From assembly GCA_015099395.1 (NCBI GenBank), contig AP024096.1, positions 372,001 to 436,000 on the forward strand: DNA of 64,000 nt, given 5' to 3'. This stretch comes from Ktedonobacteria bacterium brp13 (GTDB lineage Bacteria > Chloroflexota > Ktedonobacteria > Ktedonobacterales > Ktedonobacteraceae). The position numbers and the translations under genes are program-made. Below are positions 1 to 64,000 of this stretch, one piece after another. The notes beneath the pieces are model-generated. The model was not told where the DNA came from, made no database searches, and saw nothing but the letters and a program-made list of their open reading frames with translations. Position 1 is the stretch's first letter; every line of letters starts with the position of its first letter.

Positions 1-302
1 TTGATGCATCCTAGCTTCCTTCATAGTTCCTTGAGATCTCACTTGTTTAATCGGGTTCTCGTCTCCAAGTGTGACAGTTTTCTGTGGAAGTTCCCAAATT
101 GATAGTGCAGCCCGAGAGGCATGCTAAGTTCGAGGCATTGCATAAAGATGGAATGGAGGTGTGTCTTGCCAGTAAGAGGACAATGTGGACAAACAGAAAC
201 AGTGGTGCGCCGTCTCTCCTCATGAACGTATACATTCTAGATAAGCAAGTGAACTTCATCGAGAATGTATACAGATTATTCGCTGATCAATACACCAACA
301 GA
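1..302. other. Left edge, no supported gene
   Basis: I see no convincing gene here. A 92-codon open frame on the plus strand (84-362) has no ribosome binding site, shows no family I recognise, and runs into the 3' end of the cation transporter gene on the other strand. It is treated as chance. Confidence 0.4.
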
Positions 303-995
303 TCAGCAGCAGTCATCTTCACCAGCACAGTCGCACGCCTCACCTGTGCGTGCCTCATGTAATGCCTCACGCCCCTCGCGCACCAGAAAGTACACGAGCG
401 CAAGAGCTGCCAGCGGATCAGCCCACCACCAGCCGAAGAAGTGATTGAGGAGCAGGCCAGCAAGGAGAGTGAACGCCATATAGGCACAGGTCACACTACA
501 CGCAGCATCCGCTTTAAGGGCAGCGCTCCCGATCCGTTTAGCGACCCTCAGCTTGCCCTGCCAGAGTAGAGGCATGATGATCGCAGCCGCAAGAGCCAGC
601 CCTACACCCCACCAGGACGCCTGGGGATGGATACCGGCAAAAAGAGTCCAGACACTATCAGCAATAATATAGCAGGCCAGCGCGAACAGACCAATAGCCG
701 TCACCCAGGATGCTCGATGTTCAGCGCTTTCGACTCGTTCCTCTGATCTTCCGTACCTTTCGACCAGCAGCCGCCACAGCAGGATACCGCCAGCGATCAG
801 TTCAATAATGCTATCGATACCAAAACCTTCCAGGGATACGCTTCTGCTAAGAAAGCCGGTCGTGAGTGCGATAGCAGCCTCAATAACCATCCAGACAATA
901 GTCACGATCTCGATACCAATCCCCAAATGGATCAGGTTACGTCGGGAAGGTGTCGGTGAGGAAGAGGTCTGTATTACAGGAAGTGAGCGAGCCAT
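303..995 (-). CDS. CDF-type cation transporter
   Basis: Probable divalent metal exporter of the cation diffusion facilitator superfamily, in the cytoplasmic membrane. The 230-residue product has about six hydrophobic segments. The TM2 region reads FGIDSIIELIAG and the TM5 region LKADAACS, at the positions where CDF proteins carry metal-binding acidic or His residues, although the classic HxxxD pair is altered. The C-terminus is short and acidic with four Cys (ACDCAGEDDCC), replacing the usual cytoplasmic domain. The ATG at 995 overlaps the stop codon of the upstream repressor gene (TAATG), which implies translational coupling and fixes the start; an earlier in-frame start would lie inside the repressor gene. 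The neighbour is a CmtR-like sensor, so Cd, Pb or Zn export is inferred. The substrate is not shown by sequence. Confidence 0.82.
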   Translation of the reverse strand: MARSLPVIQTSSSPTPSRRNLIHLGIGIEIVTIVWMVIEAAIALTTGFLSRSVSLEGFGIDSIIELIAGGILLWRLLVERYGRSEERVESAEHRASWVTAIGLFALACYIIADSVWTLFAGIHPQASWWGVGLALAAAIIMPLLWQGKLRVAKRIGSAALKADAACSVTCAYMAFTLLAGLLLNHFFGWWWADPLAALALVYFLVREGREALHEARTGEACDCAGEDDCC

Positions 996-1342
996 TAGCA
1001 GCAATCCTTCTTCTCTGCATAACGAGAACAAGCAGAGACACCATGAGCAACATCAGTTAATAATTCCTCAGAAAGAGTCAGCAGGTCCGCCACCCGTAGA
1101 TCACTTAAAGAATAGCGCACATACCGGCCCTGCTGTTCACATACCAGCAGGTTACAGTCAAGGAGACAACGCAGATGGTTGGACGTATTAGATTGCGTCA
1201 AGCCCGTACGTTCCACCAGCTCGGAGACCGTCAGAGGGCCTGTCCGTAACGCATTAAGTAAACTCAGCCTTGAAAGATCAGAGAAGCCCCGAAACAATTT
1301 AGCCTGAAGCGCAAGGGTCGATGAAAGAGTCGCAACTGCCAT
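995..1342 (-). CDS. ArsR-family metal sensor, CmtR-like
   Basis: Winged-helix ArsR/SmtB repressor, 115 residues. The recognition-helix region reads SNTSNHLRCLLDCNLL. The CxxxC pair is at the place of Cys57 and Cys61 of M. tuberculosis CmtR, a Cd(II)/Pb(II) sensor, and more Cys lie in the tail (ACSRYAEKKDCC), where CmtR has its third ligand. By family knowledge, metal binding releases the operator. The start is placed at the ATG at 1342 because GGAGGAAG stands just before it; an upstream ATG at 1354 is itself part of that ribosome binding site. The gene is first in a two-gene operon with the CDF transporter, and an inverted repeat lies 15 bp upstream. Confidence 0.88.
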   Translation of the reverse strand: MAVATLSSTLALQAKLFRGFSDLSRLSLLNALRTGPLTVSELVERTGLTQSNTSNHLRCLLDCNLLVCEQQGRYVRYSLSDLRVADLLTLSEELLTDVAHGVSACSRYAEKKDCC

Positions 1343-1356
1343 TTCTTCCTCCATAC

Positions 1357-1388
1357 GTTATCATATCAGCAAGTACTGATACGATAAC
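1357..1388. promoter_or_regulatory. Inverted-repeat operator of the CmtR-like repressor
   Basis: GTTATCATATCAG and CTGATACGATAAC form a 13-bp inverted repeat with one mismatch and a 6-bp spacer, just upstream of the repressor start. Size, symmetry and position fit an autoregulatory ArsR/SmtB operator. Confidence 0.78.
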
Positions 1389-1429
1389 ATAGAGAGAAGT
1401 CAGTGTCAATGCTCTAAAAACCTCCTATT

Positions 1430-1459
1430 TTGACAACGGTGAATTTATGAATGTAAGAT
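1430..1459 (+). promoter_or_regulatory. Candidate promoter of the PhzF-family gene
   Basis: TTGACA (1430-1435) is followed after 18 bp by TAAGAT (1454-1459). It lies about 95 bp before the ATG at 1555. The -10 hexamer is imperfect. Confidence 0.38.
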
Positions 1460-1554
1460 GAAAGCATACAATTAACTATATTTACTTCTATCAAATAATT
1501 GGTTCCTGCACCAACGCAGAGAACGGCCCATTATATGAGGTAAGCAAGAAGCAC

Positions 1555-2448
1555 ATGAATATTACTATCTATCACTATACAGCCTTTTCGTCTCTACCCG
1601 AGAAAGGGAATTCAGCAGCTATCATTTTTGATACAGACAGGCTGACGGATAGCCAGATGCAGTCCATCGCCCAGATGATTGGCTTCAACGAAACAACGTT
1701 TGTATGTCAATCCTCGTCTGCTGATCTCAGATTACGTTTTTTCACGCCCGGGCATGAGATGGCTCTCTGCGGTCATGCTACAATGGCGACAGGCGTTGCA
1801 TTACACGACCATAATCGTCTTCAGCAGCAAGATTTTCCTGTCTCGCTCAACATAGAGACACAGGCTGGCTGCTTACCGATCATAGTAAACAAGAATGGTG
1901 AGCAGGTAATGGTTACAATGAGACAGCTCCCCGCTCGGTTCGTACCATTTGAAGGCTCACTACCCGAAGTGGCAGATGTCCTGGGGCTACGCGAAGATGA
2001 AATAGATGCACGTTATCCACTGGTGTATGGCAATACAGGCATCTGGACATTGCTGATCCCCATCCGATCTCTTGAGTCCTTCAGCAGAATGGAGCCTGAA
2101 AACAAGCGATTTCCAGCACTACTACAGCACTATTCACACGCTTCGGTACATCCTTTTTGCCTGGAGACCTACGATCCCCTGGCTCAGTTGCATGGCCGTC
2201 ATTTTTCATCTCCATTCTCTGGCACAAGAGAAGATGCAGTGACGGGGACAGCATCAGGAGCAATGGGGGCCTATTATATAGAATATATACAACGAAGCAA
2301 TGCGGCGCATCTTCTTATCGAACAGGGTTTTGAGATCGAGCGAGATGGACGGGTGAACGTGGACGTAGAACGTACCCCATCATCCATTGAAGTAAAGATT
2401 GCAGGCACAGCTACTTTTGTCAAAGCCTGGCAGATAGAAATTGAATAG
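1555..2448 (+). CDS. PhzF family isomerase/epimerase
   Basis: Member of the PhzF family, which has the two-domain diaminopimelate-epimerase fold and catalyses cofactor-free isomerisations; the substrate of this member is unknown. The 297-residue length is typical. Visible marks are GNSAAIIF near residue 18, the catalytic glutamate in NETTFV (Glu46), FTPGHEMALCGHATMATG near residue 62, and the C-terminal EDAVTGTASGA motif that repeats the glycine-rich turn. A GAGGTAAG sequence precedes the ATG. It is a single-gene unit between a divergent metal-resistance operon and a convergent membrane-protein gene. No phenazine genes are nearby, so a role in phenazine synthesis is not implied. Confidence 0.9.
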   Translation: MNITIYHYTAFSSLPEKGNSAAIIFDTDRLTDSQMQSIAQMIGFNETTFVCQSSSADLRLRFFTPGHEMALCGHATMATGVALHDHNRLQQQDFPVSLNIETQAGCLPIIVNKNGEQVMVTMRQLPARFVPFEGSLPEVADVLGLREDEIDARYPLVYGNTGIWTLLIPIRSLESFSRMEPENKRFPALLQHYSHASVHPFCLETYDPLAQLHGRHFSSPFSGTREDAVTGTASGAMGAYYIEYIQRSNAAHLLIEQGFEIERDGRVNVDVERTPSSIEVKIAGTATFVKAWQIEIE

Positions 2449-2615
2449 AGTACTGGCGTTGATATGATGCAACAATTTATACACTTATTTTATTCTACGA
2501 GGAAGCGAAACGATTAAAAAGTTGATATTTCAAACAAAACATCGTGCCATCTTCCCTATTATCAAAAATAAAGAAGATGACACATAGTACAGCGATAGAT
2601 TATCATTTACGAATA

Positions 2616-3008
2616 TTAGACAGCAAAAGCTGCGCGTACATTGCGATCAGCAAACAGGTAAATCAGGATAACAAGAGCAACGACCAGACTGGCAATAGCA
2701 GTACTGTTGTGTGCTCCGAGCCAGCTATACAGATCGTTCAGAAGGTTGATTACCTCAACAATAACGGCGGTCCAAAAAGCCCAGCGCTTAAGTGTCCACA
2801 ATCCCCAGCCTACAACGATATTTGCGATAGCAAGGATAGCACCAATAATGAGAGCAATCGTTACAGCCGCTGAAACCGCTCCACCATTAACAGCGCTCAA
2901 AGCGACTATACCAAGAATGGCAGCTAAAAGTGCTAAGACACCAAAAACAATCAGAATAATGGATAAGATCGAGATTCCAAGGGGGCGTTGACGATTTGTT
3001 GCCTGCAT
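2616..3008 (-). CDS. Four-TM membrane protein, unknown function
   Basis: 130-residue hydrophobic protein with four predicted membrane segments. The N-terminus begins RQRPLGISILSIILIVFGV, a pattern I have seen in many small uncharacterised bacterial membrane proteins. A short cytoplasmic tail ends in FADRNVRAAFAV. The start at 3008 is chosen because GGAGGAACGGT directly precedes that ATG. No catalytic residues are apparent and no function can be assigned. The gene is monocistronic and converges with the PhzF gene. Confidence 0.72.
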   Translation of the reverse strand: MQATNRQRPLGISILSIILIVFGVLALLAAILGIVALSAVNGGAVSAAVTIALIIGAILAIANIVVGWGLWTLKRWAFWTAVIVEVINLLNDLYSWLGAHNSTAIASLVVALVILIYLFADRNVRAAFAV

Positions 3009-3247
3009 ACCGTTCCTCCATGAAGTAGGTGATATAACGACCAGAAAACCACTAAAAATGTCTTCCAATTATTATACTCTTGAGGTCAACCAAAAGATTC
3101 ATTAAAAGCATACTAGTTTTTAGGTAGTACATCTACTAGATAATGCTAAATTAGCAACATTGTCAAAATTGTATAATAGCCGCGTTTCTTCGTTATCTTT
3201 ATCAAGTACACAAAAATTCATGAGAAGGAGCGAACTATAACAGGCTT

Positions 3248-4111
3248 ATGCGTAACATCTCCACCTTCGCTGAAAATACCAGCGATTTCGACAACCAGGA
3301 AATCCACGTTACCCCAAATGTTGACGTAATGGGTAGTCGTGTTGTTGCTGCCTGGCTCGATTTTATGCCCCTCAGTGTCCTGCTCTGGCTCGTGGACACC
3401 ACCTTTGGCATCAACCACTATCTGTCATCACTGCCTACTCTCTCCGGCATCCCTTATACTTCAAGTCTCACTATTGCAGTACCCGGACTCTACCTGCTGA
3501 TGATCGTCTACTATACCGTGCAGGAAGCGCTTTTTGGTGCGACCTTTGGCAAGTTTATTATGGGCTTAAGAGTCGTACAGAATGATGGTAGCCCTGTCAC
3601 CTTCATAGGCGCGCTCGTACGCAATGTTGTACGCCCTATTGATGCTACCTCTGGCTACCTACTGGGATGGCTAATCGCCCTTTGGTCCTCGCGCCATCGT
3701 CGTCTTGGCGATCATCTGGCTGGTACTCTGGTCGTAAGCAAGGACTCAGTACTCGTAGCCGCGCAGCCGCGCTCATATTTCTGGCTGCGCCTGGGCACCC
3801 TCACATTCTTGTGCGCCTGCTTAGTAACATTCTGTCTGGGCTTCGACTATTACGGTCGACCGCCTCTAGTCATCCAGGGACTGACCAACGCTAACGCACC
3901 TTCGCCAATCTTCACAGATCGTGGCACCATTACAGATCTGACCCAGCACCAAACGCTAGCAAAGGACAACACCGTCACCTATGCTGTCACATTTACAGCG
4001 CTTAATCACGGCACACGGTCGCAATGCCAGGGCAATATTACGCTCACATGGACCGGCTTTCCCAATGGCTGGTCAGGTGCCTCTGGTGAGACTACGTGCA
4101 ATCCCGCATGA
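3248..4111 (+). CDS. RDD family membrane protein
   Basis: RDD-domain protein of 287 residues. The RDD signature is clear: GSRVVAAWLDFMPL (Arg and Asp in TM1), FGATFGKFIMGLRVV before TM3, and SSRHRRLGDHLAGTLVV closing the domain. After a fourth hydrophobic stretch (about 185-205) there is a roughly 80-residue C-terminal part, predicted outside the cell, with two Cys. RDD proteins include transporters and factors of unknown role; nothing here decides. The ATG at 3248 lies 17 bp after an AAGGAG. A 6-codon frame (ATG 3220 to TAA 3240) spans that site, so coupling from a mini-ORF is possible. A TATAAT at 3172 may be its -10. Confidence 0.85.
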   Translation: MRNISTFAENTSDFDNQEIHVTPNVDVMGSRVVAAWLDFMPLSVLLWLVDTTFGINHYLSSLPTLSGIPYTSSLTIAVPGLYLLMIVYYTVQEALFGATFGKFIMGLRVVQNDGSPVTFIGALVRNVVRPIDATSGYLLGWLIALWSSRHRRLGDHLAGTLVVSKDSVLVAAQPRSYFWLRLGTLTFLCACLVTFCLGFDYYGRPPLVIQGLTNANAPSPIFTDRGTITDLTQHQTLAKDNTVTYAVTFTALNHGTRSQCQGNITLTWTGFPNGWSGASGETTCNPA

Positions 4112-4120
4112 GCACTGTTT

Positions 4121-4447
4121 TTATGCTGATACAGGCATACGTGCCTGGCGTACGTGCGAATCCAGCATAAAGCCAGTAGCGACCAGGGCCATTATCAGGC
4201 TGCCTGCAATTACAGTGACTGCGCTATTCTGGTACTGCAAAAGGAGTCCAGTGAGTATCTGCCCGATAGGATTACTGATGCCGATGAAGACGCGCGGGAA
4301 GGCGTTAAGTGCACCTGCAATAGCTGCGGACAGCGGTGAGCCAGTTATGGCGAGGAGCAGGAATGGAAAAGCTAGTTGCGAGATGCCGCCGCCGATACTG
4401 GAGATAGCCTGCCCACCCCATAGCAATAGCCGTACAAGCCGACAAAG
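4121..4447 (-). pseudogene. MFS transporter remnant, internally deleted
   Basis: The frame joins the start of a major facilitator protein (LLLWGGQAISSIGGG, TM1 and TM2 up to about NAFPRV) directly to a typical C-terminal end (NPIGQILTGLLLQY, last TMs, then SHVRQARM). MFS drug exporters of this type are about 400 residues; roughly 300 central residues are missing. Reading upstream, the frame meets a stop right after LVRLLLWGG, with no start codon or ribosome binding site. An internal deletion followed by decay is the simplest reading. It lies between the RDD gene and a terminator. Confidence 0.72.
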
Positions 4448-4478
4448 CTAGAGATTCAGGCAATAAACAAGACATGTA

Positions 4479-4506
4479 AAAGGGAACACATTGGAATGTT
4501 CCCTTT
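4479..4506 (-). terminator. Terminator of the F420-type reductase gene
   Basis: AAAGGGAACA and TGTTCCCTTT form a 10-bp perfect stem with an 8-nt loop just past the stop codon. The minus strand continues with TTT. Confidence 0.75.
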
Positions 4507-4534
4507 CGTATGCTCTAGCAGGTAATTTGAATGC

Positions 4535-4951
4535 TTATCTGGCAGAACGTTCGAGCGCAAAAATGGGAATTTCACGTGCAGTATTCCGTTGATACTCGGC
4601 GTAAGGAGGAAATACTTGCGCGGCCCTCGCGAATGCTTTTTCCCGCTCACTACCAGTAAGTACCCTTGCATGAGCAGCAAACTGCTCGGTACCTGTCTCA
4701 ACAGTCACGTCAGGATGAGCCAACAGATTGTGATACCACAGAGGATTCTTCGGACTGCCCCCTTTAGAAGCTACAGCCAATACACGATCACCATCAGGAA
4801 CGTACATCAATGGGTATATGCGAGGCTGATTAGTTTTGGCACCCAGGGTTGTCATAAGGATCAACGGTGCCCAGCCTTCTACCTTACCACCATGTGTACG
4901 GAACTCCTTAACTACTTTTTTGTTTTGTTCTATAAATTCATCTTCTGTCAT
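4535..4951 (-). CDS. Deazaflavin (F420)-dependent nitroreductase family protein
   Basis: 138-residue split-barrel protein of the Ddn / F420H2-dependent reductase family (the TIGR00026 type). Recognisable pieces are LILMTTLGAKTNQPRIYPL, the substrate/cofactor loop VASKGGSPKNPLWYHNLLAHP, VTVETGTEQFAAHARVLTG, and the C-terminal FPPYAEYQRNTAREIPIFALER. Members use F420H2 to reduce quinones or nitroaromatics; the physiological substrate here is unknown. The start at 4951 follows GAGGGAG by nine bases and gives MTEDEFIEQNK; an earlier in-frame codon would add an atypical tail. It is monocistronic and implies that the host makes F420. Confidence 0.87.
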   Translation of the reverse strand: MTEDEFIEQNKKVVKEFRTHGGKVEGWAPLILMTTLGAKTNQPRIYPLMYVPDGDRVLAVASKGGSPKNPLWYHNLLAHPDVTVETGTEQFAAHARVLTGSEREKAFARAAQVFPPYAEYQRNTAREIPIFALERSAR

Positions 4952-5253
4952 GTATGGTAACTCCCTCTCTGTAATTTCAACACAAAGAACGTGTGTATTC
5001 AAAGCAACACTTTTAGTCTAACACGTTGACAAAAGGCTCCACGTGACACTCCAGATGAGCCGCAAGATCGGCACATTTTGAAAATCTTGCGTACATGGTT
5101 CGCAAAGTCATACATTGCGCTTGTTGCAATCGATGTAGGAGAAAGAGGACTATACCACAAACGCAATACTTTTCCTCTATTTGCGTCTCTCTAGCATACG
5201 CTTATTTTGCAGCAAGATAAACCTTTTGAAAGAAAATAGATGAGGGAGCGTTT

Positions 5254-8007
5254 ATGTGGCGATTACTTTTTTCCACGCTGCGGCGACAACGTGGAAACAC
5301 GCTGTTGGCTGGCGGCGGTTTCTTACTAGCGGCCTGTACGCTTATTCTGCTCACAGCGACAACGCAAAGTACAGTCCTACGAGCAAATCAGATTATCAGC
5401 CAGAACTGGCAACCAAGCTACGATCTCGTAGTATTACCAGCCGGGGCAAAGATACCCCAGGGAAACTCGCTGCCAGCCGATTTCATCGCCGGCAATGGCA
5501 GTGGTATCAGCATGCAACAGTACAAGAGCATCCAGCAACTAGCAGGTGTCGAAGTTGCAGCACCCGTTGCCTATCTGGGCTATGTGCAGATCCCTTCACC
5601 AGTAATGAGCTTCACACCTGATCGTCTACCATCTGGCTATTATCAAGCGGATTGGACGCTCAGCGCATCGAACGGGAAACAAACCATTACAGAGCGACAC
5701 GAAAGCTTTGTTTATGAAGTAAAGGCATCCTGCCCCGATAACAACGATCCAACGCATATAAATACGTTGGAGAAAGCAGGTATTCAACCATCTTACGAAT
5801 ATATCTCCGAATGTGGCTTCGACGGAGGTGGGACACCACAAACTTTCCAGAGTATTGATACAGGTCCTTTTCTTCTCACAGCCATTGACCCTACAGCAGA
5901 AGATCAGTTGGTACACCTCGACCAACATATTACCAACGGTCGTATGCTTACTGAACAGGATACTGTGCAGAACAACACACCAAGTCTGGGCCAGGTACCT
6001 ACATATAGTGTCCCGCTACTTTTACAACAGCAGTTACAAGGACAGACTACCTTACATGTCACCTTTAAACGCTTGACGTCACAACTCATTGACCCTCAGC
6101 AGGTGCTAGACCGGGGTGGTGCTTCCTACCTTACCCATCTCCCTGGGCAGCAAACGATCCTTTCTCAAAATGCTCCGACGATCCAAAATAGCCTTATCAA
6201 ATTTAGCAACCTGGGGGATATATCTGCGTTATATTGGAATGGAAATTCATGGCAATCTTCATTTGAATTACAAGGATTTAATAGCATTTCATTCCTCTAC
6301 CAGCCTTCGGGTCTTACTTATCAACCTACGACAGCCCCTGACGGTCAGCACAGCACAGCCTATAAACTAGTTCCGAGTACCACACAACATCTACCAGCAG
6401 CATCAAAGGTATTACAAGCCCCAGAGCTAATACCCTCCAATCAACAAGGACCAGAGGTGGCATTCCGGAATCTTGCACCACTGAATGTCGCTAAAACAGC
6501 GAAACCACCCTATACAAATGCCGACTATGAAACACGATTTGTTGGTCAGTTTACCAATACTTCAATCTCTAATCAATTCAATAATCCACTGAACTGGTTG
6601 CCCGAGACAACGTATGCGTCACAACCGGCTCAACTGCTCTACGATGCGCAAGGAAACCCGGTACCTGCCACGTCTCTCTATCCAACGACAAATCCTGCTG
6701 GCTTTCTGCTCCAGCCGCCGGTCGCGCTGACTACACTGGATGCCGCACAGCACATTATGGGCAACAATAGTATCAGTGTGATTCGTGTACGCGTGGCTGG
6801 CGTGAGTACTGCGAGCAAGGCCAGTTGGAATAAGGTCGCTCAGGTTGCACAGCAGATACGGCAAAGTACGGGGCTACAGGTGCTGGTGACGCTCGGCTCT
6901 TCGCCCAAACCTACGCTGGTCTATGTGCCAGGACTGAACAAAGGACAGGATGGCTCAACACGAACGATTGCTCCGCTCGGCTGGATACAGGACTCCTGGA
7001 TCTATGTTGGGGCGGCCGTTATCTATCTCGCTCAACTGGGTTCAACGCGACTGCTGTTTTTAGGCGCGATCTTGCTTGTCTGTCTGGGCTACCTGATCGT
7101 GACCTTTAGTACGCTGGCAACTACGCAACGCAAAGAATTCGCGGTCCTCAGCGCGTTAGGCTGGCGACCCTGGCAACCTATTCGCATGTTTCTAGGACAG
7201 GTACTGTTGCTCGCGCTGGGTGGCGGCTGTGCCGGTATTGGGATAGCCTTACTGCTGGCAGTGCTCTTTGGTGCTACCCCCATTGCCATTGTCGTCATCT
7301 GGACGCTGCCCGCGATACTACTACTCGCGCTACTAAGCGTGCTGTATCCACTCTGGCATATCTGGCGTATAAAACCGGCTGAAGCGCTACGTGCTGGAGC
7401 CGCTATTCCCGCTGAAGGTGCTGTCGGAAAACGCCTCCACCTCACAACACTGCTGCCACCATTAGTGCTGCTTTCACTGAGCAACCTCACGCGCCTGCGT
7501 ATACGTGCAGCTATCGCCATTGGCAGCATTTTTTGTTCCGCACTACTCCTGACCATTTTGTTTAGCGGCCTGCTTGCTTTCCGCCAGACATTGCAGGGAA
7601 CACTGCTCGGCAATGATATACTGTTACAGACACAAATACCACAGATCGCCGGAGCCGTCTTTGCAGTGCTCTTGAGCTTTATGAGCGTGGCTAACCTCTT
7701 GCTGCTACAAGTACGCGAACGCCAGCAAGAGATCGGGCTTTTACGAGCAGTAGGCTGGCGACCGGTCTTTATCCAGAGAATGTTTATTCAGGAGGGTTTA
7801 CTGCTCGCTATATGCGGTGCCATACCGGGTGTCCTCGTTGCTCTCTACGTATTGCTTGAGCAGCACACAGCTCAGGGCGCGCTTCCTACACCACTCATTG
7901 CACTTGGAGCTATGGCAGGCATGGTGGTCATAGGAGGACTGGCAACTATCCCTGCTCTGCGCATGTCAGAAAGGGTACAGGTAGTTGATGTGCTACGTGC
8001 TGAGTGA
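5254..8007 (+). CDS. ABC exporter permease, two FtsX domains
   Basis: 917-residue permease of the MacB/FtsX type. An N-terminal membrane segment (about 15-35) is followed by a very large extracytoplasmic region (about 40-580), then three TMs of a first FtsX domain (about 585-715) with the typical QRKEFAVLSALGWRPWQ cytoplasmic stretch, a TM near 755, and a second FtsX domain (about 790-912) with RERQQEIGLLRAVGWRP. GATGAGGGAG precedes the ATG. It is the first gene of a four-gene operon: permease, ECF sigma factor, anti-sigma factor, ATPase. Such exporters move lipoproteins, peptides or antibiotics, or act as mechanotransmitters. The size of the outer domain suggests a periplasmic-side partner or envelope sensing; that is inference. 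Confidence 0.88.
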   Translation: MWRLLFSTLRRQRGNTLLAGGGFLLAACTLILLTATTQSTVLRANQIISQNWQPSYDLVVLPAGAKIPQGNSLPADFIAGNGSGISMQQYKSIQQLAGVEVAAPVAYLGYVQIPSPVMSFTPDRLPSGYYQADWTLSASNGKQTITERHESFVYEVKASCPDNNDPTHINTLEKAGIQPSYEYISECGFDGGGTPQTFQSIDTGPFLLTAIDPTAEDQLVHLDQHITNGRMLTEQDTVQNNTPSLGQVPTYSVPLLLQQQLQGQTTLHVTFKRLTSQLIDPQQVLDRGGASYLTHLPGQQTILSQNAPTIQNSLIKFSNLGDISALYWNGNSWQSSFELQGFNSISFLYQPSGLTYQPTTAPDGQHSTAYKLVPSTTQHLPAASKVLQAPELIPSNQQGPEVAFRNLAPLNVAKTAKPPYTNADYETRFVGQFTNTSISNQFNNPLNWLPETTYASQPAQLLYDAQGNPVPATSLYPTTNPAGFLLQPPVALTTLDAAQHIMGNNSISVIRVRVAGVSTASKASWNKVAQVAQQIRQSTGLQVLVTLGSSPKPTLVYVPGLNKGQDGSTRTIAPLGWIQDSWIYVGAAVIYLAQLGSTRLLFLGAILLVCLGYLIVTFSTLATTQRKEFAVLSALGWRPWQPIRMFLGQVLLLALGGGCAGIGIALLLAVLFGATPIAIVVIWTLPAILLLALLSVLYPLWHIWRIKPAEALRAGAAIPAEGAVGKRLHLTTLLPPLVLLSLSNLTRLRIRAAIAIGSIFCSALLLTILFSGLLAFRQTLQGTLLGNDILLQTQIPQIAGAVFAVLLSFMSVANLLLLQVRERQQEIGLLRAVGWRPVFIQRMFIQEGLLLAICGAIPGVLVALYVLLEQHTAQGALPTPLIALGAMAGMVVIGGLATIPALRMSERVQVVDVLRAE

Positions 8008-8037
8008 CACACGTAAAATGATGAGTGTGAGCAACTG

Positions 8038-8574
8038 ATGATAAAGGGGCAGAAAGATCAGAAGGAACAGTATATCTTCTTCAATACATTGTATCAACAC
8101 TATTACCCACGTGTGCTCGCCTATGTGAGCTTTCGCGTGGGGAGTATGGAGAATGCGGAAGATATCACCTCGCTGGTATTTGAACGCGCACTGACACATA
8201 TTGCGAAGCTACAGATACCAGAGGCGGCGGCGGCGTGGCTTTTTCGGATTGCACAGAACTGTGTCCATGATTATTTTCGGCACCAGCGACCAGAAATATC
8301 ACTGGAAGCGTTCGCTGGCAGAGAACCTGCACAGACGCTCTCACTCGAAGAACGCGTGCTGGCGGAAGAGGAACGCCGCCTCTTACTGGCCCATGTCAGA
8401 CATTTGTCTGAACGCGAACGGGAAATTATTGGATTGAAGTTTGTAGCGCATCTCACAAATAGACAGATTGCACGCGTGCTAAACATGCCAGAAGGAACGA
8501 TCGGTTCACTCCTCTATCGTACGCTTGGAAAACTGCGCGATGCTCTCCGCGCAGGGGAGACACAGCATGAGTGA
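8038..8574 (+). CDS. ECF sigma-70 family RNA polymerase sigma factor
   Basis: 178-residue ECF sigma factor. Region 2 is seen at YYPRVLAYVSFRVGSMENAEDITSLVFERAL, followed by WLFRIAQNCVHDYFRHQ, and region 4 at LSEREREIIGLKFVAHLTNRQIARVLNMPEGTIGSLLYR, a complete helix-turn-helix. The gene sits 30 bp after the permease, and its last 8 bp overlap the next gene, which encodes a membrane-anchored protein with anti-sigma layout. It probably drives transcription of the ABC exporter operon in response to an envelope signal. Confidence 0.9.
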   Translation: MIKGQKDQKEQYIFFNTLYQHYYPRVLAYVSFRVGSMENAEDITSLVFERALTHIAKLQIPEAAAAWLFRIAQNCVHDYFRHQRPEISLEAFAGREPAQTLSLEERVLAEEERRLLLAHVRHLSEREREIIGLKFVAHLTNRQIARVLNMPEGTIGSLLYRTLGKLRDALRAGETQHE

Positions 8575-9385
8575 ACATGGAGAACAGAACGAACAGAGCA
8601 AACAGAACGATAACTATAACTATAACGCTGCATGGTTTGAAAAGCTAGATGCTATCGTGACAGGTGAAAGCACTCCTACCGCTGAAGATGACGAACTGCT
8701 CCATCTGGCAGCAAAACTGTCTGATGCATTGACACCACTGAGTCACAGTACCACAGCATCTGAGCAGGACCTTCGTGCAGCATACACACACCAACATATC
8801 TATAACGGCATCCCAGGACAACCCAGGCGAAAGTCATGGCTCTATGGTATAACGACGCTGGTCGCGGTCCTTTTCGTCTTTTTTACAATGGTTGCAGCCT
8901 GTCCAGCCAGTCCACAAATTTCAGTCGCGACCCTGAATGCAGGGAAACAGCTCTGGCAGGACGCAACCTCGTTTGAGCAGATCGACGCATCATCAGTAGC
9001 GCTCCTCTCCGTCAAAAACGCGGGAGTACGTCCTTTGCTGCCCCAAAAATTACCGGTCGGCACGCAAGCGATCGAATTCGGCATCATTACAGATACAGCC
9101 AACGCACAGATGCTCATTGCTTTCGCAGCCGACTATCGCATAGCGGGACAAGATATATCCATCTATGAGCAACCAGCTAACCTTGTTTTCCCATCTTCTG
9201 TTGCCCGGCATATCGCCATCGGCACCAACCAGGGACAGCTATTTCAAAATAACGCTGGCAATAGTGTCATTCAATGGTATCAAGATGGCATGACCTGTCA
9301 GATAGCAAGTGTCCTCCCTCTCAATGAACTACTAGCGATAGCCCACCAGTTTCACACACTCACAAATTGGGACCTTATTGCGTAG
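8567..9385 (+). CDS. Probable membrane-anchored anti-sigma factor
   Basis: 272 residues: a polar N-terminal cytoplasmic part (about 1-90), one TM (WLYGITTLVAVLFVFF, about 93-115), then an outer domain. The outer domain ends in a DUF4367-like region: an acidic/aromatic strand pattern, then VIQWYQDGMTCQIAS and LPLNELLAIAHQF. DUF4367 often occurs in proteins paired with ECF sigma factors. The ATG at 8567 lies inside the end of the sigma gene (8-bp overlap), so translational coupling and 1:1 production are likely. No zinc-finger motif is seen. Anti-sigma function is inferred from position and topology, not from a recognised sigma-binding domain. Confidence 0.72.
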   Translation: MSEHGEQNEQSKQNDNYNYNAAWFEKLDAIVTGESTPTAEDDELLHLAAKLSDALTPLSHSTTASEQDLRAAYTHQHIYNGIPGQPRRKSWLYGITTLVAVLFVFFTMVAACPASPQISVATLNAGKQLWQDATSFEQIDASSVALLSVKNAGVRPLLPQKLPVGTQAIEFGIITDTANAQMLIAFAADYRIAGQDISIYEQPANLVFPSSVARHIAIGTNQGQLFQNNAGNSVIQWYQDGMTCQIASVLPLNELLAIAHQFHTLTNWDLIA

Positions 9386-9408
9386 GAAGAAAAGAAAAGG
9401 AAAAACAC

Positions 9409-10137
9409 ATGGAACAGGCACAAGATTCAACGACGAAACAAGATTCAACGACGAAACAAGAGATCATCCAGAAAAACGGCCCGATTTTGCGCGTAAAAGA
9501 TATGAGCAAAACGTATAAGACGCCCACTGGAAGTGTCAGTGTCCTCCAACATGTCAATTTCGAGGTGCAACAAGGAGAATATATCGCAATCACCGGCTCT
9601 TCAGGATCGGGCAAAACAACCTTATTAATGCTGCTGGGCGCACTGGATACACCCGATAACGGAGAGATCTGGCTGGATACGACCGCAGTACATACGTTAC
9701 GCGGAGTTGCCGCCGCAGACTTTCGCCGCGAGAAAGTAGGCTTCGTCTTTCAACTATTTTACCTGCTACCTACCATGACGGCACTAGAAAATGTCATGGC
9801 GCCTCTGCTTCCTTATAGCCGCAAACTTGACTTTAACTTAAAGAAGCGTGCACAAGTATTGCTAGAACGTGTAGGACTGGGAGATCGGCTTGACCATCCA
9901 CCAACACGTCTATCGGGCGGCGAACAACAACGAGTAGCGATTGCACGTGCGCTCATCAATCAACCACGGGTACTGCTTGCCGACGAACCAACAGGTAACC
10001 TTGATCCCAAAACAGGTACCGAAGTGCTACATGTGCTACGAGAACTTCAGGAGAGCGGCAATCAAACGCTGATCATAGTAACACATGACCCTGAGATCGC
10101 CCGTACCGCTGATCGGCATATTCAAGTACAGCAGTGA
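9409..10137 (+). CDS. ABC exporter ATPase, MacB/LolD type
   Basis: 242-residue ATPase. Walker A GSSGSGKTT (about residues 64-72), Q-loop VFQLFYLLPTMT, signature LSGGEQQRVAIARAL, Walker B VLLADEPTGNLD and the H-loop in IVTHDPE are all intact. The sequence type is that of ATPases paired with FtsX/MacB permeases, and the matching permease is the first gene of this operon. Start at 9409 is supported by AAGGAAA. The N-terminal 20 residues contain a duplicated DSTTKQ from an 18-bp tandem duplication. The gene follows the anti-sigma gene by 23 bp. Confidence 0.92.
   Translation: MEQAQDSTTKQDSTTKQEIIQKNGPILRVKDMSKTYKTPTGSVSVLQHVNFEVQQGEYIAITGSSGSGKTTLLMLLGALDTPDNGEIWLDTTAVHTLRGVAAADFRREKVGFVFQLFYLLPTMTALENVMAPLLPYSRKLDFNLKKRAQVLLERVGLGDRLDHPPTRLSGGEQQRVAIARALINQPRVLLADEPTGNLDPKTGTEVLHVLRELQESGNQTLIIVTHDPEIARTADRHIQVQQ
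9421..9456 (+). repeat. 18-bp tandem duplication in coding sequence
   Basis: Two perfect copies of CAAGATTCAACGACGAAA lie in the first codons of the ATPase gene and keep the frame. Confidence 0.9.
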
Positions 10138-10237
10138 CGGCCATCAACGTTTCTAGCATCCTTACGTATCAACAATGTGGGGCGTCGCTATGGTCCCCCA
10201 TTACCGACGATAACTGAGTGAAAGGTATGCCTGAGTC

Positions 10238-11263
10238 ATGAAAGCTATTGGAGTTTACAAATCTCTGCCCATTACAGATCCACAAAGTCTCGTTGATATC
10301 GAAATAGAGCGACCCGTCCCATCCAGACGGGATCTGCTCGTTCAGGTGAAGGCATTATCAGTAAATCCTGTCGATACAAAGGTACGAGCCTCTATCCATG
10401 AAGGAGATAATACACCGCGTATACTTGGCTGGGATGCGGCCGGTGTTGTTGTGCAGGCGGGACCGGAATGCACTCAGTTTAAACCAGGTGACGAAGTGTA
10501 CTATGCAGGGAGTATCCAGCGTGCAGGCTGTAACAGTGAATTTCATGTTGTTGATGAGCGCATCGTTGGTCGCAAGCCACGCAATCTCACGTTCGCCGAA
10601 GCCGCCGCACTCCCTCTGACATCGATCACCACCTGGGAAGGATTGTTCGACCGCCTTGAAATATCAGAGCAACCTGCTGATAATCAGGGGAAGACTATTC
10701 TGGTTGTCGGTGCAGCCGGCGGCGTTGGCTCTATTCTCACCCAGCTCGCACATTGGGCAGGGCTTACCGTCATCGGCACAGCCTCACGCCCTGAAACAAT
10801 CGCATGGACGAAAAAGCTGGGCAGTACCTATACCATTAACCACCACCAACCGTGGCAGCCACAGCTCGATAAGCTAGCAGTAGGAGACATCGACTACATC
10901 TTCTGTCTGAACAGTACTGCTACCCATTGGGACGCCATGGTTGAAGCTATTGCGCCACAGGGCAAAATCTGCTCCATCGTCGAGACTGATAAGCCTATCA
11001 ATCTGAGTGCATTGCAACACAAGAGTGTAACCTTCGTTTGGGAGTTCATGTTTACACGCTCGATGTACCATACCAAAGATATGGAGCGTCAACAGTATCT
11101 GCTCAACAAATTGGCAGGGCTCATCGAGGAACAAAAGATCAAAACAACACTGACCGAACTCCTGAATGTGATCAATGCCGCCAATCTGCGCAAGATTCAT
11201 CAAAAACTTGAACAGGGCACTGCCATTGGCAAACTGGTGGCGGAGAACTTCCCTGCAAGATAG
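10238..11263 (+). CDS. Zinc-binding-type alcohol dehydrogenase family protein
   Basis: 341-residue medium-chain reductase/dehydrogenase of the quinone-oxidoreductase-like subgroup (the TIGR02817/YogA type). GroES-like N-terminus with VKALSVNPVDTKVR and LGWDAAGVVVQAG; the proton-shuttle region AALPLTSITTWEGLFDRL; a Rossmann nucleotide site VVGAAGGVGSILTQLA; and a C-terminus ending HQKLEQGTAIGKLV. It likely reduces quinones or enones with NADPH. Structural zinc cysteines are absent, as in this subgroup. Monocistronic, followed by a hairpin. Confidence 0.9.
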   Translation: MKAIGVYKSLPITDPQSLVDIEIERPVPSRRDLLVQVKALSVNPVDTKVRASIHEGDNTPRILGWDAAGVVVQAGPECTQFKPGDEVYYAGSIQRAGCNSEFHVVDERIVGRKPRNLTFAEAAALPLTSITTWEGLFDRLEISEQPADNQGKTILVVGAAGGVGSILTQLAHWAGLTVIGTASRPETIAWTKKLGSTYTINHHQPWQPQLDKLAVGDIDYIFCLNSTATHWDAMVEAIAPQGKICSIVETDKPINLSALQHKSVTFVWEFMFTRSMYHTKDMERQQYLLNKLAGLIEEQKIKTTLTELLNVINAANLRKIHQKLEQGTAIGKLVAENFPAR

Positions 11264-11284
11264 AATCTGATACATCTGAAACAA

Positions 11285-11314
11285 CCCGTTCCCATACTCA
11301 GGGATGGGAACGGG
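11285..11314 (+). terminator. Terminator-like hairpin
   Basis: CCCGTTCCCAT and ATGGGAACGGG make an 11-bp perfect stem with an 8-nt loop, 21 bp after the dehydrogenase stop. No clear T-run follows. Confidence 0.6.
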
Positions 11315-11522
11315 AACAGGTCTGAAAGATATTTGCATTTAATTATACAGAGTCACTCAAGTTGAATAGAGAACTGAATTATAAAAACATAACTTATAAA
11401 GCAAATACATAGCGAGGGATATTTGAGCTATAGCTAGCGCATTTGGGATTGGCAATAGAGCAATAGATATTTACTATAGAATATATGCATGATGCGTATA
11501 GAAAGATGGAGTAAATAATTTT

Positions 11523-12398
11523 ATGAGTTTTTTGACATGGCTGTTCGGGAAACAAAGTAAGAATGCAGCTGATTCAATTCAAGTTGCTGATCCGGTATTA
11601 CGTGTAGATAATCTCTATATGTTGCCGCGCCATATGCAAGAGGTAAATCGTCTTGATTTTCAACATTACATGTTGCGCACTGCCTTTCAAGCAAACTATT
11701 TAGCTCCTATCAGTAATCCTATTACTGTTTTGGATGTCGCCTGTGGCACTGGACGCTGGATGTTGGATGTAGCTCAGGATTTTCCCTCTGCGAGCATCAC
11801 TGGTATTGATCTGGCACCACCAGATCCCGCCACAAGTAAGATCTCATTTCCTGCCAGCTGCCGGTTTTTACAGGGCAACATCATCAAAGGCCTGCCCTTT
11901 GATGATCAAAGCTTTGATTTTGTCCACCAACGTTTTCTTGTGCTCGCCCTACCACTGCAATACTGGGAAGCTGATATACGTGAACTTGTACGCGTCACAC
12001 GCTCCGGAGGCTGGCTTGAACTCGTAGAGGCCGATCTCGAATTCCACAACCAGGGGTCTGCCGGCACACGTCTCTACTCATGGATTGAACAGGCCAGTCA
12101 GCAGCGCGGTATCGATGTTACAATCGGACGCAAAATTGAAACATTCGCGCGCACCGCAGGTCTGACGCATGTCAGTGAACACAAAGTCGAGATCCCAATG
12201 GGCAACTGGGGTGGTCGCATTGGCAGTATGCTCGCAACCGACTTCAGTACTGCCGTGATCGCCATTAAACCCCTGGTGACCTCTACCTTAAAGATCGATA
12301 GTCAAGAATATGATTACACCTTGCAGACCTGGTTACAAGAATGCGAACAATTGCACGCAACCTACGACTTTACCATCGTGTACGGACAACGCAGTTAA
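11523..12398 (+). CDS. Class I SAM-dependent methyltransferase
   Basis: 291 residues with a standard class I fold. Motif I is VLDVACGTGRWMLDVA (near residue 69), the acidic end of strand 2 is ITGIDLAPP, motif II is in FDFVHQRFLVLAL, and the post-motif strand is GGWLELVEADLEF. The substrate cannot be read from sequence; the pattern is common among small-molecule methyltransferases in filamentous bacteria. A GGAG sequence stands 11 bases before the ATG. It is a single-gene unit ending in a hairpin. Confidence 0.86.
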   Translation: MSFLTWLFGKQSKNAADSIQVADPVLRVDNLYMLPRHMQEVNRLDFQHYMLRTAFQANYLAPISNPITVLDVACGTGRWMLDVAQDFPSASITGIDLAPPDPATSKISFPASCRFLQGNIIKGLPFDDQSFDFVHQRFLVLALPLQYWEADIRELVRVTRSGGWLELVEADLEFHNQGSAGTRLYSWIEQASQQRGIDVTIGRKIETFARTAGLTHVSEHKVEIPMGNWGGRIGSMLATDFSTAVIAIKPLVTSTLKIDSQEYDYTLQTWLQECEQLHATYDFTIVYGQRS

Positions 12399-12419
12399 TC
12401 CTCGTTAAACAGCACTAAT

Positions 12420-12446
12420 GTCTCTATACCCTGAGAGTATAGAGAC
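12420..12446 (+). terminator. Hairpin after the methyltransferase gene
   Basis: GTCTCTATAC and GTATAGAGAC form a perfect 10-bp stem with a 7-nt loop, about 20 bp past the stop. No T-run follows, so termination is only likely. Confidence 0.5.
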
Positions 12447-12570
12447 GTTACGCTCGGTGTACAAAGCCAGCAGAACGTCTCTGTACGCTGCAATCATATC
12501 AACGCTTGTTTGATATTTCTCCTCCTCTTGCGATCCTCAAGGCTGGTGGGTGCTACGGTTATGACCAGAA

Positions 12571-12600
12571 TTGCCGGGTTCTAAAAAACTGTAGTATAAT
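12571..12600 (+). promoter_or_regulatory. Promoter of the pullulanase gene
   Basis: TTGCCG (12571-12576) and a consensus TATAAT (12595-12600) are 18 bp apart. The -10 is about 40 bp before the ATG at 12639. Confidence 0.6.
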
Positions 12601-12638
12601 AGAGATTATGCCGTTATGACATTTTTGCTGCGGCTATT

Positions 12639-15152
12639 ATGAGTAGAAAGCCAATATACGTGCAGATACCAGTAACTATACTCAACATTTATAGTAAGAA
12701 TTCCTATCTGGAAAATGTTTACTTAGAGGATGCTACGACGCTCCTGGTGACGCTTGCGCAGCCGCTTACCCTGCCTTGCCGGAATGATAAGTTGCTGCTG
12801 AGCGATCGGACAAGTGGTGAGGTTATTCCGGTTGCGAGTGTTGATACGGCCAATCGCTATCAGGCGGTGGTAGTAAGCAATTTTCAGCATCTCCTGGGTA
12901 GCGAGGGAGATTGGAATACGACCGATCCTCTGACACAACTCAAAAAAGTACACTCCAATCTCTATCAATGCACACTTACACTGCCGAAGGGCATCTATAG
13001 CTATAAGTTTGCATTCAATGGTGGTTGGCAATGGACACTGCCAGCCAGTAATGTGGAGTTGAATGTGCCAGCGGATCAGACGAAGGTAACCTTTTCGCTG
13101 GTTCCCTGCGATCTGACGACCCAGCAGACCGAGGTCTATGACTCTATCAATCAACCTGCGGCGGAGATCCCTGCGTCAAGTGCTGGGATGCAGGCAGATC
13201 AGCTCCTGGTGACGCTTTCACAGGCACCGAATGTGACACATACGCTGGAGCTCTCACTGCAAGGCTATCGCAATACGCTGCAAGTTATCGCACGACATGT
13301 GCTGGATACAGCAGCCTATACCTACTCCGGTAACGATCTGGGTGTGACACTGACAGCGGAGAGCACAAGTTTCCGACTATGGGCTCCGACGGCGACAGAG
13401 GTACAGGTCCTCCTCTTTGAGCATGAGAACGGTCCAGTAACGTTGGAGGAACATCTGCACGCAGACCAGCAGGGGACGTGGTATCTGCTACTACCGAGGT
13501 CTCTGGAGAACTGGAGCTACCTCTACCTCGTGACAGTACAGGGTCAGACGCAGACGGCGCTCGATCCCTATGCACGCGCCTGTACACCGAATGCGCTCCG
13601 TGGACTGATCGTTGATCTGGCAAAAACCAATCCCGCTGGCTGGGATGAGGATCAGCATCTCTCGCTGCAAGCAGCAGTCGATGCGATCATCTATGAGCTG
13701 CACGTACGCGATTTCTCGATCTCTGAGGACTCTGGGATGGTGCACAAAGGCGAGTATCTGGCCTTTACAGAGGATGGGACGCAAGGACCATCTGGGGTCA
13801 GTACTGGTCTGGAGCATCTCAAGGAACTGGGGATTACACACGTACAGATTATGCCACCAGCACGTTTCGCGAGCGTCGATGAGACTCGCGTCAACGAGTA
13901 TAACTGGGGCTACGATCCTTGCAACTATAATATCCCCCAGGGCTCCTACGCCTCAAATCCAGGTGGTAGCGCGCGTATTAATGAGTTTAAGCAGCTTGTA
14001 CAGAGCCTGCATCACGCAGGACTGGGCGTGACCATCGATGTCGTCTATAACCATACCTTTACCATTCACAGCACCGACTTTGATAAAATCGTGCCGCAAT
14101 ACTACTATCGTACAGACGACAGAGGCAACTATACGAACGGTTCAGGCTGTGGCAATGAGCTGGCGACCGAGCGTCCAATGGTACGTAAGTTCGTGCGCGA
14201 TTCGGTCAACTATTGGATCAGCGAGTACCATATTGATGGGCTACGCTTCGACTTGATGGCACTCATAGGCACCGAGACGATGGTCGCAATCAGCGAAGAC
14301 CTACGCGCGATCCATCCCGATATCCTGCTCTATGGCGAGCCCTGGTGTGGTGGTGAGTCTGGCCTCCCCTCCTCACAGCTATTGACCAAGGGACAGCAGC
14401 GCGGCCTGCAGATCGGCGTCTTTAATGATGAGATTCGTGGTGCGATCATTGGCAGTGTCTTTGCAAAGGAAGAGCAAGGCTTTGCAACCGGCGCTCAGGG
14501 ACTGGCTGCCGCTATCAAGCAGTCGGTGATTGGGAGTACAAAGACCTTTGCGAATGAACCAGGTGAGGTGGTCAACTACACCAGCAGTCATGATAACTTT
14601 ACGCTCTGGGATAAGATCGCGCAGAGCAATGCCCAGAACAGCGAGGATCAGCGCATCAGGATGGATGAACTGGCGCAAGCTATCGTGCTGACATCGCAGG
14701 GTATTCCTTTTATCCAGGGTGGCGAGGACTTCCTACGGACAAAAGGTGGCAATGATAATAGCTATAACGCAGGTGATAGCGTCAATCAGCTTACCTGGGC
14801 GCGCAAGGCGACGTATCATGCTGTCTTCCAGTACTACGCCAACCTGATCCATCTACGCAGACAGCATCCTGCATTCCGTCTACGTAACGCACACGAGATC
14901 GACCAGCAACTGACCTTTCTGGACAGTCCGCAGAATACGGTCGCCTTCCAGATCGATGGCAAGGCCAGTGGCGATAGCTGGAGCAGCATTCTGGTTATCT
15001 ACAATCCTAATACTCATACATGTCCATTCACGCTACCAGCCGGCAACTGGACAGTCGTAGGGAAACAGGGAGAGATAGCAGAGCAAGGTCTACAAGAGGT
15101 AGAGGGAACGCTCACGCTAGAAGAGATCTCTTGCACCATCCTCCACATATAA
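12639..15152 (+). CDS. pulA: Type I pullulanase (GH13)
   Basis: 837-residue alpha-1,6 debranching enzyme acting on pullulan, glycogen or starch. Order: N-terminal beta region (1-70), an X25/amylopullulanase-like module (about 72-158, with GDWNTTDPLTQL and YSYKFAFNGGWQW), a pullulanase Ig-like/CBM48 segment (about 235-320, FRLWAPTATEVQVLLFE), then the GH13 barrel. The type I hallmark YNWGYDP is present. Catalytic residues are visible: Asp in DGLRFDLM (near 535), Glu in LLYGEPW (near 566) and Asp in SSHDNF (near 650). There is no signal peptide, so it is probably intracellular and involved in glycogen turnover. The ATG has no obvious ribosome binding site, but a consensus -10 is close. Confidence 0.93.
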   Translation: MSRKPIYVQIPVTILNIYSKNSYLENVYLEDATTLLVTLAQPLTLPCRNDKLLLSDRTSGEVIPVASVDTANRYQAVVVSNFQHLLGSEGDWNTTDPLTQLKKVHSNLYQCTLTLPKGIYSYKFAFNGGWQWTLPASNVELNVPADQTKVTFSLVPCDLTTQQTEVYDSINQPAAEIPASSAGMQADQLLVTLSQAPNVTHTLELSLQGYRNTLQVIARHVLDTAAYTYSGNDLGVTLTAESTSFRLWAPTATEVQVLLFEHENGPVTLEEHLHADQQGTWYLLLPRSLENWSYLYLVTVQGQTQTALDPYARACTPNALRGLIVDLAKTNPAGWDEDQHLSLQAAVDAIIYELHVRDFSISEDSGMVHKGEYLAFTEDGTQGPSGVSTGLEHLKELGITHVQIMPPARFASVDETRVNEYNWGYDPCNYNIPQGSYASNPGGSARINEFKQLVQSLHHAGLGVTIDVVYNHTFTIHSTDFDKIVPQYYYRTDDRGNYTNGSGCGNELATERPMVRKFVRDSVNYWISEYHIDGLRFDLMALIGTETMVAISEDLRAIHPDILLYGEPWCGGESGLPSSQLLTKGQQRGLQIGVFNDEIRGAIIGSVFAKEEQGFATGAQGLAAAIKQSVIGSTKTFANEPGEVVNYTSSHDNFTLWDKIAQSNAQNSEDQRIRMDELAQAIVLTSQGIPFIQGGEDFLRTKGGNDNSYNAGDSVNQLTWARKATYHAVFQYYANLIHLRRQHPAFRLRNAHEIDQQLTFLDSPQNTVAFQIDGKASGDSWSSILVIYNPNTHTCPFTLPAGNWTVVGKQGEIAEQGLQEVEGTLTLEEISCTILHI

Positions 15153-15156
15153 AAAG

Positions 15157-15200
15157 AAGAGCGGAGAGGACCTGATATCACAGATCTTCACTCCGCTCTT
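15157..15200. terminator. Bidirectional terminator hairpin
   Basis: AAGAGCGGAG and CTCCGCTCTT pair over 10 bp with a 24-nt loop, between the convergent pullulanase and TPR genes. It lies immediately past the pullulanase stop. Confidence 0.65.
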
Positions 15201-15303
15201 TGGATACTCCAAACATTGCTGCCACACATTTCTACCACACATACATTTCTATTATAGGTACGACCGGTATATAAAGTCGTATTATCTCATCTATACTCGT
15301 ATA

Positions 15304-16002
15304 TTAACCGACCTGAGCATAATCTTCCAGATGATCCAGTTCAGGATCGAGCTCAAGTGCGGTATGGTAATCAACAGCCGCCCGCTCTAAATCGCCAAGC
15401 TGTTTGTAGATCAAGCCGCGCTCGTAGTAAGCAATCGCCAGTTTGGGCTGAAGATGAGTCACACGGCTGAAATCTTGTAGCGCCAGTTCATGGCGCTGGA
15501 GGGATAGATAGTCATGTCCCCGATTGACATAGGCTTGCACAAAGGTCGGATCACAAAGGATCGCCTGCGAATAATCGGCGATGGCCTTCTCGGACTCTTT
15601 AAAAACCACACTATACAGAATACCACGACAATAATAGGCCTCGACATTTCGAGGATCAATCTCAAGTGCCTTACTATAATCCGCCAGAGCCTGCTCATGC
15701 TGCTCCAACATTTTATAAGCGATGCCACGACTACAATAAAACTGTGCGCGTTGCGGGTCCAGTTCTAGAGCGGCACTATAATCGGCGACCATCTGCGCGT
15801 AATTCTCCAACTTCCGATATGCATCGGCCCGCTGGCGATACAGATCGATCAATTGATCCTCGCTCTGAGCCCGCTGACCATAGAGTTCAATCGCTCTGGT
15901 AAACTCATCAATTGCATTTTGATACGCATGGAGATAAAAATAGAGGGCACCTTGCATACGCCGCACCACCGCAATATCGGCATCCATCATTGTTTCTTGC
16001 AT
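15304..16002 (-). CDS. TPR repeat protein
   Basis: 232 residues made almost wholly of tetratricopeptide repeats: about five to six units of 34 residues, such as YYCRGILY..EKAIADYSQAILCDP, YVNRGHDYLSLQRHELALQDFSRV and YYERGLIYKQLGDLERAAVDYHTALELDP. There is no signal peptide or TM. Likely a cytoplasmic protein-interaction scaffold; the partner is unknown. No strong ribosome binding site marks the start; downstream Met codons at residues 5, 6 and 16 are alternatives. Confidence 0.85.
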   Translation of the reverse strand: MQETMMDADIAVVRRMQGALYFYLHAYQNAIDEFTRAIELYGQRAQSEDQLIDLYRQRADAYRKLENYAQMVADYSAALELDPQRAQFYCSRGIAYKMLEQHEQALADYSKALEIDPRNVEAYYCRGILYSVVFKESEKAIADYSQAILCDPTFVQAYVNRGHDYLSLQRHELALQDFSRVTHLQPKLAIAYYERGLIYKQLGDLERAAVDYHTALELDPELDHLEDYAQVG

Positions 16003-16237
16003 AGCATCAGTGGCATCATCCTGGATGCTCGGGAGATCATAAATCTTGCCCGAAACATACGCATCAGTATGATGATAACCTTTCTGTCTTTAAGCAGACA
16101 TAGGAAGCAACCTTACGTCGCCCAACAATGCGACGTCAAAGTGCAAACGGTATTGGATACATGGGTAACTATACATGACAAATACGATTCATCACAACTT
16201 ACTGTGCTCAATCGGCATTTGATATCCCCTAAAATAG

Positions 16238-16492
16238 CTATGGGGTGGTTGCTTTCTCAAGGAAGGTGAGGTAGGTAAGCGCCGAAGAGCGCGAGTTACC
16301 GCACATCTCTTCAGAGGGACGTAACAGGCTACAGACAGCCGGACGCGAAGGATGGCCAAAGAGCTTGCAGCGATTATCTTCTGTTAACTGGACACAGCGA
16401 ACGCCAGCCGGTTTCCCATCTGGCATACCAGGGATAGCCGAAGTTATAGATGGGGCGATACAGCAAGCGCCACACCCAACACGACATTGCAT
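16238..16492 (-). CDS. YkgJ-like cysteine cluster protein
   Basis: 84-residue protein of the YkgJ family, thought to bind zinc or an iron-sulfur centre. The CxxGCGACC motif at the N-terminus, then [24 protein letters not shown] and EEMCGNS give the full cysteine pattern. Start at 16492 chosen: GTGAGGA, ten bases upstream, is the ribosome binding site, and an in-frame GTG at 16507 is part of it. A cluster of phased AGTCA repeats lies just upstream. Confidence 0.85.
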
Positions 16493-16510
16493 AGACTTGT
16501 TCCTCACTAT

Positions 16511-16586
16511 CAGTCACTATCAGTCATATTAGTCATACTCAGTCACAAAAAATTCACAAATATAGCGATAGAGTCACAATAGTCAT
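16511..16586. promoter_or_regulatory. Phased AGTCA direct-repeat cluster
   Basis: AGTCA occurs at 16512, 16522, 16531, 16541, 16572 and 16581, four of them spaced 9-10 bp, i.e. about one helical turn. They sit between the divergent YkgJ-like gene and the phosphatase gene. Periodic half-sites suggest an operator; the protein is unknown. Confidence 0.45.
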
Positions 16587-16767
16587 ACAAAGGTAATTTG
16601 AGTACAGTATTACTCTAGTTTGCACGCATGACTCCAAAGACATTTGTGCTAGACTACAGAAGCAGAACATTTATCTCCCCACTCGCATCTTCACCGGAGA
16701 ACACGCAAGGAGTAGCGGGATCAGTAAATAGACACGAAGAAATATAAAGAATTTAGGTGTTACTACA

Positions 16768-17439
16768 ATGGTTCAGACGATACTATATATTATTCGTCAT
16801 GGTCAAACAATATGGAATGCGGAACATAGGATGCAAGGTTTTGGAGATTCGCCACTGACTGAGCTCGGTAATCTCCAGGCTATCTGGGCACGCGACGCTT
16901 TTCACTCTCAAGATTTTGCAGCCATCTATTCGAGCGTGAGTATGCGTGCGCTCCATACTGCTGAGATTATTCGGGGGAGCCGGCAGCAACCAATTACGAC
17001 CTATGCTGATCTGCGTGAACTCTCTATGGGCAGTTGGGAGGGCCGTACAACGGAAGAGATCAAACAAGAAAATCCCGAGGCATACAATCTCTTCTGGCAT
17101 CAACCACATATATATACACCTGACAATGGTGGCGAGACATTCGCGGAGCTACAACAACGCGTGGTGGCTTTAACAGAACAACTCATTGAGCACCACCCCG
17201 ATCAATCTATCTTGATCGTCACACATACGCTCACGATCAAAACACTCCTATCTTACTTTCTGCAGCAGCCGCTAGATCAACTCTCGAAGGCACCAATCTT
17301 ATATCCCGCCTCACTCAGTAAGGTTATCGTTACTGATGGGCAGGCGCAGGTGGCTGCTTATGGTGATACGTCCTTCCATCAATTCTTGCCATCCGTGCCT
17401 TTTACGCAAGAGAAGCGTAAAGAGCCCCCCTCTTCTTAA
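16768..17439 (+). CDS. Histidine phosphatase family protein
   Basis: 223-residue phosphoglycerate-mutase-like phosphatase. The phosphohistidine motif IIRHGQTIWN is at residue 7, followed by LTELGNLQA, YSSVSMRALHTAEII, the acid/base glutamate region LRELSMGSWEG, and the second histidine in LIVTHTLTIKTLL. The subgroup covers cobalamin phosphatases, phosphoglycerate phosphatases and general acid phosphatases; the substrate is not clear. It converges with the deformylase gene, only 12 bp apart. Confidence 0.9.
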   Translation: MVQTILYIIRHGQTIWNAEHRMQGFGDSPLTELGNLQAIWARDAFHSQDFAAIYSSVSMRALHTAEIIRGSRQQPITTYADLRELSMGSWEGRTTEEIKQENPEAYNLFWHQPHIYTPDNGGETFAELQQRVVALTEQLIEHHPDQSILIVTHTLTIKTLLSYFLQQPLDQLSKAPILYPASLSKVIVTDGQAQVAAYGDTSFHQFLPSVPFTQEKRKEPPSS

Positions 17440-17451
17440 AGATTAGTAGGA

Positions 17452-18036
17452 TCAGCGGGTGGTGGCAGCTTTTGTGGCTTTCACATCTTTTGCATCTCTT
17501 GGACCTCGCTGTTGACGCTGTACTCGACGTTCAGCCGCTTGCTGCGCCTCGTTCTCGTCCATCTCGCGGACACGGAAAAGATCGTCCGGTGTACTTAATC
17601 GGTCTGGGAACAGGACGCCATCCAGATGATCAATCTCATGTTGTAGAATACGTGCAAACCAGCCCTCTGCGTTGACGCGCATATTTTTGCCACGTACATC
17701 CTGACCCTTGACGACGATCTTTTCTGCCCGACTCACATTCTCGCCAGCATAGCCAGGAATACTCAGGCACGCCTCTGTACCGAGCACTGCCCCCTCGGCT
17801 TTGACGATCTCCGGATTAAACATTGCAAATTTATGTTCATCATCATCAACAACAAAGAGCCGGATCGACTGCCCGATCTGCGGCGCGGCCAATCCAGCTC
17901 CGTCGTTGGCGTATAATGTCTCGAACATATCGTCGACCAGTCGCTTGAGCGATGCATCGAAATGATGAACCTTTCTGGCCTTCTGACGCAAGACCGGGTT
18001 ATTATCGTCCGTTGTCACTATCTTCCGTTGTGCCAT
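17452..18036 (-). CDS. def: Peptide deformylase
   Basis: Removes the formyl group from nascent N-terminal methionine. The 194-residue protein has all three motifs: GAGLAAPQIG (46-55), EACLS (88-92, with Ala for the usual Gly) and QHEIDHLDG (132-140), giving metal ligands Cys90, His133 and His137 and catalytic Glu134. A basic C-terminal tail of about 30 residues, rich in Gln, Arg and Lys, extends beyond the core. It is not next to fmt or priA as in many bacteria. Confidence 0.96.
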   Translation of the reverse strand: MAQRKIVTTDDNNPVLRQKARKVHHFDASLKRLVDDMFETLYANDGAGLAAPQIGQSIRLFVVDDDEHKFAMFNPEIVKAEGAVLGTEACLSIPGYAGENVSRAEKIVVKGQDVRGKNMRVNAEGWFARILQHEIDHLDGVLFPDRLSTPDDLFRVREMDENEAQQAAERRVQRQQRGPRDAKDVKATKAATTR

Positions 18037-18282
18037 CTCTCCACAATCCTTCTATCACTCTCTATCTATTCATGCCGTTCTACATATGCTAGCAGTAGAT
18101 AGAATACCAACACCTGTACAACCGCTCCTGCTAGTTTTAAGTTGTAGCAATTTACACCTATCCTATCATATCCGCCCAACCACGGCAAACGCTAAGCCAC
18201 GGTCAAGCAAAGCCTGTACACTCATTATGCTGTCTTCTGTATTTTTATATCGCTATTCATCTATAAAGCTAGAAGGGGATAA

Positions 18283-19077
18283 CTACATCTCGTAGATGTC
18301 CAGTTCAGCGAGCAGATGACGCAGATGAGCCAGGCCCAGACGCATACGGGCTTTCACGGTGCCAAGTGGCAGTTGATACTCTCTAGCGATCTCAGTATGT
18401 GACCAGCCTTGAAAATACGCCAGTTCGATGACAATACGCTGCTCCATGGAGAGACGCGTGAGCGCCTGCCGTACATACGCACCCTGAACATTGCGCCAGG
18501 TCTCATCCCAGGCATCAGCACACCAAAACGTATCTGAATGTTCTAATTCATCGAAGGAGACGTTACCAGCGAGCGAACGCATCTGCACCTGACGCAGATA
18601 GTCGATAGTGCGATGATGGATAATCGAGAAGAGCCATGTCCGCACACTCCCGCCCTGCACGCTATAAGAGCCTGCACTATGCCAGACAGCCAGAAAAGTC
18701 TCTTGCAGCAGATCCTCTGCAAGCTGCACGTCTGTGACTATACGATATGCAAGACTGTACATCATCTGGTGATAGCGATCGTACAGTTGTGCCAGTGCAT
18801 CAATCTCTGATATTCCGTAGCGCTTACACAGATCATCTGTCTGCGTCTCAAAAGATCGCCTATCAGTATCTCCAGTGTTCCTTGCTACACGATATGCCTT
18901 GTGAGCCGAGCGTCTCTTCCGGCTTGTCGCCCCTTGCTCGACATCTTTGAGGGAATGCTGCCCGATGACAGAGAGTAAGATATCATCGCTTAACTGAGTT
19001 GCGCTCTGCCTCTCATCGGAGGCATTCTTATACTCGCCAAATATACCAGCCATGTGAAGACATACTCCCTCCCCCAT
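18283..19077 (-). CDS. ECF sigma factor, SigK-like
   Basis: Sigma-70 ECF protein with an unusual 65-70 residue polar N-terminal extension. Region 2: LAQLYDRYHQMMYSLAYRIV and AEDLLQETFLAVWHSAGSY, then VRTWLFSIIHHRTIDYLR. Region 4: LSMEQRIVIELAYFQGWSHTEIAREYQLPLGTVKARMRLGLAHLR, closest in style to SigK-type factors that pair with RskA. The start at 19077 follows TGAGGAAC by five bases; ATG 19053 is an alternative. It is downstream of a short zinc-finger anti-sigma gene, and the two are separated by a decayed TnpB tail. Confidence 0.88.
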   Translation of the reverse strand: MGEGVCLHMAGIFGEYKNASDERQSATQLSDDILLSVIGQHSLKDVEQGATSRKRRSAHKAYRVARNTGDTDRRSFETQTDDLCKRYGISEIDALAQLYDRYHQMMYSLAYRIVTDVQLAEDLLQETFLAVWHSAGSYSVQGGSVRTWLFSIIHHRTIDYLRQVQMRSLAGNVSFDELEHSDTFWCADAWDETWRNVQGAYVRQALTRLSMEQRIVIELAYFQGWSHTEIAREYQLPLGTVKARMRLGLAHLRHLLAELDIYEM

Positions 19078-19231
19078 CTTGTTCCTCAACAACACATCCC
19101 CATTTGTCTCTCTACAGCATGCTCTTTCGCGTGCAGCACCTTTAAGCGCCTTTAAGTGTATTTAAGTGCCTTTGATGGTCTCGCATGCCACTGATAGTTA
19201 GAGAAATGATAGCAAATGGATCATTCCCCAT

Positions 19232-19418
19232 TTATACGGCAAGCCGTATTGTGCAAACTACATGCCCTCTACTCCCTAAGCCAAAGGCGTTGGGAGCTAC
19301 TTTTTTTGATTATGTTGGATGAGCCATTGACATCGGCATTGATCAAACGCCCATCAGCGGCGCGAAACAGGCCACGTTTGATGCGCTGGCTCACCAGGTG
19401 CTCCAGATGCCACAGGTG
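19232..19418 (-). pseudogene. TnpB C-terminal relic (IS200/IS605 family)
   Basis: In a frame different from the anti-sigma gene, the minus strand reads RIKRGLFRAADGRLINADVNG, the characteristic C-terminal end of TnpB/IS605 OrfB. It continues SSNIIKK; after a one-base slip at a run of seven A (19301-19307 on plus) it reads VAPNAFGLGSRGHVV, then CTIRLAV and a stop at 19232, again the standard TnpB tail. Only about 55 residues remain and there is no start codon. It is a relic of an insertion whose left part is gone. Confidence 0.78.
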
Positions 19419-19686
19419 TCATTAACGGTGTCTGCGCAGATACCATTTGGCAGGCGATCACGTTCTGTATCTCAGCCAGCATTCGCTGTTTCACCCGGGG
19501 CGATGGAGCCATAGGTGCAACAGCGAGTGGGAGCTGATGTGTGACAGATTGCAGGTGATACGCGAACAGGCTACAGCGTGCACACGAGCGTAGATGACCC
19601 TCAACCAGGGTTCGCTCATCGCGTGACAGAGCATACAGCGCATATGCTCCTATCTGCTCTACACACTGCTGGCAATCTATCTGCAT
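19354..19686 (-). CDS. Zinc-finger anti-sigma factor, soluble and truncated
   Basis: 110 residues with an anti-sigma zinc-finger core: CQQCVEQIGAYALYALSRDERTLVEGHLRSCARC, with the H-x3-C-x2-C motif, then a Pro-rich linker (LPLAVAPMAPSPRVKQRMLAEI) of the RskA type. RskA-like factors normally continue into a TM and an outer domain; here the frame ends soon after and overlaps a TnpB relic in another frame. The last 20 or so residues (GAPGEPAHQTWPVSRR) are therefore probably encoded by transposon-derived DNA. The gene lies between the ferritin-like and SigK-like genes, all in one orientation. It may still bind the sigma factor in the cytoplasm, but regulation across the membrane is lost. Confidence 0.75.
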   Translation of the reverse strand: MQIDCQQCVEQIGAYALYALSRDERTLVEGHLRSCARCSLFAYHLQSVTHQLPLAVAPMAPSPRVKQRMLAEIQNVIACQMVSAQTPLMTPVASGAPGEPAHQTWPVSRR

Positions 19687-19787
19687 GCTTCTACATCCTT
19701 CTACGATCCTTCTGCAGTCCTTCTACACGCTTCTGGCACACGATCGATCTACCAGCCCTGACTATACCCAACCCACGAACATACAGC

Positions 19788-20537
19788 CTAGAAGTAGGTA
19801 GACACGTTCTGGTTGTAGAAATCGGACTCCAGGTACTCCAGCAACAACGCGAAGTTTAAGAGCGAGCCGTCATCAGAGAGTTCACTGGCTGGATCAAGAC
19901 CACCACGCAGGCTGTCAACGAATGGTACAATGCTACGCACGATCGCCAACTGGCTTAGCACAGTATCGAACGAACCACTCTCACAGAGCGGCCTGTGCGA
20001 TAAGTTCTCCAGAAAACCTGCATGGCGTGCCTCAACGCTCAAGATCGAGCCAGCTGAAAGCAGATAGCCTTTGTTTTGCAGATTCGCCAGGAGCAGCAGG
20101 TAAGTACGGGCACTGAGATTCTCGAAGCTCAATGCCAGATCAACGAAATCTTGCACGGTAGGCTGCCATAGACCTTTGAAGGTCGGTCGTGGGCGCGGTG
20201 TTATGCCAGCCTGATTCAGGGTATTCACCAAAAATGTGCTATGCGCCTTCTCGTCGGCCTGTATCTCATGAAACGCGTTGGCCGCATCCGACCAGCTCGG
20301 CATAGTCAACGGTGACTTTGTCTTTGTGGGTACACCGACTGCGTATGCTGCCTTCGCATTATGTGCTGAGACAGCTTGATTCACCACCATCACACCCAGC
20401 GGAGCCGCCAGTGCAGCCCCCATTACCGAACGGCGTAAGAACGAACGGCGCGAAGCAACCGCATGTCCGTCCTGTTCACCGCCCATGGCACCAGATATTT
20501 CGTCACGATCAGTATTACGCTGTCTATCAAATTCCAT
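19788..20537 (-). CDS. Tat-exported ferritin-like domain protein
   Basis: 249 residues. A twin-arginine signal is plain: SRRSFLRRSVMGAALAAPLGVMV. The mature part is a ferritin-like four-helix protein (Ferritin_2 / desiccation-related type): HEIQADEKAHSTFLVNTL, FVDLALSFENLSARTYLLLL and GSILSVEARHAGFLENL keep the E...E..H pattern of a di-metal helix bundle. A short C-terminal extension ends YLESDFYNQNVSTYF. Start at 20537 has GGAGG nine bases upstream. It is first in an operon with the anti-sigma and SigK-like genes, so it may be a target of that sigma factor; oxidative or desiccation stress is a reasonable guess. Confidence 0.85.
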   Translation of the reverse strand: MEFDRQRNTDRDEISGAMGGEQDGHAVASRRSFLRRSVMGAALAAPLGVMVVNQAVSAHNAKAAYAVGVPTKTKSPLTMPSWSDAANAFHEIQADEKAHSTFLVNTLNQAGITPRPRPTFKGLWQPTVQDFVDLALSFENLSARTYLLLLANLQNKGYLLSAGSILSVEARHAGFLENLSHRPLCESGSFDTVLSQLAIVRSIVPFVDSLRGGLDPASELSDDGSLLNFALLLEYLESDFYNQNVSTYF

Positions 20538-20687
20538 CGTAGAAAACCTCCTCCACATCCCCACCCATCGCAGAGAAAATATATGTTTACTCCCACTGGG
20601 GATCATATTATTTTTTCTTGTTTGCCAATAGTGCTGAGAGAACCCTACATTCTCCCGGTCGAGCCTCTTTGACCCTTCTGACAACAA

Positions 20688-21181
20688 ATACGTAAAAAAT
20701 GCCGCATTGGATCACTTTTTTCTGACCAATTTGCCCAAAGTGCTGAAAATCATAAAAACTATTCTGTCATCGGCTGCTTGCCTCATAGCGTCGTCAAAAA
20801 CTGGCTGCTATCGATAAACGTATTACACTCTCTCAGAAAAATATTATAAATAATATTTTATATAACGTTAACGATAGGGAAGCCGCATTTTACCAAAAGT
20901 CTACCATTTTGACATATAGAATGCGTATTTGAGCTCAAAAAATGTTGATAGCGGTCTACCAAACCTACACAGCGGTCTACCAAACCTACACAGCGGTCTA
21001 CCAAACCTTGCTAAAAGTATCCCAAAAATTTGGCTTTTCTGGTCTTCATTGGGTCACTAAAAGATCGCCTTCGGGCAAGCTCTCTTTAAAAAGAGAGTAT
21101 ATTTAAGCAATATAAATGATAATAACAATCGATGATTATAAAAAATGCGCTATAATCTACAACGTTAAGCAAGGTAATATC
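20688..21181. other. Long non-coding region with direct repeats
   Basis: No gene is seen. The stretch is AT-rich and holds the 21-bp tandem repeats listed separately, two similar sequences TTGCCAATAGTGCTGA (upstream of 20640) and TTGCCCAAAGTGCTGA (near 20735), and a CTCTCTTT/AAAGAGAG palindrome at 21080-21097. It is probably the upstream regulatory region of the ferritin-like operon. Confidence 0.5.
20950..21009. repeat. 21-bp tandem repeats, 2.9 copies
   Basis: The unit AGCGGTCTACCAAACCTACAC is repeated at 20950 and 20971, with a third, nearly complete copy at 20992. Another GTCTACCA occurs near 20900. The 21-bp period equals two helical turns, as in arrays of regulator sites. Confidence 0.85.
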
Positions 21182-21390
21182 ACTTGTCCCCCACTTTGAG
21201 GAAAAATGTCGCTTTAGAGACAGAGGGGAGTAAATCGCTAGCAATCACCTGAGAATCTTCACTTCCAACTTCTACATAATAAATAGATATATAATGCAGA
21301 ATAATAGTAAAGAGCATAATTCGAGGATTTACTCCCCCTGTCTCTGCGACGACATCCCCCCTCAAATAGGGAGGCAGGGGTTTTAGAAAG
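21182..21390. mobile_element. MITE-like inverted-repeat element
   Basis: The stretch is a long imperfect palindrome. GAGACAGAGGGGAGTAAATC (near 21216-21235) is matched by GATTTACTCCCCCTGTCTC (near 21325-21345) with one base missing, and the flanks ACTTGTCCCCC and CCTCAAA..GGGAGGCAGGGG also pair in part. It has no gene of its own; a 73-codon frame inside it looks like a by-product. The same ACTTGTCCCCC end occurs in the element at 31069. Confidence 0.55.
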
Positions 21391-21515
21391 GTCTCAGACA
21401 ATTGCTATATCTATTATAGAGGAAAAAATATTAGAGACTATAGCGGTTATAATCCTGTAACATATATCTTGCTAGAAAATATACATTACAGGCTCCATTA
21501 ACTTCGATTACATTG

Positions 21516-22025
21516 CTAACTGTGTGTTTGTGCTGCTGTCTCAGGACTCAGTGGCGGATGTGAGCTGGGACCGTCGTATGGATAAGGATTCGGATATGGT
21601 CCCGGGTACGGTGGCCACGGATGCGGTCCATACGGCGGGTATGGTGGCCACGGATGCGGTCCATACGGCGGCCCATACGGCGGCCACGGATGCGGTCCAT
21701 ATGGCGGCCACGGATGTGGATCAACCGGCCACGGATGCGGTCCATATGGCGGCCACGGATGTGGATCAACCGGCCACGGATGCGGGTATGGGCCTGGCTC
21801 TGGGTACGGTGGGGGGTAGGAGGGTCCTGGTCCTGGATAGGGAGGATATGGCAGGTACCGCTGCATTAGCGGTTGCACTACACTCACCGATGCGGTCGAT
21901 GCAAGTGTTGACATGTGTCCGTCCGCTCTCGTCATCATCCCGTGGGCAGGATGACTGGAGAGTAGAACTGCGAGACCCAGGCCACTGGTCATCACTACTC
22001 TACGCAGCACGCTTTTTAAGCTCAT
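21516..22025 (-). CDS. Secreted Pro/Tyr/His-rich repeat protein
   Basis: 169 residues. The signal peptide MSLKSVLRRVVMTSGLGLA..SSHPAHG is shared almost word for word with the next two upstream genes. After a short spacer the protein is a low-complexity chain of Pro, Tyr, His, Trp and Gly: repeats of PHPWPPYG and PHPWPVD between PYPGPGP-like blocks. No catalytic domain is present. Such composition fits a surface, sheath or spore-coat protein; that is inference. The ATG is preceded by GGAAAG. It is the last of three tandem paralogues, all on the minus strand. Confidence 0.7.
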   Translation of the reverse strand: MSLKSVLRRVVMTSGLGLAVLLSSHPAHGMMTRADGHMSTLASTASVSVVQPLMQRYLPYPPYPGPGPSYPPPYPEPGPYPHPWPVDPHPWPPYGPHPWPVDPHPWPPYGPHPWPPYGPPYGPHPWPPYPPYGPHPWPPYPGPYPNPYPYDGPSSHPPLSPETAAQTHS

Positions 22026-22080
22026 GCGACTTTCCTTTCCTTGGTGTACTTACTTTACTGGATGCGTTTATAAAAAGCAT

Positions 22081-22181
22081 CCCCTGAGTTTTTTGATAGC
22101 TTTTTTCTTTACAGAAACTTACAAGTTACGCTCTACTATAAGGAAAGCTTGGCAAGAAGCACTATCAAAAAACGTCAGGGG
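22081..22181. repeat. Inverted repeat between paralogues
   Basis: CCCCTGAGTTTTTTGATAGC (22081-22100) pairs with ACTATCAAAAAACGTCAGGGG (from 22161), leaving a 60-nt loop. It lies between two paralogous genes and may act as a terminator or be a small MITE. Confidence 0.6.
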
Positions 22182-22206
22182 ACAGGATTAATCGTGAAGG
22201 ATTAGC

Positions 22207-22842
22207 TTACCAGTGATGACCAAAGCCACCACCGAAGCCGCCGTGCCAGCCGCCAAAGCCACCACCGAAGCCGCCGTGCCAGCCGCCAAAGCCACCGCCA
22301 AAGCCACCATGCCAGCCGCCAAAGCCACCGCCCCAGCCGTGACCCCAGCCGCCCCAGCCAACGCCATGACCAAAGCCCCAACCACCAAAGTGGCTCCATG
22401 GGAAGCTACCATAGTCGCCACCGAAGGCCCAGTGTCCACCACCGTAGTTCCATGGCCCAACTCCGTAGAAGTAGGGGTTCTCGCCATAAAGGTACGGATT
22501 ACCGCCTGTAGGGACGTCAAGGATGATCTGACCTGCATCAGAACAGATTGGCCCTGGAATGACCACTCCTTCGCCGAACGATGGCTGCTGGACGATGATA
22601 GGCTGTTGATCGCATGCGCCAAAGGAGGTTCCAACGGTGTAACCAACCGATGGGACGCAACGCACATGCAGTTGCGTCTTATGCGACAGTGGCTGTGCCG
22701 CGCGTGCGGGCATCGACACTGAATGTTTTGCCATATGGTTTGCATGGGCCATCATTGCCTGACCTGGATGGCTCATGATTACAGCGGTGAGCGCTAATCC
22801 ACCTGTCACCACCACTTTTTGTATCATTCTTTTTAGGCTCAC
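22207..22842 (-). CDS. Secreted Gly/Trp/His-rich repeat protein
   Basis: 211 residues starting at GTG (22842) after AAGAAGGG. Signal peptide MSLKRMIQKVVVTGGLALTA..SHPGQA, then a spacer with three Cys, then a segment GNPYLYGENPYFYGVGPWNY that is nearly identical in the neighbouring gene, and a C-terminal tail of GGFGGWHGGFGG-type repeats. The DNA of the shared segment is also nearly identical (22380-22500 against 23060-23180), pointing to recent tandem duplication. Probably an exported structural or surface protein; no known domain was seen. Confidence 0.7.
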   Translation of the reverse strand: MSLKRMIQKVVVTGGLALTAVIMSHPGQAMMAHANHMAKHSVSMPARAAQPLSHKTQLHVRCVPSVGYTVGTSFGACDQQPIIVQQPSFGEGVVIPGPICSDAGQIILDVPTGGNPYLYGENPYFYGVGPWNYGGGHWAFGGDYGSFPWSHFGGWGFGHGVGWGGWGHGWGGGFGGWHGGFGGGFGGWHGGFGGGFGGWHGGFGGGFGHHW

Positions 22843-22918
22843 GTGAAAACCCTTCTTTCTTACATTAATAATATTTTTTAGTCATTATCGTCTTGCTTAT
22901 ACTTTCGCCAGACCTGCG

Positions 22919-23965
22919 TCAAACAGTGTGATGACTACCGAAGCCACCGCCTACACTGATGCCACCGTGTCCAAAACCACCATGTCCAAAACCACCATGT
23001 CCGAAGCCCCAGCCATTGTGTCCAAAGCCCCAGAAACCAGGGCCGAAGCCCCAGCCACTACGACCAAAGCGGCTCCATGGGAAACTTCCATAGTCGCCAC
23101 CGAAGATCCAGTGTCCACCACCGTAGTTCCATGGCCCAACTCCGTAGAAGTAGGGGTTCTGGCCATAAAGGTACGGATTACCGTACGTAGGTACCTGTAT
23201 GATGATCGGTCCATCTTCTCCGTACTCGGGAACCGGTACAATGACAGGTCCAACGCCAAATGATGGCTGCTCAACGAAGATGGGACTATCTCCACATGCA
23301 GTACCTCCCTCGATAATCAAAGGTTGATGCTTATTGAAGACAGGTGAGGCGCAATGCCCTTGCTGCACATGCGTGTATGCAGGCGGCTGCATAGCATCGT
23401 TTGACAATGCTAGCGAGAGTTTTGCAAGATGTCCGTTCACTTTATATTCAGGAGAGAACTGCCCGGACCCTGTGTTTTGAAACGTAACCAGGTTCGGGTC
23501 TGTGTTGAAGTTTAAGTAACGCCAGATCTCATCTGCGTCATGATAGAGGCTTCTCACACGAGGATCGAAACTATCACACGAGAGGACTGGTGTACTCTGG
23601 TTGCCGTACAAGACCGAGGTCTGTGTACCATAGCCACCTGTATTGAAGCATATTCCATGCGGCAATGAGTTCAATGGCTCTGCGTTAGACAGATCCACGA
23701 AGAACTTACGCGCGAGGAACAAGGGGAGTAGACCAACACCATGCTCATATTGGCATGCACTATACGTAGCACTACCATTCAGGTAAACCTGAATACTATA
23801 CGAGCAACTACCTGTTGCACCTGTATTGTAGATGGTTGCCTGATTGTACCAATCCAAGGGGCCTGCCTTCGCCATCATAGCATGGCCAGGATGACTCATT
23901 AGCACGGCTGTGAGAGCCAATCCACCCGTAACCACTACTCTACGTATCACACTTTTCAGGCTCAC
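22919..23965 (-). CDS. Secreted protein with Gly-rich tail, paralogue 1
   Basis: 348 residues, the longest of the three paralogues. GTG start at 23965 after AAGGAAGGA. Signal peptide MSLKSVIRRVVVTGGLALTA..SHPGHA. Unlike the others it has an extra globular-looking N-terminal half (about 35-215) with five to six Cys and mixed sequence (SYSIQVYLNGSATYSACQ, HDADEIWRYLNFN), which could be a binding domain. Then come QQPSFG/VEQPSFG-type and GNPYLYGQNPYFYG blocks shared with its neighbour, and a Gly/Phe/His-rich tail (GFGHGG repeats). First of the tandem set. Confidence 0.7.
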   Translation of the reverse strand: MSLKSVIRRVVVTGGLALTAVLMSHPGHAMMAKAGPLDWYNQATIYNTGATGSCSYSIQVYLNGSATYSACQYEHGVGLLPLFLARKFFVDLSNAEPLNSLPHGICFNTGGYGTQTSVLYGNQSTPVLSCDSFDPRVRSLYHDADEIWRYLNFNTDPNLVTFQNTGSGQFSPEYKVNGHLAKLSLALSNDAMQPPAYTHVQQGHCASPVFNKHQPLIIEGGTACGDSPIFVEQPSFGVGPVIVPVPEYGEDGPIIIQVPTYGNPYLYGQNPYFYGVGPWNYGGGHWIFGGDYGSFPWSRFGRSGWGFGPGFWGFGHNGWGFGHGGFGHGGFGHGGISVGGGFGSHHTV

Positions 23966-24209
23966 AAGACAATCCTTCCTTCTACATTATAAAGTGATTT
24001 GTTGAAGCAACCACGGTGTGGACATGTACATCTCTTTAAGAATGTACATTTGCTTCTAAATATATTATATAATTCATTACAAGTTATAGATATAAATTCA
24101 TTTTTATAGTATATTGCTTTATTTTATCCTATTCATCTACAGTATACTGTAGCGGGTATTTTATTTTATAGCGAACAGTACGCCTGCAATTTTTAATGTA
24201 TACATAGAG

Positions 24210-24246
24210 AACGGGACCACCCGGACTGTGCCGTGGTGGTCCCGTT
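24210..24246 (-). terminator. Strong terminator hairpin
   Basis: AACGGGACCACC and GGTGGTCCCGTT form a 12-bp perfect stem with a 13-nt loop. It lies downstream of the small membrane protein gene at 24407 (minus strand), though at a distance of 160 bp. Confidence 0.65.
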
Positions 24247-24406
24247 TCTGCAGTGGATCGCGTCTTCGCGCGACGCTAGTCAAAATGTGACATGATCCCT
24301 TTTCCAACCTTCCTTTAGTTACAAAGTCCATACCGTCATCAGCCTGTCGGTATGACAACTCATCATGTACTAAAGACACAATACTTTAGTCTGCTTGCTG
24401 TTTATA

Positions 24407-24559
24407 TTAGAACCAGGGAGCGATTATATTAGGTTTAAGCGCTTCAAACAGGTTAAAGTGGGCTATGCTCATAGCGATGAAGGCGACGATGATCAGGACG
24501 GTGAGTAGTGCCAGAACGAGCAGGGCAACCATCTGTTTATTACGTAATGCGAGAGTCAT
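24407..24559 (-). CDS. Small single-TM membrane protein
   Basis: 50 residues: MTLALRNKQMV, one long hydrophobic segment (about 11-32) and a short polar tail ending APWF. The ATG at 24559 has GAAAGGA eight bases upstream. It is shorter than usual annotation limits, but start signal, topology and a downstream hairpin support it. Function unknown. Confidence 0.55.
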   Translation of the reverse strand: MTLALRNKQMVALLVLALLTVLIIVAFIAMSIAHFNLFEALKPNIIAPWF

Positions 24560-25334
24560 GAGAGAGTCCTTTCTGCTATAAAAAGCATGCGCGATTCCCA
24601 AAAGAGGGAAAGAGTGTTGGGCGATCAACCGCCAGTGCTGGTCGATCCCGCCAGGGCAACAGAGACACAGAACACGAGCAAACAACAAACGATTGGGAAC
24701 GGCATCAGGCTCTCTGATCTCAAAGATCTCATCGCACGCAGTGTGGGCGCAGCGACCGATGAACCCCAATCAGGCACACCTACAAACCAACGTACTCCTC
24801 AACTCCTCAAACCATCATCACTCATTCACAAGCTTGTGAGTATATGATACATGGCACAGAGGCGAATCATGGCCGGTTTCTCCTCATGTTCGTGGGTTCT
24901 ATTCTCGGGCTGCACAACAGCAGGGATTGCTAGTTTGTTTGGGGATCGTCAAGGGGGAGGATGCACAACACAATTCTGGTCGCGAATCGCAAGATGCGAC
25001 GGACATTACAGTTTTCTTGGACGTATTAGCCTCTAGCACAAAGTATCGTTACCATTACGCAGCTTAAAAATACCTTCACGCATCCTTTTTATCAACTTTA
25101 CTTTCCATATGGCAAAAAATTCAGTAATATTATTGCAGTAAATATATTACATAATAAACTCATTTTCATAAATTGGAACCTATAGAATGTTACCATCCAC
25201 ATATATACACGTTTTCTATATATGGAAGGGAGCTTCACCGATATATGCGTTTTGGCAAACAGCATAGAGATGAAGCAAGCAACAAGTATGAAACGCTAAC
25301 ATTGTCTTCTTCATATCAGCTAGAGGCCCTCTTC
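24560..25334. other. Region without a supported gene
   Basis: An 86-codon frame (24587-24847, plus) begins without a ribosome binding site and has no recognisable family; I do not call it. The rest is AT-rich. It may hold promoters for the small membrane protein gene. Confidence 0.45.
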
Positions 25335-28300
25335 TCAACTTTTACTGACAACTACTGACTGCGGATCACTGCGATCAAACGCTTGCAAATCCAATTTTGC
25401 TCCACATTCTTCAAAGAGTTGCCTGGCCTCGTCCAGATAGACTTGCGCATCGGTCGAATTTGCAAGTTGTATAATCTTGCTCTGCAACAGAAACTCACCA
25501 AAATGCTTCAATTCGCGCGCCAATTCCAACCTCATATCATATTTTCTAGCCAGCGACAATCCTCGCTCATAATTACTCTTTGCTTCATCATATTGTTTTT
25601 GTTGTACATAATAAGCACCAAGTAAATGATAAGCGCGCGCAACTAATGCAGCTAGCTCAAAACGTGTTGCCTCTTCAAGTGCTCGCATCGTTTGCGTATA
25701 TGCTTCGTCATATTCATTTTGCTGCATCAGTACCTGTGCCAGTATCAATCTTCCCTCCACCCTTGTCTCTTCCTCGATACCTTCTATACCAATAGCACGC
25801 ACAAGTGTATGGTGAGCACGTAAAACTAAACTTTTCTTTCTATTATAGTCATTTCTCTCGTTAAGACTTTGCATTAATCTTAAATAGCCAATATGCACAA
25901 GAGTTAATCCTATATATGGGGAAATGCGCATTCTTCGACAAATCGTTAGCGCTTGATATAAAGTTTTTTCAGCTAATTTAATGTCGCCAAACTCTGTCAT
26001 TGCAAGCCCCAGATAAGAACGACACACACTCGCAGAGGCTTGATCTTTAGTTGACTCTGCAACTAAAATGGCCTCATCGATAACATTTAGTGCTTCCTTC
26101 AAATTACCCGTTCGGATGTCTAACACACCCATATTGCCTAACACTACTGAAACAAGAGGCTTATCTCCAACAAATTCAGCAATATTTTTTGCACGGCGTA
26201 AACAAGATTGAGCCTGTGAATAGTTAGCTGATCTTAAATACAAATCACCCATATTTGTACATATGAGAGCAATTTCACGCTGACAATTATATTGTTCAGA
26301 GATAGCAAGTGCCTTATTTAGCAGGGATAAGGCATCGCTACACCGACCACTTGACGATTCAGTCGTCCCTAACACCGCATATATTCTGCTAATATCAACG
26401 GAGTCATCATTTAGTGCACGCTTCTCTAAAGAAAAGTACGACTCATCTTTTCTAAGGACTTTACCTTCGATGAGTGATGTAAACATCTCCAACGCTTCAT
26501 TCGCCATTTGACGTGTCTCGTTGTAGTTACCCTCACGCCAATATACATAACTCATCAGCAATTTAACCTTAGCCCACACCAGTCCTGACGTAGTATCGGC
26601 TTCACGCAGCACTTGAATGGCACGCTGATTATAGTCTCTTGTCTGTGCAAGATCGCCCTGGCTGTACCAGACAGCGCCGATCTCCCATAACAGCATAGCG
26701 ATTACCTGTGCCTCTTGCTGATACTGTGATGAATCTTTGCTACCGTGCCGCAGAATCATATCTAAAGCCTGGCTATACCAGTGACGGGCTTCGTCGAATT
26801 CGCCACGGAAGCGGGCAATCTCGCCAAGCCGCTCTAGTAGGAAGGAGAGGCGGGCCCAGTCGGGATATCGTAACCCCAGGTTGTCAAGAGCTGTTCGATA
26901 GTGGTTTTCGGCGGCGGGAAAGGATGACAGCTCACAGTCCCGATTTCCGGCCAGTTCGGCGTAATATGCGATCACCTCTTCGTCGGCACCTCCTTCTACG
27001 AGGTGATGCAGGATGACGACGGCGTTCTCTTCTTCACGATTCTTGTACAGCTTGCGCATGACTTCGGCTGCGTTGCGGTGCAGGTTGGCACGGCGTGCCG
27101 CTGAGAGATGCTCGTAGAGGTGGGTGGAGAGCAGGGGATGCCAGAACTGGTAGGTGATCCGTGTGCCTGTTCCCTCTTCTGTAAGCATACCAGAGGAGAG
27201 TCCCTCTTCTAGCAGTTCCAGCACGGTATCTTCGTCATAGTTGGGGGCGCTGGCCTCCATGGCGCTGATAACCTGAAATTCAAAGGAACCTCCCAGCACG
27301 GCGGCTTTGCTCAACAGACGCTGGCAGGCTACGCCGAGTCGTCCGAGACGCAGGGTGAGGACGGCGGCAATGGTGTCTGGCAGCGCGGAGAGCTCGTAAC
27401 CGGAGAGGTCTTCGATACGCGCCAACTCTTCGGCGAAGAACGGGTTGCCGGCGGCCCGGCTACTGATCTGCTGCACTTTGTCCTCGGGAACATGCGAGAC
27501 GTTTTCGACAAGCGAGCTGATATGTTCGTCGCTCAGTCGATCCAGGCTCACGGTCTGCACGACATTCTCACGCCGCAGATCGGTGAGCAGCGGTCGCAAT
27601 GGATGGTTCTGTGCTAGCTCGTTCTCGCGACAGGTGCCGACGATGATAATCGGATAACTATACGTGCGACGTGTTAAGTAAGCGAGCAGTTCACAGCTAC
27701 TACTGTCGGCCCATTGCAGGTCGTCAAGCACGATCAGTAACGGCGTGCTCTCGCTGATCAACGAGATCAGTTCACGCGAGGCCTCCCAGAGCCGCAACTG
27801 CTCCTGCTCAGGCGAGAGCGAGACGGGTAGCTCGACGGCTGGCAGGATCTTATTATGGTACAGTTCTGGCAAGAGCGCACCCAGCGGCTGGAAGACCAGC
27901 GGACGCCGTGTCACCTCCTGACGCTGCCAGACCCCCTGCTCCATCGCCTTACGCATCACCTCGATCCACAGCCGATAAGGAATCGTCCCTTCCTGTGCAT
28001 AGACGCGACTCCACGCTACAGCCCAACCACGCTTCTTCACCTCGCGACCCAGCTCCTCAGCCAGGCGCGTCTTCCCGATCCCCACCTCACCCATCAACAA
28101 GATACACTGCGGACGCCGATGAGGGTCCAGCGAAGAGATCGAGGAGCGCCGCTGCGCAACCGACTTGAAACGTGAGGCATATTCTGCTACCTGCACCAGC
28201 TCCCGCAACTGCTCTAGCTCCGACTCACGACCCACAAGTGGACTCTGATGAGCACGACCGATCTGGACCGCTTGCGCAGGCTGAGCCTGACTCATCTCGC

Positions 28301-29405
28301 CACTGGCAGCATCCCGCGTACCGGTCCCTTCATGGACACTACGCAGCTCGCTCGTCGTCACCCCATTCGAGCGTGTCCCCTGCGCATTCCCCCTGCGCAG
28401 CTCTTCATAGATCTGACGCGTCTCCGGTAGCGGCATAATATTATAATCACGCTGCAAGACCTTGACCAGCGTCCTGAACGCACGCATCGCCTCACCACGG
28501 CGACCCAACTGATCCAGTACAATCATCAGACGCTGAACGCCAGCCTCGTTGGTTGAATCCACCGCAATCAATTTATCGAGCGGATCAATGGCCCCGGTCA
28601 GATCGCTACGCTTGATCATCAGATCGGCCAGTTCCAGCAAGAGCCCGATATAGCTACGTTGCAGAGCATCGCGCCGTGCCCGTGTCCACTCATTGCGCTG
28701 ATCCTCCAGCAAGAACTCGCCCCCATAGAGAGCCGCCGCCTCTTTCAACAACTGCTCACGCTGTCCCGGATCGTCCGCCAGCCGCGTATCATGCGCCTGA
28801 CTGATCTTCTGCTCAAAGATATCCGCATCGATCCAGACGCGCGGATGGTCTGCCAGCACCAGCAGGTCACGCTCAGTCAGCAATAGCGGAGAGGTCGCAG
28901 GCCGACTCCGTCCAGGCTCAAAGACCTGTCGCAGACTATAGACCGCACGATCCAGCCGACTCCCACCATTCTCCGCATCCAGGTCCGGCCAGAGCGCCTC
29001 TATAATCTGTTCACGCCCCAGTTTCCTACCACCCGGACCGCTCACACTCACCAGGCAGCCCAACAGAGCGCGCACACGTTGCTGCTGCCAACTCGAATCA
29101 GTCACAGTCTGCCAATCCAAAGGATCTTGCGGATCGCGACGTTCCAGACGAAACTGCCCCAGAGTATACACGCGAACGACCTGCTCATGATCGCTACTCT
29201 GCGCGACAGCAGAGAGCTCCACACCCAACATATCGGCCTGCGCCTCTGGCGGCAGATGCTTCCCGATATACGTACGCATCGTCCGGCCATCTACCGTCTG
29301 ATAGGCATACCAATACGGTCCATGTCCGACCCCGTCACGACATCGCTTACAACGCGGCTTTCCGCAATAGCTGACCTGCTGGTGATAGGTTTTCTTCCCA
29401 CTCAT
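25335..29405 (-). CDS. BTAD/AAA/TPR large transcriptional regulator
   Basis: 1356-residue regulator. Order: an N-terminal Cys module (about 8-50; CGKPRCKRCRDGVGHGPYWYAY, DUF6788-like, probably zinc binding), a DNA-binding winged helix plus BTAD domain as in SARP/AfsR regulators (about 75-335; YTLGQFRLERR, REQIIEALWPDLDAENG, LYGGEFLLEDQ), then a STAND/AAA_16 ATPase (from about 390; LVGRESELEQL, Walker A GEVGIGKT near 440, Walker B LLIVLDDLQWAD near 562), and about 550 residues of TPR repeats to the end. It likely switches between closed and oligomeric states by ATP and ligand or partner binding to the TPR part, then activates target promoters. Start 29405 follows GGAGC. Four heptamers phased by 11 bp lie upstream. 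Confidence 0.92.
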   Translation of the reverse strand: MSGKKTYHQQVSYCGKPRCKRCRDGVGHGPYWYAYQTVDGRTMRTYIGKHLPPEAQADMLGVELSAVAQSSDHEQVVRVYTLGQFRLERRDPQDPLDWQTVTDSSWQQQRVRALLGCLVSVSGPGGRKLGREQIIEALWPDLDAENGGSRLDRAVYSLRQVFEPGRSRPATSPLLLTERDLLVLADHPRVWIDADIFEQKISQAHDTRLADDPGQREQLLKEAAALYGGEFLLEDQRNEWTRARRDALQRSYIGLLLELADLMIKRSDLTGAIDPLDKLIAVDSTNEAGVQRLMIVLDQLGRRGEAMRAFRTLVKVLQRDYNIMPLPETRQIYEELRRGNAQGTRSNGVTTSELRSVHEGTGTRDAASGEMSQAQPAQAVQIGRAHQSPLVGRESELEQLRELVQVAEYASRFKSVAQRRSSISSLDPHRRPQCILLMGEVGIGKTRLAEELGREVKKRGWAVAWSRVYAQEGTIPYRLWIEVMRKAMEQGVWQRQEVTRRPLVFQPLGALLPELYHNKILPAVELPVSLSPEQEQLRLWEASRELISLISESTPLLIVLDDLQWADSSSCELLAYLTRRTYSYPIIIVGTCRENELAQNHPLRPLLTDLRRENVVQTVSLDRLSDEHISSLVENVSHVPEDKVQQISSRAAGNPFFAEELARIEDLSGYELSALPDTIAAVLTLRLGRLGVACQRLLSKAAVLGGSFEFQVISAMEASAPNYDEDTVLELLEEGLSSGMLTEEGTGTRITYQFWHPLLSTHLYEHLSAARRANLHRNAAEVMRKLYKNREEENAVVILHHLVEGGADEEVIAYYAELAGNRDCELSSFPAAENHYRTALDNLGLRYPDWARLSFLLERLGEIARFRGEFDEARHWYSQALDMILRHGSKDSSQYQQEAQVIAMLLWEIGAVWYSQGDLAQTRDYNQRAIQVLREADTTSGLVWAKVKLLMSYVYWREGNYNETRQMANEALEMFTSLIEGKVLRKDESYFSLEKRALNDDSVDISRIYAVLGTTESSSGRCSDALSLLNKALAISEQYNCQREIALICTNMGDLYLRSANYSQAQSCLRRAKNIAEFVGDKPLVSVVLGNMGVLDIRTGNLKEALNVIDEAILVAESTKDQASASVCRSYLGLAMTEFGDIKLAEKTLYQALTICRRMRISPYIGLTLVHIGYLRLMQSLNERNDYNRKKSLVLRAHHTLVRAIGIEGIEEETRVEGRLILAQVLMQQNEYDEAYTQTMRALEEATRFELAALVARAYHLLGAYYVQQKQYDEAKSNYERGLSLARKYDMRLELARELKHFGEFLLQSKIIQLANSTDAQVYLDEARQLFEECGAKLDLQAFDRSDPQSVVVSKS

Positions 29406-29512
29406 TACACGCTGCTCCTGGACAAAACACCTGGAAAATATCATTAATACGCAAAAACACCGCGTCATCAGTAAATAGATAAATCAATAAGAACTTTAAA
29501 GAAGCGTCATTA

Positions 29513-29552
29513 CAGTCATTGTACAGTCATCGAATGTTCATGAAACAGTCAT
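29513..29552. promoter_or_regulatory. Four 11-bp-phased heptamers, SARP-like site
   Basis: CAGTCAT (29513), CAGTCAT (29524), TGTTCAT (29535) and CAGTCAT (29546) are spaced by exactly 11 bp. SARP/BTAD regulators bind direct heptamers with this period. The array is about 110-150 bp upstream of the BTAD gene start, so autoregulation is the natural guess. Confidence 0.5.
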
Positions 29553-29939
29553 CGGAACCAGCTTGCTATATTCAGCATTAAGCACAAAATCATCCATCCA
29601 GCAAACTTAACTCTTTCAATTATGACGATTCTCCAGTTCCTCCTATCAAATATTCTACAGAACGCAGTATATACTATGTGATAAAGAACATCATCTTTTC
29701 TTCGAAATGGTGCAAAATCCTCTGCGATTGTAACAAAGTTGCAAAGTCATTGTTCAACATTTGCAACATGCCCGTTTCCCAACAGCCATACCACTATACA
29801 CATCTCCCCTCATCATCTAGATCACACTGCTCACCACGCATTCGCAGCGTACTTTACTTGCTATAATTGCCATCTCCCGAAAAACAACATATACTGTATG
29901 TGTTGCGTCTGTTTGTTATCAATTCATCCAGGAACGAAT

Positions 29940-31010
29940 ATGAAGAAGGTTGATACACACCTACCTACCGGATGGGAAACAAGCATACCGCACCTTCCGC
30001 TTCTCGAAGAAGCCAGGGCATGGGAACCCCTGCGCAAATGGGGGCTCTCAGAGGTATGGCGTGTCACCCTGCGCTCAGGACAGACCTGTATAGCCAAGCG
30101 TACAAACGGCTCTATGCTGAAAGAATACGCAATCTACCGAGAACTACTCATCCCGCTCGGCATCTCCCGACCATGCCTGCTTTCAGGGTGGCAGACAGAG
30201 ACCGTCAGCTACTTCCTCTTAGAAGACGTAGGCCATACAACCCTGGAGCAACAACCAGAGTCTCGACTCTTCATGCTCGCAGCACGCCAACTGGCACGCA
30301 TCCGCTGCTCAACCACCCATCAACTCCAGGAGCAACACACAACCGTACCAGCGTACTACCACATCACAGCCGACCACTTTCTCCAGGCCCTCAACTACCT
30401 CCAGACCCATCCCGCCATTACACCCGAATACCACCAGATCCTCAACACCACAGCAAAATGGCTACCTGCCCAACTCACCGCCCTCTATACCGAGCTCCCA
30501 GCCACACTCTGTCACAACGACTACCACGTCAAAAATCTCGTTCTCAACACCACATCTACGACCCAACCGCAACTCACAGCTACTACGTCAGGTGCTCAAA
30601 ACACATCCATTACAGATAATACAACCGGTACAGTTAATACAGCAACAATGGAGACAAAAATCATTACCATAGATTGGGCGATGGCGAGTATTAGTCCCTA
30701 CCACGGAGACCTCTACAGCCTCCTACGCAACGCAGCTGCACGCAACGTCTCCTGCCAGGAAGTACTGGCCGCCTACGAACACGAGCTCCACCTGCTCGCC
30801 CAACAGGACCCATGTGCCCAACACCTGCTCGCCCGCCCACTGAAGTGGCAGCACGCCATAGGCGGCATCTGCATCCTCCTCACCAGCATCGAATGGATCC
30901 TGCGCGAAGCCTATCAAGAGCTTCCCGAATCCACCGCCTGGATACCCAAAATGTTTGCCAGCATGCAAAAGTGCACGAATCAGATCGTCCCCAGAGATTG
31001 TGTGCAATAG
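29940..31010 (+). CDS. Aminoglycoside phosphotransferase (APH)-like kinase
   Basis: 356-residue protein with APH/choline-kinase fold. The catalytic loop CHNDYHVKNLVL (Asp and Asn in place) and the metal-binding IDWAMASISPYHGDLYSLL are clear. The N-lobe has the strand pair WRVTLRSGQTCIAKR with the probable ATP-binding Lys. Between the loop and the metal Asp there is an insertion of about 40 residues rich in Thr, Ser and Gln. The substrate is unknown; many such proteins phosphorylate sugars or metabolites rather than drugs. The start is the ATG at 29940, preceded by AGGAAC; upstream in-frame Met codons have no ribosome site. Confidence 0.85.
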   Translation: MKKVDTHLPTGWETSIPHLPLLEEARAWEPLRKWGLSEVWRVTLRSGQTCIAKRTNGSMLKEYAIYRELLIPLGISRPCLLSGWQTETVSYFLLEDVGHTTLEQQPESRLFMLAARQLARIRCSTTHQLQEQHTTVPAYYHITADHFLQALNYLQTHPAITPEYHQILNTTAKWLPAQLTALYTELPATLCHNDYHVKNLVLNTTSTTQPQLTATTSGAQNTSITDNTTGTVNTATMETKIITIDWAMASISPYHGDLYSLLRNAAARNVSCQEVLAAYEHELHLLAQQDPCAQHLLARPLKWQHAIGGICILLTSIEWILREAYQELPESTAWIPKMFASMQKCTNQIVPRDCVQ

Positions 31011-31068
31011 TAAAATTTAACTATATTAGAGATACTGTTACCTATACAGGCAATGAAAACTACTAGCA

Positions 31069-31148
31069 CTTGTCCCCCTCAAAGACCATCATGAAAAGGA
31101 TGCACCACCCAGGATGAAAACGCCATTTCCAGAAGAGAGGGGGACAAG
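31069..31148. mobile_element. 80-bp MITE-like element
   Basis: Perfect 12-bp terminal inverted repeats CTTGTCCCCCTC and GAGGGGGACAAG bound an 80-bp stretch with no frame. It lies between convergent genes. The ends resemble those of the element at 21182. A role as a terminator is an alternative. Confidence 0.6.
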
Positions 31149-31215
31149 GGTTTAAGGAAACTTTACAGGTGATAGTAGGATTTTACGATATCAGGGGAGA
31201 GTAGATCCTCGTTGC

Positions 31216-31854
31216 TTAGTACGGCTGCCCAGGTCCACCATACGGGTAGGGTGGTTGCTGACCTGGATAGGGTGGTTGCTGACCATATGGCTGCGGCTGT
31301 CCTGGATATGGAGGCTGTCCTGGATATGGAGGGAAAGGTGTTGATTGATTGGGGTTCTGCCCCTTTTTGCGACCGGCCAGTCCACCAAGAGGAGCGATCG
31401 CAGCTCCCATACCAATATTTACGAGAATACAGAATGTGATAAACATAATGATACTTGCGCGTATCGCATTTGCCATGATAGCGGGGGTAAGGGCACTCGA
31501 CGACTGGGTAGTCATCGCCTGGAATATCGTCTGACCCTCGGACTTCACAACAAAGGCAAGCAGGATGCCATAGAGTATACAGGGCAACACTCCATTGAAT
31601 ATGCCTGCCCACAGACCCGCAAGCGTTGCAGTACCAACACGACCTGTACGCCGTGCCGCGAACATACCGGCTAGGAAGAAGGCCGTTAATCCAACCAGCC
31701 AGCTAATTATAAGCCAGAGCAGAATGAGACCGGGTACCAGGTACGTGAGTAACACAGTCACAAGAATGTTTATTACGGCCCCCGCCAGACCAAAAATCAG
31801 CCCATTGAGAAACGCCACTTTCCCAGGATCAGGCAACCGATAGGTTTGCTGCAT
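31216..31854 (-). CDS. Four-TM protein with Pro/Tyr/Gln-rich tail
   Basis: 212 residues. Four to five hydrophobic segments (about 14-40, 43-68, 76-105, 140-165), then a cytoplasm-side linker AGRKKGQNPNQ and a tail of PPYPGQ-type repeats ending YGGPGQPY. Tails of this kind are seen in DUF-type bacterial membrane proteins and may mediate self-association. Start 31854 has AAGGAGAAATAT directly before the ATG. Function unknown. Confidence 0.72.
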   Translation of the reverse strand: MQQTYRLPDPGKVAFLNGLIFGLAGAVINILVTVLLTYLVPGLILLWLIISWLVGLTAFFLAGMFAARRTGRVGTATLAGLWAGIFNGVLPCILYGILLAFVVKSEGQTIFQAMTTQSSSALTPAIMANAIRASIIMFITFCILVNIGMGAAIAPLGGLAGRKKGQNPNQSTPFPPYPGQPPYPGQPQPYGQQPPYPGQQPPYPYGGPGQPY

Positions 31855-32202
31855 ATATTTCTCCTTGCTCAGCAGCGCATGCCATAATACTTGTGCATGT
31901 TGTATAAACATGTCACAAACATAAAAGAATGCATTCTATCAAAAGCTATAGAAAGATAAATTCGTTGAGAACTTCTCTGTTATTATAAATGAAAATAAGC
32001 GATACCACCAGACAAATCTTGCCTGATACTACCGCTTTCCTGCTTTTGCTACTGGCTCTCTCGCAACCTCTTTACCCGCCGCTAGTAGTGTTAACAAAGA
32101 AGAAATGTTTTGATAGAGGATGAACTAAAATGATACAGAATGGCTTTTTCGCAGTAGAACACCTCAATATAGACTCAATATTTTCGGTAAGCAAAAAAAA
32201 AC
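31855..32202. other. Gene-free AT-rich spacer
   Basis: I see no gene. The spacer separates the minus-strand membrane protein gene from a plus-strand promoter and structured RNA. Confidence 0.5.
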
Positions 32203-32232
32203 TTGACAGATACATCAGGAGAGCGGTATAGT
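32203..32232 (+). promoter_or_regulatory. Promoter of the structured RNA
   Basis: Perfect TTGACA (32203-32208), 18-bp spacer and TATAGT (32227-32232). It is one of the best sigma-70 promoters in the window and is not followed by a coding start. Confidence 0.72.
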
Positions 32233-32238
32233 CAGAGT

Positions 32239-32485
32239 AGATGACGATTATACGTGTTGTTTATTTGCTCAGAAAGGCTCTGTTCCTATAATGGACGATG
32301 GTCCTAGTTGTCGTCAGTACAATTTAATACGACAGGCTAGTTGCCCCGTGGCTCCCTTGCCGGGTATCACGCTGAGATATCCATATGTGTCCCTACGCTA
32401 TGCGCACCGTTCACATACGCCCATACAGTGACGGTCTGCTTCAGACACGTCTTGCAAGTTAGCCACCTCCTCAGGTGGTTTTTTT
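32239..32485 (+). ncRNA. Structured non-coding RNA or leader
   Basis: Between a consensus promoter and a textbook terminator, about 245 nt contain no reading frame with a start signal but several local hairpins: GGAC/GTCC around 32295; CTAG.TGTCGT with ACGACA..CTAG around 32305-32345; a CCCGTGGC with GCCGGG pair around 32345-32365; GGTATC/GATATCC around 32365-32385; TATGTG/CACATA; and GTCTG/CAGAC around 32435-32450. I compared it by eye with 6S, SRP, tmRNA, RNase P and TPP, ykkC, cobalamin and fluoride riboswitches, and none fits. It could be an sRNA, or a riboswitch leader whose terminator controls the ABC operon starting 370 nt further on. Confidence 0.6.
32463..32485 (+). terminator. Intrinsic terminator with T-run
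   Basis: CCACCT, 4-nt loop CCTC, AGGTGG, then seven T. The best intrinsic terminator in the window. Confidence 0.9.
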
Positions 32486-32853
32486 ATGCCTTCTTTCTGT
32501 ACATAGTCGCGATCGAGCATATTTTTTTGGATCGTGCTTTACTGGAAACAAGAGCATTGCCCGGGGCATCTACTTATCTCAACAAACCAACGCTGTTAGA
32601 GCGGAAAGGCAAAGGTGATGCGGCGTGAGTGCCGATCCTGAACAACGAGGTCATTGTCGACCACTACAACGTGTTCATGCACCATTTCAGCTTCAGGCAG
32701 CAGTAGAGGTGTCCCCGTCTGTGATGCTACACGCATTTGGACCGTGAGTTCGCGTGTCTCTTGCTTATCGCTCGTTGTGACACGCTGGTCGCTCCTCTCT
32801 GCTGTCTGGAAAACGATACTATAGCCAGATAGTATGTATGAAGGAGAAACGAG
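32486..32853. other. Spacer before the ABC operon
   Basis: No confident gene. A minus-strand frame (32596-32862) encodes a plausible-looking 88-residue sequence, but it starts at TTG without a ribosome site and overlaps the ABC start. It could be a gene remnant. I see no clear promoter for the ABC operon here, which makes read-through from the upstream RNA worth considering. Confidence 0.4.
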
Positions 32854-34680
32854 ATGGCTCAAGTATTCATCCCAGAGGGCGATCGCGAGCGTGAGCAGCT
32901 CCAGAACAGTGTCAATGCCCCCGAATTCAACAGGCAGCCTCCGCGCCAGGAGGATACCGCAGAGACGCCCCGCCGCGTCGGTCTTGTCGATCTTATTATC
33001 GCTCTTATTATTATCGCTATTACTACACTTATTGTCGTTGCTGCTTCACACTGGACAGCACCGCTACAGACAACATTCACGATCGATCTTTCTCTCCGAG
33101 CACTCCCTGTCTATGCGGGTTTCTCACTGCTACGTATGTTTCTGGCATATATACTCTCGCTGGTGTTTTCTCTAACCTACGGGCATATCGCTGCAGTCAA
33201 CCCACGCGCACGCACAATTATGGTGCCTATTCTGGATATTCTGCAAAGTATCCCGATCCTTTCATTCTTGCCGGCGGTCGTCCTGGCGCTGGTCGCAGCC
33301 TTCCCACATTCTAATATTGGTCTGGAGCTATCCAGCGTTATCTTAATCTTTACGAGCCAGGCCTGGAATATGACCTTTAGCTTCTACCATTCGGCACGCA
33401 CACTGCCACCAGAACTGAAGGAGTTCTCGTCGGTCGCACGCTTACGTCCCTGGCAGCGCTTCTTAAAGCTAGAGGTACCAGCCTCGATGATTGGTCTGAT
33501 CTGGAATAGTATGATGAGTTGGGCTGGTGGCTGGTTCTTCCTGATGGCGGCGGAGCAGTTTTCACTGGGCAGTAAATCATTCCAGCTGCCTGGACTGGGC
33601 TCCTATCTGCAAACAGCGGTGAATCAGGGAGATGTTCCGGCTCTGGTCTGTGGTCTGGCAACCCTGGTGGCGCTGATCATCTTGCTCGATTTCTTCTTCT
33701 GGCGTCCGCTGGTCGCCTGGGCCGATAAATTTAAGATCGAGATGAGCTCAGGTGATGATACCCCTGAGTCGTTTGTGCTGAATGCGATCCGTCGCTCTGC
33801 GCTGATCCATCAACTGCAGCGCACGGTGTTTCGCCCTATCGGTGCCGGACTTGCTAGAATCCTGAACAGATTGCAGCCGCTACCGAAAGCAGCACAGGCA
33901 CCACGAATCAAGGGCAGTCCACAAAAGATGACGGTTGGGCGTATCATTCGGTTTATTCTCGCCCTGGTGATCTGTGCTGGCATCCTCTATGGTCTGTATT
34001 CTACGGTCACTCTACTGGCCGGAGTCTCACCTGCATCCTGGGGTACACTCGTCCTGGCAGCGGGCGCGACATTGCTGCGTACCTGGTCGGCACTGCTCAT
34101 TGGTATCGCCTGGACAGTGCCGGTCGGAGTCGCGATTGGCTTCTCGCCACGCTGGTCGCAACGTATGCAACCAATTGTGCAGGTGATGGCATCGATCCCA
34201 GCAACGGCATTCTTCCCGTTGCTCCTGGTCTTCTTTGTCCGTCTACCCGCGGGTGTCTCGATCGCTGCGGTTGTCTTGATGCTGCTGGGCACTCAATGGT
34301 ATATCCTTTTCAACGTTATCGCAGGGGCCATGGCGATCCCGAGCGATCTCAAAGAGGCGACAACAATCTATCAGCTGTCAAGGTGGCAACGCTGGCGCAC
34401 ACTCATCTTGCCTGCCATCTTCCCTTATCTGGTAACTGGCCTGATCACGGCCAGCGGCGGTGCATGGAATGCCAGTATCGTCTCGGAATACGTACAATAT
34501 AGTGGACATACCGTCCATACCTTTGGTCTCGGAGCCTCGATCGCCGCTGCAGGAGCTACTGGTCACTACGCTGACCTGCTGGCTGGTACCTTACTGATGG
34601 CGGCAGTCGTGATACTACTGAATCGTCTGGTCTGGCGCAGAATGTACGCTCTGGCCGAACGCCGCTTTACTCTGGGTTAA
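32854..34680 (+). CDS. ABC permease, two fused NitT/TauT-type domains
   Basis: 608 residues containing two BPD_transp_1 permease domains in one chain, each with about six TMs: domain 1 (about 45-300) and domain 2 (about 365-605). Each contains the EAA-type cytoplasmic loop (LPPELKEFSSVARLRPWQRF; IPSDLKEATTIYQLSRWQRW). The second half closely resembles SsuC/NrtB/TauC permeases. AAGGAGAAACGAG precedes the ATG. It forms an operon with the ATPase 44 bp downstream. Importers of this class move nitrate, sulfonates, bicarbonate or thiamine precursors, but no binding-protein gene is present, so the substrate is open. Confidence 0.9.
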   Translation: MAQVFIPEGDREREQLQNSVNAPEFNRQPPRQEDTAETPRRVGLVDLIIALIIIAITTLIVVAASHWTAPLQTTFTIDLSLRALPVYAGFSLLRMFLAYILSLVFSLTYGHIAAVNPRARTIMVPILDILQSIPILSFLPAVVLALVAAFPHSNIGLELSSVILIFTSQAWNMTFSFYHSARTLPPELKEFSSVARLRPWQRFLKLEVPASMIGLIWNSMMSWAGGWFFLMAAEQFSLGSKSFQLPGLGSYLQTAVNQGDVPALVCGLATLVALIILLDFFFWRPLVAWADKFKIEMSSGDDTPESFVLNAIRRSALIHQLQRTVFRPIGAGLARILNRLQPLPKAAQAPRIKGSPQKMTVGRIIRFILALVICAGILYGLYSTVTLLAGVSPASWGTLVLAAGATLLRTWSALLIGIAWTVPVGVAIGFSPRWSQRMQPIVQVMASIPATAFFPLLLVFFVRLPAGVSIAAVVLMLLGTQWYILFNVIAGAMAIPSDLKEATTIYQLSRWQRWRTLILPAIFPYLVTGLITASGGAWNASIVSEYVQYSGHTVHTFGLGASIAAAGATGHYADLLAGTLLMAAVVILLNRLVWRRMYALAERRFTLG

Positions 34681-34724
34681 CAGAACCAAAAGAGAAGAAT
34701 AGACACAGAAGAGGAGATATCACT

Positions 34725-36128
34725 ATGGCACAGAGGCAGAAAACGGCACAGTCACAAAAAAAAGAGCTGGAGATCCTGTTAGAGGCCAGAAATGTAACCA
34801 AAAGCTTCGAGAGTACTGAACGCCAGCAACGCAATACACACCCGGTAACGGTCCTCGATGATGTTAGCCTGAAGATTGCGGCAGGCGAGTTCCTGGCGAT
34901 CCTGGGACCGTCCGGTTCCGGCAAATCTACCTTGCTGCGTCTGCTGGCTGGTCTGATCCAGCCAACGGAGGGGCAGGTACTCTTTAAAGGGGTGCCACAA
35001 TATGGGACCAATCCACACCTGGCGCTCGTCTTCCAATCCTTCGCGCTCTTTCCCTGGCTCACTGTCTTACAGAATGTAGAGCTAGGTCTGGAGGCACAGG
35101 AGATACCAAAGACGCAGCGTATCAAACGCTCACTCGCAGCTATCGATACGATCGGACTCGACGGCTTCGAGGATGCTTATCCGAAAGAGCTTTCAGGCGG
35201 GATGCGTCAGCGTGTTGGCTTCGCACGCGCCCTGGTCGTCGAACCAGAGCTACTCTTCATGGATGAACCCTTTAGTGCACTTGACGTCCTGACGGCAGCC
35301 AACCTGCGTAAAGAGCTGCTCGCACTCTGGCGTGAGAGTAAGATACCGACCCGTGCTATTGTGATGGTCACCCACAATATTGAAGATGCGGTCAATATGG
35401 CCGACCGCATTATCGTCCTGGGGGCCAATCCGGGTCACATCCGGGTCGAGCTCGCAGGACTCCCGCAAGAACTACGTAATCCGCAGCGCGAAGCATACAC
35501 ACAGCTCGTCGATCTGATTTATCGCGTGATGACAACACCGCACCAGAAGGTCGCGAAACTGCTCCCGGCACATACTGCACTCACTGAGACTGGCAAACTT
35601 ACGCCGATCGCGCCTTCGCCAAAACTACCGGATCATGAGGTCCTACCGCACGTCGAGATCGGCGATGTCACTGGACTGATCGAGTTGGTCCATAGCCATG
35701 GTGGTCGCGAAGATCTCTATCAGCTTGGTCGCGACCTGCAGCTTGAGGTCGATGAACTGCTGCCACTGATCGAAGCTGCTAGCATCCTCGGCTTCGCCAG
35801 CGCGCAGGAAGGCGACCTGGTCCTGACGCCGATCGGCAACACCTTCGCAGAAGCAGATGTCCAGGAAGAGAAGAAGATCTTCAAACAGCAGGCTCTGGTA
35901 AATGTCGCTATGCTGCGCCAGATCGTCGATGCCCTACAGGATGCTCCCGGTCACGTCGTGCCTGAAGAATACTTCATCGACAACTTGCGCCAGCACTTTA
36001 ACGAAAACGAAGCCTGGAGCCAGCTAGAGACCGCTATCAACTGGGGCCGCTATGCTGAACTCTTCTCCTATCAGGAGGAGCGCGGCGTCTTCCGCCTCGA
36101 AGACCCTGAAATCGCCATCAACGAATAA
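34725..36128 (+). CDS. ABC ATPase with AAA-associated C-terminal domain
   Basis: 467 residues. The N-terminal 270 are a NitT/TauT-type ATPase: Walker A GPSGSGKST (near 67), Q-loop VFQSFALFPWL, signature LSGGMRQRVGFARAL, Walker B LLFMDEPFSALD and MVTHNIEDAVNMADRI. The C-terminal 190 residues are the AAA-associated domain found on some ATPases of this class (EIGDVTGLIELVHSHGGREDLYQLGRDLQLEVDELLPLIEAASILGF), a winged-helix-like regulatory module. It pairs with the fused permease upstream. A terminator follows within 10 bp. Confidence 0.92.
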   Translation: MAQRQKTAQSQKKELEILLEARNVTKSFESTERQQRNTHPVTVLDDVSLKIAAGEFLAILGPSGSGKSTLLRLLAGLIQPTEGQVLFKGVPQYGTNPHLALVFQSFALFPWLTVLQNVELGLEAQEIPKTQRIKRSLAAIDTIGLDGFEDAYPKELSGGMRQRVGFARALVVEPELLFMDEPFSALDVLTAANLRKELLALWRESKIPTRAIVMVTHNIEDAVNMADRIIVLGANPGHIRVELAGLPQELRNPQREAYTQLVDLIYRVMTTPHQKVAKLLPAHTALTETGKLTPIAPSPKLPDHEVLPHVEIGDVTGLIELVHSHGGREDLYQLGRDLQLEVDELLPLIEAASILGFASAQEGDLVLTPIGNTFAEADVQEEKKIFKQQALVNVAMLRQIVDALQDAPGHVVPEEYFIDNLRQHFNENEAWSQLETAINWGRYAELFSYQEERGVFRLEDPEIAINE

Positions 36129-36133
36129 CATTT

Positions 36134-36154
36134 GGGAGCACCTCGCGTGCTCCC
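36134..36154. terminator. Bidirectional terminator
   Basis: GGGAGCAC, loop CTCGC, GTGCTCCC: an 8-bp perfect stem between convergent genes. Confidence 0.7.
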
Positions 36155-36169
36155 ACCATCTTCACATCT

Positions 36170-36637
36170 TTATTTATCAATGCTACTATCTTTATGTGCA
36201 ACCAGCGCAACAACGGTCCAGAGAGCAGAGATCCAGAACAGGTTAAAGACCAGCGCGACTAATACACCATCAATAAGGGTCGCAACAGTGCTCTCAACCC
36301 GATAGAACGCCAGCAGCAGCATGGCGAGCAGCCCTAGCAGTACCCACAAAGCAGTAAAAAATAGTGACACGCTTTGCGGATCTTCCCTATCTTGCAACGT
36401 CGATCGCCCCTGTTCAACACCCCCTGGCTTATCATCCGCAAAAGGATGTCGCCTTCTTACAAGCCTGGTCTTAAAACCAAGATAAAGCAAGACAGTAAGG
36501 ATTACAATAAGGCTGCTATTAAAGGCAAAAATATCGCTATGCTGGTACAGCATGAGCAGCAGAAAGCCAAATACGCCGGTGACGACAGTAATCGATAGAA
36601 CAATCACTATCGATATGCAATACATAAACGTTCGCAA
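36170..36637 (-). CDS. Four-TM protein, unknown function
   Basis: 155 residues with hydrophobic segments at about 5-27, 36-55, 92-113 and 121-145, and a charged loop between the second and third (ARG/LYS-rich, then DREDPQ). No known domain seen. The likely start is a TTG at 36637, because GAGGGAG lies four bases before it; the first in-frame ATG four codons on would be too far from that site. Confidence 0.65.
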   Translation of the reverse strand: MRTFMYCISIVIVLSITVVTGVFGFLLLMLYQHSDIFAFNSSLIVILTVLLYLGFKTRLVRRRHPFADDKPGGVEQGRSTLQDREDPQSVSLFFTALWVLLGLLAMLLLAFYRVESTVATLIDGVLVALVFNLFWISALWTVVALVAHKDSSIDK

Positions 36638-36737
36638 CGTGCTCCCTCACATTCTTCTGGCTGGCTCATACAACAAAAGATAGCGCTCTTATTGCAGCAA
36701 TACTCCTCTTCTCCATAGCTTTATAGACGTAATGAAA

Positions 36738-36765
36738 CCACCTATACAGAACAACGCATAGGTGG
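36738..36765 (-). terminator. Terminator of the 36818 membrane protein gene
   Basis: CCACCTAT and ATAGGTGG pair with a 12-nt loop, about 50 bp past the stop; on the minus strand it is followed by TTTCATT. Confidence 0.62.
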
Positions 36766-36817
36766 CACGACCAACAAATAAACATCTTCTATTGAACTGC
36801 TCTCTATACGTTATATA

Positions 36818-37183
36818 TTACATATTCTTGCTTGTCTGTTTGTCAGCATTATTGCTAGAGAGCACCTCTTTAATAAGCGCAATCTGACCTTTATAGACTG
36901 AGTACACATAATACACAAAGAGAAAGGCGACAATGATCAGCTCCCATCCTGGTTTCACGATCAATAGGACATAGATACCTAATAGAAGAGCAAAAATATC
37001 GAAGCAGACATACGCTGCCAGTATATGTTTCTTATTCTTTGTAACCTCAAGGTCGTAAGCAAAACGCCTACGCGTAACACCGTTAGCAGAACCTTTCCGC
37101 AAGCGTAGCGTCGATGCTCCGACAACCACTGCAAGGACAAAAAGAAACGGCAGAATAATCTCTAAAATAGTTACAACATGCAT
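36818..37183 (-). CDS. Small membrane protein, unknown function
   Basis: 121 residues with TMs at about 4-24, 54-75 and 77-98. A basic loop (RLRKGSANGVTRRRF) lies between the first and second, and a polar C-terminal tail ends NADKQTSKNM. No recognisable family. The ribosome site is weak (GGGGGGCAG). Confidence 0.62.
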   Translation of the reverse strand: MHVVTILEIILPFLFVLAVVVGASTLRLRKGSANGVTRRRFAYDLEVTKNKKHILAAYVCFDIFALLLGIYVLLIVKPGWELIIVAFLFVYYVYSVYKGQIALIKEVLSSNNADKQTSKNM

Positions 37184-37307
37184 GCCACTGCCCCCCGAGA
37201 CCGGCTCTTAACCATAATAATCAGTGTGAAAACGAAAATCTTCTTCCACTCTACCATATCAAAAACGGTTGTGTGACAAAATAGCACTCTTCTGCAGGTC
37301 AATAAAA

Positions 37308-37345
37308 AAGAACTTTATATTGATATACACCAACATAAAGTTCTT
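37308..37345 (-). terminator. Terminator of the SaoD-like gene
   Basis: AAGAACTTTAT and ATAAAGTTCTT form an 11-bp perfect stem; the minus strand continues TTTTATT. Position is directly after the stop. Confidence 0.82.
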
Positions 37346-37361
37346 CCTTGTTTATTAAAGC

Positions 37362-37730
37362 TTAAAGCGTAATGACCTGATCAGGAGGATTGCCCTCCAG
37401 TGCAGCGTACAGATCAGGGAAGCAGCCTACACGCACACCTTCGACGGTCCCGACAGCTTTATAGCCACCGTTACCATCGGACTCCGCCAGACCACGCTCA
37501 TTGGCACACTGATCACAGAGCATCAGCAAGATGTTCTGCTCTTGCGCAACCTTACTCAGGCGCTCACCCAACGGATCACCTTTGCGCAACACAAAAGTAT
37601 TATCATCAAAAAAGAACAGCCCGACAACTTCTGCGCCGTGACGATGCTCCTCAAGTTGTGGCAAAATCATCTTGCCCAGTTTATAGCTAGCGGTATGACC
37701 ACTAGTGCTAAATATATAAGCAACCTTCAT
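37362..37730 (-). CDS. DsrE-related protein, SaoD-like
   Basis: 122-residue DsrE/DsrF-like protein. It closely matches what I recall of SaoD: KLGKMILPQLEEHRHGAEVVGLFFFDDNTFVLRKGDP near residue 18, MLCDQCANERGLA with a CxxC pair near residue 70, and VGCFPDLYAALEGNPPDQVITL at the C-terminus. DsrE-like proteins carry sulfur on a conserved Cys, so persulfide or selenide relay is possible here. Start supported by GGGTAG seven bases before ATG. It has no sao partners nearby and its own terminator. Confidence 0.78.
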   Translation of the reverse strand: MKVAYIFSTSGHTASYKLGKMILPQLEEHRHGAEVVGLFFFDDNTFVLRKGDPLGERLSKVAQEQNILLMLCDQCANERGLAESDGNGGYKAVGTVEGVRVGCFPDLYAALEGNPPDQVITL

Positions 37731-37943
37731 CTAATACTACCCTTTCGTACACTATTGTTCACATGTAATCTTTTTTCCAGACAAATGCTCCATACACTCA
37801 TTACTATAACATAACTGTAATGAGTACTGCACAGAAAGAGGTACGGGAAAAAACAACCATAGAGCACGCATTATACATATATATAAACACGCACCCTATG
37901 GCTGCCAGGAGAAGGGGTAAATGGAAGGGAAGGATAGGAAGGA

Positions 37944-38828
37944 TTATGGATTGCTTATTTCTCCAGCGACACCTTGAAAGCGCCAGCGCAGGCCATAGAC
38001 AAACAGTTCTTTGAAGGCTTTGAGGATCACTTTAATATTCGCGCCGGTCGCCTTCCCACCACGTCGTGGCAGATGGTGGACACCAACCTGCTGCCACGTA
38101 TGGCCTAGATGCTCAAACTTATAGAGCATCTCGGCGTTGATCATAGCGCCACGCGTCTCTAGCGTTATCTGATGAATATAGCGAGTCTTATATAATTTGA
38201 AGGCACAGTCGATATCGCGTACATTGACGCCAAGTATCAACCGAACGACCAGCTTCCAACCCCAGGCGTTGAGCTTACGCAGAGCAGTATCCTGGCGTTC
38301 GATGCGATACCCGAGCACTGCATCATACTGATCAATGTAGGGGAAGAACAGTTGTAGATCTTCTATATCGAATTGACCATCGGAATCCATAAAGAGTGTC
38401 AATTCTTTGCTTGCTGCGGCAAAACCACTCACCAGAGCCGCACCGTAGCCACGATTCACAGGGTGCGTCACGGCGTTGAGATGCGTATCCTCTTGCGCAA
38501 GCTGTGCCAGTATCGAACCAGTCTGATCCTGACTACCATCGTTCACAACAACAATCTCAAACTCACGTGCCCACTGCTGCAAGACGCTACTCACATGGCG
38601 TACCGTCTCCTCGATTGTATACTCTTCATTATAGGCAGGCAAAACGACTGAGAGGCTCATTGTTAAGAGTGGGTTCATCGATACTGGCTGTGCTCCTGCT
38701 CCTGCTTCTACAAAGGAGGGAACATCAGATGCTCCTCCCTCTTGCTCTGGTTGCGTGATCGGCATACTGTGTGGGACTCCTTCCAACGGCTCCTGGCGCT
38801 GGCCTGTACCAATAGTCGTGTCGCTCAT
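37944..38828 (-). CDS. GT2 glycosyltransferase, DPM1-like
   Basis: 294-residue family 2 glycosyltransferase of the dolichyl/polyprenyl-phosphate mannosyltransferase type. Nucleotide site VVLPAYNEEYTIEETV (near 61), DxD-containing LFMDSDGQFD, RxxxR-type region IERQDTALRKLNAWGW, and the acceptor-side DIDCAFKLYKTRY. A 50-residue polar N-terminal extension precedes the domain. No membrane segments, so it is a peripheral enzyme charging polyprenyl phosphate at the inner face. The ATG overlaps the stop of the upstream GtrA gene (ATGA). Confidence 0.9.
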   Translation of the reverse strand: MSDTTIGTGQRQEPLEGVPHSMPITQPEQEGGASDVPSFVEAGAGAQPVSMNPLLTMSLSVVLPAYNEEYTIEETVRHVSSVLQQWAREFEIVVVNDGSQDQTGSILAQLAQEDTHLNAVTHPVNRGYGAALVSGFAAASKELTLFMDSDGQFDIEDLQLFFPYIDQYDAVLGYRIERQDTALRKLNAWGWKLVVRLILGVNVRDIDCAFKLYKTRYIHQITLETRGAMINAEMLYKFEHLGHTWQQVGVHHLPRRGGKATGANIKVILKAFKELFVYGLRWRFQGVAGEISNP

Positions 38829-39364
38829 CTTTCGTTCTCCTTGTTAGTGGCTTGCGCAGGTTTCACAAAAACCCAGAGACGCATCCCCACGTAGGATATG
38901 CACATGGTTCCGAAGATCGCGATAATTTTCGAGGCATTGGCCCACAGGGTTGGATTGCCCAGCAGAGAATGCATCGAGTTACTGATGATCCCAAGGATGA
39001 GATCATTGCACGCTATCCCCACCAACGTTGTCAGGACAAAACGCAGGATCTCATCACGGCTTATCGCATGCCGCTGATTAAAAGTCCAGTACTTGTTTAA
39101 AACAAAACTATTGATACCACCAAGTGCATACGCCAGGGAGTTATATAACAACAACAGTGTTGTACTATGTGTCGGCCAGAGCCAGAGCAGCACATTGAAC
39201 AACGCCAGGTCAATCAACGTGTTCAGCCCCCCCACCATGCCGAAACGCACAAACTGTGCAATAGTCTTCTGTATCATACGATGAAACATCGGCCATGAAG
39301 ACGACCGCAGCAACGCCTGCGACGTTTCATCCTCGTTTTCATATTCTACCAGTGGCTGTGACAA
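38825..39364 (-). CDS. GtrA-family flippase-like membrane protein
   Basis: GtrA domain with four TMs: FVRFGMVGGLNTLIDLALFNVLLWL, YNSLAYALGGINSFVLNKYWTF, FVLTTLVGIACNDLILGII and IIAIFGTMCISYVGMRLWVF. GtrA proteins are thought to flip or bind polyprenyl-linked sugars, and this gene is translationally coupled to a polyprenyl-phosphate glycosyltransferase, a classic pair for envelope glycosylation. The start is uncertain: TTG at 39364 has GGAAAGGA eight bases before it and is used here; ATG at 39400 lacks a ribosome site and would add 12 residues. Confidence 0.85.
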   Translation of the reverse strand: MSQPLVEYENEDETSQALLRSSSWPMFHRMIQKTIAQFVRFGMVGGLNTLIDLALFNVLLWLWPTHSTTLLLLYNSLAYALGGINSFVLNKYWTFNQRHAISRDEILRFVLTTLVGIACNDLILGIISNSMHSLLGNPTLWANASKIIAIFGTMCISYVGMRLWVFVKPAQATNKENER

Positions 39365-40043
39365 GTAAGTGTTCCTTTCCACAACCATAGCGAGCGGCAT
39401 TGTTTCACGCCCAATTAAGGTTGCTCCAGAGGAGTACTTCAAAGTGCCCATATACTTCACTATCAATGATTTTTGTATATCTGCTTATCCAATACGAACA
39501 TATGTGAGTAGCCTCACATATTGTTTTGTATGTTTATTCTTTAAATCTATACTATTCCTCCTCTCCATCTTTCTCGCCTCCACACTCTCTATAATGCATC
39601 CGACTTATGTTTATTCTTTGAAATAGTCATCAAGAATTTGTAAAGTTTATCTTACATAAAGCGAAAGCTCCGCTTAGCCTGTGAAAACAGTTAAAAGAAA
39701 TGTGAGAGAAGAATGGGAATAATAAAGAGATAAAGCTGCCGCTTATGAGGATGTCAATCTTATAAATCAGGCTGCTATTCTCATTCAACGCATAGCCCTG
39801 AACCATCCCTTTATCGAGGCGAGGAGGAATATCACCTCTATAACGATCAATGCTGGTCTATTAAAGAATGTTTTTACCTTACCGATGAAGAACAGTAAGT
39901 TTCCAGAACATACATGGTATGGAGAGGAAATGATGGTGAGAGCAGTTTTTCTATCCTATAGTTCGATAAATGTCTGTGGGAATCTGCTCACTTTTGTTGT
40001 ATGAACAGACAAAAATGTTTTGATGAATGGAGGATTACTTTTG
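39365..40043. other. Gene-poor region with a Doc-like relic
   Basis: No intact gene. The 5' part belongs to the leader of the GtrA gene. A short relic near 39735-39818 is listed separately. The remainder is AT-rich and probably holds the promoter of the His-rich protein gene. Confidence 0.45.
39735..39818 (+). pseudogene. Fic/Doc toxin-like relic
   Basis: One frame reads DKAAAYEDVNL, INQAAILIQ, RIALNHPFI. This resembles the Doc/Fic core, where EKAA..Y..I..NHPF leads into DGNKRTA. The frame is lost immediately after HPFI and no start is present, so only about 28 residues remain. Assignment rests on one short motif. Confidence 0.35.
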
Positions 40044-40397
40044 ATGTATAAGTACACGACTACCTGCAAATTAGCTTCTATTGCCGCTGGAGTCATGCTT
40101 AGTGGGTTTTTAGCTTTGGTGCCAGTACATGCCGCACCAGCCCCAGCTCCTCATGCTCACCACGGTGCTACTCACCACGGTGCTACTCACCACGGTGCTA
40201 CTCACCACGGTGCTACTCACCACGGTAGTGCTACTCACCATGGTAGTGCTACTCACCACGGCGCTAGCGTCGTAAGTGGTGCTATGATTGCAATGGCCCC
40301 AGCGCCTGCTCCTCATGGTACCCATGCCCATCATGGCACGACTCATCACGGCACAGCTCATCACGGCACAGCTCATCACAGCACAGCTCATCATTAG
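40044..40397 (+). CDS. Secreted histidine-rich repeat protein
   Basis: 117 residues. A signal peptide (MYKYTTTCKLASIAAGVMLSG to about VPVHA, residue 31) is followed by APAPAP and two His-rich blocks: HHGAT repeats, then a short hydrophobic spacer (SGAMIAMAPAPAP), then HHGTA repeats, ending TAHH. About a quarter of the mature protein is His. Export plus His-His pairs suggest metal (Ni, Cu, Zn) binding at the surface. The start at 40044 has GGAGGA ten bases upstream. A strong hairpin follows. Confidence 0.72.
   Translation: MYKYTTTCKLASIAAGVMLSGFLALVPVHAAPAPAPHAHHGATHHGATHHGATHHGATHHGSATHHGSATHHGASVVSGAMIAMAPAPAPHGTHAHHGTTHHGTAHHGTAHHSTAHH
40161..40256 (+). repeat. 15-bp and 18-bp coding tandem repeats
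   Basis: Four perfect 15-bp units CACGGTGCTACTCAC (40161-40220), then two 18-bp variants with an added AGT codon (40221-40256). All keep the frame. Confidence 0.92.
40335..40394 (+). repeat. 15-bp coding tandem repeats, second block
   Basis: Four units of the GGCACAGCTCATCAC type encode the C-terminal HHGTA repeats. Confidence 0.9.
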
Positions 40398-40422
40398 TCC
40401 TATAAACCTTTCACGTTTTATA

Positions 40423-40462
40423 GTTGGTAGAAGCGGGGAGAATAATCCCTGCTTCTACCAAC
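40423..40462. terminator. Long terminator hairpin
   Basis: GTTGGTAGAAGCGGGGA and TCCCTGCTTCTACCAAC pair over 17 bp with one G-T wobble and a 6-nt loop, 25 bp after the His-rich gene. Confidence 0.75.
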
Positions 40463-40573
40463 CACAAACGCTTTCTTACTCAAGCAGGGTGGCTGTAACA
40501 AGTAAGTGTTCATATATCAGGTATGCCTCCATCTCAACTAGTATTTCTGTAAAAGAGACGCTGCTACTCTTCT

Positions 40574-40840
40574 TCAGTACACTATCTTTGTTGCCTTCTG
40601 CGTCAGGAACGCCATGGCTGTAAAAAAAGCAAACAGGACGAATACGATTCCGTATGCAACTACCCGCTCACCTGGGATCGCCTTTTTAGGCGTAAGATCC
40701 TCGACCAGGGCAGCCTTGACCTTGCTCACAGGACTCTCTCCCTCACCGGATAGCCCATTATCACTGGTGACAACAAAGAACAGTAGGACGCCCAGCGCCA
40801 CGAAAAAGACGACAATCAGCAGGTAGTCGATGATTGCCAT
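40574..40840 (-). CDS. Small two-TM membrane protein
   Basis: 88 residues: TM at about 5-25, a polar loop (SDNGLSGEGESPVSKVKAALVEDLTPKKAIPGER) and a second TM at about 60-80. GAGGTG lies seven bases before the ATG. No known family. Confidence 0.6.
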   Translation of the reverse strand: MAIIDYLLIVVFFVALGVLLFFVVTSDNGLSGEGESPVSKVKAALVEDLTPKKAIPGERVVAYGIVFVLFAFFTAMAFLTQKATKIVY

Positions 40841-41152
40841 ATGTATTCACCTCTTTCTTCTCGCTATCTCATCTCTATAAGACCCAGACCTGCATATCAG
40901 CAGACATCCTAACTTACGCACAACTCATCAAGAGAGAAGTATCTTTTGTACACTTTGTGTCACGCAATTGCGCCACAACCGGTTCCAGATCGCTCTCTCT
41001 GACAATGGTTAGCGGTTCTTCCTCACTCCAGACCGTCCGCGCCTCTTACAAATATGATTCAAACATTTACTGAGGCTGCTCAGGAGCATTCCACTCCAAT
41101 AGACATTACCCGTACCCCGAACGGAGGGCTTATTCAAACCGACAGCTGAGGC

Positions 41153-41181
41153 TTTCTGTCGCCCAGGTTTTCTGCTATACT
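41153..41181 (+). promoter_or_regulatory. Candidate promoter of dinB
   Basis: TTTCTG, 17-bp spacer, TATACT, about 30 bp before the start codon. The -35 is weak. No LexA-type palindrome was recognised. Confidence 0.35.
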
Positions 41182-41211
41182 GGAGGTATATAAGGAACAA
41201 ATTTTCGAGAA

Positions 41212-42336
41212 ATGATAGAATGCATGGAGCAGCTACGAAAAATTATACATATCGATATGGATGCCTTCTATGCGTCGATTGAGCAGCGTGACAATCCGCA
41301 ACTTCGTGGAAAGCCTGTCGTTGTTGGCGGTAACCCGGAGCGTAGAGGAGTCGTTGCTACTTGCTCTTATGAGGCTCGACGCTATGGTATCCACTCCGCA
41401 ATGCCTGCGAAGACTGCTTTGCAACGCTGCCCCCATGCTATCTTTATAACACCACGCTTTGAAGTCTACCGCGCCGTCTCAAGCCAGATCATGCAGATCT
41501 TCCAGAACTATACCGATCTTGTAGAACCGCTCTCGCTCGATGAAGCCTTCCTGGATGTTACGCAAAACAAGCAGCAGATCCTCTCAGCAACCCACATCGC
41601 ACACGCCATCAAGCAGCAGATTCATGAGACGACTCAGCTTACCGCTTCAGCCGGTGTCTCCTATAATAAATTCATCGCCAAGCTGGCCTCCGACTATCAT
41701 AAGCCCGATGGCCTGACCGTCGTTCCACCAGATCGTGCGCTACGTTTCCTTGAGCACCTGCCCATCAATAAGTTCTTTGGGGTCGGGAAAGTAACGGCGG
41801 CACGCTTACGTGAGTTGGGAATCGAGAATGGAGCTGACCTCAAGCAGATGAGTGAACAGCGGCTACGTGAGCTCTTCCATAAGCATGGCAGCATGCTCTA
41901 TCAATCGGTACGTGGTGAGGATGATCGGCCCGTTGTCTCTACACGTGAACGCAAATCGGTTGGCAAGGAGACAACGCTGGCTGAGGATAGTAACGATATT
42001 GAGCAGCTCATGGAGATCCTACAACGGCTGGCGCTACAGGTGGAACAACGACTCAAAACCCTTGAAGTCCATGCGAAGACCGTGACACTCAAACTGCGCT
42101 GGAGCGACTTTCAGCTCCTGACACGCAGCATCTCGCTGGCATATCCGCTACAAAACGCGAGCGAGATGCTTGCTTACGTCTATCCACTCCTCCAGGCACA
42201 ACTCAGTGGCGGGCGATCCGTACGACTTATAGGGGTAACAGTCTCTCATCTGGCTCCTGTAAGCGGGGAGCCAGTTGTACCAACACCAACCGTCTATAAG
42301 ATGCGCTCCCTCTGGGACCTAATAGAAGAGGGATAG
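41212..42336 (+). CDS. dinB: DNA polymerase IV (Y family)
   Basis: 374-residue error-prone translesion polymerase. Signature parts: IIHIDMDAFYASIEQRDNP (catalytic Asp), YEARRYGIHSAMPAKTA, SLDEAFLDVT (catalytic Asp-Glu), SAGVSYNKFIAKLASDYHKPDGLTV, a helix-hairpin-helix FFGVGKVTAARLRELGI, and the little-finger domain after residue 240. Length is normal. The start may be the ATG at 41212 or the Met five codons on; no clear ribosome site decides. The usual C-terminal beta-clamp tail is not obvious (ends MRSLWDLIEEG). Confidence 0.95.
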   Translation: MIECMEQLRKIIHIDMDAFYASIEQRDNPQLRGKPVVVGGNPERRGVVATCSYEARRYGIHSAMPAKTALQRCPHAIFITPRFEVYRAVSSQIMQIFQNYTDLVEPLSLDEAFLDVTQNKQQILSATHIAHAIKQQIHETTQLTASAGVSYNKFIAKLASDYHKPDGLTVVPPDRALRFLEHLPINKFFGVGKVTAARLRELGIENGADLKQMSEQRLRELFHKHGSMLYQSVRGEDDRPVVSTRERKSVGKETTLAEDSNDIEQLMEILQRLALQVEQRLKTLEVHAKTVTLKLRWSDFQLLTRSISLAYPLQNASEMLAYVYPLLQAQLSGGRSVRLIGVTVSHLAPVSGEPVVPTPTVYKMRSLWDLIEEG

Positions 42337-42357
42337 CACGCACGATAGGCAGCACCA

Positions 42358-43341
42358 CTATATGCTAGCGGTAGTCTCTACATGGATACGATCCACGGCG
42401 CTACCAATCGAGCGATATTTCTGATAGCGTCGCTCCATCAGCTCATCAATAGAGTATTTTTGTAGCTCTACCAGATTGCTCACTAAAGCATCTTTGAGCA
42501 GTTGAGATGCCGCATTCCAATCACGATGTGCTCCACCTACCGGCTCAGAGATCAGGTCGTCGACGATGCCCAGACGCTTCAACTGGCGCGCACTGACCTG
42601 CATCGCCTCAGCCATCTCTGGCGCATACTTGGCATCACGCAACAGAATGGTCGCCGCAGACTCTGGTGAGGAGACCGAATAGTAGCTATGTTCCATCATC
42701 AGCAAGCGATCACCCAGGCTGAGCGCGAGCGCACCACCACTACCGCCTTCGCCAATCACCGTGACGACCATCGGCACGCGCATCTGTATCATCGTCAGCA
42801 GGTTCGATGCAATCGCCTGCGCCTGCCCACGCTCCTCATCGTCCAGCGCGATCGAAGCTCCGGGCGTATCTACCAGGCAGATCAAGGGGAGGTGAAACTT
42901 CTCCGCCTGCTGCATCAAACGCTGTGATTTACGAAAACCCTCTGGATGTGGCTGTCCTGCGTTATGCTGGCGTCGTTCGCGCAGCTCACGCCCCTTCTCC
43001 TGACACAAAAACATCACTCGCTGACCACCCAGCAAAGCAGGGCCGCCAACGATTGAGGCATTCTCTCCAAAGGCACGATCACCCCGTAGTTCAAAAAAGT
43101 CATCACAAATAGCACGTAAATAATCAACCGCATGTGGACGATCTTTGTGACGCGCCACATGCACCGTCTGCCAGGGTGTCAACTGAGCATACAATTCCTG
43201 GGTCTTATCTTGTAACTCTTGCTTCAAACTGGTAAGTGTCTGCTGTTCATCGGGCTTCAGACGCTCACCCTTCTTCTGCAACGTCTGTATTCGTTTATCC
43301 AGAGCCGCCAGCGGCTTCTCAAATTCCAGATCATAGGCCAT
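42358..43341 (-). CDS. accA: Acetyl-CoA carboxylase carboxyltransferase alpha
   Basis: 327 residues, normal length for AccA. Together with AccD it transfers CO2 from biotin to acetyl-CoA for fatty acid synthesis. Typical sequence: LEFEKPLAALDKRIQTL at the N-terminus, HKDRPHAVDYLRAICDDFFELRGDR, CLVDTPGASIALDDEERGQAQAIA, VIGEGGSGGALALSLGDRLLMMEHSYYSVSSPESAATILLRD, and PVGGAHRDW. The usual partner accD is not adjacent, so the subunits are encoded apart. Confidence 0.95.
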   Translation of the reverse strand: MAYDLEFEKPLAALDKRIQTLQKKGERLKPDEQQTLTSLKQELQDKTQELYAQLTPWQTVHVARHKDRPHAVDYLRAICDDFFELRGDRAFGENASIVGGPALLGGQRVMFLCQEKGRELRERRQHNAGQPHPEGFRKSQRLMQQAEKFHLPLICLVDTPGASIALDDEERGQAQAIASNLLTMIQMRVPMVVTVIGEGGSGGALALSLGDRLLMMEHSYYSVSSPESAATILLRDAKYAPEMAEAMQVSARQLKRLGIVDDLISEPVGGAHRDWNAASQLLKDALVSNLVELQKYSIDELMERRYQKYRSIGSAVDRIHVETTASI

Positions 43342-43464
43342 AGCGCATGTTCGTCCTTCCAGGCTAGTAAAATACTGGAACTAGTATAAACTATTAACGC
43401 TACGATGTCACTTCTTCCTTGAGAGATTGAGAGACCAACGCAATTATTCCTGTCAGGGCTGCTT

Positions 43465-45147
43465 TTATGCAGGCAGATACGTGTAGTTTATGATGGCTTT
43501 TGCGTCGACATTGCTCGGCAACGTACCAAATGCGTAGCCCCACTGCTGGCCCAGCCGCGTTGCACAAAACGCGTCTGCAAGCTCAGGAGGCGCATACTGC
43601 AGCAGCAATGCACCCTGCATGACCAGGGCCAGTCGCTCTACCAGGTGGCGCGCAGACCACTCCAAAGTCTCAATATGCTGGAGATCATGCAGGATCTGTG
43701 TTGTCGCAGCATCCAGATAGCTATTGGCATGGCGCACAGGTGCCAGCCATTGCTCTATATGTTCGGTCGCCTGCCGATCCTTTGCCAGCGAGCGCAGGAC
43801 ATCCAGGCAGTTCACGTTGCCAGCTCCCTCCCATAACGAGTTCAGCGGTGCCTCACGGTAGAGACGTGGCAGCACGCTCTCCTCCACATAGCCATTCCCG
43901 CCCAGACACTCCAGAGCCTCCGCGCTCATTACAGGAGCACGCTTGGTCACCCAATACTTGCCGACCGCCGTTCCCAGCCGCTTCAAAAACGCGGCCTGCG
44001 GATCAGATGCCGCCTGTTCACTGATCTGCGCCAGATAGAAGCCCAACAACGTAGCCGCAGCCGACTCAATGGCAAGATCGGCCAGTACATTACTCATCAA
44101 CGGTTGCTCAACCAGGCGACGACCAAACGCGGAGCGATACGTAGCATGATGAATAACCTGAACCGTTGCCTGCCGCATCAGTGCCGCGCTCCCCAGAATA
44201 CAATCCAGCCGTGTCGCATTGACCATCTCTATAATCGTTCGCACACCACATCCCTCTTCTCCGACCAGTACCGCCCATGTCCGCTCAAACTCTACCTCAC
44301 TCGATGCGTTTGAACGATTCCCCAGCTTATCTTTCAGGCGCTGAAGCATAAAAACATTGCGCGTCCCATCCGGCAAGATACGCGGTACCAGGAAGCATGA
44401 AAGACCCTTTGGTGCCTGGGCCAGTACGAGAAAGAGATCTGACATAGGTGCCGAACAAAACCACTTATGGCCGCGTAAATGATAGACCGACTGCCCTGCA
44501 AACTCTTCATGGTATGGGACAGCCGTTGTTGTGTTCGCACGCACATCAGAGCCACCTTGCTTCTCCGTCATGCCCATCCCACATAAGAGCCCGGTCTTCT
44601 CTGTAAATGGTCGCAAGACAGGATCGTAGTCAGCTGAAGTCATCTGTGCCGTCCAGCGCTGCCATTGCGGCAGATAGCTGGCCAGTACAGGATACGCAGC
44701 GTGCGTCATAGAGATCGGACAACCGTGACCTGCCTCCACCTGCGCACTCAGATAAAAGAGCGCTGCACGCGCACTATGACTACCCTGACGCTGTTCGCGG
44801 TACGAGAGCGCATGCGTCCCATAGCTCACTGCCTCACGCATCAATGCATGATAGACAGGCGTATAGACAACCTCATCAACGCGATTGCCAAAACGATCAT
44901 GCGTCCGCAGGAGCGGCGTCTGGCGGTTCATCTCCACCGCCCATTCCTGCACCTCCGCCTGACCCATACGCAGACCAAAAGCATCCAATTGCGCAGACGC
45001 CCAGCCAGCACCAGCGCGCTCGACGCAACTTGCCAGCAAACGATCGTGAGTGAAGAGATTGTAGTCAACCAGCGGCGGAACCTGATTAAAGACAGTATGT
45101 GTACTCCCCGCCACGTTCGTAACCGATTGGTCAAGCCGTTCTGCCAT
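43465..45147 (-). CDS. aidB: Acyl-CoA dehydrogenase family protein, AidB-like
   Basis: 560-residue flavoprotein of the AidB branch (E. coli AidB is 541). Visible: N-terminal AidB segment (FNQVPPLVDYNLFTHD), VTSADY-type FAD region GMGMTEKQGGSDVRANTT, HKWFCSAPMSDLFLVLAQ, LKDKLGNRSNASSEVEF, CLGGNGYVEESVLPRLYREAPLNSLWEGAGNVNCLDVLR. E. coli AidB belongs to the adaptive response to alkylation; its activity is debated. Start at 45147 follows GAGAGGTAAGGT. It lies 43 bp downstream of the EAD gene in the same orientation, so it probably shares a transcript with the TIR and EAD genes. Confidence 0.9.
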   Translation of the reverse strand: MAERLDQSVTNVAGSTHTVFNQVPPLVDYNLFTHDRLLASCVERAGAGWASAQLDAFGLRMGQAEVQEWAVEMNRQTPLLRTHDRFGNRVDEVVYTPVYHALMREAVSYGTHALSYREQRQGSHSARAALFYLSAQVEAGHGCPISMTHAAYPVLASYLPQWQRWTAQMTSADYDPVLRPFTEKTGLLCGMGMTEKQGGSDVRANTTTAVPYHEEFAGQSVYHLRGHKWFCSAPMSDLFLVLAQAPKGLSCFLVPRILPDGTRNVFMLQRLKDKLGNRSNASSEVEFERTWAVLVGEEGCGVRTIIEMVNATRLDCILGSAALMRQATVQVIHHATYRSAFGRRLVEQPLMSNVLADLAIESAAATLLGFYLAQISEQAASDPQAAFLKRLGTAVGKYWVTKRAPVMSAEALECLGGNGYVEESVLPRLYREAPLNSLWEGAGNVNCLDVLRSLAKDRQATEHIEQWLAPVRHANSYLDAATTQILHDLQHIETLEWSARHLVERLALVMQGALLLQYAPPELADAFCATRLGQQWGYAFGTLPSNVDAKAIINYTYLPA

Positions 45148-45190
45148 AGTACGGTACCTTACCTCTCTGCTATCCAAAGGCCAAAGATTA

Positions 45191-45508
45191 CTATTTAGTA
45201 TACCCCTGCCAGTACAACTTCTCACGACGCAGGACATCGCTCTCCGGATGCTCACTGAAAGCGGCACTGACAAGATCCAGGAATTTATTACGTTTATCTA
45301 CTTCCTGTATAATTCCAGTCCAAACATTCTTTGGTTTGCCTTCTAGTTTTATATGGCGCGAAGGGATACCAGCGTTAGATACGACACGACGAATCGCACT
45401 AGAATCATCATAGATTACAGTCAGTGTGTCTCTCAATATCAATGTATGTCTATGTAATTCCGCAGTGGAATAGTTCGCAAAGCCTGAACTGTCATCATTC
45501 CGTCCCAT
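45191..45508 (-). CDS. Stand-alone effector-associated domain (EAD) protein
   Basis: 105 residues consisting of a single helical domain that matches the C-terminus of the next gene nearly from end to end (TAELHRHTLILRDTLTVIYDD, NAGIPSRHIKLEG, VWTGIIQEVDKRNKFLDLV, LYWQGYTK). The layout corresponds to the effector-associated domains described in bacterial conflict systems (Burroughs, Aravind and colleagues), which bring effectors to sensor NTPases by like-with-like contact. Without an effector it may serve as adaptor, decoy or inhibitor of the TIR-EAD protein. The ATG at 45508 has AAGGA upstream. Confidence 0.72.
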   Translation of the reverse strand: MGRNDDSSGFANYSTAELHRHTLILRDTLTVIYDDSSAIRRVVSNAGIPSRHIKLEGKPKNVWTGIIQEVDKRNKFLDLVSAAFSEHPESDVLRREKLYWQGYTK

Positions 45509-45546
45509 AGTATGCAATCCTTTGCAAATATACTTCTATCTCACAT

Positions 45547-46440
45547 CTACTGTTTGTAGTATCCTTGCCAGTACGGCACTTCAACAGCCAGTATATCGTC
45601 CTCTGGGAATGCCCTGAACGCTTCTGCGGCAAGCTCCAGTAATTTCTTGCGTCGCTGTGCATACTCCACTATATTCGTCCACGCAGCCATGGGTACACCG
45701 CCCAGGCTAATATCACGAGCCTGGATACCCACATTCTGAAGTATGTTGCGCATATTGGCAGGATCATCATAGAGATAGGCAAGCTGCTCCTTTAAGATCA
45801 CAACGTGCCTGCGTACTTCCGCCTCCGAATACTTTGAACCTGGCACCACTTTAGCTGGCCCTTTCGCAGCGGCTACAGGGCTAGCAGGTTGGATAACGGG
45901 CTCTGGTGTCGCTACTAATGGAATACTAGGTAGCAGGCTCTTAATGACAGAAATTAGAGCCTCGGTGATATCACTGAATGCCTGATCTCTACTATTGGCG
46001 CGATCAGGTATTGTCTTCTCATAGGGTGGTAAAGATTGCAGCCCATGGACTGGCAGAGCAGTCCAGATACTATCACTTACAGCACGAGCTTTTATAGGGA
46101 TCGTACGTACAGTAGGATCTCCACTTTTAGTCCGCTCCAGTCCATTGTTCATATCCGTGAAACATTGAGCATCATAAATAAATGCTGGGCTAATCAAAAG
46201 CAAAATAATATGTGCAGCATTTAGATTGGTCTCACACAAATCGGCAATATCAACACCAGCAACAATATCCTGACTAGTAGTAATCGCTATTTCATAAGGG
46301 TTTACCTTGAAGGTTTTGGCTATATTCCTTAAGCCATTTAGATTTATCTTCAACTTCTCGTATATACTCTCACCGTCTGAAGCATAGCTGATATAAATAT
46401 TGACCGTCTTCTTTGGCTGTACATCCGTGTCTTTCAGCAT
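45547..46440 (-). CDS. TIR domain protein with C-terminal EAD
   Basis: 297 residues: an N-terminal TIR domain (about 10-160; VNIYISYASDGESIYEKL, IILLLISPAFIYDAQCFTDM), a Pro/Ala-rich linker (about 165-205), and a C-terminal effector-associated domain (about 207-297). Prokaryotic TIRs of this kind often degrade NAD or make signalling nucleotides from it, using a Glu in the SPxF...C..E segment; here that stretch reads CFTDM, so Asp or nothing takes the Glu place and activity is uncertain. It starts after AAGGA and heads a likely operon with the EAD and AidB-like genes. No NTPase sensor is adjacent; one could be encoded elsewhere. Confidence 0.82.
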   Translation of the reverse strand: MLKDTDVQPKKTVNIYISYASDGESIYEKLKINLNGLRNIAKTFKVNPYEIAITTSQDIVAGVDIADLCETNLNAAHIILLLISPAFIYDAQCFTDMNNGLERTKSGDPTVRTIPIKARAVSDSIWTALPVHGLQSLPPYEKTIPDRANSRDQAFSDITEALISVIKSLLPSIPLVATPEPVIQPASPVAAAKGPAKVVPGSKYSEAEVRRHVVILKEQLAYLYDDPANMRNILQNVGIQARDISLGGVPMAAWTNIVEYAQRRKKLLELAAEAFRAFPEDDILAVEVPYWQGYYKQ

Positions 46441-46535
46441 CGTTTGATCCTTTACACCCTATTTTTGTGCTATCCATCACAGGTGCTATTATATCAATAT
46501 ATGTAAATATTATAACCATTCACACGCCTCATCCC

Positions 46536-47231
46536 CTACTTCTGCACGCGTTTCACGACTCCTTGTTCCCAGGCGAAGGCGGCGGCCTGCGTGCGATCCA
46601 GCATATGCAGCTTCCCCAGAATATTGCCTACATGCCCTTTGACGGTCTTCTCACTGATCACGAGCTTTTCGGCGATGGTGGCATTGCTATCACCCTTCGC
46701 GATGAGGCGCAGCACTTCCAGTTCGCGTTCGCTGAGGTCTGCGAGTGCGTTGCGGGCCTCTTTCTTGACGCCCTGGATCTCCTGGACCAGTCTGGCAGCT
46801 ATACGCGGTGAGAGGATGGCTTCTCCCTGGGCGGTGCGGCGAATAGTATCGATCAGTTCATCAGGCCCGACGTCTTTGAGTACGTAGGAGATGGCTCCAG
46901 CGCGGAGTGCGGGAAAGATATGTTCGTCGTCGTGGTAGGATGTCAGTACGATAACCTGTGTACCCGGACACAGTTGCTTGACTTTACGCGTCGCTTCGAC
47001 GCCACTCATGCCTGGTAGCATAAGATCCATCAGCACGATAGTAGGACTAAGCTCCTCTACGAGTTGCAGGGCCTGCTCACCCGAGTCGGCCTCACCGACA
47101 ACCTCGATATCATCCTGCACTTCAAGCAGGGAGAGCACACCATGCCGCACGATGCGATGGTCATCAACCATCATAACGGTAATCGGGTTGGTTGGTTGTA
47201 GCGGTTGCATTGAATTTACCAATTTTGTCAT
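46536..47231 (-). CDS. NarL/FixJ-family response regulator
   Basis: 231 residues. Receiver domain: VMMVDDHRIVRHGV, phosphoacceptor in IVLMDLMLPGMSG, VIVLTSY and SYVLKDV. A LuxR-type DNA-binding domain follows: LSERELEVLRLIAKGDSNATIAEKLVISEKTVKGHVGNILGKLHMLDRTQAA. ATG at 47231 overlaps the kinase stop by 4 bp. Partner of the kinase upstream, likely controlling the divergent ABC exporter. Confidence 0.93.
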   Translation of the reverse strand: MTKLVNSMQPLQPTNPITVMMVDDHRIVRHGVLSLLEVQDDIEVVGEADSGEQALQLVEELSPTIVLMDLMLPGMSGVEATRKVKQLCPGTQVIVLTSYHDDEHIFPALRAGAISYVLKDVGPDELIDTIRRTAQGEAILSPRIAARLVQEIQGVKKEARNALADLSERELEVLRLIAKGDSNATIAEKLVISEKTVKGHVGNILGKLHMLDRTQAAAFAWEQGVVKRVQK

Positions 47232-48751
47232 AGCACCTCTTGTTTTAATGAGCAGGGGCAACTCACTTGAATGCGAGTCCCTTCACCCTCTGAGCTCTTT
47301 ATCTTGCTTACGCCATGCAGTGCCTGTATACGTTCCTGTATCGAGCGCAAGCCAACGCCGCTATGGCTCTGCAACGTACTCTGCGTCGCTGAGAAACCAC
47401 GCCCATTATCGGTAATCGTCAATGTAACATCCTCCGCTACAATCTGGAGCTGCACATGGACCTGTGTTGCATTACTATGTCGTGCCACATTCGATAGCGC
47501 CTCTTGTACGATACGGAAAAAGGCATCCTCGATCTCTACCGGCAGTTTGTCGCGCTCTTTCCCCTCTACACTCTTCACATCCTCTGAGTACTCTATCTCG
47601 ACGGAGGCGCTGATCCAGGTCTGCTGCATCCATTGGGCCACGAGATCCTGAAGGGCCTGTATGAGCGAACGATCCTCAAGCGCCGCCGGGCGTAGCTCAC
47701 GAATGAGAGCGGTGAGCTCTTGTTGCGCTAGCTTCACTGTCTTCTCAACCTCAGCAAGACGTCGCTGCGCCTTCTCTGTATCGCGTGTCATCAGTGCACG
47801 CAACGTACCAAGCTGCATAGCGACGGAGAAGATCTGCTGCTTCACACTATCGTGCAGATCTCGTGCCAACCGGTTACGCTCCTCCACACTTGCTAGCTGC
47901 TGTCGCGTACGCAAGAGTTGTTGGAGCTGCTCAGCCATACGATCCATGCGGCGTGCGAGCTGCCCAATCTCATCTGGCGCTGGATCTCTGATCAACTGTG
48001 AGAAATCGCCAGAGCTCCAATGGTCCGCAGCCTGTGCCAGACGCGTAAAGCGCCGGGTAAAGCTACGCGCCGTCAAAAAGCCAAAGAGGGTACCGACCAG
48101 ACCGATCAGGAAGGTTAACAGTACGAGGTTAATACCTACAATCGCACCTAAACGCCCATAATTGCTCAGTATATTTGATAGGCCCAGTCGCGGGACCAGC
48201 GCCACAAGCGCGCCGACGGGCCGCTGCCCATCCGCCTGAATCGGGACAACCTGGAGTTGCATAGACCCCGACTCATCGTATGTCAGTGCAGAACGCCGCC
48301 CTTGCAACAACTGTTCAAGTTGCGCATGCGAGAACGCGCTATCAGGTACAGCCAGAGGCAAGGCAGGAGCTGGTGCACCCTCTCCAACACTCGCCAGAAC
48401 CACGCTATGCGTATCGATGACAGAGAGAAAACCTCGTGGCTGCCCATTCGGCCCATTGACCTGCGGTCCGACCTGCTTTTCAGAGATTGAGAGCCATGCG
48501 GTTAACTCCGCCCGATCAGGATCGCCATGCACGAAATAGGGGAAGGCCTGTATGGCCTGTGAGTGCAGGCTTGTGACTTGAAGAGTTGTTTGATTGAAGA
48601 GGAAATAGCCCAACACCACCAGCACAGTCAGCAATTCAACGAGCAGCACAGTGATGATTGTAATCAAGGTATACGAGAGGGTCAAGCGCCACTGCAATCT
48701 CTGGGGCACACGCATACGCATACTCCGTAACATCCATTTCACCTGCTGCAT
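47228..48751 (-). CDS. NarX-like sensor histidine kinase
   Basis: 507 residues: TM (about 25-48), extracytoplasmic sensing region to about 190, second TM (about 192-215), HAMP (about 216-270), dimerisation and phosphoacceptor region ERNRLARDLHDSVKQQIFSVAMQLG (HisKA_3, His in RDLHDS), and HATPase_c with EALSNVARHSNATQ, DNGRGFS and HSGVGLRSIQERI. It is of the NarL-partner class. The start at 48751 has AGGAGGTG seven bases upstream. It is transcribed divergently from the ABC exporter genes. Confidence 0.92.
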   Translation of the reverse strand: MQQVKWMLRSMRMRVPQRLQWRLTLSYTLITIITVLLVELLTVLVVLGYFLFNQTTLQVTSLHSQAIQAFPYFVHGDPDRAELTAWLSISEKQVGPQVNGPNGQPRGFLSVIDTHSVVLASVGEGAPAPALPLAVPDSAFSHAQLEQLLQGRRSALTYDESGSMQLQVVPIQADGQRPVGALVALVPRLGLSNILSNYGRLGAIVGINLVLLTFLIGLVGTLFGFLTARSFTRRFTRLAQAADHWSSGDFSQLIRDPAPDEIGQLARRMDRMAEQLQQLLRTRQQLASVEERNRLARDLHDSVKQQIFSVAMQLGTLRALMTRDTEKAQRRLAEVEKTVKLAQQELTALIRELRPAALEDRSLIQALQDLVAQWMQQTWISASVEIEYSEDVKSVEGKERDKLPVEIEDAFFRIVQEALSNVARHSNATQVHVQLQIVAEDVTLTITDNGRGFSATQSTLQSHSGVGLRSIQERIQALHGVSKIKSSEGEGTRIQVSCPCSLKQEVL

Positions 48752-48954
48752 AATTGAACACCTCCTGCTGCAATTTAGAGTATAGCACATATATTAACTC
48801 TCCTCTATCAGCACCAGGACCCACGGGGAACACGACCAGAGTCCTATCAAAAAGACACGACCGTAGCCGCATCACAAGCCGCTCGAATACAGGTATCCTT
48901 TGCACAAGTGATACAGATACAGCGAACGAGATATCTGACTGGAGAGAGATAAAG

Positions 48955-49677
48955 ATGCTCACGACATTACACAACAAACTACGCTACGATATACGCGTGC
49001 TGGGACTGGCCGTTATCGCAGCGCCGGCACTATTACTGCTTGGTATCTTCCTTTTTATGGGCCTACTCCTTATTATGGGCGTCGATCCTACGCGCCTCTT
49101 TATGGCTGGATTGGAGATATTGTTGCCGGTCGCGATGAGCCTGATTATTGCGACGGTCTGTACCCAGGATAGTACGCTAGAGATACAGCTCACCTTTCCA
49201 CGTACATTTGCCGCGACGGTCGTGCGCCGCGTACTGCTCGCGCTAGGCTCTGCTGGCCTGGTCGCTTTCATCACAACACTCCTGCTGGTCCTGCTACGAC
49301 CAGACGTCCAGGCACAAGAGATCAGTCATTGGCCACTCATACTAACGCTGCTCGGGGATCAACTGATCTGGCTGGCTCCACTGCTCTGGTTTACTGCACT
49401 GGGGCTGTTCATCACGCTGCTCACCAATAGCCGTACCGCCAGTAGCTCGCTGCTCGCCAGTATCTGGCTGATTGAAGTGCTCTTTGTGAAGGGCCTTATC
49501 CCTACCAATTCCTGGTTACGGCCCCTCTACCTTTTCGCGACGACGCTACAACCAACGATCTCATTCTGGCTCTCCTCGCGCATCGAGATCCTGGCGACCG
49601 CCCTTGTGTTCTTTGGCTTGAGCTGGCTCCTGTTACGCAATCGCGAACACGTCCTGAAAGGTATGCACCATGACTAA
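48955..49677 (+). CDS. ABC exporter membrane subunit 1
   Basis: 240 residues with six hydrophobic segments in the layout of ABC-2 type permeases. Short basic ends (MLTTLHNKLRYDIR; RNREHVLKGMHHD). No strong named motif. GAGAGATAAAG precedes the ATG at 48955. The gene overlaps the next permease gene by 8 bp and belongs to a three-gene exporter operon. Confidence 0.78.
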   Translation: MLTTLHNKLRYDIRVLGLAVIAAPALLLLGIFLFMGLLLIMGVDPTRLFMAGLEILLPVAMSLIIATVCTQDSTLEIQLTFPRTFAATVVRRVLLALGSAGLVAFITTLLLVLLRPDVQAQEISHWPLILTLLGDQLIWLAPLLWFTALGLFITLLTNSRTASSSLLASIWLIEVLFVKGLIPTNSWLRPLYLFATTLQPTISFWLSSRIEILATALVFFGLSWLLLRNREHVLKGMHHD

Positions 49678-50476
49678 ACAATCTAAACAATCGACGCTGA
49701 TCCGCAGTGCTCTGCGCGGTGCCTTCCGCTACGAATGGCGCATGCAGCTACGCCGACCAATCCTCTGGATTGTTTTAATACTATGTGAACTATTGATGCT
49801 CGGCATCCTGACCCGTTACGCTACGCTAGCCAGCATCCTTGACTTTATTCGCCTGCAGCCGGTACTGCTCACAATAGTACTCTGGACAAATATTATTAAC
49901 TATCTGCTCCCTGCGGCTCTAGGTATTCTCGTAGCCGACCGCCTGCTACGCGACAGACGTGTGGGGGTACAGGAACTACTCACGACGCAGCCTGGCTCGC
50001 CGACAGCGCGTCTATTCGGCAAATTTCTGGGCAGTACGCTGGCAACACTCTTCCCGATCTTTTTGTTTTATAGCGCTGGCATCATTGTTATCTTGCTGGT
50101 CACACATACATGGATCATGCTGCCAATTGCCCTACTGACCTTCGCAACCATTGTGCTACCCGGAACACTCTTTATTGGTGCCTGCGCAACCGCTCTACCA
50201 GCCGTAGTCTGGCAACCACTCTTTCAGTTTCTCTTCCTGGGCTACTGGTTCTGGGGCAACCTCTACACACCACGCAATATCCCGACGATCAGCACCAGTA
50301 TCCTGACACCGGTTGGTGGCTACATGAGCAGCGGCTTCTTCGGCTACACGCTCTTCCCGGTCGCCCATGCCAGCGTCTTCACTGGCTGTCTTAGCCTGCT
50401 ACTCTTACTGGCACTCTCGATCTTTGTCATCCTCGCTATCGGTAGTTATCAGCGCTGGCAACAGCAAAAACAGTAA
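49670..50476 (+). CDS. ABC-2 type permease, subunit 2
   Basis: 268 residues, six TMs, basic N-terminus (RGAFRYEWRMQLRRPILWIV, typical of ABC-2 permeases) and QELLTTQPGSPTARLFGKFLGS as a cytoplasmic loop. Overlaps gene 1 by 8 bp and is 17 bp before the ATPase start, so the three are co-translated. Probably forms a heterodimeric channel with subunit 1 for drug, lipid or peptide export. Confidence 0.83.
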   Translation: MTKQSKQSTLIRSALRGAFRYEWRMQLRRPILWIVLILCELLMLGILTRYATLASILDFIRLQPVLLTIVLWTNIINYLLPAALGILVADRLLRDRRVGVQELLTTQPGSPTARLFGKFLGSTLATLFPIFLFYSAGIIVILLVTHTWIMLPIALLTFATIVLPGTLFIGACATALPAVVWQPLFQFLFLGYWFWGNLYTPRNIPTISTSILTPVGGYMSSGFFGYTLFPVAHASVFTGCLSLLLLLALSIFVILAIGSYQRWQQQKQ

Positions 50477-50493
50477 TGAAGGAGTTCACAGAC

Positions 50494-51378
50494 ATGGAAG
50501 TAAAGATAGAACAACTCAACAAGATATATCGTGGCAATGTACATGCACTAAACAATCTTACATTAACAATTCCGACCGGGATGTTTGGTCTCCTTGGCCC
50601 CAATGGCGCAGGCAAAACGACGCTGATGCGTACACTGGCAGGGATACTGCATCCCACCAGCGGTCAGTTAAAGGTCGGCCCCTACGATGGCACAACGGAG
50701 CGTGGTCGACTCGCCATTCAAAATACGCTGGGCTACCTCCCACAGGATATCGGTTTCTATCCTGACCTGAGCGCACGCGAGTTCCTGGACTACATCGGTC
50801 TACTCAAAGGCATGGATGACAATAAAGCACGCAAGCAGCGGGTTGAGACGTTACTGGAGATGGTCGCGCTGCGCGAGGTTGCAACGCGTAAGATCAAGAC
50901 CTATTCAGGAGGGATGAAGCGGCGTGTCGGTATCGCCCAGGCCTTGCTTAATGATCCTCGTCTCCTGATCGTCGATGAGCCGACTGCCGGTCTGGACCCC
51001 GAAGAGCGTATTCGCTTCCGTAACCTGCTCTCCGACCTTTCAGGGGACCGTACTATCCTGCTCTCAACGCATATTGTCGAGGATATCGCACAGACCTGCG
51101 AGAATATCGCGCTCATGAAGAAAGGTCAGGTCATCTTTCAAGGTACCATCCTTGAGATGCTTGAACAGACACGCGACCACGTCTGGCTCCTCACTACACA
51201 GGGAGCACGTCCCGGCGGCAACTGTACCATCGTCTCAACGCTCCACCTTGGCAAGACTGTACAGTATCGCATCGTCGGCACACCTGATAACAACAAACAG
51301 ACACTTCAGCTCCAACCGACCGAACCCAGTCTCGAAGACGGCTACGTCTGGTTTATGCACAACCAGCCAGCACAATAA
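50494..51378 (+). CDS. ABC exporter ATPase
   Basis: 294 residues. Walker A LLGPNGAGKTTLMRTLAG, Q-loop LGYLPQDIGFYPDLSA, signature YSGGMKRRVGIAQAL, Walker B LLIVDEPTAGLDPEE, STHIVEDIA. C-terminal 70 residues are an accessory part seen in ABC-2 ATPases. The start is placed at 50494 because AAGGAG lies nine bases upstream; an in-frame ATG at 50476 overlaps the permease stop but has no ribosome site. Confidence 0.93.
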   Translation: MEVKIEQLNKIYRGNVHALNNLTLTIPTGMFGLLGPNGAGKTTLMRTLAGILHPTSGQLKVGPYDGTTERGRLAIQNTLGYLPQDIGFYPDLSAREFLDYIGLLKGMDDNKARKQRVETLLEMVALREVATRKIKTYSGGMKRRVGIAQALLNDPRLLIVDEPTAGLDPEERIRFRNLLSDLSGDRTILLSTHIVEDIAQTCENIALMKKGQVIFQGTILEMLEQTRDHVWLLTTQGARPGGNCTIVSTLHLGKTVQYRIVGTPDNNKQTLQLQPTEPSLEDGYVWFMHNQPAQ

Positions 51379-51386
51379 AATCATAG

Positions 51387-51773
51387 TTGTACAACAATAG
51401 ATACAAAATACTAAACAATAAAAAGAAAGTTACAAAAGGTGGAGATAACTCGGCCCAGGGCAAGCAGATCAGTACGTTTACCCATCCTTCACTGATCTCC
51501 CTGGCTGGTACATGGCTGAGCACTGAAACCACACAGACCAGCCTCGGGGCTGCGGTACCACGCTCTGCGACGGCCGACGCGCTGCTGTATCTCGGTCCAC
51601 TCGAGTTGCTCACAGCATCACGAGCCGATCCTTCTCTCTATGAAGGCGGAGCATATGCGCAAGAGCTTCAGCGACGTGGCAAGTTGCTGTTCCAATGGGG
51701 CATACAGGATGCGCGCGATCCATTAAAGGCTGATCTTGCCTTCGCCAATGCAGGACCATACTTCCTGAGCTAG
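51387..51773 (+). pseudogene. Probable gene remnant, unknown family
   Basis: The frame encodes a sequence that looks like real protein from about residue 26 (QISTFTHPSLISLAG, then ADALLYLGPLELLTASRADPSLYEG and LQRRGKLLFQWG), but there is no acceptable start: the only starts lie in AT-rich DNA with no ribosome site, and AAAAGGTGG is followed by no start codon. It resembles a C-terminal piece of a larger enzyme that I cannot name. Treated as decayed. Confidence 0.45.
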
Positions 51774-51912
51774 CCAACAAGGTAGAGTCAGGCAACTGGT
51801 AACAAAGAGAGTATGGAGTGCTTCTTTCAGAAATACTTTCCTGGTGTTGGAACGTCTTAGTAATAGGTCAGCATAAACATTCACCTGACCAGACAAGGAC
51901 GACAACGCTACG

Positions 51913-53220
51913 ATGCTACTTTTTTTCCATCTCTCACCACTGATCGAGACTGGTATTATATTGCTGGTGACGATCCTGACACTGCTCGGCATTATGCTAC
52001 GACCCTGGAAGATCAATGAAGCGATCTTTGCACTTTGCGGAGCTGCCATCTTACTGCTGCTGGGACTAATTACGCCGACCAGGGCTGCGACAACCCTGCT
52101 CGGCGATTGGAATACGTTTCTTTTCTTTCTGGGTATGATGAGTATCTCGGCTCTGGCTGAAGCGGCTGGCCTCTTCGATTGGCTAGCCTTTCAAGCAGCC
52201 CGGCTCTCGCGTAACAGTGCACGCTTATTATTTCTCAATACGTTTTTGCTCGGGTCCCTGATCTCGATGTTTTTCTCGAACGACGCGACCGCTCTGATCC
52301 TGACACCTATCGTCTATACGTTGGTCACACGGTTGCGTCTGCCAATACTCCCTTTTCTCTTCACCTGCACGTTTATCGCGGATACCGCTTCGTTCCTGCT
52401 GCCAGTCAGCAATCCAATCAACATTATTGTGACGTCACGCCATCCACTGGACCTGCTCACCTTTGTACGACTGCTTACCTTACCATCCTTGCTGGTCATC
52501 GCTATAAATCTGGGTGTCTTCTACCTCCTCTATCGCAAACAACTCAGGGGACGCTTTGATCTCAAACGTCTCCCGTCGTTGGAAGAGGCGATTACGCACC
52601 GGAGCTATTTTCGCTATACATGCTGCGTGCTCATACTGGTAGGGGCAGCCTATATCACTGCTTCGGCGCTACAGATTCCGCTGTCGCTGATCGCACTGAG
52701 TGGTGCACTACTGCTCCTTATCGGTGCACTCAGCTGGCGGCAGATTACGTTTAATGCACTGGGTCAGCAGATATCCTGGCAGATCTTTGGCTTTATCGGC
52801 GGGATGTTCATTATTATTCAAGCGCTAGAAGGCACTGGTCTGACGGTCTGGTTCGGACAGTGGTTGCTGACGCTGTCGGGCGGGACACCTTTCGGTGCAG
52901 CGCTGGTCGGCACAGTGGGTTCAGCATTGGGCACAAATCTGGTCAACAATGTACCGATGGCGGCTGTGATGAACTCGGCGCTCCAAGGTATGCAACATAG
53001 CCCGCTTACGGTCCAACATGGCTTCATCGCTGCAACGATCTTCGGCTGTGATCTGGGTCCAAATCTGACGACAGTCGGTTCATTGGCGACGGTCCTCTGG
53101 CTATTGATCCTGCGCCAGCGCAATGTAGAGGTCTCGGGCCTGGACTATTTTAAGGTTGGTGTAATTGTTACCCCGCTCATGCTGCTGGCGGGAGCTCTGG
53201 CCATCTGGCTATTGCTTTAA
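51913..53220 (+). CDS. ArsB/anion-permease superfamily transporter
   Basis: 435 residues, about eleven TMs. Family marks of the ion-transporter superfamily: FFLGMMSISALAEAAGLFDWLA, the first signature SMFFSNDATALILTPIVY, the hairpin region PVSNPINIIV, and the second repeat LGTNLVNNVPMAAVMN plus CDLGPNLTTVGSLATVLW. Arsenite, Na+/H+ or citrate are possible substrates; the paired NDA and NLT motifs favour ArsB-like. No ars regulator adjoins it. It is followed 21 bp later by a UspA protein gene, so the two may form an operon. Confidence 0.83.
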   Translation: MLLFFHLSPLIETGIILLVTILTLLGIMLRPWKINEAIFALCGAAILLLLGLITPTRAATTLLGDWNTFLFFLGMMSISALAEAAGLFDWLAFQAARLSRNSARLLFLNTFLLGSLISMFFSNDATALILTPIVYTLVTRLRLPILPFLFTCTFIADTASFLLPVSNPINIIVTSRHPLDLLTFVRLLTLPSLLVIAINLGVFYLLYRKQLRGRFDLKRLPSLEEAITHRSYFRYTCCVLILVGAAYITASALQIPLSLIALSGALLLLIGALSWRQITFNALGQQISWQIFGFIGGMFIIIQALEGTGLTVWFGQWLLTLSGGTPFGAALVGTVGSALGTNLVNNVPMAAVMNSALQGMQHSPLTVQHGFIAATIFGCDLGPNLTTVGSLATVLWLLILRQRNVEVSGLDYFKVGVIVTPLMLLAGALAIWLLL

Positions 53221-53241
53221 AGCAGCGTCAGGAGGGAATAG

Positions 53242-53784
53242 ATGCGCATTCTCTGTTGTCTGGATGGGACGAATATTACACAGCTCCAACAGGCGGTTTC
53301 AACATTGATCAAAATCGACCAGCAATCCGCCATTGGCCTGCTCTATGTTATCGATAGTGGACCACGTCACGATATGCAGCGGCGTCGCGAGTCGCTGTTC
53401 CGCACCGGCCCGCTACCACAGCGCCAGGAGGCACGTATGGACGCAGCCGAGACCACAGCAGCACAGGATATCTTGCAAGAGGGAAGCAAGTATTTTCCCA
53501 CTGCGGAGATCCTGCAACGCTCAGGACAACCTGAACAGCAGATCATCTATGTCATCTTCTCGTGGCAGGCAGATGTCGTACTCCTCTGCCCACGTTCACC
53601 CGAGCAAGACGGTCCGAGCATCGGTCCGCACTCGCTCGGTCATGTTGCGCGCTTCGTTATCGACCACGCAGGCTGCCCGGTCCTGCTCATCCGTCATACA
53701 GACCAGCGACCACCACAGCCTCCACCCTATCCACCCAATGCACAGCAACGCGCACCACTACCACCAAATTCACCACAATCTTAG
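53242..53784 (+). CDS. Universal stress protein (UspA family)
   Basis: 180 residues. N-terminal strand ILCCLDGTNITQL, central FSWQADVVLLCPR, and C-terminal GPHSLGHVARFVIDHAGCPVLLIR, the Usp nucleotide-binding site GxxG(S)xxxxxxxxxxxCPVL. A Pro/Gln-rich tail (about 152-180) follows. A GGAGGGA sequence precedes the ATG. It lies downstream of the ArsB-like gene, possibly linking transport to stress or ATP state. Confidence 0.88.
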   Translation: MRILCCLDGTNITQLQQAVSTLIKIDQQSAIGLLYVIDSGPRHDMQRRRESLFRTGPLPQRQEARMDAAETTAAQDILQEGSKYFPTAEILQRSGQPEQQIIYVIFSWQADVVLLCPRSPEQDGPSIGPHSLGHVARFVIDHAGCPVLLIRHTDQRPPQPPPYPPNAQQRAPLPPNSPQS

Positions 53785-53878
53785 TAACTCATCAGGGTAC
53801 ACAGTCAGACTATAAACCGATAGAATAGGATAGAATACATTCTCGACATTCTCGTCTATATATCTATATAGACCCACA

Positions 53879-53919
53879 GATCCGCGATAGCACGACAACC
53901 AGGCGTGCTATTGCGGATC
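53879..53919. terminator. Bidirectional terminator between convergent genes
   Basis: GATCCGCGATAGCAC and GTGCTATTGCGGATC pair over 15 bp with one wobble and an 11-nt loop. The right arm covers the last codons of the minus-strand ATPase gene. Confidence 0.75.
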
Positions 53920-55371
53920 ATTGTCCAATGACTCCTGTTCAAGACCCAGCAGTTCTTTGAGCAACATCTGCAGTGCATGCTCCTGCTCTCTATAGAACTG
54001 GCGTGTACTACCGAAACCCAGACGCGCCGAGGTCTGGGCATTTGGCAGGTGATACTTGAAGTAATGATAGTGGAGAATATTGTAAAGCCGCCACTCAGGC
54101 GCACTATCAGAACGCATACCACTGCCCTGCATGCACTCAAAGGCGGCCTTCAAGAAATCACGTACCAGTACGCCCTTGCGCGTATTGGGAGAGTTTCTCT
54201 TCAACACCGCCACGTAATGCATCTCCGCCAGCTTGCTCTTCTCCAGAGCATCGGTATCGCTAAAATGATCGAGCACCTCTTTAAGATCATGAATCGTCAG
54301 TGCGGAGACACTCACCAGCGCAATCTCGCGCATATGTTTACGGAATAACGCACTCTCGCTCAACTCCGGCAATTTGCGACGCCCCTCGGGCAGTTGAGCA
54401 ACCTCAAGCTTGAGATTCTGCTGTTGCTCCTCGCTCAGATCTTCCCAGGCCTGATCAAAATGCGGTTCCAGCTCTTCATAGATGGCCTCTTGCACCAACA
54501 GGTCGCTCGCCTGATCGCGCCCGCTCTCTTGCTTTGCTAATGCCAGGTGCGTCAGGTGCAACAACTTCTCATCGAAGATTTTACGGCAGGCCACCTGAAT
54601 ATAAAAAGGATGGCGACCGGCCAGCGTCAGGATATGCTCTACCTCACTGGAAGTGAAAGGCAGACCAGCGCGTTCCGCTGGCAATGTAATCAGTTCACGT
54701 GCCTCTTCCTGCGTCAGCGCGCTAAGCACACACGTCTGGAATATATTGAAGAATGGTGATGAAGCCACCTCGGTCGAATGGCAGACTTCGTAAAGCGGCT
54801 TCATTGAAGCCGTGACGTATGAGATAAGGTCGTAGATACCCGCGAGTGAGCGCATAAACGAGAAGAAGTCGGGATCAAAGTGTGGATTGCGCGTCACTTT
54901 ATCAAAGGCATCCATCAAGAGTACCGGTCGGAAGCCCGCTGCATTAATATCTTCCAGCAAGCGTTTAAACCGATCCTCGCCACTTAACTCCATAGACGGA
55001 GCCTGCAATACTAACTTTGGACGGCTCTGGAGAATGATCTGCTTACAGACCAGGTTGAAAAAGTCTTCACGAGTCTTCTTCGGATACTCGCGCCAATCGG
55101 TGCGAATAAAGATACGATCGGTCAACTCATGTCCTAGCAGTCGCTGAATCTCGGGTGAACCCAGAAACTTGAGCAACGAGGACTTCCCAATATGGCGCGA
55201 ACCAACCACAGAGAAACACTGCCGTTTCTCAACTGCATTGTAGAGCATACGCAGCTCATGCCGCCGTCCAATAAACATATCGGCATCACGTACTGCGTCA
55301 CAGTCGTAATAAGGATTGCCTGGTTGTAAATCCACGAAAGTGCCATCCTTTCTTGCATTATCGGTCATCAT
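53908..55371 (-). CDS. STAND-like ATPase
   Basis: 487 residues. The ATPase starts at a NPYYDC..DADMFIGRRHEL entry motif (about 18-40), then Walker A GSRHIGKSS (about 57-65), Walker B VLLMDAFDKV (about 150), and the helical C-terminal half of an AAA_16/archaeal ATPase type. The last 150 residues contain a winged-helix-like part and end with MLLKELLGLEQES. The entry motif NPY..F.GR is also found in the 1694-residue protein encoded divergently. No effector domain is seen. Start uncertain: two ATG codons at 55371 and 55368 follow a weak AGAG. Likely a signal-responsive ATPase in a shared pathway. Confidence 0.82.
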   Translation of the reverse strand: MMTDNARKDGTFVDLQPGNPYYDCDAVRDADMFIGRRHELRMLYNAVEKRQCFSVVGSRHIGKSSLLKFLGSPEIQRLLGHELTDRIFIRTDWREYPKKTREDFFNLVCKQIILQSRPKLVLQAPSMELSGEDRFKRLLEDINAAGFRPVLLMDAFDKVTRNPHFDPDFFSFMRSLAGIYDLISYVTASMKPLYEVCHSTEVASSPFFNIFQTCVLSALTQEEARELITLPAERAGLPFTSSEVEHILTLAGRHPFYIQVACRKIFDEKLLHLTHLALAKQESGRDQASDLLVQEAIYEELEPHFDQAWEDLSEEQQQNLKLEVAQLPEGRRKLPELSESALFRKHMREIALVSVSALTIHDLKEVLDHFSDTDALEKSKLAEMHYVAVLKRNSPNTRKGVLVRDFLKAAFECMQGSGMRSDSAPEWRLYNILHYHYFKYHLPNAQTSARLGFGSTRQFYREQEHALQMLLKELLGLEQESLDNDPQ

Positions 55372-55626
55372 GACTCTCTGAACCTTCACATGCCACCCAC
55401 CTCTTATCTCTAGTGACAATCATTAGAATAGTATTGTACAATAAAGTATGCATTCTCTAGAGTGACACGTACTGCCGCTATATTGACACGCACCAAAATT
55501 CTATGACACAACACCAGACACGGATCATAGGCTCAAATTTTCAATAGAAAACTGTACGTCGGACAACGAAACGTATCAGGCGCATAATCAAGCCTCTACA
55601 ACTATATATGACGCAGGAAAACTACA

Positions 55627-55664
55627 TTTTATCAACGGCACCACTTTTTATCAACGGCACCACT
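55627..55664 (+). repeat. 19-bp tandem duplication
   Basis: Two perfect copies of TTTTATCAACGGCACCACT lie in the 470-bp spacer between the divergent ATPase genes. The rest of the spacer (55372-55841) holds no gene. Confidence 0.88.
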
Positions 55665-55841
55665 ATGGCAGGCCCTGTCATAGTATCTGCCGTATGCTTA
55701 GACAGTAACGTTTCACTGCTCATCCATAAATCTGACCTGTTCAGGTTTTCAGAATACTTACTACTTATTATTGCTAACATAGAGCAATTTCGATGAAAGA
55801 CCCATACAGAAAAGACTTATCTATAAAGGAGTGAGGGAAAG

Positions 55842-58800
55842 ATGATCACCAATCCACGACGTCAAAATATTCATTTTACGCATAAGCGTAATAAAAGAAA
55901 CCTGCACTCCGAACGGACAATCGTCATAAAACAGCCTGAACGCACAGTCATTCGTCAGTTACAGGATGCGCTCTGGGAGAGTTCTGCGATAACATCGATT
56001 CTCTGGAATTATCGTACGAAAGACTGGGTCACCAATGTCCATGCTGTCGACTTTGACAACGATGGTGATATAGAGGTATTGCTCAGTTCACGCGATGGCA
56101 TTGTACGTGTTCATACACCAATGGGAGCCAAAAAGTGGGAATGGAAGCAGGAGAACAAAGCGATCAGCGCGATGTTCGCGCTGCCAATCTCAATGCTCAC
56201 CGAATCCGCTACGGCTTATCAACGTCAAGCCTGTATTATCGTTGGCACGCGTGAGGGTGATCTTTACGCTATCGACCAGAATGGCAAAACGGTCAAAAAC
56301 TGGCACTACACAACTGGTCGTATGATCCGCCAGATCTATGCTACTCCCCAGCTCCCAAATTGCTTGCTTGTCGGCTCTGAGGACCGCTGTATTCACTTCG
56401 TGGACCGCCGCACAGGTAAGGAGCTCTACCCACCCCTCAAAACCGGCGGTTGGGTACGCAGTGTCTTTGCCTATGATATAGATGGCGATGGCGAATGCGA
56501 GATCCTCGTCGGCTCAGGCGATGACCATCTCTATATTCTCAATAGTCAGGGTCAACTACTCGATAAACTGTTTTTAGCGCACCAGATCTATGCTATGCTG
56601 ACTGCACCACTCATGGATGGCGGACCCGTCAGAGTCATCACCAGTTCAAATCGTAAAAATCTTTTTACCTGGACAATACATCGTGCTACAGATGGTCACT
56701 GGAGCGTCGAAAAAGTATGGGAGACGCAACCCGAACACACACTCTTCGGCAACCGTATTCACACGATCTTTGTCCATGACATCGATGGGGACCATCAGCA
56801 AGAGATATTACTGGGTGCGGAAGACGGCTACCTCTATATCCTCAATCTTCATGGTCAACTCCTCCTGAAACGTCGCTTCGGCAGTAGTGTCTATAGTATC
56901 TGGGCCATGGACATTAACAACGATGGTCAGCAAGAGATCCTCGTTGGCACTGAAGATAACGGCGTCTATGTTGTGCAATTTCAGATCAATGATGAAATCT
57001 ATAATCGAGTCAAAAACGTTTATAACGAGATTATTACAAATCAAGAGATAGATGATATTAAAGCGCTGAAAGAACTGACCCCTAGAGAGAAGGCTACGTT
57101 GAAAGAGTTTGTCGATGAAGCTTCACCGTTCCAACGCCAACAGATGGAGGTAGATAGGGCCACTCAACTCATGCAAGACGGCAACTATGAACAGGCCCTC
57201 AAGCTCTTCTTACGCGCACGCCGCCAGAACGTACAATACTGCTGGGAACAACCGGTGCTAACGCAGGGCTATATATGGTCGCTTGGTATTGGTAAGATTG
57301 CAAACCACAAGGACAACCATCTGATTGTGGGTACCGATGAAGGCTACATCTGCGCTATCGATGTTACTGGCGGCGAGCAACACGTACGTTGGTCAACAAA
57401 CGTACACGATCGTGTACGCATGCTTCAGATTGCTGAGTTCCATTCAGGCGAGATCGACTCCATCGCAGCCGTGCTAGCCAACCATCGCATGGTCATCCTC
57501 AATGCGCAGGGCGAGATTATTAAAGAACATACCTTCTCGCATGTCGAAGATTGGGCGCGCTGCCTTGAGATCGATATGCATAAAGAGGATTATCACCGCG
57601 CGCCGGAGATCCTGGTAGGTCTGGAAAATAAACAGATTGCTATCTGGGATGCCAATATCGAACACGAGCGCAAAACGATTACCACCCCCCAGGGCATCAA
57701 CATCCTTTGTACAGCAGAAGTAACGCAGAGTGGTCGCTCCGATGTGATTGCCGGCTCCATCAAAGATCTGGTCGTCGTCTATGATAACGAGGGCAACGAG
57801 CGCTGGCGCTTTCAGACGCAGGACCGCGTACTTGCCATCGACGTAGCCGACATCGACCTGGATGGGTACCCGGAAGTGGTAGTTGGCTCCGAGGATCGCA
57901 ACGTCTACGTTATTGACCACGAAGGTCACCTGAAGTGGCGCTATCGTACACCTCGCGCAGTAAACGATGTCACCGTCTGTAGCACTCGGCAGAGCGGAGA
58001 GAACGAGGGAGATTCACAACCAGAGATGCTCGACATATTGATTGGTTGCGCAGATGGCTACATCTACATCCTTTCGCCCAACGGTGATCTCCGCTGGAAA
58101 TATCAAAGTGCCAATCGTGTGAAAGCGCTACGCGCCAGAAAAATCATTGGCGATAAAAAAGTAGAGATCGCACTCGCCACCGAGAATAAACTTGAACTGC
58201 TCCAGATCATAGATCAAACAAAACTGTTTGCACAGATACAGGATTGCTGGAACAGTTGGCTCGATACCAGAGAAGATCGCCATGCCGCTCTCATGGAGTT
58301 AACTCACCATAGCGATGACTTTATTCGTTCATTTGCACTCGTAAAGGTGGCCGGACAGCAGACTCGCCATGAAGAAGATATTCGGCGCTTACTAGAAGCA
58401 TCACGCACCGACGACGCGCTGGAAGTCAAGCGAGAACTGGTCCGTGCAATCATTGTGCTTTATATCGTTACTACCAATAAAGAAGAGAACGCGCGCCAGG
58501 CACGTAACCTGCTCAACCAGTTTGCCGCCGATCCCGATCCTGAGATCCGCCTCGCAATCGTCAATATCCTGCCTAAACTTCTGGAGCTTGATGAGGGGAT
58601 CTGCTTCTCTTACCTTGAATACTTCACACACAATATCGATCTATGGGTACGACGTGCTGTCGTACGCCAGATCGATACACTTACAGAGAAATATGCCGCT
58701 CGCGCATTCAAGCTTCTTTTAAATACTGTCAACGACGAAGATGAATGGATACGACAAGAGACGGCGCGTGCCCTTGCACATTACTTTGATGCTCATCCGC

Positions 58801-60926
58801 AAAATACCATCCGTGATAGCATCGAGCTGATCTCAACCCGTATAAAAATTGCTATCCTGCAACAGATCTCCTACTCAGCACGCAAACCCGAGATCAGAGC
58901 CTGGTTTCAGAGCCTGGCGACTCTCATCAGTGATGTAGATAAGCCCGCAGTTATCACCCACCTCGATGAAATCATCGCAGCAATCTCTCAATTGCAACAG
59001 TTTGATCCAATCTATAGCGAAGACTACCGCCAGATCTACACAGAGTTTCGCCGCTTACAGCAGATACATTCAAGTGGCGCACTCGCCGTCTATCAATGGT
59101 ACAACGTAGCCGAGGAGACAACCGCCCAGAGCTATGCGATCATTCGTGTCTGCCTGCGCACCTTTGATAGATTGCAAGAGGTTGCAACAATCATGCAGGC
59201 CTTCGAGCGCCGTGAAGAGGTACGCGATCGCATGACAAGCCTGATTAACGCGACCGATACGATCGAGTCGATCCGTAACGATCTGCAACTGCAAGAGCTG
59301 GCACAAAAAGAGAGCTTCCCTCAGGGCTACCGCCTACCAGAACTCGCCATTCTGCAACGCCTGGTAGAGCAGGTCTATCAACTTATTAAAGCTGAGATCA
59401 ACCGCCTGCGTGGCAGCGCCGAGCTAGTAGCAGAGATACGTAATAAAGAGGTACACCAGGAAGAGCAGGTCATCATCTCTCTACAGGTCACTAATAAAGG
59501 CGTCAGCACGGCAGACAACGTTATAGTCGATCTCCTGGCAGCACCACAACAGTTTCGTATCATCGGCGAGCCACAACGCAGCCTGATCCAGGTTCCCAAT
59601 AAAAACTGGCGCAGTGTAGAGTTCACTATCCAGCCCCATATCAAGCAGCCGCGCCTGGAATTTCATATCACCTATGATGATGCAGAGAAACGTGGCAAGC
59701 AGACAGATTTTGCGGATGTGATCACGCTCTACAATGATCTGCGGCCTTACATCGAGATTCCCAATCCGTACACCAGCGGAACGCCTATTCGCGACACCAA
59801 AATGTTTTATGGGCGGCGCAACGACATTGAGACACTTACGACAAAGCTGAGTAGCGTGACCGCCAATAAAGTTGTTGTCCTTTCGGGACAACGTAGAATG
59901 GGCAAGACAAGCCTGATCTATCAATTGGCAAACAACCTGGAGAAAGGTAAACAACTTCCGGTCCTGATCGATCTCCAACGCCTGGCAGCAGTACAAAATA
60001 CAAGTCAGTTTTTTATGGGGCTGGCACAATATATCTGTGAGGAGGCGCTGCGCAGAAAACAGCTTATCCTCCCGGCACCACAGTCAGCAGCCTTCAACGA
60101 TAATCCCACGGCTAGCTTTGATGCCTTTCTAGCCGAAACCTTACGTGCACTGCATAATGAGAAGCTGGTCTTCATGCTCGATGAATTCGAGACCTTGCAG
60201 GAAAAGATCAACAATGGGCCACTCAATCTGGACGTGCTCCACTACCTGCGCAGCCAGATGCAACACCGTGAAGGGCTGAACTTCCTGCTTGTAGGCACAC
60301 CAAATATTCGCAATGTTACCGAGCCGTCCTGGTCGGTCTTCTTCAATATCGCGCTCCAGCACTCGCTCAATAAATTGAGGCCCAATGAGGCAGAGGCGCT
60401 GATCACCGAACCGGTCAAAGAGTATCTTGTCTATGATATGCTGGCTCTGGAGCGCATGCACCAACTCTCCGGTGACCTGCCATATTTCATCCACGTACTC
60501 AGCGAAATATTAATCAACTACAGCAATCTGCATCATAGAGCCTATATCACGGTCAATGATATCAATAAGGTTCTGGATACCGTACTGGAAGAGCAATCAA
60601 GTAGTATCCAGTGGATCTGGGACCAGCCAAAGTCTGCGCTTGAACGCTTCCTACTCGCGTTGCTGGCGCAGAACCAGAGTAGGCAAGGCGGCCAGATCTT
60701 TACGCTCAGTGATATCTATCGAGAATTCGATATGCAAGGTCTCCCGTATGAGCAAGACAAAGTAACTGCCGCATTCAAAAATCTCGTACGAGCCGATATT
60801 GTTGAGGAACAACAGAATGGAATGCACTACCGCATCCCCATCGGCCTCTTCAGAGAATGGCTACGTAAAGCCAAATCACCACAGCGCGTCATCCGAGAAG
60901 AGTTTACAGGCAGAGATTTCTTGTAA
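55842..60926 (+). CDS. FG-GAP propeller / HEAT / STAND ATPase giant protein
   Basis: 1694 residues, no signal peptide or TM. Order: first FG-GAP/PQQ-like propeller (about 65-376) with calcium-type loops DFDNDGD (70), DIDGDGE (212), DIDGDHQ (313), DINNDGQ (357); a helical TPR-like link (about 430-465); a second propeller (about 473-790) with DIDLDGY (670); HEAT-like repeats (about 800-1020, e.g. DPDPEIRLAIVNILPKL); helical region; a CARDB-like beta domain (about 1190-1290); then a STAND-like ATPase starting NPYTSGTP..KMFYGRR (1306), Walker A GQRRMGKTS (near 1348), Walker B LVFMLDEFE (near 1441), and a C-terminal winged helix. FG-GAP propellers are normally extracellular; here they would be cytosolic sensors. 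GGAGTGAGGGAAAG precedes the ATG. Divergent from the 487-residue ATPase. Confidence 0.85.
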   Translation: MITNPRRQNIHFTHKRNKRNLHSERTIVIKQPERTVIRQLQDALWESSAITSILWNYRTKDWVTNVHAVDFDNDGDIEVLLSSRDGIVRVHTPMGAKKWEWKQENKAISAMFALPISMLTESATAYQRQACIIVGTREGDLYAIDQNGKTVKNWHYTTGRMIRQIYATPQLPNCLLVGSEDRCIHFVDRRTGKELYPPLKTGGWVRSVFAYDIDGDGECEILVGSGDDHLYILNSQGQLLDKLFLAHQIYAMLTAPLMDGGPVRVITSSNRKNLFTWTIHRATDGHWSVEKVWETQPEHTLFGNRIHTIFVHDIDGDHQQEILLGAEDGYLYILNLHGQLLLKRRFGSSVYSIWAMDINNDGQQEILVGTEDNGVYVVQFQINDEIYNRVKNVYNEIITNQEIDDIKALKELTPREKATLKEFVDEASPFQRQQMEVDRATQLMQDGNYEQALKLFLRARRQNVQYCWEQPVLTQGYIWSLGIGKIANHKDNHLIVGTDEGYICAIDVTGGEQHVRWSTNVHDRVRMLQIAEFHSGEIDSIAAVLANHRMVILNAQGEIIKEHTFSHVEDWARCLEIDMHKEDYHRAPEILVGLENKQIAIWDANIEHERKTITTPQGINILCTAEVTQSGRSDVIAGSIKDLVVVYDNEGNERWRFQTQDRVLAIDVADIDLDGYPEVVVGSEDRNVYVIDHEGHLKWRYRTPRAVNDVTVCSTRQSGENEGDSQPEMLDILIGCADGYIYILSPNGDLRWKYQSANRVKALRARKIIGDKKVEIALATENKLELLQIIDQTKLFAQIQDCWNSWLDTREDRHAALMELTHHSDDFIRSFALVKVAGQQTRHEEDIRRLLEASRTDDALEVKRELVRAIIVLYIVTTNKEENARQARNLLNQFAADPDPEIRLAIVNILPKLLELDEGICFSYLEYFTHNIDLWVRRAVVRQIDTLTEKYAARAFKLLLNTVNDEDEWIRQETARALAHYFDAHPQNTIRDSIELISTRIKIAILQQISYSARKPEIRAWFQSLATLISDVDKPAVITHLDEIIAAISQLQQFDPIYSEDYRQIYTEFRRLQQIHSSGALAVYQWYNVAEETTAQSYAIIRVCLRTFDRLQEVATIMQAFERREEVRDRMTSLINATDTIESIRNDLQLQELAQKESFPQGYRLPELAILQRLVEQVYQLIKAEINRLRGSAELVAEIRNKEVHQEEQVIISLQVTNKGVSTADNVIVDLLAAPQQFRIIGEPQRSLIQVPNKNWRSVEFTIQPHIKQPRLEFHITYDDAEKRGKQTDFADVITLYNDLRPYIEIPNPYTSGTPIRDTKMFYGRRNDIETLTTKLSSVTANKVVVLSGQRRMGKTSLIYQLANNLEKGKQLPVLIDLQRLAAVQNTSQFFMGLAQYICEEALRRKQLILPAPQSAAFNDNPTASFDAFLAETLRALHNEKLVFMLDEFETLQEKINNGPLNLDVLHYLRSQMQHREGLNFLLVGTPNIRNVTEPSWSVFFNIALQHSLNKLRPNEAEALITEPVKEYLVYDMLALERMHQLSGDLPYFIHVLSEILINYSNLHHRAYITVNDINKVLDTVLEEQSSSIQWIWDQPKSALERFLLALLAQNQSRQGGQIFTLSDIYREFDMQGLPYEQDKVTAAFKNLVRADIVEEQQNGMHYRIPIGLFREWLRKAKSPQRVIREEFTGRDFL

Positions 60927-60955
60927 AGGAAGATAAACAGAGGTTGCTTGTGAAG

Positions 60956-61005
60956 GGAGATAAGAGGTTGATTTCGCTCTATCAGCGCTTTCAACCTCTA
61001 TCTCC
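60956..61005. terminator. Terminator between convergent genes
   Basis: GGAGATAAGAGGTTGA and TCAACCTCTATCTCC pair over 15 bp with one bulged base and a 19-nt loop. Confidence 0.8.
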
Positions 61006-61037
61006 GTTCCAAAACAATGTGGAAAACATGTGCAGCG

Positions 61038-62162
61038 TTATGAGGCAGACAGGTAATATTTTTGTTCGAGGTAATCTAGTAGCATGTCAGAGGTCAACTT
61101 GATACGCAGCCGGCAAGCATTGGTCTCCGTCGAGTCAAAGGTGCCATTCTCGTAGAGCTTATTAGAGGGCGCGCCCCCACCACACAACAGGAAATACTCG
61201 CAGCTCTCACGACAACGTTCAATACCTTTTTGAATATCCGTGTTCATCTTTATAAACTTCTCATGCGTAAAAATCTGTTCTAAGGGGGTATCAAAGACAT
61301 TGCCTAATGTAAAACTCCCATAGGTAGGATGGGTTACGGAGAGCAGTTCGGGCGAGAATGTGGAGATATTCCCTTTGGTATCAAAGTTCAGAATAGCGGC
61401 CGCTGTATTGGTCTCCACTTGTGGTGCCAGGCGACCAGCCTTAATACGACGCAGTATGGTATCAATCTCGCGAATCGGCAACGGATTATCGCTCTGCTCA
61501 TTTAATACAAGCAGATGCTTGAGGAATTGCTGATAGCGCTGCATCCCTGCCGGCGTATGCAACGACGATTGTGTGTTACAACCCTCGACCTCTTCAGGAT
61601 TCAGGCCCAGGCGCGTAGGGCGCACCTCCATAAAAAAGTGCCAGAACTCATCGGGATAGAGGACAGTCTCGCCAGTCACCACCGAAATGACCGAGAAGGG
61701 AATATTGTTGGCCTTGAGCAATTGAATCCCACGCATCACGCGCTCAAACGTGCCATGATTGGCCCAATCCACACGCTGAGCATTATGCAAGAACTGCGGA
61801 CCATCAATACTTACACCAATACGGACATGCTGCTCCAGAATGAAATCACACCATTCCTGCGTGATCAACGTCGCATTGGTCTGAAAAGAATTGATGATAG
61901 CGATACCTGCGCTATTCCACTTTTGCTGGATAGCAAACGCACGACGATAAAAGGCAGTGGAAAGCACCAGCGGCTCACCCGCATGCCAGACACAGGTCAC
62001 TCGCCCATCAAGAAAAGAGGAAGACACAAAAAGAGCCTTAAATATCTGCTCTAGCGTAGCATCACTTATGCGGTTATTCAGATTGCGCTGTGGCAAATAA
62101 CAATAGCGACAATTGATATTGCACAAAGATGTAGGCTGAATCACTACGAGTCTGGTCTGCAC
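61038..62162 (-). CDS. Radical SAM/SPASM cyclophane maturase, GrrM/OscB-like
   Basis: 374 residues. The radical SAM motif CNINCRYCYLPQR gives the CxxxCxxC ligands of the 4Fe-4S cluster (Cys14, 18, 21). VTCVWHAGEPLVL, INSFQTNATLI and IGVSIDGPQFLHN are typical of SPASM peptide maturases, and the C-terminal Cys set ERCRESCEYFLLCGGGAPSNKLYENG plus a later ACRLR binds auxiliary clusters. The style is that of GrrM/OscB enzymes, which join an aromatic ring to the side chain two residues on (three-residue cyclophanes). Start is the GTG at 62162 because GAGGAGTGA lies eight bases before it; it gives MQTRLVVIQPTS, the usual N-terminus. A Trp/Asp-rich peptide gene lies 117 bp upstream. Confidence 0.87.
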   Translation of the reverse strand: MQTRLVVIQPTSLCNINCRYCYLPQRNLNNRISDATLEQIFKALFVSSSFLDGRVTCVWHAGEPLVLSTAFYRRAFAIQQKWNSAGIAIINSFQTNATLITQEWCDFILEQHVRIGVSIDGPQFLHNAQRVDWANHGTFERVMRGIQLLKANNIPFSVISVVTGETVLYPDEFWHFFMEVRPTRLGLNPEEVEGCNTQSSLHTPAGMQRYQQFLKHLLVLNEQSDNPLPIREIDTILRRIKAGRLAPQVETNTAAAILNFDTKGNISTFSPELLSVTHPTYGSFTLGNVFDTPLEQIFTHEKFIKMNTDIQKGIERCRESCEYFLLCGGGAPSNKLYENGTFDSTETNACRLRIKLTSDMLLDYLEQKYYLSAS

Positions 62163-62279
62163 GTAATAAGTCACTCCTCGTTATCGCTCAACGCACGCCA
62201 TAAAAGAAGTCACAGAACTCAGGAGTCAAAAGCTTACCGCTAGTCTCTTTATACTATTTCCTTGCTTAACACTCCCGCC

Positions 62280-62570
62280 TCATCGTTTGGGCAAATCATT
62301 CCAATCCTCCAACTTATTCCAATCCACCCAATCATCCGTCCAAAAATCTATCTCTTGATCCTGTGTGGTCCAAACATCTACCTGAGCAAATTTGTCTGTC
62401 ATAAGAGGAGCATGCTTTGAGGATACGCTTTCATAATCCTGACACAAAGGTACAAAACGTTCGCGATCAGCGGCAGCAATACCCGTTGTTAATTCAACAA
62501 ATACACGCGTACGAATCCTGGAGACGCGCTCCATCAGAGCAGTTTGGGGAAGATATGCGTCGGTATTCAT
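62280..62570 (-). CDS. Candidate triceptide RiPP precursor peptide
   Basis: 96 residues. The first 60 residues form a helical-looking leader (MNTDAYLPQTALMERVSRI..). The last 35 are a core of regular Trp motifs: W67-T-T, W77-T-D, W81-V-D, W84-N-K and W90-N-D. Cyclophane-forming radical SAM enzymes cross-link Trp, Tyr or Phe to the residue two positions later, often Asp, Asn, Lys or Arg, so each WxD/WxN/WxK is a possible site. AAGGAG lies eleven bases before the ATG. It is directly upstream of a radical SAM maturase gene in the same orientation. No protease, transporter or second peptide is adjacent. Confidence 0.72.
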   Translation of the reverse strand: MNTDAYLPQTALMERVSRIRTRVFVELTTGIAAADRERFVPLCQDYESVSSKHAPLMTDKFAQVDVWTTQDQEIDFWTDDWVDWNKLEDWNDLPKR

Positions 62571-62954
62571 AAAAATCCAGGCTCCTTTGTAGTGACTCTA
62601 GCGATGCTTATAAGCACGTTTACTGGTACGTAAATTTTAACACAAGATAATTCAATTGTCTATTGTGTATATACATACTTTTGACACTTTTTGCACACCC
62701 TATGACTCAAAAAAACATTGCTCACCCTGCACCAACTACGACTGTTAAAGTGTGCCAATACGTGCCTGTCACTCTCCATGGCACGCTTCGATACTCTACA
62801 GCATAAAATGAAACAAGGAAAGTGAAAAAGTCACACATATAAAGCATGCAAGAGAAAAAGCAAGTACTATCTATGACGTGCCAGTGGCACATTATAGAAA
62901 AAAAGAGCTGGATATTCTCTATAAGCATTTACTTGATTGGCAGATGCTAGCAAG
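62571..62954. other. Spacer with no gene seen
   Basis: AT-rich, with no frame that has a start signal. It should contain the promoter of the peptide-maturase operon. Confidence 0.5.
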
Positions 62955-63179
62955 CTATCTGCGGCGCGCCTGCCGTGTGACAAATACAGTAATGATGCTA
63001 ACTGTGAGGACGGCGATGATAAAGGCAAGGATGAGATTGCCCTTCATGCCTATGACAATAGCCAGGCCAAAGCCAAAGAGCACAAAGAAAAGAATATAGT
63101 AGAGGGTTAAGAGGAAATGAGTCTTCCTCGGCTTCTTGTCAACCGGGCTTGCATCCGGACGGAGTTCAGAGATCGGCAT
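62955..63179 (-). CDS. Small two-TM membrane protein
   Basis: 74 residues: a polar N-terminus (MPISELRPDASPVDKKPRKT), then two hydrophobic segments at about 22-42 and 45-66 and a basic end TRQARRR. GGAA lies eleven bases upstream. Unknown function. Confidence 0.6.
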   Translation of the reverse strand: MPISELRPDASPVDKKPRKTHFLLTLYYILFFVLFGFGLAIVIGMKGNLILAFIIAVLTVSIITVFVTRQARRR

Positions 63180-63243
63180 GGTACGTTATGTTCCTTCGCT
63201 CATACATTTGTAAACCTAACTATACATGCTGTCCACCCCATAG

Positions 63244-63765
63244 TCAATAAAAAAGACCTTGTGAACAGTTGGTGAGTAATAAGAAGAGAATGATGCGTTG
63301 GCTGGCTGCATCATAGACCATCTTCCCCTGAAGCGCCGGAGGCGATGACGCAGGGTGAAGTCGCTTCCAGCCATGACCATTCCAGGCCCACGTCTCGTTT
63401 GTCTGTGGTCCCTCTATGGCTTCGATCGAGCCACCAAACAGGAGAACCACGTGATGGAGAGGATCATAGGCCATGGTGCTATCTCTGCGTGGAGGTGCCA
63501 CTTGAGAAATAGGAGTAGCAAAGGTGGTTATGGATGTAGGCAAATGAGTGTTGTGGATAGTTGTGGATTTAGATGAATATGTTCTCTGAGAGGATTGATT
63601 CCCAGCATGAAGTTGTAGAAGGGCAACCCAAATGAGTACGGCGATTAGCCCGATGAAAAGGGCAAGGCCCGTTATGAAAAGGATCTGAACTCTCCCGCGA
63701 TTGGATTGATTGCTCTTGGATGAGCGTGCATGCGGAGAATGTGAGGAAAATGGCATTTTTTTCAT
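63244..63765 (-). CDS. Truncated membrane-anchored kelch protein
   Basis: 173 residues: basic N-terminus, one TM (ILFITGLALFIGLIAVLIWVAL, about 28-50), Ser/Thr-rich stalk, then kelch repeats: APPRRDSTMAYDPLHHVVLLFGGS, NETWAWNGHGWKRLHPASSPP and MVYDAASQRIILF. Kelch propellers need five to seven blades; here the second blade breaks off in ILF and the frame adds an unrelated LLLTNCSQGLFY tail. So a frameshift or deletion has removed the rest. The start is ATG 63765, after GGAG. Confidence 0.68.
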   Translation of the reverse strand: MKKMPFSSHSPHARSSKSNQSNRGRVQILFITGLALFIGLIAVLIWVALLQLHAGNQSSQRTYSSKSTTIHNTHLPTSITTFATPISQVAPPRRDSTMAYDPLHHVVLLFGGSIEAIEGPQTNETWAWNGHGWKRLHPASSPPALQGKMVYDAASQRIILFLLLTNCSQGLFY

Positions 63766-64000
63766 TTGTTTTTCTCCTATCAGATGGTAATATACTTTGA
63801 ATAAACCACCTGCATCATCGCTTACGACCCTACATGCAGGCTCACCTGATTTCGATCGTTACTATATTCAACATGCGCTGGCTCTTTTTCATCGCATCCA
63901 TTCTGAGTTTTGCAGAGAGTGATACTTTCGAACATTCTGCTTTTGATAGGTGAATAACCAATGCCGAAGTGCAATCTGGCAACAGGTTGTGAGTTGAAGC
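63766..64000. other. Right edge, no supported gene
   Basis: No frame with a start signal was seen. It probably holds the promoter of the kelch-like gene. Confidence 0.45.

Follow-up and report, generated by a model that had tools for sequence, protein, structure and literature searches.

In the window analysed here, a 64,000-nucleotide stretch of the genome of Ktedonobacteria bacterium brp13, a radical SAM/SPASM maturase has as its predicted substrate the peptide encoded upstream of it, in which it would cross-link the Trp/Asp-rich tail, and the product is likely used by a STAND ATPase whose gene is convergent with that of the maturase; we consider this reading as a whole to be probable. A triceptide-type precursor with a GrrM/OscB maturase is the reading best supported by sequence comparison, while cross-linking, leader removal and an immune role are steps that we infer. 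Because the pair directly neighbours genes for immune-receptor-like ATPases, its likely role is in bacterial defence or signalling.

The precursor gene and its maturase

The precursor gene (62280..62570, reverse strand) is an open reading frame of 96 amino acids with a ribosome-binding site recognised by eye; it has the homologues P0001 and P0002, and it matches its own-family profile by construction. The peptide was originally predicted to carry five Trp motifs in its tail, and these are present in the last 32 residues as W67-T-T, W77-T-D, W81-V-D, W84-N-K and W90-N-D. Asp, Asn or Lys had been expected two residues after Trp in four motifs; four of the five do have Asp or Lys at this position, Asn occupies it in none, and W67-T-T is a misfit to the W-x-[D/N/K] pattern. 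The predicted core, residues 65-96 (62283..62378, reverse strand), was assigned from the sequence, from the residue statistics at Trp+2 and from comparison with P0001 and P0002, in which the core is variable and the leader constant. The leader motif LMERVSRIRTRV (62502..62537, reverse strand) recurs in other precursors of the alignment and in the tails of maturases fused to a precursor. It is predicted to be helical because the corresponding segment forms a helix in the AlphaFold models for two such fused proteins, P0110 and P0065.

Four W-x-[D/N/K] motifs within 31 residues were found in the window peptide alone among 6467 ORFs of at least 40 amino acids in 864 kb, comprising the window and 40 control stretches from its own genome (G000; 8.88 Mb, one contig) and from genome G008; two further ORFs had three such motifs. 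A chance ORF is ruled out by this rarity and by the homologues, in which the leader is constant and the core varies. Searches of NCBIfam and Pfam up to an E value of 1 returned no family match for the peptide, and its core is Trp/Asp-rich, with neither the Gly-rich repeats nor the precursor family model of GrrA; a classical Gly-rich GrrA precursor was therefore rejected. As in triceptide systems, the precursor lies beside a maturase and has aromatic-X-X motifs in a C-terminal core.

The maturase gene (61038..62162, reverse strand) encodes 374 amino acids from a GTG start and matches Radical_SAM (PF04055). It scored 428 bits against the GrrM/OscB model TIGR04261, for which the curated cut-off is 310, and this confirms the family named in the original prediction. 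The runner-up model, AmcB, gave 297 bits against the 425 required. The longest frame (61038-62174, reverse strand) would give 378 amino acids; by eye, the GTG at 62162 is the better start, with GAGGAG just upstream, and it leaves a gap of 117 bp to the peptide gene, the spacing first reported. The CX3CX2C motif for the AdoMet-binding 4Fe-4S cluster (CNINCRYC; 62100..62123, reverse strand) and the SPASM cysteines are intact, and only one of 77 near-invariant family columns is altered (P73S, not a Cys). An FxsB-type system was ruled out because the maturase scored 93.9 bits against the FxsB cut-off of 370. Viperin was also rejected, as the PADLOC pVip match of the maturase was weak (E value 2e-11), reflected general radical-SAM similarity and lay far below the GrrM score. 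NCBI annotation already applies the name GrrM/OscB to the maturases of Dictyobacter arantiisoli and Dictyobacter kobayashii. The adjacent region had been described as lacking a protease or exporter and, as far as tested, it does: the three small ORFs upstream of the pair had no Pfam match at an E value of 0.001, and neither a protease nor an exporter was recognised among them.

Peptide-maturase pairs and the Trp+2 signature

A search for homologous peptide-maturase pairs in other genomes, proposed with the original prediction as a check, recovered such pairs and did not refute it. Eight GrrM-family genes occur in 6 of 47 genomes of the class, seven above the TIGR04261 cut-off and one degenerate, and all eight have a leader-plus-core peptide beside or fused to them. 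The precursor is standalone at seven loci (the window, L044, L045, L046, L047, L048 and L049) and fused at L050. A precursor profile of nine rows, seven of them from the eight class loci, retrieved from the 47 genomes these eight loci and nothing further at an E value of about 1e-4 or better; the peptide of L047 (genome G004), which lies outside the profile rows, was still matched at 1.1e-4, and one weak match (0.004) was obtained in genome G040.

Two metagenome homologues are almost identical to the window peptide over residues 1-65 (P0001 at 64/65 positions, P0002 at 61/65). The core of P0001 reads W-K-D, F-A-D, F-D-D and W-D-N, with Phe in place of Trp in two motifs, and that of P0002 reads W-K-D, W-D-D, W-N-D, W-N-D and W-E-N. 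This is the pattern expected of a RiPP precursor: an unchanging leader, and a core that varies but keeps to an aromatic-x-[D/N/K] frame. A maturase 99% identical to that of the window, P0003, is encoded on a contig that matches that of P0001 in length (3138 bases) and is probably the same one.

Outside the class, L053 (genome G077, Chloroflexota) has a GrrM gene above the cut-off with an upstream ORF of 73 amino acids that lacks Trp, and no STAND neighbour. In a Rhodobacter MAG (L025:5556-7173), a peptide that ends FWDWHDKSGDDDWTKVSWEKVG precedes a GrrM/OscB-family maturase (328.6 bits); Pseudomonadota thus have W-x-[D/K] cores too. The precursor of L047 (L047:9800-11100) is an ORF of 276 amino acids that ends WTDWHKAR; its middle consists of about 150 residues of Arg/Asp/Asn/Ser/Glu repeats on DNA repeats of 15 and 36 bp.

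The spacing of residues relative to Trp was analysed in 30 cores, 9 from standalone precursors and 21 from fused tails, each taken as the final 45 residues. Of the 108 Trp residues counted, 80 had Asp (49), Lys (23) or Asn (8) at +2. Shuffling within cores gave a mean of 43.5 (sd 4.5), and none of 5000 shuffles reached 80. The same residues were not enriched at Trp+1, +3 or +4 in these 30 cores. Standalone precursors were chosen by eye beside each maturase, which biases them toward Trp motifs, while fused tails were chosen by length alone; the signature was seen in the fused tails (57/77), in the standalone cores (23/31) and in 16 representatives (45/58), with 0 of 4000 shuffles reaching the observed count in each case; these group counts used a second tail definition, which was too strict for counting fusions and was applied to the statistics alone. 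Because Trp recurs at +3 from Trp in 34 of 108 cases, the triads are often in tandem. The core of L049 has WLT and WEQ alone, with no Asp, Asn or Lys at +2, and the string WTDDW is present in the cores of the window and L050 and in none of the others among the 30.

In the published account (PMC11002830), OscB is reported to join C7 of Trp to the C-beta of Asn or Asp, and C4 of Phe to the C-beta of Asn, at positions i and i+2. The acidic W-x-D core had been singled out as unusual; it does differ from Gly-rich repeats, but it is not new chemistry, since coupling of Trp to Asp by OscB is already published in this account. Coupling in W-x-K would be an extension beyond the OscB chemistry reported. 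The family score, the pairs in other genomes, the constant leader with its variable core and the i to i+2 signature together bear out the triceptide-type pattern first proposed.

Radical SAM/SPASM maturases are chemically diverse and membership of a subfamily is no proof of a reaction, and the enzyme might instead make another modification, such as epimerisation or a bond of other spacing. We consider this unlikely, as the maturase exceeds the GrrM/OscB cut-off, the enrichment is confined to Trp+2 and Phe replaces Trp in P0001 (FAD, FDD); furthermore, the OscB products described in the source cited above (PMC11002830) are Trp-Asn and Trp-Asp at i, i+2.

For a cyclophane-forming maturase, the following course can be proposed. 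The conserved leader LMERVSRIRTRV would form a helix that docks on the maturase, as suggested by fused relatives in which the leader belongs to the enzyme chain and is modelled with high confidence. A 5'-deoxyadenosyl radical would then take a C-beta hydrogen of the Asp or Lys at i+2, and the C-beta would be coupled to the indole of the Trp at i. By analogy with the OscB chemistry in print, this could yield up to four three-residue cyclophanes with a loss of 2 Da each, Lys being an extension of that chemistry. The core may be released by a protease encoded elsewhere or may be active uncleaved, and the gene linkage suggests that the rigid acidic product could act inside the cell as a ligand, guardee or effector of an NLR-like ATPase.

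Maturases fused to their precursors

The fused maturase-precursors and the NLR linkage are the parts of real interest. Relatives of the maturase were taken as the best 120 of 4956 and the best 120 of 4439 matches (E value 1e-60), which is not a census; 188 of at least 150 amino acids were kept, and 161 of these could be scored for a tail. In 20 of the 161, a C-terminal tail of at least 60 amino acids appends leader and core to the maturase, such that the core and its modifying enzyme form one polypeptide as in borosins; the window's own pair is split. All 20 tails have at least one W-x-[D/N/K] motif and typically open with an xERVxRLxE-type leader, from which P0065 and P0133-P0135 diverge. The CX3CX2C motif is retained in 16 of the 20 and absent in P0127, P0136, P0145 and P0182, three of which are clearly shorter records. 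The GrrM/OscB model gave 434 to 438 bits for P0110, P0118 and P0065.

In a tree of 63 rows, 16 fused rows formed one clade (support 99/91), and P0065 grouped with the unfused P0068 (100/99). Parsimony on this tree needs two changes and suggests that fusion arose twice independently. A single origin was rejected by an AU test of the one-clade constraint (p 7e-6), the data set of which includes long branches such as L050. The AlphaFold2 model of P0110 (mean pLDDT 91.5, pTM 0.90) has a leader helix at residues 384-398 (pLDDT about 86-93) and a disordered core (pLDDT below 50); P0065 has the equivalent helix at residues 385-397 (pLDDT about 77-88). The solved structures nearest to the P0110 model are anSME and ChlB, a cyclophane synthase with bound leader.

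The existence of fused forms shows that the enzyme and its substrate are a matched pair. By analogy with borosins, the fused proteins probably modify themselves, either in cis or between protomers. If so, they would be a radical-SAM counterpart of borosins and a one-gene route to cyclophane peptides, and they would offer a tractable view of how a triceptide synthase holds its substrate. Among the papers listed in our literature search, which covered subscription papers and preprints only in small part, none reported a natural fusion of a radical-SAM maturase with its precursor and none reported GrrM in Ktedonobacteria.

The window's own genome holds a degenerate fused copy, L050 (G000:C1:4114378-4115691; L050:6379-7692), which encodes a fused maturase of 437 amino acids that scores 263 bits against TIGR04261, under the cut-off. 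Twenty of 76 near-invariant columns are altered in L050, including one Cys of CX3CX2C and one SPASM Cys, compared with 0 to 2 altered in the seven other members, and its branch in the tree is 0.67 long against 0.09 for the neighbouring P0110. The frame is open nonetheless, and the tail retains the leader and the core WTDDWNDWSDWPK. Next to L050 lie an integrase-like gene and one for a TIR-NB-ARC-TPR protein. L050 itself may be in decay, or its product may be a dead enzyme retained for its substrate tail; in the latter case the window maturase would be, speculatively, a candidate modifier of that tail.

Acidic Trp-rich tails can serve as binding motifs, and a tail retained in L050 despite the loss of the catalytic site would also fit a protein-protein interaction motif that the adjacent enzyme leaves unmodified. 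This reading appears very improbable to us, since the peptide occurs only with a maturase (all eight profile matches in the 47 genomes at an E value of about 1e-4 or better) and since, among the GrrM homologues searched, two independent fusions join it to GrrM alone.

STAND/NLR-like neighbours

The STAND neighbour, like the fused forms, is an addition to the original prediction. The gene convergent with the maturase (55842..60926, forward strand) encodes a beta-propeller/HEAT/STAND ATPase of 1694 amino acids, assigned from Pfam, and ends 111 bp from it in an arrangement that is conserved at related loci. Divergent from the beta-propeller STAND gene is a gene for an nSTAND2/nSTAND1 ATPase of 503 amino acids (53908..55419, reverse strand; Pfam), and L046 and L047 have homologues in the corresponding position (63-64% identity). 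In the same window, an ORF of 173 amino acids at 63244-63765 (reverse strand) appears by eye to be a Kelch-type fragment and has no Pfam match.

At six of the eight Ktedonobacteria loci the maturase gene is directly convergent with a STAND gene, with gaps of 111 bp in the window, 68 in L046, 37 in L047 (measured by hand), 33 in L048, -4 in L049 and -14 in L050. At the remaining two, L044 and L045, a TerC gene lies between the maturase and a beta-propeller STAND gene. The neighbours are of the beta-propeller/HEAT/STAND type at the window and its relatives and of the TIR-NB-ARC-TPR type at L048, L049 and L050, and a NACHT-HEAT gene also lies upstream at L046 and L047. The controls were 40 stretches of 20 kb, in which STAND-like genes made up 5 of 703 ORFs and 1 of the 274 ORFs that belong to convergent pairs. 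The count took in homologues of six chosen STAND queries, all drawn from the loci under study, and would miss other STAND families at the loci and in the controls alike. TIR matches number 17 in G000 and 27 in G008, and NB-ARC matches 22 and 49, respectively.

The pair could instead produce an ordinary secreted triceptide, an antibiotic or a signal, for which the proximity of STAND genes has no functional meaning. None of the six listed GrrM loci outside Ktedonobacteria has a STAND neighbour, and the linkage is one-way, in that 10 of the 15 beta-propeller STAND matches in the class are without GrrM, several of them then with TerC alone. At L108, L110 and L112, where GrrM is absent, a TerC-like gene comes after the beta-propeller STAND gene; STAND-TerC may thus be the original unit, to which GrrM was added later. 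The integrase-like gene adjoining L050 points to a mobility that could bring neighbours together, and because the eight loci fall in two maturase clades, the linkage may represent two ancestral events and not eight. Set against these points are the directly convergent STAND gene at six of eight loci, compared with 1 of 274 in the controls, and the persistence of the linkage despite divergence of the STAND proteins (33-56% identity for the beta-propeller type between Dictyobacter loci and across genera; 38-41% for the TIR type). Moreover, an exporter was not recognised among the nearby proteins scanned. We regard a secreted product as possible, although doubtful, and prefer intracellular use of the cyclophane product by the convergent ATPase.

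A more far-reaching version of the preferred reading is offered only tentatively. The products would be self-stapling NLR ligands: a GrrM-type enzyme, fused to its substrate in some lineages, would make a rigid chain of Trp-Asp/Lys cyclophanes that is guarded by, or activates, the adjacent STAND/TIR ATPase, and in the window's genome one working maturase would serve both the neighbouring peptide and the L050 tail. Should the STAND linkage prove functional, the known link between FxSxx peptides and TIR-ATPases would gain a second maturase family and reach a second phylum, and the role of triceptides would become directly testable. Even without a STAND function, enzymology gains from the pair a new family of leaders and numerous W-x-D and W-x-K cores.

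Among known systems, the multiple-cyclophane synthase ChlB with bound leader (PDB 9gm3, 9gmc) is one of the closest solved peptide maturases to the fused model (TMq 0.69-0.71). The window maturase matches its sequence at an E value of 1e-12, but identity in the structural alignment is about 20%, and ChlB, as described in PMC12636437, is part of a fusion with an rSAM hydroxylase and is not fused to its substrate. Borosins of the OphMA type, like the fused relatives, carry the RiPP core at the C-terminus of their own enzyme and occur in fused and split forms; the enzyme there is a methyltransferase that performs backbone N-methylation (PMC8429565), whereas here it is a radical SAM/SPASM protein predicted to form C-C cyclophanes.

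The FxSxx peptide/FxsB rSAM systems have been linked to TIR-AP-ATPase-TPR proteins (Kaur et al. 2020, PMC7159879). They share with our loci a small variable precursor modified by an rSAM/SPASM enzyme, and their linkage to AP-ATPase, TIR and TPR domains has its exact counterpart in the TIR-NB-ARC-TPR neighbours of L048, L049 and L050; the loci described here thus resemble them in pairing, but with a different maturase family. Here, however, the rSAM subfamily and the core motif are different, metallopeptidase and vWA-MoxR genes were not noticed beside the pair, the maturase and STAND genes are convergent and not an operon, and the partner in the window is a beta-propeller STAND protein. The closest comparison is with the OscA/OscB (GrrA/GrrM) triceptides, with which the pair shares the curated maturase subfamily, a peptide encoded upstream and the Trp-x-Asn/Asp motif that OscB is reported to couple (PMC11002830). 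The window leader is unrelated to theirs by any family match, and the core is of the acidic W-x-D/K type in contrast to the WRN-GGW repeats in Methylocapsa and Methylocella; Lys at +2 in 23 of 108 cases, the fused forms and the STAND linkage are features of the systems described here.
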